A stretch of 64,000 nucleotides of DNA from Embleya scabrispora DSM 41855 (GTDB lineage: Bacteria; Actinomycetota; Actinomycetes; Streptomycetales; Streptomycetaceae): the NCBI RefSeq assembly GCF_000372745.1, contig NZ_KB889676.1, positions 1-64,000 on the forward strand, written 5' to 3'. A program made the translations under genes and the position numbers. How positions within the stretch are numbered: the stretch's first letter is position 1; each line of letters opens with the position of its first letter. The notes below the pieces were generated by a model, which was not told the origin of the DNA, searched no databases, and saw only the letters and a program-made list of their open reading frames with translations. Positions 1-64,000 of this stretch are shown one piece after another.

Positions 1-61
1 GCGAGGGGCCGCCTTTTTCTCGGAGGAGCGAAGCGGAGGAGAGAAAAAGGCGGCCCCTCGC
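1..61. terminator. Perfect 21-bp inverted repeat, likely terminator of a gene left of the window
   Basis: Bases 1-21 and 41-61 are perfect reverse complements around a 19-nt purine-rich loop. The stem contains a run of five T on the left arm and five A on the right arm. It lies 29 bases before fasR, so it probably ends the transcript of the preceding gene, which is outside the window. The left border may be cut by the window edge. Confidence 0.6.
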
Positions 62-90
62 GAGCCGGCGACGAAGTCGCCCAACAGTCA

Positions 91-1272
91 GTGGATGATG
101 GCCCCGTGAGTTCCAAGCCCGATTTGCGCGCCGCGACCGTCCGCAGGCTGGAGAAGTCCGCCGGCGCACTGGCCGGAGCGGCCCTGGCCAGGATGGACGA
201 GGCACTCCCCTGGTACCGGAACATGCCCGCCGACAACCGGTCCTGGATCGGCCTGGTCGCCCAGGCCGGCATCTCCGCGTTCACCGAGTGGTTCCGGCAT
301 CCCGAGACCCCGCAGAAGGTCAGCGCCGACGTGTTCGGCACCGCGCCGCGCGAGCTGACCCGCACCATCACGCTGCCGCACACGGTGGAGCTGATCCGCA
401 CCACGATCGAGGTGGTCGAGTCCGAGATCGCCACCCTGGCCGCGCCCGGCTACGAGCAGGAACTGCGCGAATCACTGCTGCTGTACTCCCGCGAGATCGC
501 CTTCGCCACCGCGCAGGTGTACGCGCACGCCGCCGAGACCCGCGGCGCGTGGGACGCGCGGCTGGAGGCGCTGGTCGTGCACTCGCTGCTGCGCGGCGAG
601 GCGGACGAGGGCATCCTCTCCCGTGCCTCGGCGCTGGGCTGGGGTTCGCCGGACTCGGTCATGGTGGTGGTGGGCAACGCGCCGGACGCGGACACGCAGG
701 CGGTCGTGGACGGCATCCACCGGGCGGGCCGGCACGCCCGACTGAACGTGCTCACCGGCGTCCAGGGCGAGCGACTCGTGGTGATCCTGGGCGGTACCGA
801 CGACCCGATCCGGGCCACCCGCTCGCTGATCGGCCAGTTCGGCCCGGGCCCGGTGGTGGTCGGCCCCGAGGTGCCGGACCTGCTGGCCGCGGTGCGCTCG
901 GCGCAGGCGGCGATGTCGGGACACCGGGCGTGCGTCGCGTGGCCGGATGCTCCGCGCCCGGTGTCCGCCGACGATCTCCTGCCCGAGCGCGCACTCGCGG
1001 GTGACGAGGAGGCCCGGGAGCAGTTGGTGGAGGAGATCTACATACCTCTGCACGCTGCGGGCTCCGCGCTGCTGGAGACACTCTCCGTGTACCTGGAGCA
1101 GGCGGCGAGCCTGGAGGGGGCCGCCCGGATGCTCTTCGTTCACCCGAATACCGTGCGCTACCGGCTGCGACGCGTCGTCGACGTGACCGGACTCGTACCG
1201 ACGGAGACCCGTTCCGCCTTCACCCTCCAGGTCTCGCTGATCCTCGGCCGGCTCGCCGCAATCGAGATCTAG
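91..1272 (+). CDS. fasR: FasR, PucR-type transcriptional regulator of fatty-acid synthesis
   Basis: The 393-residue protein ends in a PucR-type helix-turn-helix (about residues 345-375, with the SLEGAARMLFVHPNTVRYRLRR-like signature broken as SLEGAARMLF then HPNTVRYRLRR). The N-terminal two thirds resemble the regulatory half of actinobacterial PucR/CdaR proteins. In Streptomyces, FasR activates the adjacent fabD-fabH-acpP-fabF operon, and the same adjacency here (98 bp to fabD, same strand) supports the name. The start is uncertain: GTG at 91 is used, but GTG at 106 is equally possible and neither has a clear ribosome site. The 98-bp gap to fabD suggests that fabD has its own promoter and that FasR acts there. 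Confidence 0.88.
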   Translation: MDDGPVSSKPDLRAATVRRLEKSAGALAGAALARMDEALPWYRNMPADNRSWIGLVAQAGISAFTEWFRHPETPQKVSADVFGTAPRELTRTITLPHTVELIRTTIEVVESEIATLAAPGYEQELRESLLLYSREIAFATAQVYAHAAETRGAWDARLEALVVHSLLRGEADEGILSRASALGWGSPDSVMVVVGNAPDADTQAVVDGIHRAGRHARLNVLTGVQGERLVVILGGTDDPIRATRSLIGQFGPGPVVVGPEVPDLLAAVRSAQAAMSGHRACVAWPDAPRPVSADDLLPERALAGDEEAREQLVEEIYIPLHAAGSALLETLSVYLEQAASLEGAARMLFVHPNTVRYRLRRVVDVTGLVPTETRSAFTLQVSLILGRLAAIEI

Positions 1273-1321
1273 TCGAGACACTCTTGTAGGAAACCCACAA
1301 AGTCACCATCGGATCTTCGTC

Positions 1322-1353
1322 CCTGCCGATAAGGGGCTCACACCCCTGGCAGG
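1322..1353 (+). promoter_or_regulatory. Stem-loop overlapping the fabD ribosome-binding site
   Basis: CCTGCC (1322-1327) pairs with GGCAGG (1348-1353), and AGGGG (1332-1336) pairs with CCCCT (1343-1347). The right arm includes the first AGG of the AGGAGAGAGG ribosome site (1351-1360) of fabD. If the stem forms in mRNA it would partly hide the ribosome site. Alternatively the dyad could be a DNA operator such as a FasR site. No experiment distinguishes these. Confidence 0.45.
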
Positions 1354-1369
1354 AGAGAGGCTTGACCTC

Positions 1370-2551
1370 GTGCTCGTACTCGTCGCTCCCGGACAGGGTG
1401 CCCAGACGCCCGGATTCCTCGCTCCCTGGCTCGACCTCGACGGCGTGGCCGACCGGCTGCGCTGGTGGTCCGCCGTCACGGGCCTCGATCTGATCCATTA
1501 CGGCACCAAGGCCGACGCGGACGAGATCCGGGACACGGCGGTGGCCCAGCCGCTGCTCGTCGCCTCGGGTCTGGTGGCCGCCCTGGCCCTGTTCCCGCAC
1601 CCCTCCGACGCCTACCGCGTGGTCGGCGCCGCCGCCGGCCACAGCGTCGGCGAGTTGACCGCGGCCGCCGGCACCGGCGTGATCACCGCCGAGTCGGCGA
1701 TGACCATCGTGCGCGAGCGCGGCAAGGCGATGGCCGCCGCGGCGGCCGTCACGCAGACCGGCATGAGCGCGGTGCTCGGCGGCGACCCGGAGACGGTGCT
1801 CGCCAAGATCGCCGAACACGGGCTGACCCCGGCGAACATGAACGGCGCGGGCCAGATCGTCGCCGCCGGCACCCTGGAACAGCTCGCCGCCTTCGCCGCC
1901 GACCCGCCGGAGAAGGCCCGCGTACGTCCGCTGGCGGTGGCCGGCGCCTTCCACACCGAGCACATGGCGTCCGCGGTGGACCGGCTCGCCGAGCTGGTGC
2001 CGGGCGTGACCGTGCGCGACCCGCGCACCCCGTTCATCTCCAACTCCGACGGCGCGGTGCTGCACGACGGCCGCGACGTGGTCAAGCGACTGGTCACCCA
2101 GGTCTCCAACCCGGTGCGCTGGGACCTGTGCATGGAGACCATGAAGGACCTGGGGGTCACCGGTCTGATCGAGGTTGCCCCGGCCGGCACCCTGACCGGT
2201 CTGGCCAAGCGTGCCCTGCCCGGCGTGGAGACGGTCGCCCTCAAGACCCCGGACGACCTGGAGGCGGCCCGCGAGCTGGTCGAGCGGCACGGCAGCCCCA
2301 GCACGATCGACGCCTCGCCCACGTGGCGCCTGGTGGTCGCGCCGTTCAAGGGCGTCATCGAGCTCACCGACATCAAGTCGGGCGACGCTCTCTCGCCCGG
2401 TGCCAAGGTCGCCACGGTGCGCTCGCACCGCGACGAGCAGAGCATCACCGTTCCGCACGGCGGCACCGTGGTCGAGTGGCTCGTCGAGGACGGCGACCCG
2501 GTCGCGCCCGGCATGCCGCTGTTGCGCATCCACCCGCGGAGTTCGCTGTGA
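1370..2551 (+). CDS. fabD: Malonyl-CoA:ACP transacylase FabD with an extra C-terminal biotinyl/lipoyl-like domain
   Basis: FabD moves malonyl from CoA to acyl carrier protein, the first committed step of type II fatty-acid synthesis. The GQGAQ start, nucleophile Ser92 in GHSVGE and catalytic His195 in GAFHTEH are intact. The GTG at 1370 follows AGGAGAGAGG (1351-1360). At 393 residues it is about 75-80 longer than the usual Streptomyces FabD. Residues about 316-388 look like a biotinyl/lipoyl domain: two half-repeats (VVAPFKGVIELTD.. and ITVPHGGTVVEWL..) each followed by a GD..xPG turn. The biotin motif MKM is replaced by H353-R354-D355, so there is no lysine to modify. Codon use is continuous, so this is not an obvious frameshift. 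First gene of the fab operon. Confidence 0.93.
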   Translation: MLVLVAPGQGAQTPGFLAPWLDLDGVADRLRWWSAVTGLDLIHYGTKADADEIRDTAVAQPLLVASGLVAALALFPHPSDAYRVVGAAAGHSVGELTAAAGTGVITAESAMTIVRERGKAMAAAAAVTQTGMSAVLGGDPETVLAKIAEHGLTPANMNGAGQIVAAGTLEQLAAFAADPPEKARVRPLAVAGAFHTEHMASAVDRLAELVPGVTVRDPRTPFISNSDGAVLHDGRDVVKRLVTQVSNPVRWDLCMETMKDLGVTGLIEVAPAGTLTGLAKRALPGVETVALKTPDDLEAARELVERHGSPSTIDASPTWRLVVAPFKGVIELTDIKSGDALSPGAKVATVRSHRDEQSITVPHGGTVVEWLVEDGDPVAPGMPLLRIHPRSSL

Positions 2552-2624
2552 CGCCCGCCGCGGCGCCCGCTCCGCACCCGGCCGCGAACCCACCCGGCCT
2601 CCAACCCGTACGGGAGGACCACGC

Positions 2625-3635
2625 GTGACCGCTTCCATCACCCCCCGCGCCGGAGCCGCACACGCGCGCATCCTCGGCGTCGGCGGTTACCGCCCGGCTC
2701 GGATCGTGCCCAACTCCGAGCTGGTGGACCGGATCGACTCGTCCGACGAGTGGATCCAGACCCGTTCCGGGATCAAGACCCGGCGCTGGGCCTCCCCCGA
2801 GGAGACCGTCGCGGAGATGTCCATCGCCGCGGCGGGCAAGGCCCTCGCGCACGCCGGTCTGGACGCCTCGCAGGTGGGCTGCGTGATCGTCTCGACGGTC
2901 ACCCACCTCAAGCAGACCCCGGCGATCGCGACCGAGATCGCGCACCGCCTGGGAGCGGGCGGCGGGCGAGCGGCGGCGTTCGACGTCTCCGCGGCCTGCG
3001 CCGGCTTCTGCTACGGCGTCTCGCTGGCCAGTGACATGGTCCGCGGCGGCAGCGCCGAGTACGTTCTGGTGATCGGGGTCGAGCGACTGAGCGACCTGAC
3101 CAACCTGGCGGACCGCGGCACCGCGTTCATCTTCGGCGACGGCGCGGGCGCCGTGGTGATCGGTCCCTCGAGCACGCCGGGCATCGGCCCGGTCGTGTGG
3201 GGTTCCGACGGCTCGCAGTCCGAGGCGATCACCCAGACCATCGACTGGAACGACCTGCGCGATCGGCCCGAGCAGGACTTCCCCACGCTCAAGATGGAGG
3301 GCCAGAAGGTCTTCCGATGGGCCGTGTGGGAGATGGCCAAGGTCTGCGAGCAGGCGTTGGACGCCGCCGGCATCAAGGCCGCGGACCTGGACGCGTTCAT
3401 CCCGCACCAGGCCAACATGCGGATCACCGACGCGATGATCAAGGCGCTGAAGCTGCCCGCCGAGGTGCCGGTCGCCCGCGATATCGCCGAGAACGGAAAC
3501 ACCTCCGCCGCGTCCATCCCACTCGCCATGGAGCGCATGCTCGAAAGCGGCGAAGCGGTCAGCGGCGGAACCGCTCTGATCATGGGATTCGGGGCCGGCC
3601 TCGTCTACGCGGGCCAGGTCATTACGCTTCCGTAG
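2625..3635 (+). CDS. fabH: Beta-ketoacyl-ACP synthase III FabH
   Basis: FabH starts fatty-acid chains by condensing an acyl-CoA primer (branched in actinobacteria) with malonyl-ACP. The 336-residue protein has catalytic Cys125 in VSAACAGF, His in IPHQANMR and Asn in NGNTSAASIP. The GTG at 2625 is chosen because GGAGGA (2613-2618) lies at proper distance. The reading frame is open far upstream into fabD, but that part is out of frame with fabD and has no support. It sits 73 bp after fabD and 78 bp before acpP, consistent with one transcript. Confidence 0.96.
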   Translation: MTASITPRAGAAHARILGVGGYRPARIVPNSELVDRIDSSDEWIQTRSGIKTRRWASPEETVAEMSIAAAGKALAHAGLDASQVGCVIVSTVTHLKQTPAIATEIAHRLGAGGGRAAAFDVSAACAGFCYGVSLASDMVRGGSAEYVLVIGVERLSDLTNLADRGTAFIFGDGAGAVVIGPSSTPGIGPVVWGSDGSQSEAITQTIDWNDLRDRPEQDFPTLKMEGQKVFRWAVWEMAKVCEQALDAAGIKAADLDAFIPHQANMRITDAMIKALKLPAEVPVARDIAENGNTSAASIPLAMERMLESGEAVSGGTALIMGFGAGLVYAGQVITLP

Positions 3636-3713
3636 TCCCCGTCGGTCGTCGCCGGCGGACGAGCAACACAAGCAGCACCCTTCACCGCAGAAGATTTCGA
3701 ATCAAGGAGCAAC

Positions 3714-3962
3714 ATGGCTGCCAGCCAGGAAGAGGTCCTCACGGGCCTCGCCGACATCGTGAACGAGATCGCCGGCGTCCCGCAGGACGAGGTCGAGTTG
3801 GACAAGTCCTTCATCGACGACCTGGACGTGGACTCGCTGTCGATGGTCGAGGTCGTCGTGGCGGCCGAGGAGAAGTTCGAGGTCAAGATCCCGGACGACG
3901 ACGTCAAGGGTCTCAAGACCGTTCGCGACGCGGTGGACTACATCGTCAAGGCCGCCGCCTAG
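3714..3962 (+). CDS. acpP: Acyl carrier protein of fatty-acid synthesis
   Basis: An 82-residue acidic protein with the phosphopantetheine site Ser41 in DVDSLSMVE. It carries the growing acyl chain between FabD, FabH and FabF. ATG at 3714 follows AAGGAGCA (3702-3709), a strong ribosome site fitting a highly expressed protein. It lies between fabH and fabF as in other Streptomyces. The length matches the family. Confidence 0.97.
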   Translation: MAASQEEVLTGLADIVNEIAGVPQDEVELDKSFIDDLDVDSLSMVEVVVAAEEKFEVKIPDDDVKGLKTVRDAVDYIVKAAA

Positions 3963-3986
3963 CTCGGATGTAGCGCCGGCCGTTTT

Positions 3987-4020
3987 CCGGGCCGGACCCG
4001 CACCCGCGAGTCCGGCCCGG
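3987..4020 (+). terminator. Intra-operon hairpin between acpP and fabF
   Basis: CCGGGCCGGAC (3987-3997) and GTCCGGCCCGG (4010-4020) form a perfect 11-bp stem with a 12-nt loop in the 135-bp gap. There is no T run, so it may act as a partial terminator or as an mRNA 3-prime stabiliser giving more acpP than fabF transcript. Function is inferred. Confidence 0.5.
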
Positions 4021-4097
4021 TCCGTCGCAGCCACACCGGGCCCCGGCCCGCTCAGCCGCCGGATCGCCCGAAACAACAGCGTGAGAGTGAGAAGACA

Positions 4098-5399
4098 GTG
4101 AAGTCGACCGAGCGCAACGACGCCGCGCGAACCGTGGTCGTCACCGGTCTGGGCGCGACCACGCCGGTCGGTGGCGATGTCGCGACCACATGGTCCGCGC
4201 TGCTCGCGGGTACCTCCGGCGCGCGGGCTCTGACCGAGGAATGGGCCGCACAACTGCCGGTGACCTTCGCCGCGCGGATCGCCGTCGAGCCGCTCGAGGT
4301 CATGCCCAAGGTCGAGGCGCGTCGCCTGGACCGATCCGGCCAGTTCGCGATGATCGCCGCGCGCGAGGCATGGCTGGACGCCGGCTACGCGGCGAAGAAC
4401 ACCGCGCACGAGGACGCTCCGGACGCGCTCGTGGTGGACCCGGTCCGCCTCGGCGTGGTCATCGCATCCGGCATCGGCGGCGTCACCACCCTGCTCGACG
4501 CGTGGGACACCTTCCGCGAGAAGGGCCCCCGCCGGGTCGGCCCGCTCACCGTCCCGATGCTCATGCCCAACAGCCCGGCCGCCAACGTCGGCATCGAACT
4601 GGGCGCGCGAGCCGGTGTGCACACCCCCGTCAGCGCGTGCGCCTCCGGCGCCGAGGCGGTCGCGTACGGCCTGGAGATGATCCGCTCCGGCCGCGCCGAC
4701 GTGGTGGTCTGCGGCGGTACCGAGGCGGCGATCCACCCGCTGCCGATGGCCGCCTTCGCGAACATGATGGCGATGTCCAAGCGCAACGACGAGCCGCAGC
4801 GCGCGTCGCGCCCGTACGACAAGGGCCGCGACGGCTTTGTGATGGGCGAGGGCGCGGGCGTCCTGGTCCTGGAGAGCGCCGAATACGCGGCCGCCCGCGG
4901 AGCCCGTGTGTACGCCGAGGTCGCGGGCGCCGGACTCAGCTCCGACGGCCACCACATCGCCCAGCCCGAACCGACCGGCCGCGACATCGCCCGGGCGATG
5001 GCCCTGGCCCTGGAGGACGGCGCGATCGAGCCGCAGGAGGTCGTGCACGTGAACGCGCACGGCACCTCGACTCCGGCGGGCGACGTCACCGAACTCAAGG
5101 CGATCCGCGCCACACTGGGCGACGCGGCGGCGGACAAGATCACCGTCACCAGCACCAAGTCGATGACCGGCCACCTGCTCGGAGGCACCGGCGCGGTCGA
5201 GTCGGTCGCCACGGTGCTCGCCCTGTACCACCGCACGGCACCGCCCACGATCAACGTGGACGACCTCGACGACGAGGTCGACCTGGACATCATCCGAGAC
5301 GAGCCGCGCGCGCTGCCCGACGGCAGCGTCGTCGCCCTCAACAACTCGTTCGGCTTCGGCGGCCACAACGTCGTCGTCGCCTTCCGCCGGTTCGGGTGA
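4098..5399 (+). CDS. fabF: Beta-ketoacyl-ACP synthase II FabF
   Basis: FabF elongates acyl-ACP with malonyl-ACP. The 433-residue protein has the Cys-His-His triad: Cys181 in VSACASGAEA, His321 in NAHGTSTPAGD and His359 in KSMTGHLLGG. The glycine-rich NSFGFGGHN end is also present. The start is GTG 4098, just after a GAGTGAGAAGA stretch that gives only a modest ribosome site. It is somewhat longer at the N-terminus than E. coli FabF. It follows acpP and precedes a carboxyltransferase gene by about 94 bp. Confidence 0.95.
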   Translation: MKSTERNDAARTVVVTGLGATTPVGGDVATTWSALLAGTSGARALTEEWAAQLPVTFAARIAVEPLEVMPKVEARRLDRSGQFAMIAAREAWLDAGYAAKNTAHEDAPDALVVDPVRLGVVIASGIGGVTTLLDAWDTFREKGPRRVGPLTVPMLMPNSPAANVGIELGARAGVHTPVSACASGAEAVAYGLEMIRSGRADVVVCGGTEAAIHPLPMAAFANMMAMSKRNDEPQRASRPYDKGRDGFVMGEGAGVLVLESAEYAAARGARVYAEVAGAGLSSDGHHIAQPEPTGRDIARAMALALEDGAIEPQEVVHVNAHGTSTPAGDVTELKAIRATLGDAAADKITVTSTKSMTGHLLGGTGAVESVATVLALYHRTAPPTINVDDLDDEVDLDIIRDEPRALPDGSVVALNNSFGFGGHNVVVAFRRFG

Positions 5400-5493
5400 C
5401 ACCCGACCTCCTTGCGCCGGCTCGCGACGCGTGCCGCCGGGCCGCACCATGCCCGGCGCGCGTGCCGCGGTCGGCAGGACGGACCAGACAGCC

Positions 5494-6948
5494 GTGACCG
5501 TGATGGACAACCGACCCGGCGCCGAGGCCGCACCCGCGCCCGCCGCCAGGCCCACCCGTCCGCACCGCGACGACGACCCGCGCAACCCGAGGCTGCGGCT
5601 GAAGAAGCTGGTGGACCCGGGTTCGTACGAGGAGATCTCGGCCTACGAGTCCACTTCGGGCACGCTCGCCTGTGTCGGCACGATCAACGGCGCCCGGGTG
5701 GTCGCCTACGCGTCGGACCCCACCGTCCAGGGCGGCGCGATGGGCGAAGAGGGCTGCGCCATCGTGGTCCGGGCGTACGAGCGCGCGATGGCCGAACGGG
5801 CTCCGATCATCGCGCTGTTCCACTCCGGCGGCGCGCGCCTGCAGGAGGGCGTGGCCAGTCTGCACGCGGTGGGCCGGATCTTCCACGCGATGACCATGGC
5901 CTCGGGTCGCATCCCGCAGATCTCGGTCGTGCTCGGCGCGGCCGCCGGCGGCGCGGCCTACGGGCCCGCGCTGACCGACATCGTGATCCTGGCGCCCGAG
6001 GGCCGGATCTTCGTCACCGGCCCGGACGTGGTCCGCTCGGTCACCGGCGAGGACGTCGACGCGCTGCGCCTGGGCGGCCCCGAGCCGCACGGCCGGCGCA
6101 GCGGGGTCGTGCACGTGGTCGCCGAGTCCGAACAGGACGCGATCGACCGGGCCCGCGGCCTGGCCGACCTGCTGGCCAACCAGGGCGAGATCGACCCGGC
6201 CGCCGTCGGCCGCCGCGAACTGGCCGCCCTGCTGCCCGAGTCGGCCAAGCGTGCCTACGACGTGCACCCGGTGGTCGATGGTCTGCTGGACGAGCCCGGC
6301 CAGGAACTGCACCCCAAGTGGGCGCCGAACATCGTCACCACGCTCGGTCGGCTCGGCGGGCGCACCGTCGGCCTGGTCGCGAACAACCCGCTGCGGCTGG
6401 GCGGTTGCCTGGACTCGGCATCGGCGGAGAAGGCTTCCCGCTTCGTGCGCATGTGCGACGCGTTCGGCGTGCCGCTCGTGGTGGTCGTGGACGTGCCCGG
6501 CTACCTGCCCGGTGTGGGTCAGGAGTGGGACGGCGTGGTGCGCCGCGGCGCGAAGCTGCTGCACGCGTTCGGCGAGTGCGTCGTGCCGCGCGTGACGATG
6601 GTCACGCGCAAGGCGTACGGCGGCGCGTACATCGCGATGAACTCGCGCTCGCTGGGCGCGACTCGGGTGTTGGCCTGGCCGACCGCCGAGGTCGCGGTGA
6701 TGGGCGCGGTGGCCGCCGTGCGCATCCTGCACCGCCGCCGGCTCGCCGAGGTTCCGGACGAGCTGAAGCCACAGGTCGAACTGGAGCTGGCGGCCGAGCA
6801 CGAGAAGGTCGCGGGCGGTCTGGACCGGGCGATCGAAATCGGCGTCGTGGACGAGGTGATCGACCCGGACGAGAGCCGGATCGCGATCGCCGAGGCGATC
6901 GCCGCCGCCCCGCGGACCCGCGGCGCACACGGCAACATCCCGCTCTAG
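5494..6948 (+). CDS. Acyl-CoA carboxylase carboxyltransferase (beta) subunit, AccD6/PccB type
   Basis: The protein transfers a carboxyl group from carboxybiotin to acyl-CoA (acetyl- or propionyl-CoA), making malonyl- or methylmalonyl-CoA. Family landmarks are GGARLQEGVASL (first oxyanion loop), AAGGAAYGPALTD, DVPGYLPGVGQEWDGVVRRG (second half) and KAYGGAYIAMNSR. It lies 94 bp after fabF on the same strand, recalling the mycobacterial fabD-acpM-kasA-kasB-accD6 operon. The start is uncertain: the frame is open from GTG 5431, and GTG 5494 or ATG 5503 are plausible. I use 5494 because residues upstream have no family support. A biotinylated alpha subunit is not in this window. Substrate cannot be read from the sequence. 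Confidence 0.9.
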   Translation: MTVMDNRPGAEAAPAPAARPTRPHRDDDPRNPRLRLKKLVDPGSYEEISAYESTSGTLACVGTINGARVVAYASDPTVQGGAMGEEGCAIVVRAYERAMAERAPIIALFHSGGARLQEGVASLHAVGRIFHAMTMASGRIPQISVVLGAAAGGAAYGPALTDIVILAPEGRIFVTGPDVVRSVTGEDVDALRLGGPEPHGRRSGVVHVVAESEQDAIDRARGLADLLANQGEIDPAAVGRRELAALLPESAKRAYDVHPVVDGLLDEPGQELHPKWAPNIVTTLGRLGGRTVGLVANNPLRLGGCLDSASAEKASRFVRMCDAFGVPLVVVVDVPGYLPGVGQEWDGVVRRGAKLLHAFGECVVPRVTMVTRKAYGGAYIAMNSRSLGATRVLAWPTAEVAVMGAVAAVRILHRRRLAEVPDELKPQVELELAAEHEKVAGGLDRAIEIGVVDEVIDPDESRIAIAEAIAAAPRTRGAHGNIPL

Positions 6949-6998
6949 AACGCGCCGACACCAGTACTCCCGCGGGCCCGGCTAGGTCCGAAGGCGGA

Positions 6999-7043
6999 GA
7001 CGCGAGGGGCCCTTCCGGATGATCCGGCAGGGCCCCTCGCGTC
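6999..7043. terminator. Strong bidirectional terminator between accD-like gene and DUF3145 gene
   Basis: GACGCGAGGGGCCC (6999-7012) and GGGCCCCTCGCGTC (7030-7043) form a perfect 14-bp stem, continued inside by CCGGAT/ATCCGG. The arrangement is convergent, and a CTTTTTC follows at about 7063-7069 on the plus strand. Confidence 0.8.
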
Positions 7044-7109
7044 GGTATGTCTATACGTATGTCTTTTTCGCGGCCGCTCCGGCCGCCCCCGCAGATTTGC
7101 CGGCCACGC

Positions 7110-7604
7110 TCAGACCACCTGGTGCAGCCAGCGCACCGGCGTGCCCTCCCCCGCGTAGCGGAAGGGCTCCAACTCGTCGTCCCACGGCTTGCCGAGCAGC
7201 TTCTCCACCTCCGAACGCAGGTCGACCTCGCCGCGCGCCGCACGACCGAGCACCGCGCGCAGCCGATCCTCGGGGATCAGGATGTCGCCGTGCGCCCCCG
7301 TGACCGCGTGGAAGATGCCGAGGTCGGGGGTGTTGCTGTAGCGCTCCCCCTCGGCGTTCGCCGAGGGCTCCTCGGTGGCCTCGAAGCGCAGCAGGTGCCA
7401 CCCGCGCAGCGCCGAGGCGAGGCGCGACGCAGTACCGGGCGCGCCCTGCCAGGACAGCTCGGCCCGCAACATGCCGGGCGCCACCGGCTGGCGGACCCAG
7501 TCAAGACTCACGCGCACGCCAAGAACGCCCGCTGCGGCCCACTCGACGTGCGGGCACAGCGCACGCGGCGCGGAGTGCACGTACAGAACTCCACGTGTCG
7601 TCAC
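7110..7604 (-). CDS. DUF3145 family protein
   Basis: A 164-residue cytoplasmic protein matching the actinobacterial DUF3145 family (starts TRGVLYVHSAP, ends TPVRWLHQVV). No enzyme motif, signal peptide or membrane segment is visible. The function of the family is unknown to me. In Streptomyces it commonly lies just beyond fabF, pointing the other way, as it does here. GTG at 7604 follows a GGAGGTCC ribosome site, which supports this start. Confidence 0.85.
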   Translation of the reverse strand: MTTRGVLYVHSAPRALCPHVEWAAAGVLGVRVSLDWVRQPVAPGMLRAELSWQGAPGTASRLASALRGWHLLRFEATEEPSANAEGERYSNTPDLGIFHAVTGAHGDILIPEDRLRAVLGRAARGEVDLRSEVEKLLGKPWDDELEPFRYAGEGTPVRWLHQVV

Positions 7605-7756
7605 CGGGACCTCCAGGCTTCAAGGACGAGGTTCGCCTTCCCCAGCGGCCTCAACCCTTGTCTCGGGCTGCCTGTTCGGATCCCGGTCTTCCATTGTGCC
7701 CCACAGACCACGGATGTACCACAGGCACCAGTTGCTGTCCGTAATCACATGTGGGC

Positions 7757-7781
7757 AATTGTCCGATGCGAAGGAACAATT
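7757..7781. promoter_or_regulatory. Imperfect inverted repeat in the DUF3145/hydrolase intergenic region
   Basis: AATTGTCC (7757-7764) and GGAACAATT (7773-7781) form an AT-rich imperfect dyad in the 286-bp region between two divergent genes. It lies about 110 bp before the hydrolase start and could be an operator or part of a promoter. The rest of 7605-7890 shows no gene. Confidence 0.25.
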
Positions 7782-7890
7782 CGTTACTCACCGTCTCGGA
7801 ATGGTGAGCCACTGCACTCAACGTGCCCGGCTGCCGACGACGCCACTCCCGGCAATGTCGGCCTTCACACGAAGGAGTGACGTACCGTCG

Positions 7891-8904
7891 ATGGACATCG
7901 TCGTGTCGATGCTAGGGGTCGGAGGGGGCGGCGTGGGTGGGAAACGACGAGTAGGGGCGGCAACCGCAACGATGGTCGCAGCGTTGTTGACGCTGTCCTC
8001 CTGTAACGACTCGGACGGCGGAAAGAGTGCCGCGCCGGCCGCGGTCGGGGGCAGCCGGCCGGCCGAGCCGAGCGGGAGGCAAACCGCGAGGCCCGGCAAC
8101 CCGAGCGCGGCCGAACAGCCCAACGCGAAGGCGCTCGTCCCGACTCCGGATGCGCCGGCGACCGCGACCACACCACCTCGGCCACGCTCGATGGCGGCCC
8201 TGGGCGACTCGATCACCCGCGGCTTCGACTCGTGCTCGCCGCTGCGGGACTGTCCGGAGAAGTCGTGGGCCACCGGCACCTCCGCCGATGTGAACAGTCA
8301 TGCCAAGCGGCTGGGGCTGCCCGCGGACGCGGTGTTCAACAACGCCGAGACGGGCGCCCGGATGTCGGATCTGGCGGGCCAGGCCCGCGAGGCGGTCCGG
8401 GAGCGGGCCGACTACGTGACGATCCTGATGGGTGCCAACGACGCGTGCCGCCGCACCGAGGCGGAGATGACCTCGCCGGGCACGTTCGAGAGCCAGTTCC
8501 GCGACGCGCTACAGGTGTTGCGCGAGGGGCTGCCGCACGCGCGCGTGCTCGTGGTCAGCGTGCCGGACCTGCATCGGATGTGGGAGACGGGCCACGACGA
8601 GATGATGGCCCGCGCGGTGTGGTCGGTGGCGAACGTGTGCCAGTCGATCCTGGAGGATCCGCAGTCGGCCAAGCCCGCCGCGCTGGACCGCCGACAGCGC
8701 GTGCGCGATCGGGTGACCGCCTACAACGGGAAGCTGCGCGAGGTGTGCTCGACCTGGTCCAACTGCCGCTACGACGGCGGCGTGGTGAACACCCAGCGAT
8801 TCGGCAAGAACGACGTCAGCCACTGGGACTGGTTCCACCCCAGCGTGGCCGGTCAGCGCACGCTCGCGGAGGTGACATCCCGCCAGGGATATAGCTGGGG
8901 ATAG
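7891..8904 (+). CDS. Secreted SGNH/GDSL-family hydrolase, probable lipoprotein
   Basis: A 337-residue protein with an N-terminal hydrophobic segment (about residues 23-37) ending in LSSC, a plausible lipobox, then a Pro/Ala/Thr-rich linker to about residue 100. The catalytic domain has GDSITRGFD (block I, nucleophile Ser), GAND (block III) and DWFHPS (block V, Asp-His), diagnostic of SGNH esterases/lipases. The natural substrate is unknown. ATG 7891 is preceded by AAGGAG (7872-7877); the frame is open further upstream but lacks a ribosome site. It stands alone between a divergent DUF3145 gene and a tRNA. Confidence 0.85.
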   Translation: MDIVVSMLGVGGGGVGGKRRVGAATATMVAALLTLSSCNDSDGGKSAAPAAVGGSRPAEPSGRQTARPGNPSAAEQPNAKALVPTPDAPATATTPPRPRSMAALGDSITRGFDSCSPLRDCPEKSWATGTSADVNSHAKRLGLPADAVFNNAETGARMSDLAGQAREAVRERADYVTILMGANDACRRTEAEMTSPGTFESQFRDALQVLREGLPHARVLVVSVPDLHRMWETGHDEMMARAVWSVANVCQSILEDPQSAKPAALDRRQRVRDRVTAYNGKLREVCSTWSNCRYDGGVVNTQRFGKNDVSHWDWFHPSVAGQRTLAEVTSRQGYSWG

Positions 8905-9071
8905 CCCATACGGGTGATTTGTCTCCCGGAACCCCCAGGGAGCCCGCTAAGCTCTCACTCAACTACGGAAAAGAGTCGCTCGACGACACACAGCGACGAA
9001 GCTCGATGACGAAAGCAGCCGATCCAGACATAACGCGGGAAACACACTGCGAGACGCCGACCTGAAATGGG

Positions 9072-9145
9072 TGGGGCGGGTGGGACTCGAACCCACGGCC
9101 AGAGGATTATGAGTCCCCTGCTCTAACCAGCTGAGCTACCGCCCC
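9072..9145 (-). tRNA. tRNA with CAU anticodon (Ile2 or elongator Met)
   Basis: Read on the minus strand, GGGGCGG pairs with CCGCCCC to form the acceptor stem, and the loop CTCATAA gives anticodon CAU. The D arm (GCTCAGCTGGTTAGAGC) and T loop (GGTTCGAGTCC) are normal, the discriminator is A and CCA is not encoded. The perfect G1-C72 pair rules out an initiator tRNA. Whether the wobble C becomes lysidine (Ile) or stays C (Met) cannot be read directly. Confidence 0.92.
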
Positions 9146-9524
9146 TCGCCGTCCGCTGCCGGACAACCTGAGGCAGCATAACCGGTCAGGCACGACCATC
9201 GCCCGGGGGGATCCTCACGAGCGTGGTCTCTTCCTGCCCGAAAGTGTTCGCATCCGGCCGCCGGGTCTCACCGGTGGCCGGCGCGCGCCATGCCCGCGGT
9301 CGGGGGCGATCGTCGCGGTTCGCGCGCTTGCTCGTCCCATCGTGCCGACCCTCTCCACCGCAGGCGCCGGCGTCCGGCCGGCGGGGCGCCGAGCGCGGTG
9401 CCGATCCCCGTGTCGTAGTGCCGCACCGCCGCGATCGCGCCGGCCGCGGCCGGTCGTTTACGACGCGGTGCGCGCGGTCACTCGGGTGATCCCGGTCATC
9501 CGTCATTCGTGCGAGGAGAACAAC
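9146..9524. other. Gene-free interval before the MDR oxidoreductase
   Basis: This 379-bp interval has several open frames, but none has a ribosome site or family resemblance. GAGGAG just before 9525 is the ribosome site of the next gene. I see no further structure. Confidence 0.5.
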
Positions 9525-10469
9525 ATGCGCGCCGTCGCCGTGAACGAGTTCGGAGGCGACCCCAAGGTCGTCGACGTGGCGAAACCGACACCCGGCAGGG
9601 ATGAACTGCTGGTCGAGGTCGCCGCGGCGGCCGTCAACCCGTTCGACTGGAAGGTCGCGGACGGCATGCTCGCCGGGTCGATGGAACATACGTTCCCGCT
9701 CGTACTCGGGATGGACTTCGCCGGCACCGTGGTCGACCGCGGTGCGGATGCGACCCGATTCTCGGTCGGCGACCGGGTGTTCGGCTCGGTGCTGCGCGCG
9801 CCGGTGGGCGCGGTGGGCGCGTACGCCGAATTCCTGACCGTGCCTGCGGCCGGCCTGGTGGCCTCGGCCGCCGACCTGGACCCGGCCCAGGCCGCGGCGT
9901 TGCCCACCGCCGCCGGCACCGCGCTCGGTCTGCTGGAGGCCGGCGGCATCCGGGCCGGTCAGACCATCCTTGTGATCGGCGCGGCCGGGGGCGTGGGCAC
10001 CTTCTTGACCCAGCTCGCGGCGGCCCGCGACGTCCGGGTGCTCGCGGTCACCCGGGGCGTCGGCGCCGCCGGGATGGCTGCGCTCGGCGCGGCCCAGACC
10101 TACGACGCGACCGGCGGCATCGTCGCGGACAAGGTGCGCTCGGACCATCCCGACGGCGTGGACGCGCTGGTCGACCTGGTCTCCGACGCGGCCGACTTCG
10201 CCGCGTACGCCCGGCTGATCCGCGACGGCGGAGTGGCGCTGTCCACCCAGTTCGTGGCCGACCCGCAGGAACTCGCCGCTCGTGGAGTCGAGGCGATCAA
10301 CCACAATCAGCGCTCCACGGCACAGCTGTACGAGCAGCTGGCCGACGAGCTGCGCGCGCACCGGATCGCCGTGCCGATCGAGGCGCGCCTGCCGCTGACC
10401 GACGCTGCCGGCGCCATCGCCCGCAGCCGGCTGGGCGGCGCCCGCGGCAAGACGGTGATCCTGCCGTAG
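9525..10469 (+). CDS. NADP-dependent medium-chain (quinone-type) oxidoreductase
   Basis: A 314-residue zinc-free member of the medium-chain dehydrogenase family, resembling quinone or enone reductases. It has an N-terminal GroES-like fold (EFGGDPKVVDV, AAAVNPFDWKV, LGMDFAGTVVDRG) and a Rossmann motif (VIGAAGGVGTFLTQLA, about residues 148-163). No structural zinc-binding cysteines are present. ATG 9525 follows GAGGAG. The substrate is unknown. It converges on the LLM oxidoreductase gene with a 33-bp gap and is the only gene in its unit. Confidence 0.85.
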   Translation: MRAVAVNEFGGDPKVVDVAKPTPGRDELLVEVAAAAVNPFDWKVADGMLAGSMEHTFPLVLGMDFAGTVVDRGADATRFSVGDRVFGSVLRAPVGAVGAYAEFLTVPAAGLVASAADLDPAQAAALPTAAGTALGLLEAGGIRAGQTILVIGAAGGVGTFLTQLAAARDVRVLAVTRGVGAAGMAALGAAQTYDATGGIVADKVRSDHPDGVDALVDLVSDAADFAAYARLIRDGGVALSTQFVADPQELAARGVEAINHNQRSTAQLYEQLADELRAHRIAVPIEARLPLTDAAGAIARSRLGGARGKTVILP

Positions 10470-10502
10470 CCGCTCGCCCGAAGGCGCCGGCCGAACCGCC
10501 GG

Positions 10503-11477
10503 TCAGGCCAGCAGCGGCGCCAACCGCGAGCACAGCGTCGTCACATGGGTGCGCACCATCTCCTCGCCCATGCCGCTGAGCGAGGCGAAGAACCACACCG
10601 TCTCGATCGGCGTATCGGCCACGTACGCCCGAATCTCCCGCGCCGCCTCCTCGGGCGTCGCGTGCAGGAAGTGGCCGGGCGCGGCGGACAGTCCCCGCGC
10701 CCGCCACCGGTCCGGGTCGATCGGGCGCGGCGGCGCGGCGCCGGTCCCCTCGACCGCGTACCGGTGATAGCCGTCCCACTGGTGCGCCAGGTGCCGGGAG
10801 ACCACCGGCCAGTCCCGTTCGGGGTCGTCGGTGATCCAACCGTTCAGCAGTCCGGCCATCCGGGCGTGCGCCGGGTCGTGGCCCGCCTCGCGCAGTCCGT
10901 CCAGGTAGGGCGCGGCCATCGCCGGGTTCGCGGTGAGCAGCGATTCGCCGAGCAGCCCGGCCCGGCGGGCGCCCTGCGGCCCCTGGTAGCCGAGCCAGAT
11001 CCGCGGCCGGGGCTGGACCGGCGACGGCGTGATGGTCCCGCTCTCCCACAGCCGGCGGATCTCGCGGGCGCTGGCGTCGGTTGCCGCGAACCGGGTCCTG
11101 AGCAGTTCGGTCCGGTCGAAGAGGTCGTACTCGGGCTGCCGGTATCCGGTGCCGATGCCCAGTTCCAGCCGGCCGCCGCCGATCAGGTCCACGATCGCGG
11201 CCTCCTCGGCCAGGTGCGCCGGGTGGCGCAGCGGCGCGATGGTGACGCCGGTGCCGATCCGGGCCCGCCGGGTCCGGGCGGCGATCGCGGCGGCCAGGGT
11301 GAGCGGCTGGCTGAGGTATCCGTCCTCGAAGCCGTGGTGCTCGGTGGTCCAGATCGAGTGCACCCCGAGCCGGTCGGCCTCCTCGCACAGCTCCAGGGTG
11401 AAGGCGTACAGGCGGGACCAGTCCTGGCGCCACTCGACCGGGTTGCGCAGGTCCAGGTAGATGCCGACATTGACCAT
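10503..11477 (-). CDS. LLM-class (luciferase-like) flavin/F420-dependent oxidoreductase
   Basis: A 324-residue TIM-barrel protein of the bacterial luciferase-like superfamily. Hallmarks are WTTEHHGFEDGY near the N-terminus, IGTGVTIAPLRHPAHLAEEAAIVDLIGGGRLELGIGTGY (split here as IGTGVTIAPLRHP and GGGRLELGIGTGY) and a C-terminal region typical of the group. These enzymes use FMNH2 or F420 to oxidise diverse small molecules; the substrate is unknown. ATG at 11477 with GGGGAGCG ahead is preferred over an open frame 63 bp further upstream. It is divergent from the SnoaL-like gene, and a 15-bp dyad in the shared region may control both. Confidence 0.85.
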   Translation of the reverse strand: MVNVGIYLDLRNPVEWRQDWSRLYAFTLELCEEADRLGVHSIWTTEHHGFEDGYLSQPLTLAAAIAARTRRARIGTGVTIAPLRHPAHLAEEAAIVDLIGGGRLELGIGTGYRQPEYDLFDRTELLRTRFAATDASAREIRRLWESGTITPSPVQPRPRIWLGYQGPQGARRAGLLGESLLTANPAMAAPYLDGLREAGHDPAHARMAGLLNGWITDDPERDWPVVSRHLAHQWDGYHRYAVEGTGAAPPRPIDPDRWRARGLSAAPGHFLHATPEEAAREIRAYVADTPIETVWFFASLSGMGEEMVRTHVTTLCSRLAPLLA

Positions 11478-11555
11478 GCGACGCTCCCCACGGGTGGGTG
11501 CCCGGATGGGCCGACCCGGGGCGTCGCCTCGGCAGGCCATCTGACACGGTGATAT

Positions 11556-11570
11556 CTGACTGACCGTCAG
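11556..11570. promoter_or_regulatory. CTGAC-N5-GTCAG dyad, putative TetR-type operator
   Basis: CTGACTGACCGTCAG is an inverted repeat located 15 bp before the SnoaL-like start and 79 bp before the divergent LLM start. The same half-sites recur at 45856, 46024 and 63700. Dyads of this size are typical of TetR/AcrR-family operators. No TetR gene is in the window. Confidence 0.45.
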
Positions 11571-11584
11571 CTTACGGAGGCAGC

Positions 11585-12121
11585 ATGTCCGACCCGATCA
11601 CCGCCCGGCTCGATCGCCTGGAGGCGCACGAGCAGATCCGCCAACTCGCCGCCCGCTACGCGCTCGCGCTGGACAGTCGGGACGTGCCGGCACTGGCCGC
11701 GCTGTTCGTGGACGACGTGCGCACGGGTGACGGCGGCGTCGGCCGGGACGCGCTGGCCCGGTGGTTCGATCCGGTGCTGCGCCCGTACGGGATCACGTTC
11801 CACCTGATCGGGAACCACGTGATCGATCAGGTGGACGAGGATCACGCCACCGGGGTGGTCTACTGCCGCCCCGAACACGAGGTGGGCGACCTGTGGGTGG
11901 TGATGCCGATGCAGTACCTGGACCGCTACGAACGACGGGACGGGCGGTGGTACTTCCGCAGCCGCAAGCCTCGGGTGTTCTACGCGGCGGACGTCCTGGA
12001 GCACCCGCTGTCCGTGCCCGACCGGTTCCACTTCCCGAACAATCCGATGATCACGGACGCCCAACTGCCGCAGGCGTGGGCGTCGTGGCGCGAGTTCTGG
12101 GCCCGCACCGGGAGCGAGTGA
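11585..12121 (+). CDS. SnoaL-like (NTF2-fold) protein
   Basis: A 178-residue protein starting DPITARLDRLEAHEQIRQLAARYALALDSRD, the characteristic opening of SnoaL_4-type NTF2-fold proteins. The fold binds small hydrophobic substrates and includes dehydratases, cyclases and hydroxylating-dioxygenase small subunits. No catalytic assignment is possible from sequence. ATG 11585 follows ACGGAGG. Its divergent partner is an LLM oxidoreductase and the shared region carries one dyad, suggesting co-regulated catabolism of an unidentified compound. A strong terminator follows at 12141. Confidence 0.8.
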   Translation: MSDPITARLDRLEAHEQIRQLAARYALALDSRDVPALAALFVDDVRTGDGGVGRDALARWFDPVLRPYGITFHLIGNHVIDQVDEDHATGVVYCRPEHEVGDLWVVMPMQYLDRYERRDGRWYFRSRKPRVFYAADVLEHPLSVPDRFHFPNNPMITDAQLPQAWASWREFWARTGSE

Positions 12122-12140
12122 GCCAACCCTCCGCAACGCG

Positions 12141-12174
12141 CGAGCGCCCGCCGGGTGTACCCGGCGGGCGCTCG
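12141..12174. terminator. Bidirectional terminator between SnoaL-like gene and tRNA-Asn
   Basis: CGAGCGCCCGCCGGG and its exact complement face each other around a TGTA tetraloop, a 15-bp GC stem. It lies immediately 3-prime of both the SnoaL-like gene (plus) and tRNA-Asn (minus), whose 3-prime end is at 12181. Confidence 0.8.
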
Positions 12175-12180
12175 TGGTGG

Positions 12181-12253
12181 CTCCCGCAATTGGACTCGAA
12201 CCAATAACCTGCCGGTTAACAGCCGGCTGCTCTGCCAATTGAGCTATGCGGGA
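12181..12253 (-). tRNA. tRNA-Asn (GUU)
   Basis: On the minus strand TCCCGCA pairs with TGCGGGA (acceptor stem). The anticodon loop CTGTTAA gives GUU, and the discriminator is G as expected for Asn. CCA appears to be encoded directly after it. The T loop GGTTCGAGTCC is canonical. Confidence 0.96.
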
Positions 12254-12415
12254 TTGCGTCGGACCGTCTGGCGGTCGCTGCGTGGAATACATTAGCGCAT
12301 TCCCGGGGGTGGCCCGCACCAGGGTTTTTCCGGTAGGACCTCACAGGTTGCCCACGCACCGCGCCCGGGTAGGCGCTGACGTGCACGGGCGGGACACACG
12401 ACCGCGGAGGACATC

Positions 12416-12715
12416 ATGATCAACAAGCTCACCTTCGTCACCGGCCTCGCGATCGGCTACGTCCTGGGGACGAAGGCCGGGCGCGAGCGGTACGAGCAGA
12501 TCCGGAAGTTGTCCGGCACGGTGGCGGGCAGCCCGCCCGCCCGCAAGGCCGGGCACGCGGCGGCCGGAATCGGCCGCGAGGCCGGCGTCAAGGCCGGTCG
12601 GGCCATCGGCGACCACCTGCCCGAGCGGGTGGGTCGACACCTGCCGGACCGGTTCGCAAAGCACGGCACGAACGGCACGTCGGTGACGAACTCGCGCTAC
12701 GGACAGGGCTTGTAG
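12416..12715 (+). CDS. YtxH-like small membrane-associated protein
   Basis: A 99-residue basic protein with one short N-terminal glycine-rich hydrophobic segment (FVTGLAIGYVLGTKAGRERYEQI), the signature of YtxH/general-stress-type proteins. The remainder is Arg/Gly/Ala-rich and probably cytoplasmic. ATG 12416 is preceded by GCGGAGGACATC. It is monocistronic, with a terminator-like dyad downstream. The role is unknown; relatives are linked to cell-envelope stress, which is only suggestive here. Confidence 0.75.
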   Translation: MINKLTFVTGLAIGYVLGTKAGRERYEQIRKLSGTVAGSPPARKAGHAAAGIGREAGVKAGRAIGDHLPERVGRHLPDRFAKHGTNGTSVTNSRYGQGL

Positions 12716-12735
12716 GGGCCCGCGGCGGCATCCGG

Positions 12736-12790
12736 ACGGGCTGCGGCCAGAGTGCCGGCAACCCGGGTGCCGGCAACCCCGGCAGCCCGT
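12736..12790. terminator. Terminator-like dyad with internal direct repeat
   Basis: ACGGGCTG (12736-12743) and CAGCCCGT (12783-12790) can pair, and the loop holds GTGCCGGCAACCC twice in tandem. It sits between convergent genes (YtxH-like plus, FGGY minus). The rest of 12716-12867 shows nothing else. Confidence 0.4.
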
Positions 12791-12867
12791 GGAGGTCTCG
12801 CTTGCCCACGGTCGGCGGGGTGGGCCGGGCATCGGCCCACCCGTCGTCGTCGGCATGCGTCGCCCGG

Positions 12868-14340
12868 TCACCCCCTGCGGTGACGCCCACCCACTTCCGC
12901 GCCCTCGCGCGGCGGCGGTACCGCGCCCGGGTGCAGCCGATCGCGCACCTCGCGGTACTGCGCCCGGACCGCGTCGCCGAGCGCGAGTTCCTCCTCGGCC
13001 GGTTCCACGAAGGTGCCCACTGCCGGGGACCACGCCGGCAGCGCCCCGAACAGCGCCCACGCGGCCTGTCGGGCCGCGCCCTGGGCCACATGGCGTCCGG
13101 CGAGCGGCGCCGCGGGCACCGCGGTGGGCAGCCCGAGCAGGGCCGGCGCGATCGTGGACACCGCGGCCGAGCGCGCGCCGGGGCCGACCAGGATCACCCG
13201 GTGCACCGCCACGTCCCGGTCGCGCAGCACGTCCAGCGCGTCCGAGATACCGCACAACATCCCCTCCACCGAGGCCCGCGCGAGCGCCGCCGGGGTCATG
13301 CTCTCCGGGCGCAGTCCGGTGAGCGTGCCCGCCGCGTGCGGCAGGTCGGGGATCTGCTCGCCGTCGAGGTAGGGCAGCAGGACCAGTCCGCTCGCGCCCG
13401 GCGTGCACTCCAGCGCGACCCGGTCGAACTCGTCGGCGTCCAGCCCCAGCATCGACGCGGTGCCGCGCAGCACCCGGGCCGCGTTGAGGGTGCGCGTCAG
13501 CGGCAGGTGGCGTCCGGTGGCGTCGGCGTAGGAGGCGACCACGCCGGTGGGGTCGGCCACCGACACCGGGTGCGGCGCGAACGCGGTACCGGTGGTGCCG
13601 ATCGCGACCACCACGTCGCCGTCGGACAAACCCGCGCCCAGCGCCAGCGCGGCCTCGGCGCCGGTACCGGCCGAGACCAGCACCCCCTCGGGGGTGCGTC
13701 CGGCGATGCCGCCCGGAGCCAGCACGGTAGGCGTGCGCGGTACCCGGCCGATGGCCAGGTGGAGCAGGTCCTCGCGCCACTCTCCCGTGGTGGCGTAGTA
13801 GCCGGTGGTGGAGGCGTCCGCGCGGTCGGTGACCGGATCGGGCGGACAGCCGAGCAGTTGCCAGGTGACCCAGTCGTGCGGCAGCAGCACGGAGGCGATC
13901 CGGGCCACCGCGTCCGGTTCGAAGCGGGCGAATCGGCGCAGTTGGGCGATCGCCGACGACGAGCCCGGCACCGAGCCGGTCGCCATGGTCCACGCGGCCG
14001 GCCCGCCGAGCGCGTCCACGAGGTCTGCGGCGGCTCCGGAGGCGCCGGGGTCGTCCCCGGGCAGCGGATGCCCCAGGATCACACCCTGGGCGTCCAGCGG
14101 GACCGCGCCGTGGTTCTGCGCGGCCACCGCGATCGCCGCCACTCCGTCGAGGAGGCCGCCCGCCGCGGCCTCGCCGAAGGCCCGCAGCCACGCACCGGGC
14201 GTGGTCGCGGCGCCCTCGGCGTACGCGGCGCGCCCCTGGCGCAGGGGCGTACCGGTCGCGGCGTCGCAGACGAGGATGCGCACCTGGCGCGCTGAGCAGT
14301 GCACCCCGGCGACGAGGGTGGGTGTCGGGCTTGTCGGCAT
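12868..14340 (-). CDS. FGGY-family carbohydrate kinase homologue, probably catalytically inactive
   Basis: A 490-residue protein with the overall pattern of a xylulokinase-like FGGY kinase: LLPHDWVTWQLLG, TDRADASTTGYY, AIGTTGTAFA (phosphate-binding loop) and a C-terminal VILVGPGARS. However, the first-strand motif that normally reads GxDxST is GVHCSA (His14), and the region normally reading G-D-N/Q-A-A reads GTGAEAALALG, with Ala228 in place of the catalytic Asp. The substrate motif WNDxR is also not recognisable (HPLPGDDPG). Sugar phosphorylation is therefore doubtful. ATG 14340 is chosen because similarity begins there. It lies just downstream of a sigma-factor gene (41-bp gap) and could be co-transcribed. 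Confidence 0.8.
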   Translation of the reverse strand: MPTSPTPTLVAGVHCSARQVRILVCDAATGTPLRQGRAAYAEGAATTPGAWLRAFGEAAAGGLLDGVAAIAVAAQNHGAVPLDAQGVILGHPLPGDDPGASGAAADLVDALGGPAAWTMATGSVPGSSSAIAQLRRFARFEPDAVARIASVLLPHDWVTWQLLGCPPDPVTDRADASTTGYYATTGEWREDLLHLAIGRVPRTPTVLAPGGIAGRTPEGVLVSAGTGAEAALALGAGLSDGDVVVAIGTTGTAFAPHPVSVADPTGVVASYADATGRHLPLTRTLNAARVLRGTASMLGLDADEFDRVALECTPGASGLVLLPYLDGEQIPDLPHAAGTLTGLRPESMTPAALARASVEGMLCGISDALDVLRDRDVAVHRVILVGPGARSAAVSTIAPALLGLPTAVPAAPLAGRHVAQGAARQAAWALFGALPAWSPAVGTFVEPAEEELALGDAVRAQYREVRDRLHPGAVPPPREGAEVGGRHRRG

Positions 14341-14381
14341 GGGCGAATTCTGACAGCAGAAGGACACCGCTACGGTAGGGA

Positions 14382-15635
<1,254 letters not shown>

Positions 15636-15683
15636 ACCGACGTGGCCGGACGGGGCGGGCGGGGTCGGTTTCCCGCCGTCGGG

Positions 15684-17618
15684 TCAGCCGCCGGGGGCGT
15701 ACAGCGCCTCGGCGCCTCGGTCGAGCAGGGCGCGCTTGTACGTCTCCAGGGTGGTCAACTCCTGCCAGACCAGCGCGTATTCGTCCGCGTCACGGACCGG
15801 GTCGATGCGCAGCAGGCGGGACTTGGCGTCCGCGATCCGGCGTTCGGCGGAGAACACCCGCAGCCGAACGAGGTTGCCGTCGGCGTAGGCCCGGTCCGGG
15901 TCGGCGGTGCGGTGCACGCTCTCCACGGCGAGTTCGGTGACCATGTGCCGGACGGTGTCGTCGGGGGCGGCCGTGCGCACCTCGGCGACCCAGTTCGGAG
16001 TCTGCGCGAGTTCGCAGCACACACCGCCGGCGACGGCGATCGCCGCGCGCACGGCCGCGTACGGCTGCGCGGTGAACTCGTCGACCTCGTAGTGGTCGAA
16101 CGCCGGTGCCACCAGCGCGGGAGCCTGCAACGCGAGCTTGAGCACCTCGCGTTGCACGGCCTGGCACATGTCGCGCGGATCCGGCCGGAAGCCGGCCGGT
16201 CGCTGCGGGGCCTGCGGTTGCCGGCCCGGCTGCGCCGGGATTTGGCCCTGGTGGGTACCCCGCTCGCCGCGCGCGGCGCGCTCGCGCTGCCACCGGTTGA
16301 CCTGGGCGACCCGGGCGACCACGAACCTCTCGTCCAGGAAGCCGAGCATCGAGTCGAGTCGGACCGCGTAGGTGTGCCGCAGGGCCTGGTCCTTGATGCC
16401 CGCGATGACCGGCGCGGCCGCGTCCAGGGCGGCCACCCGGCCCTCGGCGGTGGACAGGTCGTGGCCCTCGATCCGGGACTTGATGGCGAACTCGAAGAGC
16501 GGGACGCGCGCGTCGATCAGGCCGAGCACGGCCTCGTCGCCGTGTGCCAGGCGCAGGTCGCACGGGTCCAGGCCGCGCGGTTCGACCGCGACGAAGGTGC
16601 GGGTGACGAACTTCTGGTCCTCCTCGAACGCCCGCAGCGCGGCCTTTTGGCCGGCCGCGTCGCCGTCGAAGGTGAAGATCACCTCGCCGCGGAACTCGCC
16701 GGAGTCCATCAGCAGCCGGCGCAGCACCTTGATGTGCTCGTCGCCGAAGGAGGTGCCGCACGTGGCGATCGCGGTGCCCGCGCCGGCGAGGTGGCAGGCC
16801 ATCACGTCGGTGTAACCCTCGACGATGACCGCCCGGCCGGACTTGGCGATCTCCTTCTTGGCCAGGTCCAGGCCGTAGAGCACCTGGGACTTCTTGTAGA
16901 TCGGCGTCTCGGGGGTGTTCAGGTATTTGGGGCCGTTGTCGTCGTCGTAGAGCTTGCGCGCGCCGAAGCCGATCACGTCGCCGGTGATGTCGCGGATGGG
17001 CCAGATCAACCGGCCCCGGAAGCGGTCCATCGGGCCGTTGCGGCCCTCGCTGGCCAAGCCGCCCTCGAGCATCTCCTGCGGGGTGAAGCCCTTGCCGCGC
17101 AGGAAGCGGACCAGGTTCTCCCAGCCCTTGGGCGCGTAGCCGAGCGCGAACCGTTCGGCGGCGTCCTGTTCGAAGCCGCGGTCGGCGAGGAATTGCCGGG
17201 CGGTCTCCGCCTCGGGACTGCCGAGTTGATCGGCGAACCAGCGTGCGGCGATCTTGTGCGCCTCGACCAGGCGGGTGCGCCGGCCCTGCTGGCGGCCCGG
17301 CGTGTAGCCGCCCTCCTCGTAGCGCAGCTCGATGCCGTACTGCTGTGCCAGCCGCTCCACGGTCTCCGAGAACGTGGTGTGGTCCAGGCGCATGACGAAG
17401 TCGAGAACGTCGCCGCCTTCGCCGCAGCCGAAGCAGTACCAGAGGTTCTTCGCCGGGCTGACCTGGAAGGACGGGGACTTCTCGTCGTGGAAGGGGCACA
17501 ACCCCTTGAAGTTTCCTCCGCCCGCGTTGCGCAGTTGCAGGTGTTGTTCGGCGATCTCCGCGATGCGTGCCGTCTCGCGGACCCGCCTGACGTCTTCCTC
17601 ACGGATACGGCCGGCCAC
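15684..17618 (-). CDS. dnaG: DNA primase DnaG
   Basis: DnaG synthesises RNA primers for DNA replication. The 644-residue protein has the CHC2 zinc finger (CPFHDEKSPSF then WYCFGCG, about residues 41-66), and the TOPRIM catalytic core with VIVEGYTDVM and TFDGDAAG. A C-terminal DnaB-interacting domain follows a Gln/Pro/Arg-rich linker (about residues 445-480). It is preceded by dgt (52-bp gap) and followed by a sigma-factor gene 48 bp away, forming a macromolecule-synthesis-like run. Confidence 0.96.
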   Translation of the reverse strand: MAGRIREEDVRRVRETARIAEIAEQHLQLRNAGGGNFKGLCPFHDEKSPSFQVSPAKNLWYCFGCGEGGDVLDFVMRLDHTTFSETVERLAQQYGIELRYEEGGYTPGRQQGRRTRLVEAHKIAARWFADQLGSPEAETARQFLADRGFEQDAAERFALGYAPKGWENLVRFLRGKGFTPQEMLEGGLASEGRNGPMDRFRGRLIWPIRDITGDVIGFGARKLYDDDNGPKYLNTPETPIYKKSQVLYGLDLAKKEIAKSGRAVIVEGYTDVMACHLAGAGTAIATCGTSFGDEHIKVLRRLLMDSGEFRGEVIFTFDGDAAGQKAALRAFEEDQKFVTRTFVAVEPRGLDPCDLRLAHGDEAVLGLIDARVPLFEFAIKSRIEGHDLSTAEGRVAALDAAAPVIAGIKDQALRHTYAVRLDSMLGFLDERFVVARVAQVNRWQRERAARGERGTHQGQIPAQPGRQPQAPQRPAGFRPDPRDMCQAVQREVLKLALQAPALVAPAFDHYEVDEFTAQPYAAVRAAIAVAGGVCCELAQTPNWVAEVRTAAPDDTVRHMVTELAVESVHRTADPDRAYADGNLVRLRVFSAERRIADAKSRLLRIDPVRDADEYALVWQELTTLETYKRALLDRGAEALYAPGG

Positions 17619-17670
17619 GATCGTCGAGTCTACGGGTTCGCGCGGTGCGCGTCGGCGGCGACCGGGCGGC

Positions 17671-18972
17671 TCATCGCGAGCTCAGCGCGGCGTGCAGGGT
17701 GATCGCGGCGCGGTCGGTGAGCGAGGCCACCTGGTCGACGACCACCCGCAGCCGGGCCGCGTCGTCGGCTGCTCCGTCCCAGTCCTCGCGCAGCGACGCG
17801 TCCAGGACCTCGGGGCCGCCGGCCACGAGCAGTTCGACCAGTTCGGTGATCACCTCGCGCTGGCGCTCGCGCAGCCGCTCGGCGCCCTCGCGGGCCATCA
17901 CGTAGCGTGCGGTGACCGCCTTGAGCACGGCGCATTCGAGCCGGATGTCGCGCGGGACGATCAGGTCGGCGGCGTAGCGGGTGACCGGGTCGGTGCCGTA
18001 CAGCTCGCGGGTGGCGTGTTCGGCGGCCAGGCAGAAGCGGCCGATCAGCCCGCTGGTGGCGTTCTTGAGCCGGGCCTGGGCCCGGCGCGAGCCGTCGTAG
18101 CCCACCGGCCAGAAGTCGAGCGCGAGCAGTCGGTCCAGTGCCTCGCCGAGTTCGTCGGCCGCGCAGTCGGGGCGGTATCGGCGCACGGTGAGGTCGAGCA
18201 GCTCGCGCCGTTCACCGAGGTCGCGCAGCCGGACCAGGTCGAGTCGGTGCGATTGCACCGCGTCCTCCAGATCGTGCACCGAGTAGGCGACGTCGTCGGA
18301 CCAGTCCATCACCTGGGCCTCCAGACAGCGGCGGCTCGGGTCGGCGTCGGCGCGCACCCACTCGAACACGGCCAGGTCGTCCTCGTAGGCGCCATAGGAG
18401 TGAGTGTCCCGGCTGCGCGGCCACGGGTACTTGAGCACCGCGTCCAGCCCGGCGCGGGTCAGGTTCAGGCCCACGCTGCGGCCGTCGGGGCCGAACGTCT
18501 TGGGTTCGAGCCGGGTGAGCAGGCGCAGGCTCTGGGCGTTGCCCTCGAAGCCGCCGCAGCTCTTGGCCGCCTCGTCCAGGGCACGCTCGCCGTTGTGGCC
18601 GAACGGCGGGTGACCGAGGTCGTGGGCCAGGCACGCGGTCTCCACCAGGTCCGGATCGCAGCCCAGCGCCTGGCCCAGCTCACGACCGATCTGGGCGCAT
18701 TCGAGCGAGTGGGTCAGCCGGGTTCGCGGGCTGTCCTGGCCTGCGGCGGCGGTCTCGCCGGGGACCACGACCTGGGTCTTGCCCGCGAGTCGGCGCAGTG
18801 CGGCCGAGTGCAGCACCCGGGCCCGGTCGCGCTCGAACGCGGTGCGCCCGGGCCGCTTGTTGGGTTCGGGGACCCAGCGGGCGAGGTCCTCGAAGCCGTA
18901 GTGGCCCCGCCCGGATCGATCTTTTGCCTCGGGCGCGGGGAGTCCTGACGTGCCTGCCGAATTGCTGTCCAC
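17671..18972 (-). CDS. dgt: Deoxyguanosinetriphosphate triphosphohydrolase-like protein
   Basis: A 433-residue HD-superfamily dNTP triphosphohydrolase. Metal-binding residues are visible in RLTHSLE (first His) and [12 protein letters not shown] (HD pair and further His), and [13 protein letters not shown] supplies the last Asp. Such enzymes cut dGTP or other dNTPs to nucleoside plus triphosphate; the preferred base is not evident. GTG 18972 is the start used. It sits between whiG and dnaG, all on the minus strand. The dgt-dnaG pairing is common in actinobacteria. Confidence 0.92.
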
Positions 18973-19038
18973 TTGTCCACATTAAGGAATCGCCCCGACA
19001 TTCGACGAAGTCCGGGCCGCGAACAACGGGGGAAGCCT

Positions 19039-19887
19039 TCACCGCGCGTCGGACAACTTGCCGCGCAGTTGGAGCACCGCCTTGGTGTGGATCTGGCAGG
19101 TGCGGCTCTCGGTCACCCCGAGCACCTGGCCGATCTGGGACAGGGTCAGGCCCTCGAAGTAGTAGAGCGTCACCACGGTCTTCTCCCGTTCGGGCAGCGC
19201 GTTGACCGCCCGGGCGAGCAGGTGCCGCATCTCTCGGCTCTCGGCCACCTCGACCGGGTCGTCCGCGGTGGTGTCCTCCAGCGTGTCCACCAGGCTGAGC
19301 CGGTCGCCGCCGTCCTGCCCGGTGTGCAGGAGTTCGTCCAGGGCCATCACGTTGATCAGCGAGAGCTGGCTGAAGATCGCGTGCAGGTCCTCCAGCGCGA
19401 TGCCCATCTCGCGCGCGACCTCGACCTCCGAGGGCGTGCGATTGAGCTTGGCCTCCAGGCCCGCGTAGGCCAGTTCGACCGCGCGGGCCTTCTGCCGCAC
19501 GGACCGGGGGATCCAGTCCAGCGCGCGCAGTTCGTCGATGATCGCGCCTCGGATGCGGCTGATCGCGTACGTCTCGAACTTGATCGCGCGGTCGAGGTCG
19601 AACTTCTCGATCGCGTCGATCAGACCGAACATCCCGTACGAGACGAAGTCGGCCTGGTCCACGTTGGCCGGAAGGCCGACGCCGACGCGCCCGGCGACGT
19701 ACTTCACGAGCGGCGAGTAATTCAGGATGAGGCGTTCCCGCAGGGTGGGATCCCCCGAGCGCTTGAAGTCGCTCCAGAGGTTCTCCAGCGCGCGGTTGGA
19801 AGCGCCACCGTCCTCGACGGTGACGGCCGGTCCGTCCTGGGACGCGGCCGCGGTGGCGCTCTTACGCCCTGGGGTTTGCTTGGGCAT
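19039..19887 (-). CDS. whiG: Sporulation sigma factor WhiG (FliA family)
   Basis: The 282-residue protein has the FliA/SigD layout without region 1: region 2 ([51 protein letters not shown]) and region 4 ([24 protein letters not shown]). In Streptomyces WhiG commits aerial hyphae to sporulation and drives whiH and whiI. ATG 19887 (MPKQTPGRK) gives the usual WhiG length. It is the strongest sign in the window of a sporulating streptomycete. Spacing to dgt is 66 bp, so the two may be co-transcribed. Confidence 0.92.
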
Positions 19888-20620
19888 ACGTGGCCTTGTG
19901 TCGTTCCACGGAGACGTGCGTGCAGATCTGGGTCTTCGCGAGCGTAGCGTGACCTGACGACTCCCGAGCGCTACGAAAGTCTCGCCCGGGTCGGATCGGT
20001 CGGGTCGCGGCGGTGCGGCCGGGGCCGCGCGGATCGTCTCCGGCGGATCCGGGCGCGTTCGCGAAGGCGGCTTCGACGACGGCCGGGGACGCCGGGCGGG
20101 GCGGCCGGGGCGGCGGTTCGACCGGACGGCGGGCGGGGCGCCGGATTCGGCCTGCGAAATGCCGCCCACCGGCACTGATCCACCGATCCGGGGGGCATGC
20201 GAGGCGGTCGGCCCGGGGCGGCGTGCGCGCGTGCCCGACCGTGCTCGGCATCCGCGCCGTGGCGCGCCCGCGCGTGGCGGCCGCGCCGACCCGAACGGGT
20301 GTACCCGCCGCACCGGGTGCCGGCCCGGACGCCGACGCGGTCACGAGGTCGCGGGCCGCTACGGGCGTGTCGTCGAACGTCGGGCCGACACCACCCGGGC
20401 ACGCGCGTTCGAGCGAACCGGGGGCGATCTCGTACCGGGCGCGCGGGCGCCGGCCAAGACGCCGTAACCGGTCGCGCTGCGCCGGTCGGGCGGGCGCGGC
20501 CGGCGGCGGGGCGATCCGGTCGCGGTCGCCGGTGTGCCCTTCTTCGGCCGCGGCCGCGCTCTCGTCGGTCACGGGGTATGGCACCTCCTCGATTGCGCCT
20601 CCCCTCACGGTGATGATCAC
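19862..20620 (-). CDS. Doubtful hypothetical protein between dprA and whiG
   Basis: A 252-residue open frame beginning GTG 20620, 12 bp after dprA and running 26 bp into whiG. The first 100 or so codons use the expected G/C-ending triplets and give a plausible opening ([15 protein letters not shown]). The rest is Arg/Pro/Ala-rich low complexity like a chance frame in 75% GC DNA. There is no recognisable domain and only a weak ribosome site. If not coding, 19888-20632 is a 745-bp gap that must hold the whiG promoter. Confidence 0.25.
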
Positions 20621-20632
20621 TGCCGCCCCAGG

Positions 20633-21802
20633 TCAAGCACCGCCACGGCGACGCCACCCCTTCGAGGTGCGATCGACCAGTTGGCGGGCAGCCAGGACGT
20701 CGAGATGGCGGCGGGTGGTGGCGGGCCCGACGCCGGCCTCGCGGGCGATCCGCGCCGTGGACGACACGCCCCGGGTCGGCACCGTCTCCAGGATCCGGCG
20801 CGTCACCGGCGCCAGATCGTCGCCCGGCCGGACCGGACCGGACAACACCGGCGCGAGGTCGTCGCCGATCAGCCCCACCTGTTCGATCACCTCCGCCGCC
20901 CGGGTGACCAGCACCGAGCCCGGCTCGCGCAGCAGCACGTGCACGCCGGCCGAACTCGGCGAGCCGACCGGCCCCGGCACGCCCATCACCTGGCGGCCCA
21001 ACCGCGCCGCCCGTCGCGCGCTGATCAGCGCACCGCTGCGCAGTGCCGCCTCGACCACCACGGTGCCGCGGGTCAGCGCCGCGATCACCCGATTGCGCTC
21101 GACGAAGCGGTATCGGGTGGGGTGTGCCCCCGGCGGCAGCTCGGTGACCAGGGTGCCCTCGTCGGCGATCCGGGCGAGCAGTCGCTCGTGCCCGCGCGGA
21201 TAGTTCACGTCGATCCCGCACGCGAGCACCGCGACGGTGCGACCGGCCACCACGAGCGCGCCTCGGTGCGCGGCGGCGTCCACCCCGTAGGCGCCGCCCG
21301 AGACCACCGTCCAGCCCGCCTCGGCCAGGTCGGCGGCCAGCGTCGCGGCCACGTGCGTGCCGTAGTCGGTGCACGCCCGCGCGCCCACCACCGCCACCGA
21401 ACGCAGCGCGGCGAGCCGCAGCGGGGCCGCACCGCGCGCCCACAGGCCCAGCGGCCGGGCGTCCCCGAGGTCGTCGAGCTGGGTGGGCCAGCCCGGGTCG
21501 CCGGGAACCACGAAGGCACCGCCGAGCCCGGCGATCCGGGCCAGGTCCCGCTCCGGGTCGTGCCCGCCCAGGCGGACCCGGTAGCCGGCCGGGTCCCGCC
21601 GGGACAGCTCGACCGGCAACGCGGCGCCCGCCCGCAGGTCGGCCAGCAGCGCGGCGGCCCCGTGGGCGCGCACCGCGCGGCCGAACACCGCGTCGCCCGG
21701 CTCCACCAGGCGGGTCAGCGCCGCCCGGGCCACCCGCTCCGCCGCCGCGTCCCGGGCGAGCGGGTCCCACTCGCCCCAGGGCAGCGGATCCGGCCCCGTC
21801 AC
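20633..21802 (-). CDS. dprA: DNA-processing protein DprA
   Basis: DprA loads RecA on incoming single-stranded DNA during uptake. The 389-residue protein has the Rossmann-like core with VAVVGARACTDYG, VVSGGAYGVDAAAH and VLACGIDVNYPRGHERL, followed by a C-terminal winged-helix (VTRRILETVPTRGVSSTARIAREAG). GTG 21802 overlaps the comM stop by 4 bp (GTGA), indicating translational coupling. An upstream extension of the frame overlaps comM and is not supported. Confidence 0.92.
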   Translation of the reverse strand: MTGPDPLPWGEWDPLARDAAAERVARAALTRLVEPGDAVFGRAVRAHGAAALLADLRAGAALPVELSRRDPAGYRVRLGGHDPERDLARIAGLGGAFVVPGDPGWPTQLDDLGDARPLGLWARGAAPLRLAALRSVAVVGARACTDYGTHVAATLAADLAEAGWTVVSGGAYGVDAAAHRGALVVAGRTVAVLACGIDVNYPRGHERLLARIADEGTLVTELPPGAHPTRYRFVERNRVIAALTRGTVVVEAALRSGALISARRAARLGRQVMGVPGPVGSPSSAGVHVLLREPGSVLVTRAAEVIEQVGLIGDDLAPVLSGPVRPGDDLAPVTRRILETVPTRGVSSTARIAREAGVGPATTRRHLDVLAARQLVDRTSKGWRRRGGA

Positions 21803-23409
21803 GGCGCGGGCTCGTCGTCGCCGGCCGAGTCGCCCCGGACGATGCCGGTCCGCAGCTCCAGGGCCGCGTCCACGTCGGCCCGGCCGGGCCGCTCGTGCCC
21901 GCGCAGGTCGGCGACGGTCCAGGCGACCCGCAACACCCGATCCAGGCCCCGGGCGGTGAGCAGGCCGCGCTCCAGGTCCCGGGCGGCCCGATCCAGCGCG
22001 TCCGGGTCGACGCGCCAGCGGGTGCGCAGCTCGCGCCCGGGCACCTCGGCGTTGACCGCCCACCCGGTCCCGGCCAACCGCCGTGCGGCTCGCTCCCGGG
22101 CCGCGAGCACCCGCGCGGCCACCACGGCCGACCGCTCCCCCGACCCCTCGGGTGCGAACAGTTCGGCCCGCGAGACCGCGTCCACGGTGACCCGCACGTC
22201 AATCCGGTCCATCAACGGCCCGGACAGTCGGGAGAGGTACTTGTGCCGCATCAGCACCGAGCACGTGCAGTCCAGGCCGCGCCCGGAGAACCGCCCGCAC
22301 GGACACGGGTTGGCCGCCATCACCAGCAGGAATCGCGCCGGGAAGCACAACATCCCACCGCTGCGCGCGACGGTGACCGTACCCGACTCCAGCGGCTGCC
22401 GCAGCGCGTCCAGGACTCGCCCGGAGAACTCCGGGCTCTCGTCCAGGAACAACACGCCCCGATGGGCCAGGGAGACCGCGCCCGGGCGGGGCAGGCCGTT
22501 GCCGCCGCCCACGATCGCGGGCATCGTGGCGCTGTGGTGCGGCGCGCAGAACGGCGGCGTGGTCACCAGCGGCAGGTCCGGGCGCAGCGTGCCGGCGATC
22601 GAGTGCACGGCGCTGACCTCCAGCGAGGCCGGGCCGTCGAGCGCGGGCAGGATCCCGGGCAGCCGCTCGGCCAGCATCGTCTTGCCCGCCCCCGGGCTGC
22701 CGAGCAGGAACAGGTGATGTCCACCCGCCGCGCACACCTCCAGCGCCCGTCGGGCCCGGTCCTGTCCGGCGACGTCGGCCAGGTCGGCCGGCTCCGCACC
22801 GGCCGGCGCGGGGCCGGCGGCCAGGGTGCCGACCACGGCCAGGGGGTCCGGCCCCAGGCCGATGTCGGCCACCGCGCTTTCGGGCACGGGCACCGGTTCG
22901 CCGCGCAGCAGCGCGAGCAGGTGGCGCAGCGAGGTCACCCCGCACACGGTGATCCCGGGCACCAGTTCGGCCTCGCCGGCCACCACGGCGGGCACCACGA
23001 CCCGCGCGCAGCCCGCCGCGGCGGCGGCCATCACCGCCGGCAGCACCCCGCGTACCGGCCGCAGGCGCCCGTCCAGGCCCAGTTCGCCGACCATCACCAG
23101 GTCCTCGATCACGCGGGGGTCGAGCACACCCGCCGCGGCCAGCACGGCGGCCGCGATCGGCAGGTCGAATCCCGATCCGGTCTTGGGCACGGTCGCGGGC
23201 GACAGACCCACCGTGAGCCGCCGCTGCGGCCACTCCTCGCCGCTGTTGACCAGCGCGGCGCGAACTCGCTCCTTGGACTCCACCAGGGTTTTGTCCGGAA
23301 GTCCCACCAGGGTGAACGTGGTCACGCCGGGCTCCAGGTCGGCCTGGACCTCGACCACCACGCCGTCCACGCCCAGCAGGGTGACCGAGCGGGTGCGTGC
23401 GAAGCCCAC
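21799..23409 (-). CDS. YifB/ComM-type AAA+ ATPase (Mg-chelatase-like)
   Basis: A 536-residue protein with an N-terminal Lon-protease-like domain (TFTLVGLPDKTLVESKERVRAAL, KTGSGFDLPIA), Walker A (GSPGAGKTM, about residues 240-248), a Walker B region ending FLDE, the cysteine-containing NPCPCGRF.. loop and a C-terminal Mg-chelatase helical domain. ComM is a helicase aiding branch migration in natural transformation; actinobacterial roles are less clear. GTG 23409 lies 2 bp after the yraN stop. It forms a tight yraN-comM-dprA unit. Confidence 0.9.
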   Translation of the reverse strand: MGFARTRSVTLLGVDGVVVEVQADLEPGVTTFTLVGLPDKTLVESKERVRAALVNSGEEWPQRRLTVGLSPATVPKTGSGFDLPIAAAVLAAAGVLDPRVIEDLVMVGELGLDGRLRPVRGVLPAVMAAAAAGCARVVVPAVVAGEAELVPGITVCGVTSLRHLLALLRGEPVPVPESAVADIGLGPDPLAVVGTLAAGPAPAGAEPADLADVAGQDRARRALEVCAAGGHHLFLLGSPGAGKTMLAERLPGILPALDGPASLEVSAVHSIAGTLRPDLPLVTTPPFCAPHHSATMPAIVGGGNGLPRPGAVSLAHRGVLFLDESPEFSGRVLDALRQPLESGTVTVARSGGMLCFPARFLLVMAANPCPCGRFSGRGLDCTCSVLMRHKYLSRLSGPLMDRIDVRVTVDAVSRAELFAPEGSGERSAVVAARVLAARERAARRLAGTGWAVNAEVPGRELRTRWRVDPDALDRAARDLERGLLTARGLDRVLRVAWTVADLRGHERPGRADVDAALELRTGIVRGDSAGDDEPAP

Positions 23410-23411
23410 GG

Positions 23412-23882
23412 TCAGCCCACCCCCCGGATGTGCTCGACCCGGGCCGCCCCGCGCACGGCCACGATCACGGCGACCAGATCGATCCGCACCTCGCGCCCCG
23501 GCGGGCCGCCGAGCGGGTGGGCCGGCAGCCAGCGCTCCGCGAGCACCCGCAGCCGCTGCGCCTTGACCGCGCCGACCGCCTCCAACGGATGCTGGAAGCC
23601 CCCCGCCCGCCGGGTCTTGACCTCGCACACCACGAGCGTGGGCCCGTCCCGGGCGACGATGTCGATCTCACCGTCGCGGCAGCGCCAGTTCCGATCCAGA
23701 ACGGCCATCCCGGCCTCGACCAGATACCGGGCCGCGACCCGTTCGCCATACCGCCCCACGGCGGCGTTCCGCGACTGCCGGGCCGGGTCGGCCCCGCCCC
23801 GCGGCACACCCCGGGGGCCGCTGCCCCGGCCTTCGCCGCCACCCGCGCCGATTCGCACGACGACCACCTCCGGCACCGACAC
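23412..23882 (-). CDS. yraN: UPF0102 family (YraN) endonuclease-like protein
   Basis: A 156-residue protein with the YraN core [32 protein letters not shown] and VVCEVKTRR, whose D, E and K residues match the PD-(D/E)XK nuclease pattern. The biological role is not established. The first 40 residues before GRYGERVAA are Gly/Arg-rich and atypical, and the GTG at 23882 sits inside a strong hairpin (23861-23903), so the true start may be further downstream. Confidence 0.85.
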
Positions 23883-23903
23883 TGCCGGTACCGGAGGTGG
23901 TCG
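23861..23903. promoter_or_regulatory. Strong hairpin over the yraN start codon
   Basis: CGACCACCTCCGG (23861-23873) and CCGGAGGTGGTCG (23891-23903) form a perfect 13-bp stem, extended by ACCG/CGGT. The proposed yraN GTG (23880-23882) is in the loop. It could terminate the upstream transcript or control yraN translation. Confidence 0.5.
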
Positions 23904-23972
23904 AGGGCGCGTGTGCGACCGGCTGTGGACAAACCCGGTCGTTGTGGATGCCGCCCTTGCGGGTCCGAAACC

Positions 23973-24007
23973 GGGTTCGGCGGCTCAGCCGCTCAGCCGC
24001 CGAACCC
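23973..24007 (-). terminator. Hairpin embedded in the 3-prime end of the DUF2469 gene
   Basis: GGGTTCGGCGGCT (23973-23985) is exactly complementary to AGCCGCCGAACCC (23995-24007). One arm encodes the last codons (Gly-Phe-Gly-Gly) of the DUF2469 protein and the stop codon lies in the loop edge. A terminator here would separate DUF2469 from yraN. Confidence 0.55.
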
Positions 24008-24319
24008 CTCGTTGCCCGAGGGCATCTCGAACTCGCTCTTGGTCAATTCCTCGACGTTGACGTCCTTGAAGGTGAGGACTCGGACATTCTTCACGAATCG
24101 CGCGGGTCGATACATGTCCCACACCCACGCGTCCGCCATGGACAACTCGAAGAAGACCTCCCCGTCGGCCGACCTCACGTGCAGCTCGTACTGGTTGGTG
24201 AGGTAGAAGCGCCTTTCCGTCTCGATGACGTACTTGAAGAGACCCACGACGTCGCGGTACTCGCGGTAGAGCTGCAGCTCCATCTCGGTCTCGTACTTTT
24301 CGAGATCTTCCGCACTCAT
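23993..24319 (-). CDS. DUF2469 family protein
   Basis: A 108-residue acidic, aromatic-rich protein (SAEDLEKYETEMELQLYREYRDVVG) matching the highly conserved actinobacterial DUF2469 family. No catalytic motif or membrane segment is visible and the function is unknown to me. ATG 24319 gives the family length; the frame is open for 81 bp upstream but without similarity. The DUF2469-yraN-comM-dprA order is typical of actinobacteria. Confidence 0.9.
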   Translation of the reverse strand: MSAEDLEKYETEMELQLYREYRDVVGLFKYVIETERRFYLTNQYELHVRSADGEVFFELSMADAWVWDMYRPARFVKNVRVLTFKDVNVEELTKSEFEMPSGNEGFGG

Positions 24320-24479
24320 GCGCGCCCCTCGCTCCTGCGCTTCGCTGTCGTCCCCCATTGTGTACCGGCGACCCCCGCGGTCACCGGCGCACCGTGGCAC
24401 CGACGCCCGAAAGCCCGCGGGCGGCCCGGATCGCCGGGGCGGATCCCGGGTCGCGGCCGTCCCTCAACCGTTCCACCAC

Positions 24480-25049
24480 TCAGCTGTTCCACCACTCGAA
24501 CGGCTCGTCGATCAGCTCGCCGGCCAGGAACGCGTCGAGCAGCTCGGGCAGCCGGCCGGGATAGAACCGCGCCGGGGCGGCCGCGATCTCGGCCGGCGAC
24601 CACCACACCGCCTCCTGGTACTCGGCCAGCTCCTCGGCCGTCCACTGCGACCGGTCCTCGCCGACCTTCGGCGCCCGCTCGGTGATCCGGACCAGGACCA
24701 CGAACTCGTGTTGCACCCGCCGATGCCCCGGACGCACCCAGGTCACACTCCGCCGCCAGGTGGGCGGGCCCACATCGGCGGGGGCGATCCGCAGGCCGGT
24801 CTCCTCCAGGATCTCCCGGACCGCCGCGTCCACGTAGGTCTCGCCGGGGTCGATGCCGCCGCCCGGCAGGTCGTACCACTGCGACGGTTCGGATTCGGGG
24901 ACCCGGGTGCGAAACAGCAGCACCCGGTCGTCCGGGTCGAGCAGGACCACGCGCACGGCGCGGCGTTCCAGGTCGGGAGCAAGGTCCGCGGGGTAGTCCG
25001 GAACCGGCTCCGGCACGTCTCCGGGCCATGACACGGGTTGACTCGTCAT
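24480..25049 (-). CDS. NUDIX hydrolase
   Basis: A 189-residue NUDIX protein. The Nudix box is complete (GGGIDPGETYVDAAVREILEETGL, here GGGIDPGETYVDAAV then REILEETGL, matching Gx5Ex7REUxEExGU), about residues 63-86. Members hydrolyse nucleoside diphosphates linked to other moieties; the substrate is unknown. ATG 25049 is chosen at the start of similarity. A strong hairpin (25074-25118) separates it from the signal peptidase genes. Confidence 0.88.
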   Translation of the reverse strand: MTSQPVSWPGDVPEPVPDYPADLAPDLERRAVRVVLLDPDDRVLLFRTRVPESEPSQWYDLPGGGIDPGETYVDAAVREILEETGLRIAPADVGPPTWRRSVTWVRPGHRRVQHEFVVLVRITERAPKVGEDRSQWTAEELAEYQEAVWWSPAEIAAAPARFYPGRLPELLDAFLAGELIDEPFEWWNS

Positions 25050-25073
25050 CCACGGATTGTGCCCCGAACACGA

Positions 25074-25118
25074 ACGGCCGGGGCGCCCGGGAGAAGGATT
25101 CCCGAGCACCCCGGCCGT
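25074..25118. terminator. Terminator between lepB run and NUDIX gene
   Basis: ACGGCCGGGG (25074-25083) and CCCCGGCCGT (25109-25118) pair, with an inner CGGGA/TCCCG helix. It lies downstream of the last signal peptidase gene and 25 bp before the NUDIX start, in minus-strand order. Confidence 0.75.
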
Positions 25119-25134
25119 GCCGAAGGGCCTGCGG

Positions 25135-26307
25135 TCAGGCCGGGGGCGCTCCCGAGGGGTCGCGCGTGGCCACGCGCGCCTCGGGTGCGCCGTCCGCCCC
25201 GGTCCGGCGCCGGCGCCGCCACAGCACCAGCGGCACGGCACCGATCAGCCCGGCCGCCATCGGCGTGCCGCCGATCACGTCCAGCCCCAGGCCCGGCTGA
25301 TCGAACGTGCCCGGCACGCCGAGCCGGTGGATCCGGTTCAGCGGCCACACCACGGTGAACGCGCGCCCGATCACCTGGTCCTTGTCGACCGTCCCGTTGA
25401 ACGGCTGGTCCATGTGGTAGCGCGAGTCGGAGGAGTTCTCCCGGTTGTCGCCCATCAGCCAGATCCGGCCCTTGGGCACGGTCACGTCGAACACCTTCGT
25501 CGACGGGGCCACACCCTTCTTGAGGTACGAACTCTCGTCCAACGGCTTGCCGTTGACCATCAGGCGACCTTGCGCGTCACAACACTGCACGCGGTCGCCG
25601 CCCACCCCGATCACCCGCTTGATCAGGTCCTTCTCGTCCGCGGACGGCATCAGGCCGACCCAGGACATGCCCTTTTGCAACCCGCGCACCACCGCGTTGT
25701 CGGACTGCTTCGGAGCCTCCTGGAGCCAGTTGCCCGGGTCGTGGAAGACCACGACCTGCCCGCGCTCGGGCTCCGCGCCGAACCACGGCGAGAACTTGTT
25801 CACCAGCACCCGGTCGCCGACCTTGATGGTGTTCTCCATCGACTCCGAGGGAATCGAGAACGCCTGGACCAGGAAGGTCTTGATGAGCAGCGCCAAGACG
25901 ATGGCGATCAGCAGGAGCAGCGGCAGTTCCTTCCAGAACGACCCCTTCTTCTTGCGCCGTTCGCCCGAGTCGGAGGCACCCTCGTCGTCGCCGGAGTCCC
26001 GCGAGTCGTCCGATCCACCGGAGCCGGCCGGCCCGCCGGGCTCGTCCGCGTCGGGCGGCGAACCGCCGCCCGGGCCGCCGGGCGTGGGGGTCGGACCCGC
26101 CGGCGGAAAGATCGGCGCCGCATCCGGGGCGACACCACCTGGTCGTTTCACCAGATCAGGCGACTGCGCGGGTCCGTCCCCGCTCGGTGGTTGGGTCGGT
26201 GGCGCTCCGGGATCATGCGGCGCGTCGGTCGGGTACCGCTCCTGCGGCTCCCGCCCACGATCGTCGTCTCCACCAGCGGATCGCGCTCCGATCACGACTT
26301 CCCCCAC
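25135..26307 (-). CDS. lepB: Type I signal peptidase, paralogue 1
   Basis: The 390-residue protein removes signal peptides on the outer face of the membrane. A Pro/Gly/Asp-rich cytoplasmic tail of about 115 residues precedes a membrane helix (about residues 128-147), then the catalytic Ser156 in SIPSESM and Lys230 in DLIKRVIG. It has GDNRENSSDSR (box E) and a second hydrophobic stretch near the C-terminus (about residues 345-365), so both ends are probably cytoplasmic. It is the last of three tandem paralogues; its start overlaps paralogue 2 by 16 bp. Confidence 0.93.
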   Translation of the reverse strand: MGEVVIGARSAGGDDDRGREPQERYPTDAPHDPGAPPTQPPSGDGPAQSPDLVKRPGGVAPDAAPIFPPAGPTPTPGGPGGGSPPDADEPGGPAGSGGSDDSRDSGDDEGASDSGERRKKKGSFWKELPLLLLIAIVLALLIKTFLVQAFSIPSESMENTIKVGDRVLVNKFSPWFGAEPERGQVVVFHDPGNWLQEAPKQSDNAVVRGLQKGMSWVGLMPSADEKDLIKRVIGVGGDRVQCCDAQGRLMVNGKPLDESSYLKKGVAPSTKVFDVTVPKGRIWLMGDNRENSSDSRYHMDQPFNGTVDKDQVIGRAFTVVWPLNRIHRLGVPGTFDQPGLGLDVIGGTPMAAGLIGAVPLVLWRRRRRTGADGAPEARVATRDPSGAPPA

Positions 26308-27410
26308 GGCGCCTCCTCGTACCCGTGCAGGCCGGACGGCACCCGGTCGGGGCTGTCCACCGGCTGCCCACAGCTCTGTCTTGATGATTTCCGACCCGTG
26401 CCGCGCACGTTGCCGGGTCGATGTCGGCCCCAGGGGTCCGGCATGCGCCGGCGCGAGCGTACACGTCGGCGTAGCAGGACCAGCGGAACCGCACCCACCA
26501 TTCCCATAACGACCGGGGTGGGCGGGGGAATCGCAACCGACAGGGCTTTGTTCCCGAACGTTTGTGGAACGGGCAGGCGATGCACCCGGCCGAACGGCCA
26601 GGCCACCACGAAGGCCCGGCCGACCACATCACCCTCCGGGATCGTGCCCTGATAGGGCCGATCCATATGTGCCCGCGAGTCGGCCGAGTCACCGCGATGG
26701 TCGCCCATCACCCACAACCGCCCCTTGGGCACCGTCACACTGAATCTCTTCTCCGAGGGCGCGTTGCCCCGGTACAGGTACGGCTCGTCCAGCGGGACAC
26801 CGTTGACGGTGATCCGGCCGGAGGGGTCGCAGCAGGCCACCGTGTCGCCGCCGACGCCGATCACCCGCTTGATCAGGTCCTGTTCGTCGTCCGAGGGCAA
26901 CATGCCGACGAACACCAGGCCCTGCTTGATCTGTTTGAGCCCGGGCGGCGGGTCGTCCGACTTCTTCTTGCCCAACCACCCGCCCGGGTCCCGGAAGACC
27001 ACCACCTCGCCGCGTTCGGGGGTCCACCCGAACCAGGGCGAGAACTTGTCCACCAGCACCCGGTCGCCGATGTTGATGGTGTGCTCCATCGAACCGGACG
27101 GAATGTAGAACGCCTGCACGAGGAAGGTCTTGATGAGCAGCGCGAGCGCGAGCGCGATCACCGCCAGCATCGGCAACTCGCGCCACAGCGGCACCACCTT
27201 GTCCTTGCGCCGCGAACGCCGGCCGCGCCGCCGCCGGGTGGGGGTGCCCACCTCGACCGAGGGTGCCGCGATCGGCGGTTCGGCATCGCCGAGCACCACC
27301 GCGGCGGCCGTTCCCGCGGGCGCGGCGCCGGGCACGTCCGCGCGCCTGGCCGGCCTCGACGTGCCGGCGTCGGCGGCGCGGGCGCCCTTGGGCTTGCCGC
27401 GCTTACCCAC
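26292..27410 (-). CDS. lepB: Type I signal peptidase, paralogue 2
   Basis: The 372-residue enzyme has a basic Arg/Lys-rich N-terminal tail, a membrane helix (about residues 79-97), catalytic Ser107 in YIPSGSM and Lys181 in DLIKRVIG, and the box GDHRGDSADSR. A C-terminal hydrophobic segment (VVMGMVGAVPLVLL) is followed by about 50 basic and polar residues that have no family counterpart and overlap the start of paralogue 1. It overlaps paralogue 3 by 8 bp, implying coupled translation. Confidence 0.93.
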   Translation of the reverse strand: MGKRGKPKGARAADAGTSRPARRADVPGAAPAGTAAAVVLGDAEPPIAAPSVEVGTPTRRRRGRRSRRKDKVVPLWRELPMLAVIALALALLIKTFLVQAFYIPSGSMEHTINIGDRVLVDKFSPWFGWTPERGEVVVFRDPGGWLGKKKSDDPPPGLKQIKQGLVFVGMLPSDDEQDLIKRVIGVGGDTVACCDPSGRITVNGVPLDEPYLYRGNAPSEKRFSVTVPKGRLWVMGDHRGDSADSRAHMDRPYQGTIPEGDVVGRAFVVAWPFGRVHRLPVPQTFGNKALSVAIPPPTPVVMGMVGAVPLVLLRRRVRSRRRMPDPWGRHRPGNVRGTGRKSSRQSCGQPVDSPDRVPSGLHGYEEAPWGKS

Positions 27411-28527
27411 GACGGTCGAAGTCCGACCGCTCGAACGTCCTCGGCCGGTCCGCGCCCTGGATCCGACCGAACGGCCAGATGATCCACTGCGCCCGCCCGA
27501 TCACCCGGCTCTCGGGCACCATGCCGCCGCCCGGGTCGCCGAGGTGGTCGCGCGAGTCGGCCGAGTTGCTGCGGTGGTCGCCCATGACCCACAGCTTGCC
27601 CTTGGGCACCTCGGCTTCGAAGGGGAAGTCCGAGGGCTTGTCGCCCGGATACAGATAGTCGCCCTCGTCGAGCGGCACACCGTTGACGGTGACCCGACCC
27701 TGCGCGTCGCAACACTTGACCACGTCGCCGCCGATCCCGATCACCCGCTTGACGAAGTCGCTGTCGTCCGGGTTCGTGAAGCCGAACACCCCGCCGAGCT
27801 TGCGCAGGGCGCCGGTCACCGGGTCGGGCTTGTCGGTGCCCTCGGGGGTGAACGAGCCGCGCCCGTCGAAGACGATCATGTCGCCGCGGCGGATGTCCCC
27901 GAATCGGTAGGCGACCTTGTTGACCAGGACCCGGTCGCCGACCCGCAGCGTATTCTCCATCGAACCGCTGGGGATCACGAACGGCTGGGCCACCCACGAG
28001 TTCACCGCGAGCACCACCACCATCGCCACCGCGACCAGGAGCGGCAGTTCGACCCACGCGGGCATGCGCCGCCGACGCGGCGCGGGGGGCGCGTCCTCGG
28101 GGTCGTCGGCCTTGTCGTCGGCCTTGTCGTCATCGGTGTCGGTGGGATCGGCGGGATCGGCGGCGGCGTCCGCCGGCCCGACGGGCTCGTCCCGCTCCGC
28201 CGCCGGATCGCCGTCGGAGTCGGGGACGAGGACGGGGTCCGCGGTGACGTCCGCGCCCGCGGCGAGCTTCGGGTCGGCGGCGGGCGCGGGGTGCGCGGCC
28301 GAAGCCGAGGTCCGGTTCGCGGTCGAATCCTTTGCCAGGATTGGAGACTTCACCGCCTCCGTGACCGTCGCGACGGCCCCCTCGGAGCCGCCCTCGTCGC
28401 CGTCCGCGCTCCGCACTCGTCCCGAGACACGCGAAGGCCGCGCCTCCACGACCTCGGTGGACGAGGTACCGGCGGATTCCTCCGCCGTGGAGGCACGGCC
28501 TTCGCTCTGCTCTGCGTCGTCCATCAC
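27403..28527 (-). CDS. lepB: Type I signal peptidase, paralogue 3
   Basis: The 374-residue enzyme has an unusually long acidic N-terminal tail (about 155 residues, rich in Asp/Ala/Glu), one membrane helix (about residues 160-178), catalytic Ser189 in VIPSGSM and Lys260 in DFVKRVIG, and GDHRSNSADSR. Unlike paralogues 1 and 2 it ends without a second membrane segment. It is first in the lepB run, 61 bp downstream of rplS. S. coelicolor has four such genes at this place, to my knowledge; here there are three. Confidence 0.93.
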   Translation of the reverse strand: MMDDAEQSEGRASTAEESAGTSSTEVVEARPSRVSGRVRSADGDEGGSEGAVATVTEAVKSPILAKDSTANRTSASAAHPAPAADPKLAAGADVTADPVLVPDSDGDPAAERDEPVGPADAAADPADPTDTDDDKADDKADDPEDAPPAPRRRRMPAWVELPLLVAVAMVVVLAVNSWVAQPFVIPSGSMENTLRVGDRVLVNKVAYRFGDIRRGDMIVFDGRGSFTPEGTDKPDPVTGALRKLGGVFGFTNPDDSDFVKRVIGIGGDVVKCCDAQGRVTVNGVPLDEGDYLYPGDKPSDFPFEAEVPKGKLWVMGDHRSNSADSRDHLGDPGGGMVPESRVIGRAQWIIWPFGRIQGADRPRTFERSDFDRRG

Positions 28528-28589
28528 GAACGAGACTAGCGTCCGGGTCGCCTCGACATGGCCGAGGCACCCCGGGTGGAACGTACGGG

Positions 28590-28949
28590 TCAGCGGCCCG
28601 GACGGTCCGTGCGCTTCTCCTTGATCTTCGCAGCCTTGCCGCGCAGGTCGCGCATGTAGTACAGCTTCGCGCGACGGACCGCACCGCGGGTGACCAGCTC
28701 GATCTTCTCGATCACCGGGGTGTGCACCGGGAAGGTGCGCTCCACGCCGACGCCGTAGCTGACCTTGCGGACCGTGAAGGTCTCGCGCACGCCGTCACCC
28801 TGGCGACGCAGGACGAAGCCCTGGAAGACCTGGACGCGGGACTTGTTGCCTTCGATGACTCGCACGTGCACCTTGAGGGTGTCACCGGGACGGAAGTCCG
28901 GGACGTCGTCCCGCAGGGATGCGGCATCGATGTGGTCGAGCTTGTTCAT
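28590..28949 (-). CDS. rplS: 50S ribosomal protein L19
   Basis: The 119-residue protein has the L19 signatures [26 protein letters not shown] and [16 protein letters not shown], and a basic C-terminus ([14 protein letters not shown]). ATG 28949 gives the usual length; nine upstream in-frame codons are dismissed. It sits between trmD and the lepB genes in the order usual for actinobacteria. Confidence 0.97.
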
Positions 28950-28964
28950 CTCGCGTCGCTTTCT

Positions 28965-28988
28965 CGTGGGTGCCACAGGTCACCCACG
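28965..28988 (-). promoter_or_regulatory. Hairpin in the rplS leader
   Basis: CGTGGGTG (28965-28972) and CACCCACG (28981-28988) pair around an 8-nt loop, 15 bp before the rplS start. Ribosomal-protein leaders often bind their own product, so this is a candidate autoregulatory element. The rest of the 153-bp trmD-rplS gap shows no clear terminator. Confidence 0.35.
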
Positions 28989-29102
28989 GGTTTCGTGGTC
29001 ACAGGTGTGGGGTCGCCGCTCCCGAATGGCGCTCCCCCTGTGGCAGGGGTGCCGTCCGGCTCCCGGGGAACCCGGTCCGGATCGGGACATGGCAACAGCG
29101 TC

Positions 29103-29921
29103 TCAGTCTGCCACAGGTGCATCGGTCGGCTGAAACCGGCCGTCCCGCTCGATCCAGCCCAGCTCGGCGAGGGTGGCCCGGTCCTTCTTGTCCACGGCCG
29201 CCGGGTCGATCCTGGCGATCAGGTCCGGCCGGTGCGCGGCGGTGCGGCGCAGCGCCTCGTCCCGCCGCCAGCGGGCGATCGCGCCGTGGTTCCCGGACAC
29301 CGTGATCGGCGGCACCTCGCGGCCGCGCCACTGTGCGGGCTTGGTGTACACCGGCCCCTCCAGCAGGTTGGCCATCGCACCCGGCGCGAACGAGTCGTCC
29401 CGGTGCGATTCGGCATTGCCGAGCACGCCGGGCAGCAGCCGGGCCACCGCCTCGACCATGACCAGCACGGCCACCTCGCCGCCGGCGAGCACGTAGTCGC
29501 CGATGGAGACCTCGTCCACCCGCATCCGGGTCGCCGCCTCGTCGAGCACCCGCCGGTCGATGCCCTCGTACCGGGCCGGCGCGAACAGCAGCCACGGCTC
29601 GTCGGCCAGTTCGACCGCGAGGTCCTGGGTGAACGGCCGCCCGGAGGGGGTCGGCACGATCATCCGCGGCACCGGCGCCGCCGCGCTCGCGCCCCGCTCC
29701 AGCACCGCGTCCAGCGCGAGGCCCCACGGCTCGGGCTTCATCACCATGCCGGGGCCGCCGCCGTACGGGGTGTCGTCGACGGTTTTGTGCACGTCGTACG
29801 TCCAGTCCCGCAGTTGGTGCAGGTGTACGTCGATGAGCCCCTTGGCGCACGCCTTGCCGACCAGGGAGACGTCCAGCGGCGCCAGGTACTCGGGGAAGAT
29901 CGTGACGACGTCGATCCTCAC
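29103..29921 (-). CDS. trmD: tRNA (guanine-N1-)-methyltransferase TrmD
   Basis: TrmD methylates G37 of tRNAs using S-adenosylmethionine. The 272-residue protein has [16 protein letters not shown], the knot region [15 protein letters not shown].., CRYEGIDRR-like [21 protein letters not shown] and the [16 protein letters not shown] loop. GTG 29921 overlaps the rimM stop by 4 bp (GTGA), so the two are translationally coupled. Longer upstream readings overlap rimM out of frame and are rejected. Confidence 0.96.
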
Positions 29922-30631
29922 GAGGGGTCCTGCTCGGGCTCCGCCTCGGGCTGCGGCGTCGACCTCGGCTCGGGTTTCGCGTCGGGCCCGGTCGCGGCCC
30001 GGGCGGCCTTCGCCTCGGCCCGTTCGGCGGCCGTGAGCTTCTTCGGCTTGGTCTTCTTCGGCTTGCGCTCGCGCGGCTCGGCCTCGCCCGCCTGCGGATC
30101 CGGCACCGCGAGCACCGCGTTCTCCGCGTCCAGCAGACCCGGGGGCGGGGTGATCACCGCGCGCTGGTTCTCCAGATCGATCTCCGGGACGATCTGGTGC
30201 ACGAACGGGATCATCACCTCGCGACCGTCCGACCGGCGGACCAGGAGCAGGTCCTGCGAGGGCAGGTGCACGACCTCGGTCAGTTCGCCGACCGCCTCGC
30301 CGTCCGCGGTGACCACGTCGAGCCCGATCAGCTGGTGGTCGTAGTACTCCTCGGGGTCCTCGGGCAGTTCCTCGGGGTCGACCTCGGCGATCAGCAGCGT
30401 GTTGCGCAGCGCCTCGGCGCCGCTGCGGGTGGTCACGCCCTCGATGGTGAGCAGCAGCCGGCCGCTGTGCACCCGGCCGTCGGCGATGGTCAGCGGACCG
30501 ACCGACGGCGGATCCGTCATCAGCACCGCGCCGGGTGCGAGCCGCAGTTCGGGCTCGTCGGTACGGACCTCGACGGTCACCTGGCCCTTGATGCCGTGCG
30601 CCTTGCCGATACGGCCGACCACAAGCTGCAC
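29918..30631 (-). CDS. rimM: Ribosome maturation factor RimM with a C-terminal charged tail
   Basis: RimM assists 30S assembly by binding S19. The 237-residue protein starts [22 protein letters not shown] and contains [11 protein letters not shown] and the PRC-barrel ([29 protein letters not shown]). GTG 30631 is supported by GAGGAG eight bases upstream. After about residue 177 there is a 60-residue Lys/Glu/Pro/Ala tail (including KPKKTKPKK) absent from E. coli RimM. A repeat array lies in its leader. Confidence 0.94.
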
Positions 30632-30703
30632 CTGCGACTCCTCGATCTCTGCCCCGATGGGACCTCGTGCCCGGGGCAGGAGGGGACGTGCACGAAGCTG
30701 AAA

Positions 30704-30744
30704 ATGCCAAGACGGCATGTGCCGAGACGGCATATGCCAAGAAG
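30704..30744. repeat. Palindromic 15-bp repeat, two and a half copies, in the rimM leader
   Basis: ATGCCAAGACGGCAT (30704-30718), GTGCCGAGACGGCAT (30719-30733) and ATGCCAAGAAG (30734-30744) are head-to-tail. Each full unit is itself a dyad (TGCC-N5..GGCA). The array lies 73-113 bp before rimM and abuts the terminator at 30743. Confidence 0.7.
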
Positions 30745-30774
30745 CTGCCCGGCGGATGACTCCGCCGGGCAGCT
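30743..30774. terminator. Hairpin between khpA and rimM
   Basis: AGCTGCCCGGCGGA (30743-30756) and TCCGCCGGGCAGCT (30761-30774) form a perfect 14-bp stem with loop TGAC. It would end or attenuate the rpsP-khpA transcript before rimM-trmD. Confidence 0.75.
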
Positions 30775-30802
30775 CCCGGTTGGACGGTGATGTCCGGGTA
30801 CG

Positions 30803-31042
30803 TCAGCGAACCTGGTCGACGTCGACGAGGTCGACGCGGACTCCCCGGCCGCCGAGCGCGGTCACGACGGTGCGCAGCGCACGCGCGGTGCGACCGCCTC
30901 GACCGATGACCTTCCCGAGGTCTTCGGGGTGGACCCGAACCTCGAGAATGCGGCCGCGGCGGAGATTACGCGCCCGTACCTTGACCTCGTCCGGATGCTC
31001 GACGATGCCCTTGACCAAGTGTTCGAGGGCTTCCTCGAGCAC
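30803..31042 (-). CDS. khpA: KH-domain RNA-binding protein KhpA
   Basis: A 79-residue single KH domain with the RNA-binding GxxG loop in KVIGRGGRTA. Members bind RNA broadly and, with KhpB, influence cell division in Gram-positives. It lies 2 bp after rpsP, the usual neighbour, so the two are certainly co-transcribed. Confidence 0.93.
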   Translation of the reverse strand: MLEEALEHLVKGIVEHPDEVKVRARNLRRGRILEVRVHPEDLGKVIGRGGRTARALRTVVTALGGRGVRVDLVDVDQVR

Positions 31043-31044
31043 GG

Positions 31045-31512
31045 TCAGCCCTCGTTAGCGGCGGTCTCGGCGGCGGCTTCGCCCTCGGCGGCCGGAGTCT
31101 CGGTCTCGGCGGCAGCCTCGACCTTCTTCTCCTTCTTGGCCTTCGGCGTGGTGGCGCCGTCCTTGGGCTCGTCCATCGCCTCACGGGCGGCGGCCTCGAA
31201 GAGCGACTTCTTGTCGGCCTTCTCCGCGGCGACGAGCAGCGGGGCCGGGGCCGGCAGACCCTTGTACTTCTGCCAGTCGCCGGTGAGCTTGAGGATGTGC
31301 GCGACCGGCTCGGTCGGCTGCGCGCCGACACCCAGCCAGTAGAGCGCCCGCTCGGAGTCGACCTCGATGCGCGAGGGGTTCTCCATCGGGTGGTAGATAC
31401 CGATCTCCTCGATCGCCCGACCGTCACGCTTGGTGCGGGCGTCGGCGACGACGATGCGGTAGTGGGGCGAACGGATCTTGCCCAGGCGCTTCAGCTTGAT
31501 CTTGACTGCCAC
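31045..31512 (-). CDS. rpsP: 30S ribosomal protein S16 with an Ala/Glu-rich tail
   Basis: The first 85 or so residues are typical S16 ([49 protein letters not shown]). The protein is 155 residues because of a C-terminal tail (Lys then Ala/Glu-rich) common in actinobacterial S16. GTG 31512 is the supported start; an upstream extension of 15 codons lacks similarity. It heads the khpA-rimM-trmD run and is divergent from proS. Confidence 0.95.
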
Positions 31513-31707
31513 GAGAGTGGTGTCTCCTGCATCTTGACGTGGGTGAACAGCCGGCAATCACGTGGGGACATGAGGCTCGGCTGATCGTGGACACGGTAAG
31601 CATGCGGAGAGAGGGTCCGGCAATGCCCCGGGTACTCAGCTGGCCATTCTGCCAGACTTCCCGGCCCCGGCCAAAGCCGGGCACGAACTCGGCCGGCCGA
31701 GGGCCGC

Positions 31708-31730
31708 GCGGCTTTTAGAATGCAAGCCGC
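31708..31730 (+). promoter_or_regulatory. Inverted repeat around a possible -10 element upstream of proS
   Basis: GCGGCTT (31708-31714) and AAGCCGC (31724-31730) flank TAGAAT (31716-31721), which resembles a -10 box, 52 bp before proS. No convincing -35 is seen. The shared region 31513-31773 must also hold the rpsP promoter on the other strand, which I could not place. Confidence 0.35.
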
Positions 31731-31773
31731 ATCGCCCTTCTCCCTCTTCCACTAGTTAGGTCGCCACGGTCTC

Positions 31774-33480
31774 ATGCGTTGGTCCGAACTGTACGTACCC
31801 ACCCTCCGCCAGGACCCCGCCGACGCCGACGCGGTCAGCCATCGTCTGCTCGTGCGCGCGGGGTACATCCGGCAGCTGATGGCCGGCCACTACTCGTTGC
31901 TGCCGCTCGCGGTGCGGGTACGCGCGAAGGTCGTCGCGATCATTCGCGAGGAGATGAACCGGATCGGCTCGCAGGAGATGATCCTGCCGACCATGCACCC
32001 GGCCGAGATCTGGCAGAAGAGCGGTCGCTGGGAGGTCATGGGCGACGAGATGTTCCGGCTCAAGGACCGCAAGGGCTCGGACCTCGCGCTGGGCATGACG
32101 CACGAGGAGATCTTCACCACTCTCGCGCACGAGCTCAGCTCCTACCGCGACCTGCCGCAGACCTGGTACCAGTTCCAGACCAAGTTCCGCGACGAGCCGC
32201 GGCCCAAGAGCGGCCTGATCCGGGTGCGCGAGTTCACCATGAAGGACTCGTACAGCTTCGACCTGGACGCCGAGGGCCTGGACCGCTCGTTCGAGGCGCA
32301 CCGGCAGGCGTACGTGCGGATCTTCCAGCGCCTGGGCATCCCGGCGATCGCCGTGCAGGCGTCCAGCGGCACCATGGGCGGCAGTGGCTCGACCGAGTTC
32401 ATGTGCCCGTCGGCCGCCGGCGAGGACCTCGTCGTGCACTGCCCGAACTGCGACTACGCGGCCAACGTCGAGAAGGCCACGTCGCGGCTCGCGGCGATCG
32501 AGGACGGCGCCGGTCTCGACGCGCCGGAGCGGTTCGACACCCCCGGCATCAAGACCATCGAGAACCTGACCAAGGCGCACGGCGTGCCGGCCGACCGGCA
32601 GATCAAGACGCTGGTCTACATGGTCGGCGGGCAGCTCACCCTGGCCCTGCTGCGCGGCGACCACGCGCTGGTCGAGCAGAAGCTGATCGACACCACCGGC
32701 TCCACCGACGTGCGCCCGGCCACCGCGGACGAGATCAAGGCCGCGCTCGGTGCCTACCCGGGCAGCCTGGGCGGGGTCGGCGTGCACGACCTGCCGATCC
32801 TGGCCGACCAGGCGCTGCGCGGTCGTCGGGACATGGTCACCGGCGCCAACGTCGACAAGGTGCACGTGCGCGGCGTGGACGTCGAGCGGGACATCGCCGT
32901 GGGCACCTGGGCCGACCTGCGCGAGGTGGTGGCCGGCGAGCCGTGCCCCACGTGCGGTACCGGCCTGGAGGTCGAGCAGACCGTCGAGATCGGTCACATC
33001 TTCAAGCTCGGCTACAAGTACACCGAGGCCCTCGGCGTGAACGTGCTGGGCGCGGACGGCGAGCGGGTCACCCCGATCATGGGCAGCTACGGCATCGGCG
33101 TCGAGCGCGCGATGGCCGCGGTCGTGGAGACGCACCACGACAAGAACGGCATCGTCTGGCCGATCGCGGTGGCACCGTTCGAGGTCGCGGTCGCGCTCCT
33201 CGACGTGGAGGACGAGAAGTCGCGCACCACGGCCGAGGAGATCCACGCCGAACTGCTTCGGCAGCGGGTGGACACGATCCTGGACGACCGCGCCGAGCGC
33301 CCCGGAGTGAAGTTCAAGGACATCGAGCTGGTCGGCATCCCGTTCCGGGTCACCGTCGGCGCCCGCAGCCTGGCCGAGGGCAACGTGGAGATCGTCTCTC
33401 GCGCGAGCGGCGAGAAGGCACTGGTCCCGGTCGCCGAGGCGGTCGAGTACGTGCGCAAGCTGGTCCTCGACGCGAGCTGA
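31774..33480 (+). CDS. proS: Prolyl-tRNA synthetase (bacterial type with editing domain)
   Basis: The 568-residue class II synthetase charges tRNA-Pro. It has motif 2 (KFRDEPRPKSGLIRVREFTMKDSYSFD), motif 3 (GSYGIGVERAMAA), the bacterial INS/YbaK-like editing insertion (about residues 230-380, VGVHDLPILADQAL) and a C-terminal anticodon-binding domain. The zinc-like CPxC pairs (CPNCDY, CPTCGTG) are present. ATG 31774 has no strong ribosome site. It is divergent from rpsP. Confidence 0.96.
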   Translation: MRWSELYVPTLRQDPADADAVSHRLLVRAGYIRQLMAGHYSLLPLAVRVRAKVVAIIREEMNRIGSQEMILPTMHPAEIWQKSGRWEVMGDEMFRLKDRKGSDLALGMTHEEIFTTLAHELSSYRDLPQTWYQFQTKFRDEPRPKSGLIRVREFTMKDSYSFDLDAEGLDRSFEAHRQAYVRIFQRLGIPAIAVQASSGTMGGSGSTEFMCPSAAGEDLVVHCPNCDYAANVEKATSRLAAIEDGAGLDAPERFDTPGIKTIENLTKAHGVPADRQIKTLVYMVGGQLTLALLRGDHALVEQKLIDTTGSTDVRPATADEIKAALGAYPGSLGGVGVHDLPILADQALRGRRDMVTGANVDKVHVRGVDVERDIAVGTWADLREVVAGEPCPTCGTGLEVEQTVEIGHIFKLGYKYTEALGVNVLGADGERVTPIMGSYGIGVERAMAAVVETHHDKNGIVWPIAVAPFEVAVALLDVEDEKSRTTAEEIHAELLRQRVDTILDDRAERPGVKFKDIELVGIPFRVTVGARSLAEGNVEIVSRASGEKALVPVAEAVEYVRKLVLDAS

Positions 33481-33501
33481 GCCTCGCTTCGGCCGACCCG
33501 A

Positions 33502-33538
33502 CGAGTGCCCCCGCCGAATCGATCGGCGGGGGCACTCG
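33502..33538. terminator. Bidirectional terminator between proS and LysR gene
   Basis: CGAGTGCCCCCGCCGA (33502-33517) and TCGGCGGGGGCACTCG (33523-33538) form a perfect 16-bp stem with loop ATCGA between convergent genes. Confidence 0.85.
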
Positions 33539-33552
33539 CGTTCGGTCGCCCG

Positions 33553-34455
33553 TCACGCCGGCCGTTGCGGCCGGCGGCCGGCGGTGTGTTCGGCCAGGAG
33601 GTCGGCGAAGGATGTGGTGAGCGGGTCGGGGCGGGTGCGGGTGTAGGCGGTGAGGACTCGGCGCACGGGTGGGTCCGGGCGCAGCAGGACGCCGTCGAAG
33701 CCGGGGGGCACGATGTCCGCGGGAACCAGCGTCGGGCCCAGCCCGGCGGCGGCCAACAGTGGTGCGGCCGCGGTCTGTTCGACGCGGACGGCGACCGTCG
33801 GGTGGAAGCCGGCCGCGGCGCAGACCCGGTCGAGCAGCTCGGCCAGGCCGTTGTCCGGGGCGAAGTGCACCCAGGCGCGGTCGGCGAGCGCCGCCGGCGC
33901 GATGGTGCCGTCGGCGTCGAGCGCCGCCGGATCGTCGGCGGCGAGCACCACGACGAACTCCTCGACGCCCAGGTCGCGTACCGGCCCGGGCCAGGACTCG
34001 GGCGTCGGGCCGATGGCCAGGTCGGCCCGGCCCGCCGCCATCGCGGCCCGGAGTTCGTCGGTGTGCGCGTACTCGCGCAGCCGGATCCGCACGCCCGGCT
34101 GCCGGCGTCGCCAGGCACGGAGCACGGGCGGCAGGATGCCCAGGCTCACCGAGTAGACCGTGGCGATCTCCAACTCGCCGCCGGCCAGCCCCGCCACGCA
34201 TCGCGCCGCCTTGTGCAGGCGTTCGGTGTCGGCGAGGGTCGCCCGGGCATGCGGCAGTACGGCGCGGCCCATCGGGGTGAGCCGCACCGCGCGGGGCAGG
34301 CGTTCGAGCAGCGCGCCGCCGACGGCTCGTTCCAGGGCACGGATCTGGTGCGACAGCGCGGGTTGGGTGACGTGCAGCAGCTCGGCCGCCCGGGTGAACG
34401 ACCCCGTGTCGACCACGGTCACCAGGTATTCGAGCTGTCGCACCGTCGCCGCCAT
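33553..34455 (-). CDS. LysR-family transcriptional regulator
   Basis: A 300-residue regulator with an N-terminal winged helix (RQLEYLVTVVDTGSFTRAAELLHVTQPALSHQIRALE, here RQLEYLVTVV and TQPALSHQIRALE) and a periplasmic-binding-like effector domain. No typical divergent target starts on the other side: the next genes also run on the minus strand, so its target is not obvious. The C-terminal end is proline/arginine rich and normal length. Confidence 0.9.
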   Translation of the reverse strand: MAATVRQLEYLVTVVDTGSFTRAAELLHVTQPALSHQIRALERAVGGALLERLPRAVRLTPMGRAVLPHARATLADTERLHKAARCVAGLAGGELEIATVYSVSLGILPPVLRAWRRRQPGVRIRLREYAHTDELRAAMAAGRADLAIGPTPESWPGPVRDLGVEEFVVVLAADDPAALDADGTIAPAALADRAWVHFAPDNGLAELLDRVCAAAGFHPTVAVRVEQTAAAPLLAAAGLGPTLVPADIVPPGFDGVLLRPDPPVRRVLTAYTRTRPDPLTTSFADLLAEHTAGRRPQRPA

Positions 34456-34480
34456 GCACGAATTTTATCGTGATGTCCCA

Positions 34481-34750
34481 TTACCTGTCTTTGCTGCATG
34501 GGCTGGCCGGTCCGGCCGGGATCGCCCGATGGGCGATCTCCTCGGCCCGCACTCGGTCGGTGCCGAACGCGCCCGGGGCGAGGGCGTGGCTCGGTTCGCC
34601 GACATCGACCGCGCCGGCCACGGACACCGGGCCGCTCGGGCAGGTGTCGGTGACCGCGAAGTCGGTCGGATTCGCCGGGGCGGCCGGCACGTGTCCGGAT
34701 CGCATCGCGGCGCTCTCCTCGTCGATCTCGACGGCGTCCTCGTGACCCAC
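34481..34750 (-). CDS. Small hypothetical protein downstream of the sensor kinase gene
   Basis: An 89-residue frame starting at GTG 34750, 34 bp after the kinase stop and on the same strand. Nearly every codon ends in G or C and the composition is balanced (VEIDEESAAMRSGHVP.., GTDRVRAEEIAHRAI), unlike the overlapping plus-strand frame, so it is likely a real gene or remnant. I recognise no family. There is no signal peptide or membrane segment. The ribosome site is weak. Confidence 0.45.
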   Translation of the reverse strand: MGHEDAVEIDEESAAMRSGHVPAAPANPTDFAVTDTCPSGPVSVAGAVDVGEPSHALAPGAFGTDRVRAEEIAHRAIPAGPASPCSKDR

Positions 34751-34784
34751 AACCCGTGCCCCGCGACCACGATCCGCGACGCCC

Positions 34785-37076
34785 TCAGCCGAGCCCGAGC
34801 AGGGCGCACGCGGACGCGAGTTCGGCCGTGCACACCTCGCGCATGTCCAGGCCGGGAAGCGTGGGCAGCAGTTCCTTGACGTTGGCCCGGGTCAGCGCGA
34901 CCGGCGCGAGCGCCACGGTCGGCACCGAGGTCGTCCCGTTGTCGCGGGCGGCGTTCACACGCGCCAACGGTTCGCCCCGGCCCAGCGTGATCGCCATCTC
35001 GGCGGCGGCCTCGGCCTCCGGCCCGCCGGGCTTGAGCACCGAGACGGTCTGGGTACCCGCGATGATCCGGCGCAGCGCGGCCGAGTCCGGGTCCTGCCCG
35101 GTCAGCGGCACGGGTTGGCCGACACCGGCGGCACTCAAACCCCGCAGCACGCCCGCGGCCATCGTGTCGTCCGCCGCGTAGACCCCGATCAACTGCCGTG
35201 GGCCGCCGAGCGCGGTCAGCGCGTCGCCGATCACCTGCTGGGCCTTGGGCCCACCGGCGTCCTCGACGTCGTACTCGCGCCCGATCGTCACCTCACCGTC
35301 GAGCACCGCGTGGGCGCCGCGCTTGACCTCGTTTCCGGCCCGATCGCCCGCGCGGCCGTTGAGCATCACGATCGAGCCGCGGTGCGGTCCGCCCGCCGCG
35401 CGCACCGCGTCGAGCAGCGCCTGGGCCTGGAGCCGGCCCACCGCCCGGAAGTCGAACGAGACATGCCCGGCCACCGGGCCGGCGGCGAGTTTGTCGAAGG
35501 AGACCACCGGGATGTCGTGCTCCCGGGCCCTGGTCACCGCCGGCGCCGCGTCCTTGGGGTCCACCGGGCCCAGCACCAGCGCCCGGACCCCGGCCGAGAT
35601 CATCGCGTCGACCTGCACACGCTGTACGTCCGGCTGCCGGTCGGCCTGTGCGAAGCGCACGGTGCAGTCGGGACACAGGTGTCGGATCCGGGCCTCGAAC
35701 GCCGGTCGCACCGTGCGCTCGGCCCGTTCATCGGGCAGCAGCAGGCCGACCGGAAACGCGGTGGACGAGTGGGCGGCGTTGGAGGTGCCGTCCCCGAACC
35801 CGCGCCACACCAGCAGGCCGGCCGTCAGCGCGACCACGACGGCCACCGCGACCACGACCGTGTACCGGGAGCGGGTCGAGGGCAGCCGATGGCTCCCGCC
35901 CCGACCCGCTCCGGTCGCACGCACAACGCGCGCGGCGGGCGCGGCGGCCGGGCTCGACGCGCCGTCCGGGAGATCGTCCGGGTCGCCCGGCATCGCGTCC
36001 CGGGCGGGCTCGGCACCGACCCTGGTCGGCCCGAACCCGAGCGAGTCGGCGGTGTCCTCGACCGCGGGGCCGGCGATCGGCGCGAACCGCGGGTCGTCGG
36101 TCGCCTCGTTCGCCGGGTCGTCCGGCACCACGCCCGCCGCCCGGCCCGGGGCATCGCCGAAGTCCTCGGCCGGCGGATCCGGCATGCCCTCGGCGTCCAG
36201 CGCGCGCCCCGCGATCCGCAGCAGCGCGTGCGCGAGCGGCACCGGCAGCCAGCCGCCGGGCAGATCCTCGTCCGTCCCGGTCGGCACCAGTGCGCGGGCC
36301 CGGGTCGGCGTCGGCCGGCGGCTCGGATCCTTGTCCAGACACGCCCGCAGCAACGGCAGGAACGCCTCCGGGGCGTCGGCCAGGTCCGGATCGCGGCCGG
36401 TCAGGTTGGCCAACAGGACCGGCCAGGGCCCGGATCCGAACGGCAGTCGTCCGGTGGCCGCGTAGGCGAGCACCGCGCCGTAGGAGAAGACGTCGCTGGC
36501 CGGCCCGACGTCGGCCCGCTCGAACTGCTCGGGCGACATGAACCCGAGCGTGCCGAGGGTGTGCCCGGTGCGGGTCAGCGCGGTCGCCCCGTCCAGCAGC
36601 GCGATACCGAAGTCGATCACGATCGGGCCGTCGACCGCGAGCAGCACGTTCGCCGGTTTCAGGTCCCGGTGCACCAGGCCCACCGCGTGCATGGCCACCA
36701 GCGCGTCGGCCAGGCCGCGGGCCACCGCGCCCAGGGTGTGCGCGGGCAGCGGACCGAACGTGTCGACCGCCTCGCCGAGCGCCATCCCGGGGATGTACGC
36801 GGTGGCCAGCCAGGGCACCTCGGCATACGCGTCCGCGGCCACGACCGGTGCGGTGAACGGGCCCCGCACCCGACGCGCGGCCTCCACCTCGCGGGCGAAC
36901 CGCTGCCGGAACGCCTCCTCGTCGTCCAGCAGTTCCACCCGTACCCGCTTGACCGCCACCGTCCGCCCGGCGGGACCTCGGCCGAGGTACACCTGACCCA
37001 TGCCGCCGGCCCCGAGCCGGCCCAACAGGCGGAACGGTCCCACCCGACGCGGATCGTCGGCCCGTAATGGCTCCAC
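34785..37076 (-). CDS. Transmembrane Ser/Thr protein kinase fused to a periplasmic sugar-binding-protein-like sensor
   Basis: A 763-residue receptor kinase. The cytoplasmic kinase domain (about residues 14-262) is complete: [11 protein letters not shown], Lys43 in [14 protein letters not shown] with Asp138, DFG at 155 and [11 protein letters not shown] Pro/Asp/Ala-rich linker leads to one membrane helix (about 405-425). The extracytoplasmic part (about 441-763) resembles XylF-like type 1 sugar-binding proteins ([66 protein letters not shown]). This suggests that sugar or autoinducer binding outside controls phosphorylation inside. GTG 37076 follows GGGGAA. A small frame follows downstream. 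Confidence 0.9.
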
Positions 37077-37205
37077 TGGGTTCCCCCGTCGTCGACTCCG
37101 GCCGTCGATCCCGTCCGGCCGAGGCCGGGATCGCTCGCACGCCTGCCTCGCGTGACCGACCGGACCCAATCGTTGCCGAATCCGGCCCCGCTCCGCAGCC
37201 ACACG

Positions 37206-37230
37206 GCGGCACCCGGGACCCGGGTGCCGC
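37206..37230 (-). terminator. Hairpin terminator downstream of the alkyl sulfatase gene
   Basis: GCGGCACCCGGG (37206-37217) and CCCGGGTGCCGC (37219-37230) form a near-perfect palindrome, 32 bp past the sulfatase stop and 130 bp before the kinase start. Confidence 0.65.
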
Positions 37231-37261
37231 GGGCCGGCGGCCGGGCCGGCGGTCGGCGATC

Positions 37262-38980
37262 TCAGCGCAGCGTGAGTTCGGTGGGTTTCTTCGGTTGTGC
37301 CGGGTCGAAGAGATCCAGCAGGGTCGCCGCCCGTTCGGCGGTGCCCCGCGCGGTCCGGGCGTCCTCGCCGGCCAGGGCGCCGCGCAGGTCGGTGCGGCCC
37401 AGGTGGAGCGATTCCACGGTGTCGCGCGGGAGTTCGAGGATCACCTCGGCGTCAGACGGGATCTCCCGCAGGAACCGGGCGACGCCGCGGTGGATGTGCA
37501 GCGCGACCTCCTCCTCGCCGTGCACACCACCGAGCACCCGCCAGCCCAGCACGGCGTCCACGTCCAACGCCTCCTCGGCCCGCAGCCGGGTCGTGTACAA
37601 CTCGATCAGCCACGCCGCCGGGATCCGGGCGACCAGATCCCTGGGGGCGAAGATCGCCGCGAAGTTGATCAGCGGCAGGATCGGCTGGATCCGGTCCTCC
37701 AACTCGTCCGCGCTGGTCAGGTACCAGTTCCGCCAGTTGATGTTGAGCTGCGCGTAGCCCAGTCGGCGAAACGCGGCGGCCTTGACCGAGCGCGCGTCCG
37801 CGTCCTCGCGGTCGATCCGGGTCAGGTGCGTGGCCAACTCGGCCGCCCACTGGTACTCGCCCGCCGCGTACGCCTGCGTCGCCGCGTCCAGCACCCGTTC
37901 CCGGCCGCCCATCAACTCCACCGTGCGGCGCGCGTATTCGGCCCGGGGCAGCGGGTCCAGGTCCACCGGGTCGCCGCCGAACCAGCCCAGGTAGCCGAAG
38001 AAGATCTGCCGCACGGTGTGCTTGACCGTGCCGTAGTACTCGCGCGCGTAGGGGGCGTACGAGGCCAGGTGTTCGGGCAGTTCGACGGTCTCGGCCAACT
38101 CGTCCGGGGTCAGCCCCTCGTTCATCCGGCGCACCGTCTGGTCGTGGATGTACTGGATGCAGTCCCGCTCCACCGCCAGCACCTCGGCCACCTTCGCGGC
38201 TCCCGACACCGGTTGTCCGTGACTGGGGATCAGGTGCGTGGCCCGATGCGCGCGCAGCGCGTCGATGCTGCGCACCCACTGCATCGGGTCGCGGTAGCGA
38301 CAACCGCGCAGGGTATGGATGTTCGGCAGGGTCGGGCCCTGGATGGTGTCGCCGCACAGGAGCACGTCGCTGTCCGGGAGGTACACGCTGATCGCGTCGT
38401 CGGTCTCGCCGGGATTGTGGAACAGGCGCAGCCGCACGCCCGCGACCTCGGTCTCCAACTCGTCGCCCACCAGCACCGTGGGCATCACGAACGACGGCGT
38501 GCCCACCCCCGCGTGCGGGCCGACCGCGTCGTTGACGCCCTCGGTGTCCGTGGGGGCGAGCAGGTTGCCGAGCGAGTACACCGAGCGCAGGCCCATGATG
38601 TGCAGCGCGGGACCGGACTGGTCGGTCAGACTCGCCAGGAAGGTCCGGTGCGCGTACACGTCGACATCCGGCGTCGCGGCCCAGTGGCTCAGACCGTTCA
38701 CGTGATCGGGGTGATGGTGGGTGACCACCACGGCCCGGACCGGCGCACGCGGGTCGCTCAGGTGCGGACGCAACTCCGCCTCGATCACCGCGGCCAGGTC
38801 CGCGCCGCTGCCGGTGTCGACCACCACCAGGCCGTCGGGGCCCTCGATCACCGTCGCATTGGCCGAGGACCAGCCCACGGCGACGTGTACGTGCTCGGCC
38901 ACGGTGTACACGCGCTTGGTGAAGTGCGCGGTATGGGCGGCGAGTTCGGGATGAACGGCAGGCTCGACCTCGTACGTCAT
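37262..38980 (-). CDS. Metallo-beta-lactamase-fold alkyl sulfatase (SdsA1-like)
   Basis: A 572-residue protein of the type III alkyl-sulfatase family. The zinc motif [10 protein letters not shown] (His88, His90, Asp92, His93) is intact, further ligands occur in [12 protein letters not shown] and [13 protein letters not shown], and a C-terminal SCP2-like domain (about residues 430-560) can bind the alkyl chain. Such enzymes release sulfate from alkyl sulfates. No signal peptide is present, so it appears cytoplasmic, unlike Pseudomonas SdsA1. ATG 38980 is used; an ATG 18 bp upstream is possible. Confidence 0.85.
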
Positions 38981-39006
38981 GGCCGGGCAGCCTGCCATGT
39001 CCGGCG

Positions 39007-39570
39007 CTACGAGGGAAGAATCGCCTTCTCCGCGCCGGGCCACTCCTCCGCGGTCAGCGCGAACCGCTCGTGGTCGCGCCACGCGTCGTTGAGGAAGAGC
39101 ATGCGCGGCGTGAATCCCTCGTGCCGAAAGCCCATCCGGCGCGCGAGCGCGATCGAACTCTCGTTCCCCGGCTGCACGTTGATCTCCAGCCGGTGCAGTC
39201 CCAGGCCGTCCGCCGCGAACACCCGGTCGATCACCAGGGCGAGCGCCTCGGTCATCCGCCCGGTGCCCGCGTACGGCTTGTACGCGTCGTAGCCGAGCGA
39301 GGCGTTGCAAAACCGCGAGCGCACGATGTTCGAGACGTTGACCCGGCCGGCCAGGCCGGCGTCGGCGAGATCCACCACCAGGAACGTGCGGAAGGTGTCG
39401 CTCTGTCGACGGATCAGGTCCGGCAGGTCGTCCGGGTCGGACGGGTTCCAGCGCGCGATGTGGTCCGAGCGGCGGATGGCCTCGGCGGACGCCGTCGCGT
39501 CCGACTCCCGCGGCGCGCGGATGCCCACCCGGGCGCCGGGCACGGTGTACAGGTCCACGACCCCCGACAT
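39007..39570 (-). CDS. GNAT-family N-acetyltransferase, RimJ/RimL type
   Basis: A 187-residue acetyltransferase with RIAPRESDA-like VGIRAPRESDA near the start, the acetyl-CoA loop region (YDAYKPYAGTGRMTEALALVIDRVF) and the HRLEINVQPGNESSIALARRMGFRHEG motif of RimJ-like enzymes acting on protein or small-molecule amines. The substrate is unknown. ATG 39570 is preferred. A terminator separates it from ffh. Confidence 0.88.
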   Translation of the reverse strand: MSGVVDLYTVPGARVGIRAPRESDATASAEAIRRSDHIARWNPSDPDDLPDLIRRQSDTFRTFLVVDLADAGLAGRVNVSNIVRSRFCNASLGYDAYKPYAGTGRMTEALALVIDRVFAADGLGLHRLEINVQPGNESSIALARRMGFRHEGFTPRMLFLNDAWRDHERFALTAEEWPGAEKAILPS

Positions 39571-39597
39571 CTGCCTGCGTCCCTTCGTCGTGTGATC

Positions 39598-39631
39598 CGA
39601 CCGCACCCCGGGGCTCGCCCGGGTGCGGTCG
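39598..39631 (-). terminator. Terminator downstream of ffh
   Basis: CGACCGCACCC (39598-39608) and GGGTGCGGTCG (39621-39631) form an 11-bp stem with a further GGG/CCC inside, 20 bp past the ffh stop. Confidence 0.8.
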
Positions 39632-39650
39632 TCCCGCGTCGTGCCCGAGC

Positions 39651-41219
39651 CTACTTCTGGCCCGGCGGCAGGAAGTTCTTGAACTCCTCGGGCAGTTCGA
39701 AGTCGGCCGCGCCACCCGCGCCGCCGCCCGCCGGCAGGCCGAACGGGTTCGCCGCGCGCTCCTCGCGCCGTGCCGCCTCGGCCGCCGCCTCCTGCTTGCG
39801 CTTCATCGGATTGCCCGACTGGCGCTTGCCCTTGGCCTGCTTGGGCGCCTTGCCCTTCTTCTTCCCGGCGCCGCCGCCCATGCCCGGGATGCCGGGCATC
39901 CCCGGCATGCCACCGCCCTTGGCCATCTGACCCATCATCTTGCGGGCCTCGACGAACCGCTCGATCAGGTTGTTGACCGCGTTGACCTCGGTACCGGCGC
40001 CCTTGGCGATCCGGGCCCGGCGCGAGCCGTTGAGGATCTTCACGTCCGCCCGCTCGGCGGGCGTCATCGACTTGATGATCGCCGCGACCCGGTCCAGGTC
40101 GCGGTCGTCGATGTTGTCGATCTGCTCCTTCATCGCGCCCATGCCGGGCAGCATGCCGAGCAGCTTCGAGATCGAGCCGAGCTTCTTGACCTGCTCCATC
40201 TGCTGGAGGAAGTCCTCCAGGGTGAAGTTGTTGCCGCCGCCGTGCAGCTTCTCGGCGGCCTTGAGCGCGAGGTCCTGGTCGTACTTGGCCTCGGCGATCT
40301 CGATCAGGCTGAGCATGTCGCCCATGCCCAGGATGCGCGAGGCCATCCGGTCCGGGTGGAAGGCGTCGAACTCGTCGAGCTTCTCGCCGCTGGAGGCGAA
40401 CATGATCTGTCGGCCGGTCACCGACGCGACCGACAGGGCCGCGCCACCACGCGCGTCGCCGTCGAGCTTGGAGAGCACCACGCCGTCGAAGCCGACACCG
40501 TCGAGGAATGCCTGCGCGGTGACCACCGCGTCCTGACCGATCATCGCGTCGACGACGAACAGGATCTCGTCCGGCTCGACCGCGTCCCGGATGTCCGCGG
40601 CCTGCTGCATCATCTCGGCGTCGATGCCCAGGCGTCCGGCGGTGTCCACCACGACCACGTCGTACTGCTTGGTCTTGGCGAACTCGATCGAGTCGCGGGC
40701 GACCTCGACCGGGTCGCCGACGCCGTTGCCGGGCTCGGGCGCGTAGACCGCGACGCCGGCCCGCTGGGCGACCACGGAGAGCTGGTTGACCGCGTTGGGG
40801 CGCTGGAGGTCACAGGCCACCAGGAGCGGCTGGTGCTTCTGCTCCTTGAGCCACTTGCCCAGCTTGCCCGCCAGGGTGGTCTTGCCCGCGCCCTGGAGGC
40901 CGGCGAGCATGATCACCGTCGGGCCGGTCTTGGCGAAGCGCAGCCGGCGGGTCTCGCCGCCGAGGATCCCGACGAGCTCCTCGTTGACGATCTTGACGAT
41001 CTGCTGGGCCGGGTTGAGCGCACCCGACACCTCGGCGCCTCGGGCGCGCTCCTTGACGCGTCCGATGAACTCGCGGACCACCGGGAGAGCGACGTCGGCC
41101 TCCAGGAGGGCGACGCGGATCTCGCGCGCGGTGGCGTCGATGTCGGCTTCGGAAAGCCGCCCCTTGCCGCGAAGGTTCTTGAAGGTCGCTGCGAGGCGGT
41201 CGGAGAGAGTGTCGAACAC
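39651..41219 (-). CDS. ffh: Signal recognition particle protein Ffh
   Basis: Ffh binds signal sequences and SRP RNA and pairs with FtsY for membrane insertion. The 522-residue protein has the N domain, GTPase G domain (GLQGAGKTT, DTAGRLG, SKLDGDARGG) and methionine-rich M domain (LLGMLPGMGAMKEQ, NGSRRARIAKGAGT). It ends in a basic and Gly/Met-rich extension. ftsY is also in the window (62413-63597). No SRP RNA gene was found nearby. Confidence 0.97.
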   Translation of the reverse strand: MFDTLSDRLAATFKNLRGKGRLSEADIDATAREIRVALLEADVALPVVREFIGRVKERARGAEVSGALNPAQQIVKIVNEELVGILGGETRRLRFAKTGPTVIMLAGLQGAGKTTLAGKLGKWLKEQKHQPLLVACDLQRPNAVNQLSVVAQRAGVAVYAPEPGNGVGDPVEVARDSIEFAKTKQYDVVVVDTAGRLGIDAEMMQQAADIRDAVEPDEILFVVDAMIGQDAVVTAQAFLDGVGFDGVVLSKLDGDARGGAALSVASVTGRQIMFASSGEKLDEFDAFHPDRMASRILGMGDMLSLIEIAEAKYDQDLALKAAEKLHGGGNNFTLEDFLQQMEQVKKLGSISKLLGMLPGMGAMKEQIDNIDDRDLDRVAAIIKSMTPAERADVKILNGSRRARIAKGAGTEVNAVNNLIERFVEARKMMGQMAKGGGMPGMPGIPGMGGGAGKKKGKAPKQAKGKRQSGNPMKRKQEAAAEAARREERAANPFGLPAGGGAGGAADFELPEEFKNFLPPGQK

Positions 41220-41339
41220 GTCGGCAGAGGTCCTTCGTCAGATACGGGTGGTGTCGGCCCCAGCCTAACCGCCCGCCGAGCGGTCGTGGCGGGGGCACAC
41301 GTGCGGGATTCGCCCGCCGGCGCCGTGACCGGCGCCGTT

Positions 41340-41476
41340 CGCCCCCTCGCGGGTCCCGGCGCGGGTGCCGTGGCCGATCCCGGCGCGAGTATCGCGGACC
41401 GCGGCGCGGGTGCCTCGCGGCACCGCGTCCGAGCCTCGGCCGCGGAGCACGGCGCCGGGGTCGCGGATCACGGCGC
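41340..41476. repeat. Degenerate GGCGC-containing tandem repeat at the glnD 3-prime end
   Basis: A 21-24 bp unit related to CCCGGCGCGGGTGCC recurs about five times with mismatches, for example CCCGGCGCGAGTATC and CGCGGCGCGGGTGCC, ending within the last codons of glnD. It fills most of the 248-bp gap to ffh. Confidence 0.4.
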
Positions 41477-43798
41477 CAGTGCCTTCTCCAGGGTCCTGGC
41501 CAGGCTGCGGGCGTCCGCGGCGGTCAGCGGGCGCCCGTTCGGGGCGACCACGTAGAAGGCGTCCACCGCGTCCGCGCCGTGCGTGCCGACCCGTGCCTGA
41601 CGCACACTCACCCGGGCGGCGGCGAGCGCCTTGCCGATCCGGTGCAACAACCCGGGGCTGTCGTGCGCACGCACCTCCAGGACGGTCGCGCTCTCCGACG
41701 CGTCCGCGATCACCTCCACCCGGGCGGGCGCCCGGGTGGTGCCGCGCCGGGGCGGGTAGGCCGCCTCGCGCTTGGCCAGCCGGGCGGCCACGTCCAGGCC
41801 GCCGGCCAGCGCCTTGCGCATGTCCTCGCGCAGCGCGGCCGGGTCGGGCAGCCGGCCGAACTCGGTCTCCACCGTCCACACCGTGACGCCCAAATCCTCG
41901 ACCACGTCCAGGACGGCCGAGCGCACGGTGAGGCGGTGCAGCGCCAGGACGCCCGCGGACAGCGCCATCAGGCCCACCCGGTCCGTCGCGGCGATGGTCA
42001 CCTCGGCGCCGAAGGGCAGCGCTTCCAGCCGCACCACCGGAAGTTCGCCGGACACGTCGGCGGTGACGATCCGCTCGGACACCGCCGGGGTGGGTCGGCC
42101 GGCGAACACCGCCCTGGTCCGGGCGACGAGGTCCCGGACCAGGGCGTCCCGCCACTCGCTCCACGCGGCGGGTCCGGTGGCGGCGGCGTCGGCCTCGGTG
42201 AGCGCGTGGAGCAGATCGAGGGTTTCCACGCTGCCCACCGCCTCGGCGAACGCCGCCACGGTGGTCGAATCGTCCAGGTCGCGCCGGGTCGCGGTGTCCA
42301 CCAGGAGCAGGTGGTGGCGCACCAGCGTGCCCAGGACGTCCACGTCGTTCTTGGCGAAGCCCATCCGCAGGGCGGCCTCGCGCGCGATCACCTCGCCGCT
42401 CACGCTGTGATCGCCCGGCCAGCCCTTGCCGATGTCGTGCAGCAGCGCGGCCACCAGGAGCAGGTCCGGCCGGGCCACCCGGCGGGTGTGCGCGGCGGCC
42501 TCGATCACGGTCTCGATCAGATGCCGGTCGACCGTGAAGCGGTGTACCGCGTTGCGCTGTGGACGACAGCGCACCCGCTCCCAGTCCGGCAACAGCCCGG
42601 TGATCAGCCGCTTGGACTCCAACGCCTCCCACACCGGCAACACGTCCCGCCCGGCACCGAGCAGCGACACGAACGCCTCGCGGGCGGCCGGCGGCCACGG
42701 ATCGGCCAACGGCGGGCACTCGATCGCGAGCCGGTCCACGGTGTGCCGGGACAGCGGCAGGCCGGCCTGCGCGGCGGCCGCGGCGGCGCGCAGCAACAGC
42801 ACCGGGTCCCGGGCCGGCTGCGCGGCCTGCGCGAGCACCGCCTCGCCGGCGTACTCGACCACGCCCTCGGCCAGCGGGGTGCGTGCGGACACCCCCGCCC
42901 GGGTCCGGCGCAGCCGGCGTACCCCCGCGCCCGCCTCGCGCGCCGCGAGTACCCGGCGTACCTCGCGCCAGGTCACGTCGGATGCGTAGGCCAGCGCCCG
43001 GGCCGCCTCGGACACCCGGCGCAGCAGGGTGTCCGCGTCCAGCAGGCCCAGTCGCCGGGCGACCGCGTCCTGCTCCTGGAGCAGCAGTCGATCCACGCCC
43101 CGCCCGGTGACCAGGTGCAGTGCGTCGCGCACGTCGAGCAGCGTGGCCCGCGCGGCGTCCACCTCCTCGTGCGGCGCGTCCGCGATCCACGAGGAGGAGA
43201 TCGCCCGCAGCGCGGTCGCGTCGCGCAGGCCGCCGCGGGCCTCCTTGAGGTCGGGCTCGAGCAGGAAGGCGACCTCGCCGTGCCGCCGGGCGCGCTCGTG
43301 GCAGGACTCGAGCAGCTCGGGCAGCCGCTTGACCGCGGCCGCACGCCACGTGGTGAACATCGACGTGCGCAGCGCGGCGGTCAGGTCTCGATCGCCGGCG
43401 ATGTGGCGGATGTCGAGCAGGCCGGTCTGCACCCGCAGGTCCTCGGCGGCGGCCCGGCGGGCCTCCTCGGGGGTGCGCACCGAGTGGTCCAGGGCGATGC
43501 CCGCGTCCCACACCGGGTACCAGACCGCGTCGGCGAGTTCGGTGATCCGGGCATGGCCCTCGTGCAGCAGGACCAGGTCCAGGTCGCTGCCCGGGGACAG
43601 TTCGCGCCTGCCGTAGCCGCCGACCGCGACCAGACACACGCCCTCGGTCGGCGCGTCCGCGCCGGTGTACAGCTCGGTCAGCCAGCGATCCGACAGCGCG
43701 CCGAGTGCCTGTCGGCGGGCCGCGCCGGTGGGGCCGGCGGGGTCGGCCAACAGGTCGTCCCTGGCTCGGGTGTACCGCGAGGTGGCGGTCGGTTTCAT
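41468..43798 (-). CDS. glnD: PII uridylyltransferase/uridylyl-removing (adenylyltransferase in actinobacteria) GlnD
   Basis: GlnD modifies the PII protein GlnK according to nitrogen status; in Streptomyces it adenylylates it. The 776-residue protein has the nucleotidyltransferase motif GGYGRRELSPGSDLD, the HD hydrolase domain (LLHDIGKG, with DHSVSGEV) and two ACT domains (DRVGLMALSAGVL, HDSPGLLHRIGKAL). ATG 43798 is chosen, with GAGGGAG ahead; GTG 43819 is an alternative. It is the last gene of amtB-glnK-glnD, preceded by a strong hairpin. Confidence 0.95.
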   Translation of the reverse strand: MKPTATSRYTRARDDLLADPAGPTGAARRQALGALSDRWLTELYTGADAPTEGVCLVAVGGYGRRELSPGSDLDLVLLHEGHARITELADAVWYPVWDAGIALDHSVRTPEEARRAAAEDLRVQTGLLDIRHIAGDRDLTAALRTSMFTTWRAAAVKRLPELLESCHERARRHGEVAFLLEPDLKEARGGLRDATALRAISSSWIADAPHEEVDAARATLLDVRDALHLVTGRGVDRLLLQEQDAVARRLGLLDADTLLRRVSEAARALAYASDVTWREVRRVLAAREAGAGVRRLRRTRAGVSARTPLAEGVVEYAGEAVLAQAAQPARDPVLLLRAAAAAAQAGLPLSRHTVDRLAIECPPLADPWPPAAREAFVSLLGAGRDVLPVWEALESKRLITGLLPDWERVRCRPQRNAVHRFTVDRHLIETVIEAAAHTRRVARPDLLLVAALLHDIGKGWPGDHSVSGEVIAREAALRMGFAKNDVDVLGTLVRHHLLLVDTATRRDLDDSTTVAAFAEAVGSVETLDLLHALTEADAAATGPAAWSEWRDALVRDLVARTRAVFAGRPTPAVSERIVTADVSGELPVVRLEALPFGAEVTIAATDRVGLMALSAGVLALHRLTVRSAVLDVVEDLGVTVWTVETEFGRLPDPAALREDMRKALAGGLDVAARLAKREAAYPPRRGTTRAPARVEVIADASESATVLEVRAHDSPGLLHRIGKALAAARVSVRQARVGTHGADAVDAFYVVAPNGRPLTAADARSLARTLEKALAP

Positions 43799-43870
43799 GG
43801 GGCCTGCTCCCTCGTTCACACGCGTCGGCGGCACCGGCCGCCGAGCACCGCGAGCGGTCGACACAAAGGC

Positions 43871-43922
43871 CGATGGCCGGACCCGTCCCCGAAGACTGCC
43901 TTCGGGGCGGGACCGGCCATCG
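43871..43922 (-). terminator. Long hairpin between glnK and glnD, possible attenuator
   Basis: CGATGGCCGG (43871-43880) pairs with CCGGCCATCG (43913-43922) and CCCCGAAG (43887-43894) with CTTCGGGG (43900-43907), with CCC/GGG between. It starts six bases after glnK in minus-strand order. Confidence 0.7.
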
Positions 43923-43928
43923 GGGGTG

Positions 43929-45577
<1,649 letters not shown>

Positions 45578-45647
45578 ACTCTGCCTCTCTTCTCCGTGGC
45601 CCCGGCCGACCTCCGGGAGCTCATGGAAAGGAGCTTCGGGGCGTGAG

Positions 45648-45685
45648 GTTTCACGCCGTGGCGCGACGTGTTTCGCCGACGTGAC
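45648..45685 (-). promoter_or_regulatory. GlnR-binding box upstream of amtB
   Basis: Read on the minus strand: GTCAC-n6-GAAAC-n6-CGCCA-n6-GAAAC. This fits the Streptomyces GlnR consensus gTnAc-n6-GaAAc repeated at exactly 22-bp spacing, with three of four half-sites well matched. It suggests nitrogen-starvation control of amtB-glnK-glnD by GlnR, whose gene is not in this window. Confidence 0.75.
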
Positions 45686-45855
45686 GCTTGCCGCACATGT
45701 GTTTCCGGCGGATGAACGTCCGCTCACGCCCGCGGCCGGCCGGATCGCGCCGGTCCCGGGAACCGCGGCGGATGCACGCGGATCGCACGCGAGGCGAGTG
45801 TCGGGTGTCCTGCGGGTGAGCGGCGGGTGACCCACGCACAGCCCGTCGACAACAT

Positions 45856-45870
45856 CTGACGCACCGTCAG
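45856..45870. promoter_or_regulatory. CTGAC-N5-GTCAG dyad in the amtB-dppB region
   Basis: CTGACGCACCGTCAG, with ATCTGAC..GTCAGTTA flanks, belongs to the family seen at 11556, 46024 and 63700. It lies midway in the 609-bp divergent region. Confidence 0.45.
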
Positions 45871-45978
45871 TTAGTTGTCCTTCGCACCTTATTCCCGCAG
45901 GTCGACACGTGCCGCCGGAGGCCGGCGCCCCGGTTCGCTCCGGACGTTTTCGACCCGCTAACGGTTGCGTTGAATCCA

Positions 45979-46009
45979 TTGACATTGATCGCGCCCACTG
46001 CCGTAATTA
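45979..46009 (+). promoter_or_regulatory. Candidate promoter of the dpp cluster
   Basis: TTGACA (45979-45984) is an exact -35 hexamer. A TAATTA at 46004-46009 can serve as -10, though the 19-bp spacer is longer than ideal. The region is notably AT-rich for this genome. Confidence 0.45.
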
Positions 46010-46023
46010 ATCACCGCGCTTAA

Positions 46024-46038
46024 CTGACGACCCGTCAA
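46024..46038. promoter_or_regulatory. TGAC-N5-GTCA dyad just downstream of the dpp promoter
   Basis: CTGACGACCCGTCAA has the half-sites TGAC and GTCA with a 5-bp centre. It falls about 15-30 bp past the candidate -10, where a repressor would block transcription. The rest of the leader to 46186 is CAC-rich. Confidence 0.4.
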
Positions 46039-46186
46039 GGCACGTGTCACCACAGGTGATCGGCCCTGTCCGGGATTCGGCGGTTTCGCGCGAGCGCACC
46101 ATGCACCACTGCATCACCGCACAACCGCACGGCACGTCAACAGACCTCGTCAACCGACCAGACCAGCGAGAGGGGGTGACACCGTC

Positions 46187-47137
46187 GTGTTGCGCCTGCT
46201 CGGTCGCAAGTTGCTGGCCCTGATTCCGGTGCTGTTCCTGGTCACGTTCGCGACCACGGCCCTGCCCGACCTGGTGGACGGCTCACCGGTCGCCCAGATG
46301 CTCGGCCCCGGCTCCACGCCACAGGACCTCAAGGACCTGGAGCACGAGTTCGGGTACGACAAGTCGCTGCCCGTCCGATACGTGACCTGGGTGGGCCACG
46401 CGCTCACCGGCGACCTCGGGGAGTCGCTGAAGACTCGAACCCCCGTCATGGACGGCATCACCGAGCGTTTCCCGGTGACCTTGGAACTCGCCGTCTTCGC
46501 CCTCCTCATGGCCCTGATCGTGGCCGTGCCGCTGGGCGTGTGGACGGCCGCGAAGGCGGGCGGTCGCGTCGACCGCGTGATCGGCGGCCTGTCTTCGGGC
46601 CTGCTGTCGATCCCCACCTTCGTCAGCGTGTTCATCCTCGTGTACTTCTTCGCGAACCCGAACATGATGCTCGCGTTCAAGCCGACGGGCTGGGAGTACA
46701 TCTCGGTCGACTTCGCCAAGAACATCGAGTTCGCGTTCCTGCCCGCACTGGCCCTGGCCCTCGCGGAGATCCCCCAGTTCCAGCGCCTGCTGCGCAGCGA
46801 CATGCTCGCCACGCTCCAGGAGGACTTCATCCTGACCGCGCGGTCCAAGGGCCTGTCCACGTCGTACGTGCTCTTCCGGCACGCGCTGCGGCCCTCGTCG
46901 TTCTCGCTGCTGACCGTCTCCGGCCTGACCCTGGGCCGATTGATCGGCGGCACCGTGATCGTCGAGTCCTACTTCGCCATCCCCGGGTTGGGGCAGGGCA
47001 TGTACCAGGCGATCAACGGCAAGGACATCCCCGTCGTACAGGGCACGGTCGTGGTGATCGCGATCGTCTACGTGCTGCTGAACACGCTCGTGGACATCGG
47101 CTACTCCCTCATCGACCCGAGAGTGAGGGCCCGATGA
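46187..47137 (+). CDS. dppB: Peptide/opine-type ABC transporter permease DppB
   Basis: A 316-residue inner-membrane permease with six predicted helices. It has the N-terminal DppB pattern (LRLLGRKLLALIPVLFLVTFATTALPDLV) and the EAA-loop LTARSKGLSTSYVLFRHALRPS that contacts the ATPase. GTG 46187 follows AGAGGGGG. The last four bases overlap dppC (ATGA). First gene of dppBCDF; no binding-protein gene precedes it, unlike most clusters. Confidence 0.93.
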   Translation: MLRLLGRKLLALIPVLFLVTFATTALPDLVDGSPVAQMLGPGSTPQDLKDLEHEFGYDKSLPVRYVTWVGHALTGDLGESLKTRTPVMDGITERFPVTLELAVFALLMALIVAVPLGVWTAAKAGGRVDRVIGGLSSGLLSIPTFVSVFILVYFFANPNMMLAFKPTGWEYISVDFAKNIEFAFLPALALALAEIPQFQRLLRSDMLATLQEDFILTARSKGLSTSYVLFRHALRPSSFSLLTVSGLTLGRLIGGTVIVESYFAIPGLGQGMYQAINGKDIPVVQGTVVVIAIVYVLLNTLVDIGYSLIDPRVRAR

Positions 47138-48060
47138 GCACACTCGAAACCGCGCCCGAACCCGCCCTGGGCGCCGCCGAACCCACCGGGTTGCGCCCCT
47201 CGCAGATCAAGCGGGCCAAGAGCGGCAAGGCCCGCAAGCGGCCCAGCATCCTGCTCTGGTTCGCCATCGCGTGGATGAGCATCGTGCTGCTGGGCGCGCT
47301 GCTGAGCCTGATCGCCCCCGGCGTCTTCCCACACGAGTACGGCAAGGCGTTCGGCGACGCGAAGCAGAAGCCCTTCGCGGCCTGGCCGGAGTTCCTCGGC
47401 ACCGACGGCCTCGGCCGCAGCCACCTGACCCGGCTCGCCTTCGGCGCGCGCGTGTCGATGATCGTCGCGCTGGTGTCGGTCGTGGTCGGCGTCGTGATCG
47501 GCGGCCTGCTCGGACTGGTCGCGGCCTACTTCCGCGGCGTCACCGAGATGATCATCGACCTGTTCTCCGACGCGCTGCTCGCCTTCCCGCCGCTGATCCT
47601 GCTGCTCGCGCTGTCCTCGGTGTACGAGCCGTCGCAGACCAGCATCACCGCGGGTCTGGCGGTGTTGACCATTCCCGGCTTCACCCGGCTGACCAAGGCG
47701 AGTGCGATCGCCCAGTCCAACCGCGAATACGTCACGGTGGCCAAGGCGATGGGCGCGGGTCCGGGTCGGATCATCTTCAAGGAACTGTTGCCCAACACGT
47801 TCCCGGCGGTGATGTCGTACTCGGTGATCGTGATGGCCGTGCTGATCGTCGCGGAGGGCTCGCTGTCCTTCCTCGGCTTGAGCATCCCGCCGCCGATGCC
47901 CAGTTGGGGCGGCATGATCAACGCCGCCAAGGACGACCTCTCGCTGTATCCGTCCCAGGTGTTCGTGCCCTGCGGGGTGCTGTTCCTGACGGTCTTCTCG
48001 CTCAACGTCATCGGCGACCGGCTGCGTGCCAAGTTCGACGTCCGCGACACCAAGCTGTAG
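47134..48060 (+). CDS. dppC: Peptide/opine-type ABC transporter permease DppC
   Basis: A 308-residue permease. A 35-residue basic cytoplasmic N-terminus precedes the first helix (LLWFAIAWMSIVLLGALLSL). The family motifs FLGTDGLGRSHLTRLAFGARVS and the EAA-loop EYVTVAKAMGAGPGRIIFKELLPN are present. The start overlaps the dppB stop, so they are coupled. A terminator-like hairpin follows, and dppD begins 124 bp later. Confidence 0.93.
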   Translation: MSTLETAPEPALGAAEPTGLRPSQIKRAKSGKARKRPSILLWFAIAWMSIVLLGALLSLIAPGVFPHEYGKAFGDAKQKPFAAWPEFLGTDGLGRSHLTRLAFGARVSMIVALVSVVVGVVIGGLLGLVAAYFRGVTEMIIDLFSDALLAFPPLILLLALSSVYEPSQTSITAGLAVLTIPGFTRLTKASAIAQSNREYVTVAKAMGAGPGRIIFKELLPNTFPAVMSYSVIVMAVLIVAEGSLSFLGLSIPPPMPSWGGMINAAKDDLSLYPSQVFVPCGVLFLTVFSLNVIGDRLRAKFDVRDTKL

Positions 48061-48069
48061 CCGAGGGAT

Positions 48070-48104
48070 CGACGGCGGTCCTGCCTCCCACAGGACCGCC
48101 GTCG
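48070..48104 (+). terminator. Hairpin between dppC and dppD
   Basis: CGACGGCGGTCCTG (48070-48083) and CAGGACCGCCGTCG (48091-48104) form a perfect 14-bp stem. It would attenuate or end transcription within the transporter operon, unless dppD has its own promoter in the 80 bp after it. Confidence 0.7.
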
Positions 48105-48183
48105 GCCTCGTTCTTCGACCCCCTCACACAGACGGGACCGCACACATGGACGGGATCCAACAGCCGCGCGGCGCGAAGGTGGC

Positions 48184-49260
48184 GTGGTGACCATGGCGGA
48201 GCCGAAGACGACCGGCTCGCCGACGCCGGACGAACCACTGCTGCGGGCCACCGACCTGCGGGTGCACCTGGACACCCCGCGCGGGCTGCTCAAGGCGGTG
48301 GACGGGGTCTCCTTCAGCATCGAACGCGGCGAAACACTCGGCCTGGTCGGCGAGTCCGGCTCGGGCAAGTCGATGCTCGTGCGCTCGCTGATGGGCATCT
48401 GCCCCTCGATCGCCGACATCCACGGCAGCGTGCGCCTGGACGGCCGCGAACTGGTCGGCGTACCGCGCAAGGAGGCCCGCACGATCTGGGGCAACCGGAT
48501 CGCGATGGTCTTCCAGGACCCGATGACCTCGCTCAACCCGGTACTGCGGATCGACCGGCAACTCACCGAGTCGATGCGACTGCACCTGGGCATGGGCAAG
48601 AAGGAGGCCGGCGAGCGCGCGATCGAACTGCTCACGCTGGTCGGCATCCCCGAACCGGTCAAGCGCGCCCGGCAGTACCCGCACCAGCTCTCCGGCGGCA
48701 TGCGCCAGCGGGTGACCATCGCGATGGCGCTCGCGTGCGACCCCGACGTGCTGATCGCGGACGAGGCCACCACCGCGCTGGACGTGACCGTACAGCGGCA
48801 GATCCTCGACCTGCTCCAGGAGATCCAGGCCGAACGCGGCATGGGCATGATCCTGGTCAGCCACGACCTGGGCGTGGTGGCCGGGCGGACCGACCAGATC
48901 GCCGTGATGTACGCCGGTCGGATGGTCGAACACTCGCCCACCGCCGACCTGTTCGCGCACCGTCGGCACCGCTACACCGAGGCCCTGCTGGGCGCCGTGC
49001 CGCGCCTGGACGTGCCGCGCGACCAGCGCCCGCGGGCGATCCCGGGCGCACCGCCGGACCTGGTCACGCTCAAGTCCGGCTGCGCGTTCGCGGCCCGCTG
49101 CACGGCGGCGGACGACCTGTGTCGCGAGGAGCGACCCGAGCTCGGCGACGAACTCGGCGCACATCGGTTCGCCTGCCATCACCCCGTCGGCGAGGACGTC
49201 GCCGCCGTCGAGGGTGTCGAAAGCGGGCAGCCGTCCCTGATGAAGGAGGCCACCGCATGA
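48184..49260 (+). CDS. dppD: Peptide ABC transporter ATPase DppD
   Basis: A 358-residue ABC ATPase with Walker A GESGSGKSM, signature LSGGMRQR, Walker B and D-loop DVLIADEATTALD, and H-loop SHDLG. The C-terminal oligopeptide-type domain contains the cysteine cluster (GCAFAARC.., C..C..) seen in Dpp/Opp ATPases. The start is GTG 48184 or ATG 48193. It overlaps dppF by 4 bp. Confidence 0.93.
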   Translation: MVTMAEPKTTGSPTPDEPLLRATDLRVHLDTPRGLLKAVDGVSFSIERGETLGLVGESGSGKSMLVRSLMGICPSIADIHGSVRLDGRELVGVPRKEARTIWGNRIAMVFQDPMTSLNPVLRIDRQLTESMRLHLGMGKKEAGERAIELLTLVGIPEPVKRARQYPHQLSGGMRQRVTIAMALACDPDVLIADEATTALDVTVQRQILDLLQEIQAERGMGMILVSHDLGVVAGRTDQIAVMYAGRMVEHSPTADLFAHRRHRYTEALLGAVPRLDVPRDQRPRAIPGAPPDLVTLKSGCAFAARCTAADDLCREERPELGDELGAHRFACHHPVGEDVAAVEGVESGQPSLMKEATA

Positions 49261-50561
49261 CCGCCGACGGCACCACGCCGGGCGCGCTCGCCTTGGACGA
49301 CAAGCCCGCCGCCGAGACCTCGACCGGCACCGACCCGCTGCTCACGGTCACCGACCTGGTCCAGCGCTTCCGGGTCCCCGGCGGAATGATGAACGCGGTC
49401 GCGGGCGTGAGCTTCGAGCTCGGGCGCGGCCGCACGCTGGGTCTGGTCGGCGAGTCCGGCTGCGGCAAGTCGACGCTGGCCCGGGCCATCCTGCAGTTGA
49501 CCAAGCCGTCCGAGGGCTCGGTCCGGTTCGACGGGCAGGAACTGACCACCCTGCCCAAGGCCGGTCTGCGCACGATGCGTCGGCGGATCCAGATGGTGTT
49601 CCAGGACCCCATCTCGGCGCTGAACCCGCGCCGGAAGATCTTCGACATCGTCGCCGAAGGGCTGGTCATCTCCGGCATGTCGGCCGAGGAGATCCGCCCG
49701 CGCGTGGAGGCGGTGCTGCGCCAGGTGGGCCTGGACCCGGAGTTGGTCTCGGACCGGCGTCCGCACCAGTTCTCCGGCGGCCAGTGCCAGCGGATCGCCA
49801 TCGCCCGGGCCATGGTGGTCGATCCCGACCTGCTGATCTGCGACGAGCCGGTGGCGTCCCTGGACGTGTCGGTGCAGGCGCAGGTGCTGGACCTGCTCGA
49901 CGAGATGAAGACCCGCACCGGCGTGTCGATGATCTTCGTCGCGCACGACCTCGCGGTGGTGCGCAACATCAGCGACGACGTCGCGGTGATGTACCTGGGC
50001 ACCATCGCCGAGACCGGCGACACCGCGGCGATCTACGACACGCCCGCGCACCCGTACACCCGGGCCCTGCTCGACGCGGTGCCCGCACCCGACCCCGCGG
50101 CGGCGCCGGCCGGTCCCTCGCTCAAGGGCGAGATCCCCTCGCCGATGAACCCGCCCAGTGGCTGCCGGTTCCGCACCCGCTGCCCGATCGCGCGCGAGGA
50201 GTGCGCGGCGCACGTGCCGACGCTGCGCGAGATCGCGCCGGGTCACCGGGTCGCGTGCCACTTCCCGCTGGTGGGCGAGGCCGCGGTGTTCGAGCAGACC
50301 ACCCCGGCCGTCGCGGTCGAGTCGAAGGTCGAGGCGGACGCCGAACCGAAGCCCACAGCCGAGGCGGACACCGAACCGGCGGCCGAGACGGACGCCGAAC
50401 CGAAGGCCACAGCCGAGGCGGACGCCGAATCGAAGGCCGCAGCCGAGGCCGAGACCGAGCCGGCGGCCGAGGCCGAGCCGAAGGTCGAATCCGAGCCGGT
50501 ACCCGCGGCCGAGCCGAAGGCCGACGCCGAGCCGAAGCCCGCGGCCACCGAGCAGGGCTGA
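49257..50561 (+). CDS. dppF: Peptide ABC transporter ATPase DppF with an acidic repetitive C-terminal tail
   Basis: A 434-residue ABC ATPase with Walker A GESGCGKST, signature FSGGQCQR (the usual GGQ-Q/R variant), Walker B LLICDEPVASLD and AHDLA switch. The cysteine-containing C-terminal domain (GCRFRTRCPIA, EECAAHVP) ends around residue 345. A tail of about 85 residues follows, built from imperfect Ala-Glu-Ala-Asp-x-Glu-Pro-Lys repeats with no counterpart in typical DppF. The tail is encoded by about 30-bp DNA repeats. A strong terminator follows, before the binding-protein genes. Confidence 0.92.
   Translation: MTADGTTPGALALDDKPAAETSTGTDPLLTVTDLVQRFRVPGGMMNAVAGVSFELGRGRTLGLVGESGCGKSTLARAILQLTKPSEGSVRFDGQELTTLPKAGLRTMRRRIQMVFQDPISALNPRRKIFDIVAEGLVISGMSAEEIRPRVEAVLRQVGLDPELVSDRRPHQFSGGQCQRIAIARAMVVDPDLLICDEPVASLDVSVQAQVLDLLDEMKTRTGVSMIFVAHDLAVVRNISDDVAVMYLGTIAETGDTAAIYDTPAHPYTRALLDAVPAPDPAAAPAGPSLKGEIPSPMNPPSGCRFRTRCPIAREECAAHVPTLREIAPGHRVACHFPLVGEAAVFEQTTPAVAVESKVEADAEPKPTAEADTEPAAETDAEPKATAEADAESKAAAEAETEPAAEAEPKVESEPVPAAEPKADAEPKPAATEQG
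50320..50550 (+). repeat. Tandem repeats encoding the DppF tail
   Basis: A unit of about 30 bp, GCCGAGGCGGACGCCGAA followed by a CGAAGGCC-like segment, recurs at least four times with substitutions and then decays into shorter GCCGAGCCGAAG steps. It keeps the reading frame. Confidence 0.7.
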
Positions 50562-50567
50562 CCACCG

Positions 50568-50611
50568 ACAGCGACGCGGTACGGCCGACCCCGGCCGTAC
50601 CGCGTCGCTGT
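50568..50611. terminator. Very strong hairpin after dppF
   Basis: A perfect 20-bp stem (50568-50587 with 50592-50611) and loop ACCC, starting 7 bp after the dppF stop. It should separate dppBCDF from the binding-protein genes. The remaining 158 bp to 50770 must carry a promoter for the next gene, which I could not define. Confidence 0.85.
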
Positions 50612-50769
50612 GCGTACACGCACGTGTCCGGCTCCGCCGTATGGGGGTCGAATCGGGCATCCCGTCGACGATGCGACACGTGTCGAGTTGTAGCCTCACG
50701 GCGCTGACCGCGCTCGTCGCGCGGCATCCGGCCATCGGCCGGCCTGCTCCATGCTTGAGGACGTTTTCT

Positions 50770-52371
50770 GTGGCACACGCACGACCTTTCGCCCTTCGGG
50801 CACGCCGTCGCACCGCCGCCGTCATCGCGGCGATCGGTCTGCTGGCCGCGGCCGGCTGCGGCTCCGAGTCCGGTGAGGCCCCCAGCGCGGTGGGCACCCC
50901 CCGAGCCGGCGGTTCGCTCGACATCCTGGCCACCGCCGAGGCCCGCAGCCTCGACCCCTTCCTGCCCTCCTACGCCGCTCAGGCGGACGGAAACCGGATG
51001 GCGGCCCTGTACGACAGCCTGGTCTGGACGAACCCCGTCACCGGCTCCGTGCAGCCGCAATTGGCCGAGAGCCTGAGCCCGGTGGACGGCAGCGGCAACA
51101 AGATCTGGAGCCTGCGGCTGCGGCCCAACCTCAAGTTCACCGACGGCACGGTCTTCGATGCCGCGGCGGTCAAGATCAACTGGGACACGCACGCGGTGCC
51201 CACCACCAAGTCGCGACAGCGGGACGCGACGGTGGGCATGAAGAGCCAGATCGGCGCCGACGCGCTGGAGTTGCGGATCATCCTGGACAAGCCGAACGGC
51301 AACTTCGACCGCCTGGTCGCGCGCAGCCTGTCCTTCATCGCCTCGCCCAAGGCGATTGCCGAGGGCGTCGACAAGCTGACCGAACACCCGGTGGGCGCGG
51401 GCCCGTTCATGCTGCGCCAGGGCGACTGGGTCAAGGGCGACCACCTGACCCTGGTGAAGAACCCGAACTACTGGCAGGGCCCGGCCAAGCCGTATCTGGA
51501 CAGCATCACCTTCCGCTCCGAGTCCAGTGGCAGCGCGGCGGTCGACAAGGTCAAGAAGGGCAAGGCCGACGTCGCCAACGTCAGCGACGCGTTCACCCTC
51601 AAGGCGGCGCGCGACGCGGGCATCGGCATCGAGTCGCTCGCGCTCTCCGGCGGCCAGTTGCTCAGCTTCGACACCTCCGGCGGCCCCACCGCCAACCCCG
51701 AGGTGCGGCGCGCGATCGTGCTGGCGCTGAGCAGCGAAGAGATCAACAGGCGCGTGTTCGGCGGCGCGGGCACCCCCGCGCGCGGCATCTTCAACCAGGC
51801 CACCGCGTTGGCCAACCCGCAGTTGTCCGCACCGGAGAACAAGCCGAAGCAGGCCGCGGAGTTGTTCGCCAAGGTGACCGACAACGGCGCCAAGCCGATG
51901 CGGCTCAAGTTCTTCGCGCCCAAGAGCGGCGCGATCGACGAGCTCGGCCGGTACATGAAGGAAACGCTGGAGAAGTATCCCGGAGTCGGGGTCGACGTGG
52001 AGACCGCCGACCTGTCCGAGTTCGTCAAGCGCTCCAACCTGGCCGAGGCGTTCGACGTCAAGGTCAGCCAGTTGCTGGCCGACGACCCCGAGCCGGTGTT
52101 GTACCAGTACCTGCACAAGGGCAGCCCGAGCAACTGCTGCTTCTACGGCGACGACGTGGTGGACCGGGCGCTCGACGACGCCCGCAACACCACCGACCCG
52201 GCCCGCCGCCGGGCCGCCTACACCCAGCTCCAGCTCCAGTTGGACCGGGACATGCCGCTGTGGGTCTACCAGGAGGCGGTCGTGGCGGGCGTGTTCCACT
52301 CCGGGGTGACCGGTGTGCAACTGTCCAACGACGGCATCTTCCTCTTCGATCGCATCGGCAAAAAGGGCTGA
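50770..52371 (+). CDS. SBP_bac_5-family lipoprotein, substrate-binding protein 1 of 5
   Basis: A 533-residue extracytoplasmic peptide/opine-binding protein of the DppA/OppA type. The signal peptide ends in LLAAAGC (lipid Cys30). Family landmarks are SLDPFLPSYA, RMAALYDSLVWTNP, KFTDGTVFDAAAVKINWD, VGAGPF, NPNYWQ, PLWVYQEA and a C-terminal DRIGK. GTG 50770 is chosen with GAGGA at 50757-50761. The order here, after dppF, is unusual because the binding protein normally leads. A terminator follows at 52467. Its ligand is unknown. Confidence 0.9.
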   Translation: MAHARPFALRARRRTAAVIAAIGLLAAAGCGSESGEAPSAVGTPRAGGSLDILATAEARSLDPFLPSYAAQADGNRMAALYDSLVWTNPVTGSVQPQLAESLSPVDGSGNKIWSLRLRPNLKFTDGTVFDAAAVKINWDTHAVPTTKSRQRDATVGMKSQIGADALELRIILDKPNGNFDRLVARSLSFIASPKAIAEGVDKLTEHPVGAGPFMLRQGDWVKGDHLTLVKNPNYWQGPAKPYLDSITFRSESSGSAAVDKVKKGKADVANVSDAFTLKAARDAGIGIESLALSGGQLLSFDTSGGPTANPEVRRAIVLALSSEEINRRVFGGAGTPARGIFNQATALANPQLSAPENKPKQAAELFAKVTDNGAKPMRLKFFAPKSGAIDELGRYMKETLEKYPGVGVDVETADLSEFVKRSNLAEAFDVKVSQLLADDPEPVLYQYLHKGSPSNCCFYGDDVVDRALDDARNTTDPARRRAAYTQLQLQLDRDMPLWVYQEAVVAGVFHSGVTGVQLSNDGIFLFDRIGKKG

Positions 52372-52703
52372 CTGGTCATCAGAAGTACAACGGTGACCCG
52401 ATCTTGATGGACCAGATCGCCGGAAGGCAGTAGAAAGGGACGGCACCCTTACCAGTCGGTTCGTGGAGGCCGGGAATCACCCGTGGTGATTCCCGGCCTT
52501 CACGTGTCTCGTCCAGGGGTCGCAGACACTCGAGCAGCACGCACCACCGCACGACAGCACAGCCGCACGGACGCACCACCATGCTCCACCCGGGGCGCCG
52601 TCGCCCTCTCCCCCCGAGTCGGCCGACGTACCCCGGCACCAAGCACGTCCGCCGCCCGGCCACAGACGCCCGGACGGTCCGTCAGGTGAAGGTTGGCCCT
52701 GCA
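52372..52703 (+). promoter_or_regulatory. Leader between binding proteins 1 and 2, CAC-rich
   Basis: After the hairpin at 52467 the leader contains GCACGCACCACCGCACGACA and neighbouring GCAC repeats (52531-52580), then the ribosome site before 52704. Similar GCACnACnGCAC runs precede dppB and binding proteins 3 and 4. No gene is recognised here. Confidence 0.4.
52467..52499. terminator. Terminator after binding protein 1
   Basis: AGGCCGGGAATCACC (52467-52481) and GGTGATTCCCGGCCT (52485-52499) form a perfect 15-bp stem with loop CGT, about 95 bp after the stop codon. Confidence 0.8.
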
Positions 52704-54323
52704 GTGACTCGTACTTCCCTGTTGTCCCTTCGAACCACGCGCCACACCCGTCCCCGGCGCCGAATAGCCGTGCTGGTCGTCGCGACCGCACTGGCCACCG
52801 TCCTCGCCGGTTGCGGAAAAGACGACGACACCAAGCCGTCCGCCGCGGGTACGCCCAAGCAGGGCGGCTCACTCACGATGAGCCTCCCGGGCGACTCCAC
52901 CAGCCTGGACCCCTTCTCCACGTCGTATGTCAACGTCGCCGACGGCAGTCGCATGTCGGCGCTCTACGACTCGCTGGTGTGGACGGATCCCAGCACCGGC
53001 AGCATTCGCCCGCAGATCGCCGAGTCGCTGGCGATCAACGGCCCCAAAGCCGACACGTGGCGACTAAAGATCCGCCCGAACGTGAAATTCAGCGACGGCA
53101 CGGTGTTCGACGCCGAGGCCGTCCGGTTCAACTGGGACCGCCACAAGGACCCCAAGGTCGGTTCCTTCCAGCGGGGTGCGGCGAGCGTCATCCTCTCGCT
53201 CAGCGTCAGCGACCCGCTCACCCTGGACATCAAACTGGTCAGCGAGAACGCGAACTTCGACCACCTGGTCACCCGCAACCTCTCCTACATCGCCTCGCCC
53301 ACCGCGCTGCGGGCCAGCCCCACCGGGATCGGCGACAAGCCGGTCGGCGCGGGCCCGTACAAGCTGGTCAAGTGGGAGCGCGGGGTCAAGCAGACCTACA
53401 CCCGCAACCCCGACTACTGGCAGCTGGACAAGGGTCTGCCGCATCTGGACAACCTGACCATCACGGTGGACACCGATGTCAACCACTCGGTCGGCGCGGT
53501 CGACGACGGCAAGACCGACCTCACCGTCGCGGTGGACCCGCTCGCCGTGGCGCAGGCCGAGGAGAAGAAGCTGGGCGTGACGCGCATCGGCCTCAACGGT
53601 GGCCAGATGGTCGTGTTCAACCTGAACGTCGCGCCGTTCAAGGACCTGCGGGCGCGTCGGGCCTTCGTCTACGCGTTCAACGGGATCGACATCAACCAGA
53701 AGTTCTTCGGCGGCAAGGGCACCCCCGCCAAGGGCATCTTCGCCGCCTCGTCACCGGTGGCCAACATCCAGCTCGCGGCGTCGGAGAACGATCCCAAGCG
53801 GGCCAAGGAGCTCTTCGACGACGTGACGGCGGGCGGCACCAAGCCGATCAAGTTCACCTACTGGGTTCCCCAGGCCCCCGCCTCGATCCGGGTCGCGGAG
53901 TACATGAAGCAGGTACTCAACACCTACCCCGGCGTCCAGATGGAGGTCAAGGTCGTCGACATCGCGACCTATGTCCGGACCGTCCGCGGCGGCACCACCG
54001 AATGGGCGGCGGCTCTCGGGCAGCAATGGATCGACGACCCGGAGCCGGGCATCTACGATCTCCTGCACAGCAAGAGCATGCCGAACAACAGCAGTTACGA
54101 GAACGCGACGGTCGACACCGCGCTCGAGGACGCGCGCAGGACGACCGACCCCGCCCAGCGACGTGACGCGTACACGCGTGTACAGCTGCAGGTGAACAAG
54201 GACATGCCGTTCTGGGTCTACCAGGAAGCGGTCACCGCCGCGGTCTACAGCCCCAGGATCACCGGCATCCAACTGGCCAACGACGGTGTCGTCCTGTGGG
54301 ACCGGATCGGCACGACCGGCTAG
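52704..54323 (+). CDS. SBP_bac_5-family lipoprotein, substrate-binding protein 2 of 5
   Basis: A 539-residue paralogue of the neighbouring binding proteins. A Tat-like twin-arginine-rich N-terminus (HTRPRRRIAVL) and lipobox LAGC (Cys37) direct it outside the membrane. Landmarks are SLDPFSTSYVN, RMSALYDSLVWTDP, KFSDGTVFDAEAVRFNWD, VGAGPYKL, NPDYWQ, GLNGGQMVVFN and PFWVYQEA. GTG 52704 has GAAGG 11 bases ahead; GTG 52686 is also in frame. Its own terminator follows at 54335. Confidence 0.9.
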   Translation: MTRTSLLSLRTTRHTRPRRRIAVLVVATALATVLAGCGKDDDTKPSAAGTPKQGGSLTMSLPGDSTSLDPFSTSYVNVADGSRMSALYDSLVWTDPSTGSIRPQIAESLAINGPKADTWRLKIRPNVKFSDGTVFDAEAVRFNWDRHKDPKVGSFQRGAASVILSLSVSDPLTLDIKLVSENANFDHLVTRNLSYIASPTALRASPTGIGDKPVGAGPYKLVKWERGVKQTYTRNPDYWQLDKGLPHLDNLTITVDTDVNHSVGAVDDGKTDLTVAVDPLAVAQAEEKKLGVTRIGLNGGQMVVFNLNVAPFKDLRARRAFVYAFNGIDINQKFFGGKGTPAKGIFAASSPVANIQLAASENDPKRAKELFDDVTAGGTKPIKFTYWVPQAPASIRVAEYMKQVLNTYPGVQMEVKVVDIATYVRTVRGGTTEWAAALGQQWIDDPEPGIYDLLHSKSMPNNSSYENATVDTALEDARRTTDPAQRRDAYTRVQLQVNKDMPFWVYQEAVTAAVYSPRITGIQLANDGVVLWDRIGTTG

Positions 54324-54334
54324 TCGATCGACTC

Positions 54335-54367
54335 GTCCCGCCCGGGATCCGTGATCCCGGGCGGGAC
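54335..54367. terminator. Terminator after binding protein 2
   Basis: GTCCCGCCCGGGATC (54335-54349) and GATCCCGGGCGGGAC (54353-54367) form a perfect 15-bp stem with loop CGT, 11 bp after the stop. CAC repeats occur from about 54460 to 54493 before the next gene. Confidence 0.85.
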
Positions 54368-54530
54368 ACCCCGCCGTACCCGGGGCCGGCGAGCGAACGC
54401 ATTCGGTTCCGCCGCGCGACTCGCGCGGGCCATCGCTCCACAGCGCTACCGCACTTCCGGAACGACTGCACGACTGCACCGACGCACGAGGCACGTTCGA
54501 ACCCCACAGTGATAGGTAGGTAGGCCGGCA

Positions 54531-56141
54531 GTGGTACTCCACCCCAAGTCACCCCTACGACGACCACCGTGTCGCGGCGTGCGCCGCCGACTCTCCCTCG
54601 CCCTCGCGCTGGCCGCCGCCACGGTGCTGGCGACGGCCGGCTGCGGCCTGGGCTCGTCCGACTCGGGCGGCTCGACCGGCGAACCCGAGCACGGCGGTTC
54701 GGTGACGATCCTGATGCCCGGTGAGGAGCGTGGACTCGATCCGTTCACCGCGTCCTACTCCAGCGTGGCCGACTCGAACCGGTTGTCCGCCCTGTACGAC
54801 GTCCTGGTCTGGACCGATCCGAGCACGGGCGGGGTACGCCCCAAGCTGGCCGAGTCGTTGGTCTCCGACCAGAGCGCGCGGATCTGGACCCTGACCCTGC
54901 GCCCCGACGTGCGCTTCAGCGACGGGAGTCCGCTGGACGCGGGCACGGTCAAGGCCAACTGGGAGGCGCATCGCGACCCCACGGTGCGATCGCTGGTCGG
55001 CGGTCCGCTGCGCGGCGTGCAGCTGAGCGAGCTCGGCCCGCTCCAGCTGCGCATCGAACTCCCAGCCTCCAACGCCAACTTCGACCACACCATCGCGCGC
55101 AACCTCTCCTTCGTCGCACCCCGACGGCTGGTGGAAACGCCCGAGGGTCGCTTCGAGCTCAAGCACGCGCCGGTCGGCGCTGGCCCGTTCAAGGTGAAGA
55201 ACTGGGAACCGGGCAGGGAACTCCGGCTGGAGCGCAACCCCCTGTACTGGCAGCGGAATCGGCCCTACCTCGACGAGGTGGTCTTCCGGGTGGACAAGGA
55301 CGTCGAGGGCGGCAACAAGGCGATCCACGCCAAGCGGGCCGACCTCACCCTGAGCACGGACCCACAGAGCATCGCGCAGGCCCGCGCGGACGGACTGGTC
55401 GCCGAGGACGCTCGGCTCAACGGCGGATTGATGATCGCCTTCAACGTGCGCAAGGGACCTTTCCAGAATCCGAACGCCCGCCGGGCGACGGCATTGGCGC
55501 TCAGCAGCACCGAGATCAGTCGGCGCTTCTACGGCGGTCGGGGCGAATCGCCGCGCGGCATCTTCGACAGCACGTCCCCGCTCGCGAACGTCAACCTGGC
55601 CGCGCCGGAGAACCGGCCCGAGGAGGCTCGCGCGCTGTTCGCGCAGGTCACCAACAACGGGAAGAAACCGTTCGTCTTCCGCTATCTGGTGCCGGACAGC
55701 GCCAAGATGCGCGCCACCGCCGACTACATCCGGCAGACCCTGGAGGGATATCCGGGCGTGAACGTGATCGTCGAGGTCACCGACATGGCCTCGCTGGTGA
55801 CCCGATTGGCGGGCAACGACTTCGACGCCACCGTCTGTCAGCTGTGGGCCGACGACGTGGAGCCGACGATCTACCAATTCCTGTACAGCAAGGCCGGTTT
55901 GAGCAACATCACCGGCTACGCGAACGACGTCGTGGACACCGCCCTGGAGGACGGTCGGCGATCCACCGACGCCGGCTCGCGGCGCGATGCCTACACCCGG
56001 CTGCAGAACCAGGTCAACCGCGATCTGCCGTTCTGGGTCTACTCGTCGGCGGTGATCGGCGCGGTGCATCGGACCGATCTGGTCGGGATCCAGCTCTACA
56101 ACGACGGCCTGATCCACTTCGACGCCATCGGGCGGCGCTGA
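54531..56141 (+). CDS. SBP_bac_5-family lipoprotein, substrate-binding protein 3 of 5
   Basis: A 536-residue paralogue. The basic N-terminus (RRPPCRGVRRRLSL) and lipobox LATAGC (Cys38) mark a lipoprotein. Conserved landmarks are GLDPFTASYSS, RLSALYDVLVWTDP, RFSDGSPLDAGTVKANWE, VGAGPF, NPLYWQ, LNGGLMIAFN and PFWVYSSA; the usual YQE is changed to YSS. GTG 54531 follows AGGTAGGTAGG. It is transcribed after terminator 54335, so probably has its own promoter. Confidence 0.9.
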   Translation: MVLHPKSPLRRPPCRGVRRRLSLALALAAATVLATAGCGLGSSDSGGSTGEPEHGGSVTILMPGEERGLDPFTASYSSVADSNRLSALYDVLVWTDPSTGGVRPKLAESLVSDQSARIWTLTLRPDVRFSDGSPLDAGTVKANWEAHRDPTVRSLVGGPLRGVQLSELGPLQLRIELPASNANFDHTIARNLSFVAPRRLVETPEGRFELKHAPVGAGPFKVKNWEPGRELRLERNPLYWQRNRPYLDEVVFRVDKDVEGGNKAIHAKRADLTLSTDPQSIAQARADGLVAEDARLNGGLMIAFNVRKGPFQNPNARRATALALSSTEISRRFYGGRGESPRGIFDSTSPLANVNLAAPENRPEEARALFAQVTNNGKKPFVFRYLVPDSAKMRATADYIRQTLEGYPGVNVIVEVTDMASLVTRLAGNDFDATVCQLWADDVEPTIYQFLYSKAGLSNITGYANDVVDTALEDGRRSTDAGSRRDAYTRLQNQVNRDLPFWVYSSAVIGAVHRTDLVGIQLYNDGLIHFDAIGRR

Positions 56142-56235
56142 TGAGCGGCTGACCCCACAAACCCGGCCGGGTGGCGTGCGCGGCGTCGAGATCGTTGTGC
56201 CGCGAACGCCGCCCGGTCGTGCACCACCGCACCAC

Positions 56236-56265
56236 CACACCCGGTCCGAACGGGGACCGGGTGTG
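56236..56265. terminator. Hairpin between binding proteins 3 and 4
   Basis: CACACCCGGTCC (56236-56247) and GGACCGGGTGTG (56254-56265) form a perfect 12-bp stem, ending 23 bp before the next start codon. It is either the end of gene 3 or part of the leader of gene 4. CACCACCGCACCACC lies just before it. Confidence 0.6.
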
Positions 56266-56288
56266 CCTTGTGACAACGGAGGAGTCAC

Positions 56289-57875
56289 ATGAGCAAGCAC
56301 CTCGGCAACAACGCACGAAAGCGCGCGGCGGCCATCGCCGGCGTATCGGCTCTGGCGCTGATCCTCGCCGCGTGTGGCGGCGGGGACGACGCCGCCGGCG
56401 GCAAGGCCGACCCGAACGCGTCGGCGGGCGCCAAGAAGGGCGGCAACCTGACCCTTCTGACGGTGTCCGACGCCCGCAGCATGACGCCGTTCAACGCGTC
56501 GTACGCGGCGGTCACCGACCTCAACCGCATGCTCGCGGTCTACGACGCGTTGTTCTACGTGGACAACACGCAGAACAAGGTCCTGCCGCAGATCGGCGAG
56601 AGTCTCAAGAGTGACGACGGCGGCAAGGTCTGGACGCTCAAGGTCAAGCCGAACGTCAAGTTCAGCGACGGCACCGCGCTGGACGCCGCCGCGGTCAAGT
56701 TCAACTGGGAGATGCACGCCAAGCCGGAGGTGCTCAGCCAGCACCGCCCGGCCGCGAGCGGCCTCGGCCTGGAGGTGGTCGACCCGCTGACGCTGAAGAT
56801 CACCCTGCCGATGCTGAACGCGAACTTCGACCGCACGGTGGCCACGGAGCTGTCCTATATCGAGTCGCCCAAGCAGTACGCGATCGACCCGAAGGGTGAA
56901 AAGCCGGTCGGCGCGGGCCCGTTCGTGCTCAAGACCTGGACCCGGGACAGCCAGATGGTGTTCGAGAAGAACCCGAACTACTGGCAGGGCGCGGACAAGC
57001 CGTACCTGGACACACTGACCATCAAGGTGGTCAACGACGTCAAGCAGCAGGTCGACACGATCAAGGCCGGCGGCGCCGACATCACCTTCACGATCGACCC
57101 GCAGAAGACCAAGGCCGCGCAGGAAGGGGGCCTGGGCGTCACCCCGTTCACCCTCGACGGCGGCCAGATGATCGTCTTCAACACCTCGACGGCGCCGTTC
57201 GACGACCCGCGCGCCCGGCGTGCGGTGGCGCTCGCGCTCGACCCGGCCGACCTGAACCAGAAGATGTACGCGGGCACGGCGACCCCGGCCAAGAGCATCT
57301 TCCACAGCGGCAAGACCTTCACCGACCCCACCGCCGTGCAGCCGAGCCCGAACAAGGTCGAGGCGCAGAAGCTGTTCGACGAACTCGCAGCCGAGGGCAA
57401 GCCGGTCAAGTTCAACTACCTGGTCCCGGAGAACCCGACCTCCAACGCGACCTCCGAGTACACCATGACCGCGCTCAACGCGTTCAAGAACGTCGAGGTC
57501 AAGCTCGACAAGGCCGAGGTCGCCAGCTACTACCTGCGACTGACGGTGCAGAAGAACTTCACCGCCGCGCTGTACCAGATCTGGTCCAGCGACCCGGAAC
57601 CGGTGCTGTTCAACAGCCTGTTCTCGCAGACCCCGTTGAACTTCACCGGCTACAAGAGCCAGGAGGCGGACGCGGCGCTGATCAAGGGCCGCTCCACCAC
57701 CGACGAGGCGGCGCGCAAGGCCGCGTACGCGGACCTGCAGAAGGCGCTCGTCAAGGATCTGCCGATGCTCGCCTACCAGGAGGCGGTCACCAACATCATC
57801 TCCGGCCCGCGGGCCGTGGGTGTGGTCGGCGTCCAGGACGGCGGCATGTTGATGGACCGGGTCGGCCTGAAGTAG
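56289..57875 (+). CDS. SBP_bac_5-family lipoprotein, substrate-binding protein 4 of 5
   Basis: A 528-residue paralogue with a lipobox at LAAC (Cys29). Landmarks are SMTPFNASYAA (the Asp of LDPF is Thr), RMLAVYDALFYVD, KFSDGTALDAAAVKFNWE, VGAGPF, NPNYWQ, LDGGQMIVFN and PMLAYQEA. It groups by sequence with protein 5 (both have FYVD/FYID and the long KQQ(V/Y) segment). ATG 56289 follows GGAGGAG, the clearest ribosome site of the five. A leader hairpin lies just upstream. Confidence 0.9.
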   Translation: MSKHLGNNARKRAAAIAGVSALALILAACGGGDDAAGGKADPNASAGAKKGGNLTLLTVSDARSMTPFNASYAAVTDLNRMLAVYDALFYVDNTQNKVLPQIGESLKSDDGGKVWTLKVKPNVKFSDGTALDAAAVKFNWEMHAKPEVLSQHRPAASGLGLEVVDPLTLKITLPMLNANFDRTVATELSYIESPKQYAIDPKGEKPVGAGPFVLKTWTRDSQMVFEKNPNYWQGADKPYLDTLTIKVVNDVKQQVDTIKAGGADITFTIDPQKTKAAQEGGLGVTPFTLDGGQMIVFNTSTAPFDDPRARRAVALALDPADLNQKMYAGTATPAKSIFHSGKTFTDPTAVQPSPNKVEAQKLFDELAAEGKPVKFNYLVPENPTSNATSEYTMTALNAFKNVEVKLDKAEVASYYLRLTVQKNFTAALYQIWSSDPEPVLFNSLFSQTPLNFTGYKSQEADAALIKGRSTTDEAARKAAYADLQKALVKDLPMLAYQEAVTNIISGPRAVGVVGVQDGGMLMDRVGLK

Positions 57876-58175
57876 TCCGGCACCGGGTCCGGATCATCCC
57901 CGGCTGATCCGACGCACCGTCACCATCCGTGTTCGGGAGGCTCGTTCGCCAGGTGCGGACGGGCTTCCCGGCCGGCCCGCGACCGCCGGGGGCGCGGGCA
58001 TCCGACACGATTCGACGACTGTCTGTAACGATGTAACAGATCGGCTTACAGTACGTGCAAGTTGCGCCGAGTGGTCCTACGGTGTGCCGCACGCAGTACC
58101 GATTCGCTGTTCCCGCTCCACGCTCATGGCTCCCGGCACCAGTTGTGTTGTTCCCCGGCGGAGGTGGCAAGAACG
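57876..58175 (+). promoter_or_regulatory. Leader of binding protein 5 with a CTGTAA inverted repeat
   Basis: CTGTAACGATGTAACAG (58023-58039) holds TGTAAC twice and, with TTACAG (58046-58051), forms an inverted repeat around a 17-bp centre, unlike any other gap in this cluster. A weaker hairpin (CGGGAGGC..GCTTCCCG) lies near 57930. A partial TGAC-type half-site pair (CGACGCACCGTCA) is at 57910. Confidence 0.35.
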
Positions 58176-59768
58176 TTGTCTGCACGACGCACGACCGCAC
58201 GTCGCACGACCCTCGTTTCGATGATGGTGGTTCTCGGCATCACCGCCACCGCGTGTGGCGGTTCGGACGACTCCGGATCCACGGGCGGCGGCAAACAGTC
58301 GACCGTCCAGGGCGAGGCCAAGGCCGGCGGCAGCATGACCATGCTGGCCGTACAGGACTCCGCCTCGCTCGACCCGTTCAAGGCCGCGTCCGTCGCGGTG
58401 GCCGACGAGCCGCGTCTGGCCGCCCTGTACGACCCGCTGTTCTACATCGACGCCGCGGACAACTCGGTCAAGGCCCACCTCGGTGAGAGCCTGGCCACCG
58501 CGGACAACGGCAAGACCTGGCAGCTCAAGCTCCGTCCTGGGGTCAAGTTCTCCGACGGCACGCCGCTCGACGCACAAGCGGTCAAGTTCAACTGGGACAT
58601 GCACGCCAAGGCGGAGACCCAGTCCCAGCATCGCCAGATAGCCGCCGGACTGACCAGCAAGGTGGTCGACCCGACCACCCTGGAGGTCACCCCGCTGGGC
58701 ATGCCGAACGCCCAACTGGACCGCGCGATCGCCATCGACCTGACCTACATCGCCTCGCCCGCCTCGCTGGCCAAGGGTCCGGACGAGTACCGCAACAAGC
58801 CGGTGGGCGCGGGACCGTTCAAGCTGGAGAGCTGGACGCGCGGCAGCCAACAGGTCTACGTCAAGAACGAGAACTACTGGCAGAAGGACAAGGGCCTGCC
58901 CAAGCTGGACAAGCTGACGATCAAGAACGTGCCGGACGTCAAGCAGCAGTACAACACCGTCAACAGCGGTGGCGCGGACGTCTTCCTGAGCTCCGACAAC
59001 GCCACCATCTCGCAGGCGGAAAAGGCGATCGGCGTCGTCCAGCGTTCGGTCGACGGCGGCCAGATGATCCAGTTCAACATGACCAAGCCGCCGTTCGACG
59101 ACCTGCGGGCGCGCCAGGCGATCACCCTCGCCCTCGACCCGGCCGGCATCCCCAAGACGCTGTCCAACGGCTACGTGCCCGCGAAGGGCTACTTCGCCCA
59201 GAAGTCGCCGTTCTTCGACCCGGCGAACGTGCAGGCGAACCCCGACAAGGCCAAGGCCAAGCAGCTCTTCGACGACTTGGAGCGCGAGGGCAAGAAGGTC
59301 GAGTTCACCTACCTCCTGCCGCAGAACCCGTCCTCGGTCAAGGTCGCCGAGTGGATGCAGACCCAGCTGGCCGAGTACAAGAACGTCTCGATGAAGCTGG
59401 AGCCGCTGGAGATCGGCGCGTACATCGAGAAGTACGCACTGCGCAAGGACTTCCAGGCGATGCTCTTCCAGCAGTGGCTGGTCGACCCCGAACCGCTGGC
59501 CTTCAACAACTGGTTCTCCAAGAGCCCGACCAACTTCGTCGGCTGGAACAACCCGGCCGTGGACGGCGCGCTGGTGGCCGGCCGCAGCTCGACCGACCCG
59601 GCGGCCCGCAAGGCGGCCTATTCGGACCTGATGAAGGCGATGGTCGCCGATCTGCCGCTGTGGACGTACGCCGAGTCCTCGATCGGGGTGCTGTTCAACA
59701 AGAAGGTCACCGGCGTCGTGCAGTACAACACCGGCGTCTTCTTCATGGACCGGATCGGGCTGAAGTAG
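58176..59768 (+). CDS. SBP_bac_5-family lipoprotein, substrate-binding protein 5 of 5
   Basis: A 530-residue paralogue with SARRTTARRTT at the N-terminus, a hydrophobic segment and lipobox TATAC (Cys27). Landmarks are SLDPFKAASVA, RLAALYDPLFYID, KFSDGTPLDAQAVKFNWD, VGAGPF, NENYWQ, VDGGQMIQFN and PLWTYAES. The start is uncertain: TTG 58176 has GGAGG (58159-58163) ahead; GTG 58164 is in frame too. The N-terminal codons are an almost exact 15-bp tandem repeat. A terminator follows, so the cluster ends here. Confidence 0.88.
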   Translation: MSARRTTARRTTLVSMMVVLGITATACGGSDDSGSTGGGKQSTVQGEAKAGGSMTMLAVQDSASLDPFKAASVAVADEPRLAALYDPLFYIDAADNSVKAHLGESLATADNGKTWQLKLRPGVKFSDGTPLDAQAVKFNWDMHAKAETQSQHRQIAAGLTSKVVDPTTLEVTPLGMPNAQLDRAIAIDLTYIASPASLAKGPDEYRNKPVGAGPFKLESWTRGSQQVYVKNENYWQKDKGLPKLDKLTIKNVPDVKQQYNTVNSGGADVFLSSDNATISQAEKAIGVVQRSVDGGQMIQFNMTKPPFDDLRARQAITLALDPAGIPKTLSNGYVPAKGYFAQKSPFFDPANVQANPDKAKAKQLFDDLEREGKKVEFTYLLPQNPSSVKVAEWMQTQLAEYKNVSMKLEPLEIGAYIEKYALRKDFQAMLFQQWLVDPEPLAFNNWFSKSPTNFVGWNNPAVDGALVAGRSSTDPAARKAAYSDLMKAMVADLPLWTYAESSIGVLFNKKVTGVVQYNTGVFFMDRIGLK

Positions 59769-59785
59769 CCCGCCGCCGGCGCCGT

Positions 59786-59820
59786 TCGGCCCCCGCCCGT
59801 CACGCGCGGGCGGGGGCCGA
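59786..59820. terminator. Bidirectional terminator between binding protein 5 and nsdA
   Basis: TCGGCCCCCGCCCG (59786-59799) and CGGGCGGGGGCCGA (59807-59820) form a perfect 14-bp stem with a 7-nt loop between convergent genes. Confidence 0.85.
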
Positions 59821-59826
59821 CGCGCG

Positions 59827-61341
59827 TCACGCGGTCGGGAACGGCGCCTCGGGCAGCTCGCGGGCCACCCGGGCGGCCAGTTCGCCCACCGCCGGATCGT
59901 CCGGGAAACGCCCGGCCAGCGCCTCGACGGTGCGCCGCAGTCGCACGATCAGCCGCTCCGAGCGCACCCGGAAGGCGATCTCCAGGGCCGCCGTGGCCTG
60001 CTCGACCGCGCCGGCCGGGTCGTGCTCGATCAGGAACACCGTGGCCAGCCCCACGTGCGCGAGCGCGAGACTGCGCACGAACTCGCCGGTGCCCAGCAAC
60101 AGCCGTACGCTCTCGCTCAGCCGCTCCTTCGCCGGCGTCACGAACGCCGGTCGGGTATAGGCGAGATCGCGATAGGCGTGGCCGCTCTCGGCGAGTAGTT
60201 CGGCCCGGTTGAAGTAGCGGATCCAATCCGGCTCGGCCTGCGGCCGGCTGTCCGCCAACGCCTGTTCGGCCAGTCCCAGTGCGCGTCGACATCGATGCGC
60301 GTCACCCAGCGCGCCGTACGCGCGTCCCTCCAGCGCGTACAACATCGCCTGGAGCCCGGCCCCGCCGGTGTCCCGGCTGCCGTACTGGGCCAGGTGGATC
60401 AACTCCAGTGCGTCCTCGGCCAACTCGTAGTGGATCATCTGCCGGGACATCACCCCGAGCACGTTGGCCCCGAACGGCGCGTCGTCGCACTCCTTCGCCG
60501 CGTGCAGGGCGAGCACCATGTACTTCTGCGCCCCCGGCTGCAGGCCGGTGTCGTAGGACATCCACCCGGCGAGCAGCGCGAGTTCGGCGGTCAGCCCGAG
60601 CAGCCGGGCCCGCACGGCGGGTGCGTGCGTCTCGCGCAACAGGTCGGTGAGCGCGTTGAGTTGACCGATCACCGCCTTGCGTCGCAGCCCACCGCCGCCC
60701 TGCATGTCCCAACGCCGGAACAGCCGGACCGACTCGTGCAGATGCCCGGTCGCGGACGCCGGCAGCCGCGACCGGCGCACGTCGGAGCCGATGCCGATAT
60801 CCATGCCCGTGCCGGTGCCGGGCGCGATCAACCCAGCCGGCGTCGCGGGCAGCGGCGACGCCCAGCGCTGGAGCGGCTCGACCAGGTCGCGACCGGCCGC
60901 CAGACGCAGCGATGGGCCGACGAACTCCTGTCGGCCGAGCAGCAGATCGCCGCGGGTGTACTCGCCGAGGATCTCGACCACCGTCTCGAAGGTCCAGGGC
61001 AGGTCCACGCCGAAGTCGCCGTGCGGCTCGTCCGGCTCACGCAGGCCCAGTTCGTCGATGCTGACCACGCGACCGAACCGTCGGGTGAACAACTCGGCCA
61101 GGATTCGCGGTATCGGCTCGCGCGGCTGCTCGCCGTCCAGCCAGCGGCGTACCCGGGAGGTGTCGGTGCTGACGTGCGGGGCGGACATCGCCCGCGCGTG
61201 CCGGTTCACCTGACGGGCCAACTCGCCCTTGGACCATCCACTGCGGGCGAACCACGCGGAGAGCCGGTCATTGGGCTGCCGCCCGCCGTCCGGCTCGTGA
61301 TCGTCCGCGGACCCGCCGTCCCGCGCTCGCGTCGTAGCCAC
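59827..61341 (-). CDS. nsdA: NsdA-like negative regulator of sporulation and antibiotic production (helix-turn-helix plus TPR)
   Basis: A 504-residue protein. The N-terminal part (DRLSAWFARSGWSKGELARQVNRHARAMS, RVRRWLDGEQPR) is an XRE-like DNA-binding region and the remainder is an alpha-helical TPR-type repeat domain (LALHAAKECDDAP, LAQYGSRDTGGAGLQAMLYALEGRA). In S. coelicolor NsdA (SCO5582) represses sporulation and antibiotics. The name rests on overall resemblance and on context: primase-like gene and ftsY follow as in S. coelicolor, where amtB-glnK-glnD lie on the other side. The start ATG at 61341 is the only good choice. Confidence 0.8.
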   Translation of the reverse strand: MATTRARDGGSADDHEPDGGRQPNDRLSAWFARSGWSKGELARQVNRHARAMSAPHVSTDTSRVRRWLDGEQPREPIPRILAELFTRRFGRVVSIDELGLREPDEPHGDFGVDLPWTFETVVEILGEYTRGDLLLGRQEFVGPSLRLAAGRDLVEPLQRWASPLPATPAGLIAPGTGTGMDIGIGSDVRRSRLPASATGHLHESVRLFRRWDMQGGGGLRRKAVIGQLNALTDLLRETHAPAVRARLLGLTAELALLAGWMSYDTGLQPGAQKYMVLALHAAKECDDAPFGANVLGVMSRQMIHYELAEDALELIHLAQYGSRDTGGAGLQAMLYALEGRAYGALGDAHRCRRALGLAEQALADSRPQAEPDWIRYFNRAELLAESGHAYRDLAYTRPAFVTPAKERLSESVRLLLGTGEFVRSLALAHVGLATVFLIEHDPAGAVEQATAALEIAFRVRSERLIVRLRRTVEALAGRFPDDPAVGELAARVARELPEAPFPTA

Positions 61342-61649
61342 CGCATCGCCCCCATGCCCTCAGCGGTCCGGCCGGTCAGGCGTCGGGCCCCGATGGGAAC
61401 CGTACGCGCAGGCCCGTTCGCCGAACGTATTCCGACTCGCCCGCAGGCGTCGGTCGATGCGGCAAACGCCAGGCTTCGCCACCCCACGCGCCCGGGACGC
61501 GCCACGGGGGAGGCCGCGTTTGACTGATCGGCGACACAGTGCCGACGACGGCTGCCGGTCCCGTTCATATCGCGCGAACCACACAGCCGTCGATATTACT
61601 CACTGCGGTCACAGCGTAACCAAACGTGATGAGCACCGTTGGGGAGGAC
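61342..61649. other. Divergent region between nsdA and the primase-polymerase-like gene
   Basis: A 308-bp interval that must hold two promoters. An isolated TTGACT occurs near 61520, but no matching -10 is evident. I see no further structure. Confidence 0.4.
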
Positions 61650-62321
61650 ATGGACATCATGCTCGGATCGCGCCGGCGTACGCGGGCCGCACTGTGGCAG
61701 GCGGTGGCCGAGTTCGCGGAGGAACGCGGCTGGCCGGTGGCCCAGGGCGCGCACCTGGTACGCGACGGACGCGGCACCCACTGCTCGTGCGGCCGTGTCA
61801 CGTGTGCCGCGCCGGGCATGCACCCGGCGGACCCGCGCTGGTCGGAGCGGGCCACCGCGTCGCCGGCCGCGGTGCGTTACCTGTGGTCGCAATGGCCGGA
61901 CAGCACGATCGTGGTGCCCACCGGTCGGGTCTTCGACGCGATCAGCGTGCCGCGCCAGGCGGGCACCCGGGCTCTCGTCCGGTTGGAGCGGATGGGCACC
62001 CCGCTGGGCCCGGTCCTGGCCACGCCGACCGGGCGGGTCGTGTTCCTGGTCGCGCCCGGCGCGGCGGCCGAACTGCCCCATCTGCTCTACCAGATGGGTT
62101 GGGACGACGCCGAGTTGGACCTGCGCTGCCACGGCGAGGGCGACTACGTGTTCGGGCCACCGTCGCCGATGGGCCTGCTCGGCCCGGTGGAGTGGATCCG
62201 CCCGCCCGAGAGCGGCGACGCCGCGCTCCCGGAGGCCCGCCTGCTCCTGGGCACCCTGGCCTACGCGTGCCATCGCAGGGGCGCCTCCTCGACCGGCCGA
62301 GGACTGTGGCTGGCCTCCTGA
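61650..62321 (+). CDS. Bifunctional primase/polymerase N-terminal domain protein (SCO5581-like)
   Basis: A protein of about 223 residues with features of the Prim-Pol N-terminal domain: AVAEFAEERGWPVAQGAHLVRD, CSCGRVTCAAPGMHPADP, YLWSQWPDSTIVVPTGRVFDAIS and AELDLRCHGEGDYVFGPP. These domains are usually fused to helicases; here it stands alone. The start is uncertain: GGGGAGG (61641-61647) fits ATG 61659 better, ATG 61650 is used, and GTG 61626 is also in frame. It is found beside nsdA and ftsY in Streptomyces. Confidence 0.8.
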   Translation: MDIMLGSRRRTRAALWQAVAEFAEERGWPVAQGAHLVRDGRGTHCSCGRVTCAAPGMHPADPRWSERATASPAAVRYLWSQWPDSTIVVPTGRVFDAISVPRQAGTRALVRLERMGTPLGPVLATPTGRVVFLVAPGAAAELPHLLYQMGWDDAELDLRCHGEGDYVFGPPSPMGLLGPVEWIRPPESGDAALPEARLLLGTLAYACHRRGASSTGRGLWLAS

Positions 62322-62346
62322 GCCGGGCGCGGCCGGCACGCTGAAA

Positions 62347-62381
62347 AACGCCGGACGGGCCGTGTCGGCCCGTCCGGCGTT
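62347..62381. terminator. Bidirectional terminator between the Prim-Pol-like gene and ftsY
   Basis: AACGCCGGACGGGCC (62347-62361) and GGCCCGTCCGGCGTT (62367-62381) form a perfect 15-bp stem with loop GTGTC. Flanking A on the left and T on the right serve both directions. Confidence 0.88.
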
Positions 62382-62412
62382 CGAGAGCGACCCTTCGGTC
62401 CCCGATCAGTCC

Positions 62413-63597
62413 TCAGTCCCCGATCAGCGCGTCCACGAACGCGGACGGCTCGAACGGCGCCAGGTCGTCCGGCCCCTCGCCGAGGCCGATCAGCTTGACC
62501 GGCACACCCAGCTCGCGCTGTACCGAGACCACGATGCCGCCCTTGGCGGTGCCGTCGAGCTTGGTCAGCACGATGCCGGTGATGTCCACCACCTCGGCGA
62601 ACACCCGGGCCTGGACCAGGCCGTTCTGACCGGTGGTGGCGTCGAGCACGAGCAGTACCTCGTCCACCGGGCCGTGCTTCTCCACCACCCGCTTGACCTT
62701 GCCCAGCTCGTCCATCAGGCCGGTCTTGGTGTGCAGCCGGCCGGCGGTGTCCACGAGCACCGTGTCCACGCCCTCGGCGATGCCCTCCTTGACCGCGTCG
62801 AACGCGACGCTGGCCGGGTCGCCCGCCTCCGGCCCGCGCACCGTGTGGGCGCCGACCCGCTCGCCCCACGTCTGCAACTGGTCGGCGGCGGCGGCGCGGA
62901 AGGTGTCCGCGGCGCCCAGCACCACACTGCGGCCGTCGGCGACGAGCACCCGGGCGAGCTTGCCGGTCGTGGTGGTCTTGCCGGTGCCGTTGACGCCGAC
63001 CACGAGCACCACGGCCGGTCGGTCGCCGTTCTCTCCGCCGGTGTGCCGGGCGGTCTTGAGGGTGCGGTCCAGGTCGGGGCCGATCAGGGTGAGCAGTTCT
63101 TCGTGCAGCAGCGCCCGCAGTTCGGCGGGAGTACGGGTGCCCAGCACCTTGACCCGGGTCCGGAGGCGGTCGACCAGCTCCTGCGTGGACGCGACGCCGA
63201 CATCGGCGGTCAGCAGGGTGTCCTCGATCTCCTCCCAGGTGTCCTCGTCCAGGTGCTCACGCGCGAGCAGCGCCAACAGGCCCTTGCCGAACGTGGTCTG
63301 CGACCGGGCCAGCCGGGCACGCAGCCGGACCAACCGCCCGGCCGTGGGCTCGGGGACCTCCAGCGGGACGAGTTCCGGCTCGGCCGGCACGACGACCGAC
63401 GTTTCCGGCAGATCGACCGTGTCGATGGTGCGCCGGGGCGCTTCGACGGGCGGGGCGGCCTCGTCGCCGACACCCGGCTCGACCGGTGTGCGCGGCGGCG
63501 CCGGCGGCACGCCCTTGCGGCGCGAGCCGACCACGAACCAGCCGGCGGCGCCGAGGGCGACGAGGGCAATGACGACGATCAGGATCACAGTCTCCAT
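62413..63597 (-). CDS. ftsY: Signal recognition particle receptor FtsY
   Basis: FtsY docks SRP-ribosome complexes at the membrane. The 394-residue protein starts with a membrane helix (VILIVVIALVALGAAGWFVV), then a Pro/acidic linker, the NG domain with GVNGTGKTTTTGKLA, DTFRAAAADQL, DTAGRLHTK and TKLDGTAKGG. ATG 63597 is used. The N-terminal helix is typical of actinobacterial FtsY. It lies opposite to a flavin oxidoreductase gene. Confidence 0.97.
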   Translation of the reverse strand: METVILIVVIALVALGAAGWFVVGSRRKGVPPAPPRTPVEPGVGDEAAPPVEAPRRTIDTVDLPETSVVVPAEPELVPLEVPEPTAGRLVRLRARLARSQTTFGKGLLALLAREHLDEDTWEEIEDTLLTADVGVASTQELVDRLRTRVKVLGTRTPAELRALLHEELLTLIGPDLDRTLKTARHTGGENGDRPAVVLVVGVNGTGKTTTTGKLARVLVADGRSVVLGAADTFRAAAADQLQTWGERVGAHTVRGPEAGDPASVAFDAVKEGIAEGVDTVLVDTAGRLHTKTGLMDELGKVKRVVEKHGPVDEVLLVLDATTGQNGLVQARVFAEVVDITGIVLTKLDGTAKGGIVVSVQRELGVPVKLIGLGEGPDDLAPFEPSAFVDALIGD

Positions 63598-63699
63598 AGG
63601 ACCTCCAGTCTCCCAGACGGCCCGGCGCCGAACCTCGACCGCCCGCTCTCGGCGGGTCCGAACCCGGCCGCCCGCCCGTGACCCGGAGACCGTTGAATC

Positions 63700-63714
63700 C
63701 TGACACTGCGTCAG
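63700..63714. promoter_or_regulatory. CTGAC-N5-GTCAG dyad upstream of the second LLM gene
   Basis: CTGACACTGCGTCAG repeats the half-sites seen at 11556, 45856 and 46024. It lies 85 bp before the LLM start and 103 bp from ftsY. A second perfect palindrome, GACACGTGTC, is at 63749-63758. Confidence 0.5.
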
Positions 63715-63798
63715 ATAGCTTGCCCATGCCAAGGGCCGTCCGGCAGATGACACGTGTCCGAGACGGCTTCGGCCCGACCCGGAAGGTGCTCACGCTCC

Positions 63799-64000
63799 AT
63801 GGCTGTCACGAATCTGCGGTTCAACCAGGTCCTCCCCGGTCTCGACCGGCAGGAGATGTCCGCGCGCTACCGGGCCACCGTCGAGATGGCGGCCTTCGCG
63901 GACAAGAACGGGTTCGACATGATCAGCCTGGAGGAGCACCACGGCGCGGACAACGCGTGGAGCCCTTCCCCGCTGAGCACCGCAGGCGCGATCTTCGGCG
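63799..64000 (+). CDS. LLM-class flavin-dependent oxidoreductase (5-prime part; cut by the window end)
   Basis: The first 67 codons encode LRFNQVLPGLDRQEMSARYRATVEMAAFADKNGFDMISLEEHHGAD, the N-terminus of a luciferase-like monooxygenase (Glu-His-His core at EEHHG). The 3-prime end is outside the window. ATG 63799 is preceded by GGAAGG. It is divergent from ftsY and preceded by a CTGAC-N5-GTCAG dyad. Confidence 0.85.
   Translation, partial: MAVTNLRFNQVLPGLDRQEMSARYRATVEMAAFADKNGFDMISLEEHHGADNAWSPSPLSTAGAIFG

Follow-up and report, generated by a model that had tools for sequence, protein, structure and literature searches.

The window (the whole stretch of DNA that was analysed, 64,000 nucleotides of Embleya scabrispora DSM 41855) contains a receptor kinase gene at positions 34785..37076 of the minus strand, with 763 codons (763 aa), a GTG start at 37076 preceded by a purine-rich stretch, a TGA stop at 34785 and a GC3 of 0.92. 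Four features follow one another in the protein, all encoded on the minus strand: a Hanks-type kinase domain (36297..37028, residues 17-260; PF00069, E 8.8e-32 with Pfam), a juxtamembrane linker rich in Pro, Ala and Asp (35865..36266, residues 271-404, 134 residues), a single membrane helix (35805..35864, about residues 405-424), which is the sole hydrophobic segment, and a putatively extracytoplasmic, XylF-derived type 1 periplasmic-binding (PBP) domain, hereafter the sensor (34788..35759, residues 440-763). Within the sensor, PF13407 (Peripla_BP_4) matched residues 472-702 (E 9.1e-46, Pfam), and Peripla_BP_6 was absent from the Pfam matches at E up to 1. Several arginines precede the helix on the kinase side, which suggests that the kinase lies inside and the trap outside; the receptor should thus have a cytoplasmic kinase and an extracytoplasmic trap. 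Besides the gene itself, the linker matched, among the loci examined, a single 27-residue stretch (in L054).

A reading frame joining a kinase, a membrane helix and a solute-binding protein (SBP) domain places the protein in the general class of single-chain kinase-SBP receptors. The coordinates given by the sequence-only reading were right, to which the minus strand can now be added, and the complete kinase, the one helix and the full XylF-like domain that it had described were all recovered. So was its small reading frame 34 bp downstream (34481..34750, minus, 89 codons), which is coding-like and linked to the kinase gene by position only.

Kinase domain and genomic setting

The motifs expected of a Hanks-type Ser/Thr kinase (glycine loop, catalytic Lys, HRD, DFG and an APE-like motif) are all present: a glycine loop from residue 22, VAVK at 40-43, E63, HRDLKPAN from 136, DFG at 155-157 and SPE at 181-183. 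Compared with 34 aligned related kinases, the protein keeps every one of the 38 positions at which conservation reaches 90% or more (38/38), K43, E63, H136-R137-D138, D155-F156-G157 and P182-E183 included, and the kinase is intact as judged by its sequence. Two equivalog models matched the kinase part alone and below their cut-offs: StpK7 (NF052427, 127.6 bits for a cut-off of 900) and AfsK (NF053615, 272.5 bits for a cut-off of 1300).

The nearest kinase found, from Yinghuangia seranimata (70% identity over 266 residues), has a C-terminal part matching PQQ_2 (a PQQ propeller). The genome itself gave 57 Pkinase matches, 52 of them above the curated cut-off. In 41 of its kinases, counting the window gene, a C-terminal part of at least 200 residues was readable; scanned together, these parts contained 3 PQQ propellers, 2 WD40 and 2 PASTA modules among the best 25 of 69 families. 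A paralogue with a kinase 62% identical to the window kinase (L208) ends in a WD40 propeller, and among the closer paralogues 8 of 10 C-terminal parts are without any Pfam family match. Since related kinases bear such varied C-terminal modules (PQQ, WD40), exchange of the sensor appears usual in this clade. An anti-phage role was considered and is not claimed: PADLOC matched the receptor kinase with 34 models, but the best 25 of these (PD-T4-6 and mad6 included) all start in the kinase domain and were read as generic kinase similarity.

The gene lies in an insert of approximately 3.7 kb (about 33546..37261) between proS and an alkylsulfatase-like gene, which is absent from three other Embleya genomes. 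In these (G001, G002 and G003) the two flanking genes adjoin, and no match to the kinase, the sensor, the small frame or the LysR gene was found between or around them, so that the receptor kinase gene is present in 1 of 4 Embleya genomes examined. The genus assignment follows from G001, two loci of which match contigs of Embleya hyalina NBRC 13850 base for base over their full 4,338 and 3,364 bases. DNA similarity extends beyond the proS end as far as about 33,536-33,545 and sets in again at about 37,245-37,262; the corresponding gap is 69 bp (G001), 67 bp (G002) and about 660 bp with other sequence (G003). The spot between these convergent genes is therefore of variable content, with less than 70 bp twice, about 660 bp once and about 3.7 kb here.

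Also inside the insert is a gene for a LysR-type regulator (33553..34455, minus) with its own promoter-like site at 34491-34462. The small frame had a codon score of 0.33 bits per codon; the five window genes used for training scored 0.29-0.78, and their wrong frames no more than 0.19. Under the limits applied, Pfam, NCBIfam and PADLOC contained no family matching it. Matches to it in 9 of 249 genomes, besides its own (E 2e-4 to 7e-3, 27-43% identity), were taken as chance. Opposite to it, a plus-strand open frame (34470-34745) begins near the LysR promoter-like site; with a codon score of 0.03, it is not coding-like. Ten frames were scanned between 27,130 and 44,032: four matched families (proS-like synthetase, LysR, alkylsulfatase-like and ffh/SRP54), besides the kinase itself with its own matches, six were without family match, and there was no sugar gene among them. 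The neighbouring genes were thus set aside as a clue to the ligand, their family matches having given nothing useful.

Other fusions and known systems

Other fusions were sought with the sensor in overlapping sets of 61, 249 and 296 genomes; in each genome, the top-ranking 36, 8 and 7 candidates, respectively, were scored. New matches with an open frame longer than 650 aa, besides the gene itself, numbered 7, at least 9 and at least 8, and no orthologue of the fusion was seen: among the matches listed, 0 of 24 frames above this limit, which a very short fusion could escape, had a kinase match beside the sensor. A scan of genome contigs, whose reach is close relatives, with records near the window's own genome possibly excluded, gave 79 loci, none with both halves, and among plasmid records none reached 80% coverage of the entire protein. 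Other SBPs also have long frames upstream, but these were rejected as fusions and look like chance: 18 of the 19 listed have, by eye, a lipobox-like Cys before the domain. In the genus g57, 8 of the 9 genomes with two sensor matches (among the matches listed) have one of them in a frame of 588-598 aa; in the sole one that was read (L197:4093-8692) the domain begins after a lipobox-like signal, which indicates no fusion.

The statement of the sequence-only reading that actinobacteria have similar fusions is borne out by MSMEG_1200 (StpK7), a kinase and SBP in one polypeptide with a further 260 in InterPro according to an excerpt of PMC6069109, and by Streptomyces plasmid proteins. According to an excerpt of a review, MSMEG_1198 is a target of StpK7, which phosphorylates it and also controls how susceptible the bacterium is to phage TM4; the present analysis gave no link between the window gene and that role. 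StpK7 resembles the window protein in joining a Hanks kinase and a solute-binding domain in one chain, and differs in that its model reaches the kinase part alone of the window protein, below cut-off. Two Streptomyces proteins, WP_331752712.1 and WP_112443064.1, annotated as "bifunctional serine/threonine-protein kinase/ABC transporter substrate-binding protein", likewise have a kinase followed by an extracytoplasmic type 1 PBP, and their kinase parts are 44-50% identical to that of the window protein over the matched stretch. Both, however, combine Pkinase with Peripla_BP_6, whereas the sensor described here is Peripla_BP_4, and the window protein falls outside this Streptomyces type. On both of their plasmids, genes annotated as kinase/substrate-binding fusions occur as tandem pairs, each after a hypothetical-protein gene (L218:2501-5939 and L219:2495-5750).

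Among receptors of other kinds, PDB entry 2x7x (BT1754, a hybrid two-component sensor whose periplasmic domain binds fructose) resembles the window protein in that a type 1 PBP directly forms the outer portion of the receptor, but belongs to a histidine-kinase system. It is listed at Z 33.0 for a stand-alone relative of the sensor (L002, see below) and is missing from the sensor's own list of 50 entries. In XylFII-LytS and GlnH-GlnX-PknG a solute-binding protein also feeds a kinase, but as a separate chain, according to excerpts of PMC9769921 and PMC6069109. No second XylF-type (Peripla_BP_4) kinase receptor appeared among the matches listed, although InterPro's list may hold some, and no title or abstract start among the open-licence papers listed named one. 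The kinase-SBP single chain is thus already known; what is new is the pairing of a kinase with an XylF-type sensor whose pocket is altered.

Ancestry, predicted fold and sugar site of the sensor

The closest relatives of the sensor are stand-alone XylF-type proteins, at no more than 48% identity among the matches listed, and sequence comparison indicates that it is descended from XylF-type solute-binding proteins. The equivalog model of the XylF D-xylose-binding protein (TIGR02634, xylF) matched it at 150.8 bits, below the cut-off of 389.55 bits. Homologues were collected by dropping matches shorter than about 300 residues or with stops, which left 144 rows, 139 of them distinct. A maximum-likelihood tree built from 67 sequences placed the sensor with three proteins of the genus g2 (L002, L003 and L038; support 97/94). 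Its end branch has a length of 1.41 (median 0.19), and the program warns that the placement of long rows is unsure. Such fast change could also reflect decay or another role.

In g2 the SBP gene precedes dxs and an amino-acid permease gene. The locus is whole in G004, where ATPase and permease genes sit between the SBP gene and dxs, but these two genes were not found in the 14-kb stretches read in G030 and G020, so that 2 of the 3 g2 relatives are without neighbouring ATPase and permease genes in the stretches read. The g2 loci of the xylF-ATPase-permease-dxs-permease arrangement are found at L040:6832-13340, L039:2580-7752 and L038:6-7758.

The comparison of a predicted structure with XylF, suggested by the sequence-only reading, gave the expected type 1 PBP fold, like that of 3m9w and 3ma0. 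The AlphaFold model of the sensor (330 residues, mean pLDDT 94.4) is two-lobed, with 4ywh_B and 3m9w as best PDB matches (both Z 34.4), and aligns structurally to XylF over about residues 439 to 752. The sensor (alignment A2) and its canonical relative L002 of G030 (alignment A3) were folded with the same 66 sequences; L038 was outside both alignments, but within the tree and the site counts. The sensor superposed on open XylF (3m9w) at 2.4 A over 295 residues (Z 34.4) and on closed XylF (3ma0) at 3.1 A over 301, with a tied Z of 34.1, and its Foldseek query TM was 0.78 and 0.76, respectively. L002 was at 1.5 A over 303 from the closed, liganded 3ma0 (Z 42.6) and at 3.7 A over 299 from the open 3m9w (Z 35.0), with query TM of 0.89 (3ma0_A) and 0.73. 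The predicted sensor is thus open-like and its canonical relative closed-like, an AlphaFold conformation being a hint and not a measurement. Compared with E. coli XylF (3m9w, 3ma0) and the Actinobacillus protein 4ywh, the sensor has the same fold and two lobes (Z 34.1-34.4), but is fused to a kinase, has a membrane helix instead of a free or lipid-anchored N-terminus, and its sugar site is altered.

The ligand residues of E. coli XylF, which we take to be R16, W17, D90, R91, D135, N137, W169, N196, D222 and K242, were placed on the sensor via alignments. Five of these ten positions are altered, all on the minus strand: K529 stands for R91 (35490..35492; R in 139/139 homologues), A580 for N137 (35337..35339; N in 137/139), A607 for W169 (35256..35258; W in 138/139), D636 for N196 (35169..35171; N in 138/139) and A452 for W17 (35721..35723; Y or W in 134/139, A in 4). 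Four of the altered positions are therefore nearly invariant among the 139 homologues, and the XylF set is not reproduced. R16, D90, D135, D222 and K242 (XylF numbering) are retained, and these five polar or charged residues fit a change of the pocket more readily than its loss. The pocket of the ribose-binding protein is given as N13, F15, F16, D89, R90, R141, F164, N190, D215 and Q235 in an excerpt of PMC2630998. This list resembles the XylF list in pattern. We presume the residues of the two lists to correspond.

At the nine positions left when W17 is set aside, the sensor changes four, whereas 129 of the 139 homologues change none, 8 one, 1 two and 1 (L038, from G020, which also has an insertion) five; L002 keeps all nine. 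Outside the site, 38 columns show a conservation of 95% or more among the homologues, and the sensor leaves 34 of them unchanged, giving 4/8 changed in the site vs 4/38 elsewhere (Fisher p 0.02); the corresponding figures were 4/9 vs 12/59 (p 0.12) at a conservation threshold of 90% and 4/8 vs 2/21 (p 0.03) at 98%. Change is thus weakly concentrated in the sugar site relative to the other conserved columns. The earlier term "sugar-binding" is not supported, given five altered positions of ten and an open-like model with a closed-like canonical relative. The sequence-only reading had named a sensor lacking a ligand pocket as evidence against itself: these observations approach that situation, but there may be a pocket for something else. 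The sensor is, on alignment and model, XylF-derived but probably not a xylose sensor.

Proposed function and significance of the altered sensor

The reading given preference, which we hold at slightly short of an even chance, is that of a single-pass receptor Ser/Thr kinase whose XylF-type trap has been rebuilt to answer a small molecule other than xylose. The trap would derive from an XylF-type sugar-binding lipoprotein of a branch sometimes lacking transporter genes, and in the fusion the membrane helix would take the place of the lipoprotein anchor. With the sugar site rebuilt, the new ligand could shift the open/closed balance of the trap and the spacing of a receptor dimer, which would govern both the trans-autophosphorylation of the kinase and its action on targets in the cytoplasm by phosphorylation. 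Counted for this reading were the domains in one frame, the 38 kept kinase positions, the grouping with three g2 SBPs, the kept fold (34/38 non-site columns, pLDDT 94.4) together with the changed site, the two of three g2 relatives without neighbouring ATPase and permease genes, and the varied C-terminal parts of related kinases. Counted against it were the long end branch of the sensor and the weakness of the excess of changes in the site.

It is conceivable, if rather doubtful, that the trap binds no small molecule at all and is a dimer or docking platform for another SBP or a cell-wall partner. Both aromatic clamps (W17 and W169) and two site asparagines are gone, the model lies nearer to open than to closed XylF while the canonical relative does the reverse, and L038, which also lacks adjacent transporter genes, has lost five of nine site residues; a ligandless pocket, however, would not need the retained R16, D90, D135, D222 and K242, and the preference of the sensor for the open form is slight (Z 34.4 vs 34.1, TM 0.78 vs 0.76), in conformations that are a hint only. 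A canonical pentose (xylose) sensor, as the sequence-only reading implied, is very improbable: the closest solved relatives are indeed E. coli XylF and 4ywh and the xylF model does match, but the score lies well below its cut-off, R91, N137, W169, N196 and W17 are changed, and the ten frames scanned around the gene include no sugar genes. A decaying, non-functional gene from a recent insertion would agree with the presence of the insert in one of four Embleya genomes and with the fast evolution of the sensor; it is unlikely in view of 763 codons without a stop at a GC3 of 0.92, the 38 conserved kinase positions all kept and a confident predicted fold.

With the rebuilt-trap receptor as the preferred reading, we tentatively suggest, at rather less than even confidence, that a stepwise conversion is visible: g2 solute-binding proteins without transporter genes (two genomes) and without the sugar site (one), then the kinase-joined branch described here, with a site rebuilt or closed off. 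The outcome would be a class of receptors that respond to something other than the sugar suggested by their fold, perhaps to no small molecule at all.

The gene encodes a genuine receptor kinase, which belongs to a known kind and has an unusual outer domain. What makes it noteworthy is an XylF-like trap that appears changed at half of the positions that should hold the sugar, with the predicted fold and the kinase motifs intact. The signals sensed by bacterial receptor kinases are mostly unknown, and annotation by similarity would lead here to a "xylose sensor", with which the site residues disagree. The outer domain, about 330 residues modelled with confidence, and a canonical relative with a kept site form a direct pair for ligand screening, and the same pair may reveal how a receptor arises from a transport protein.
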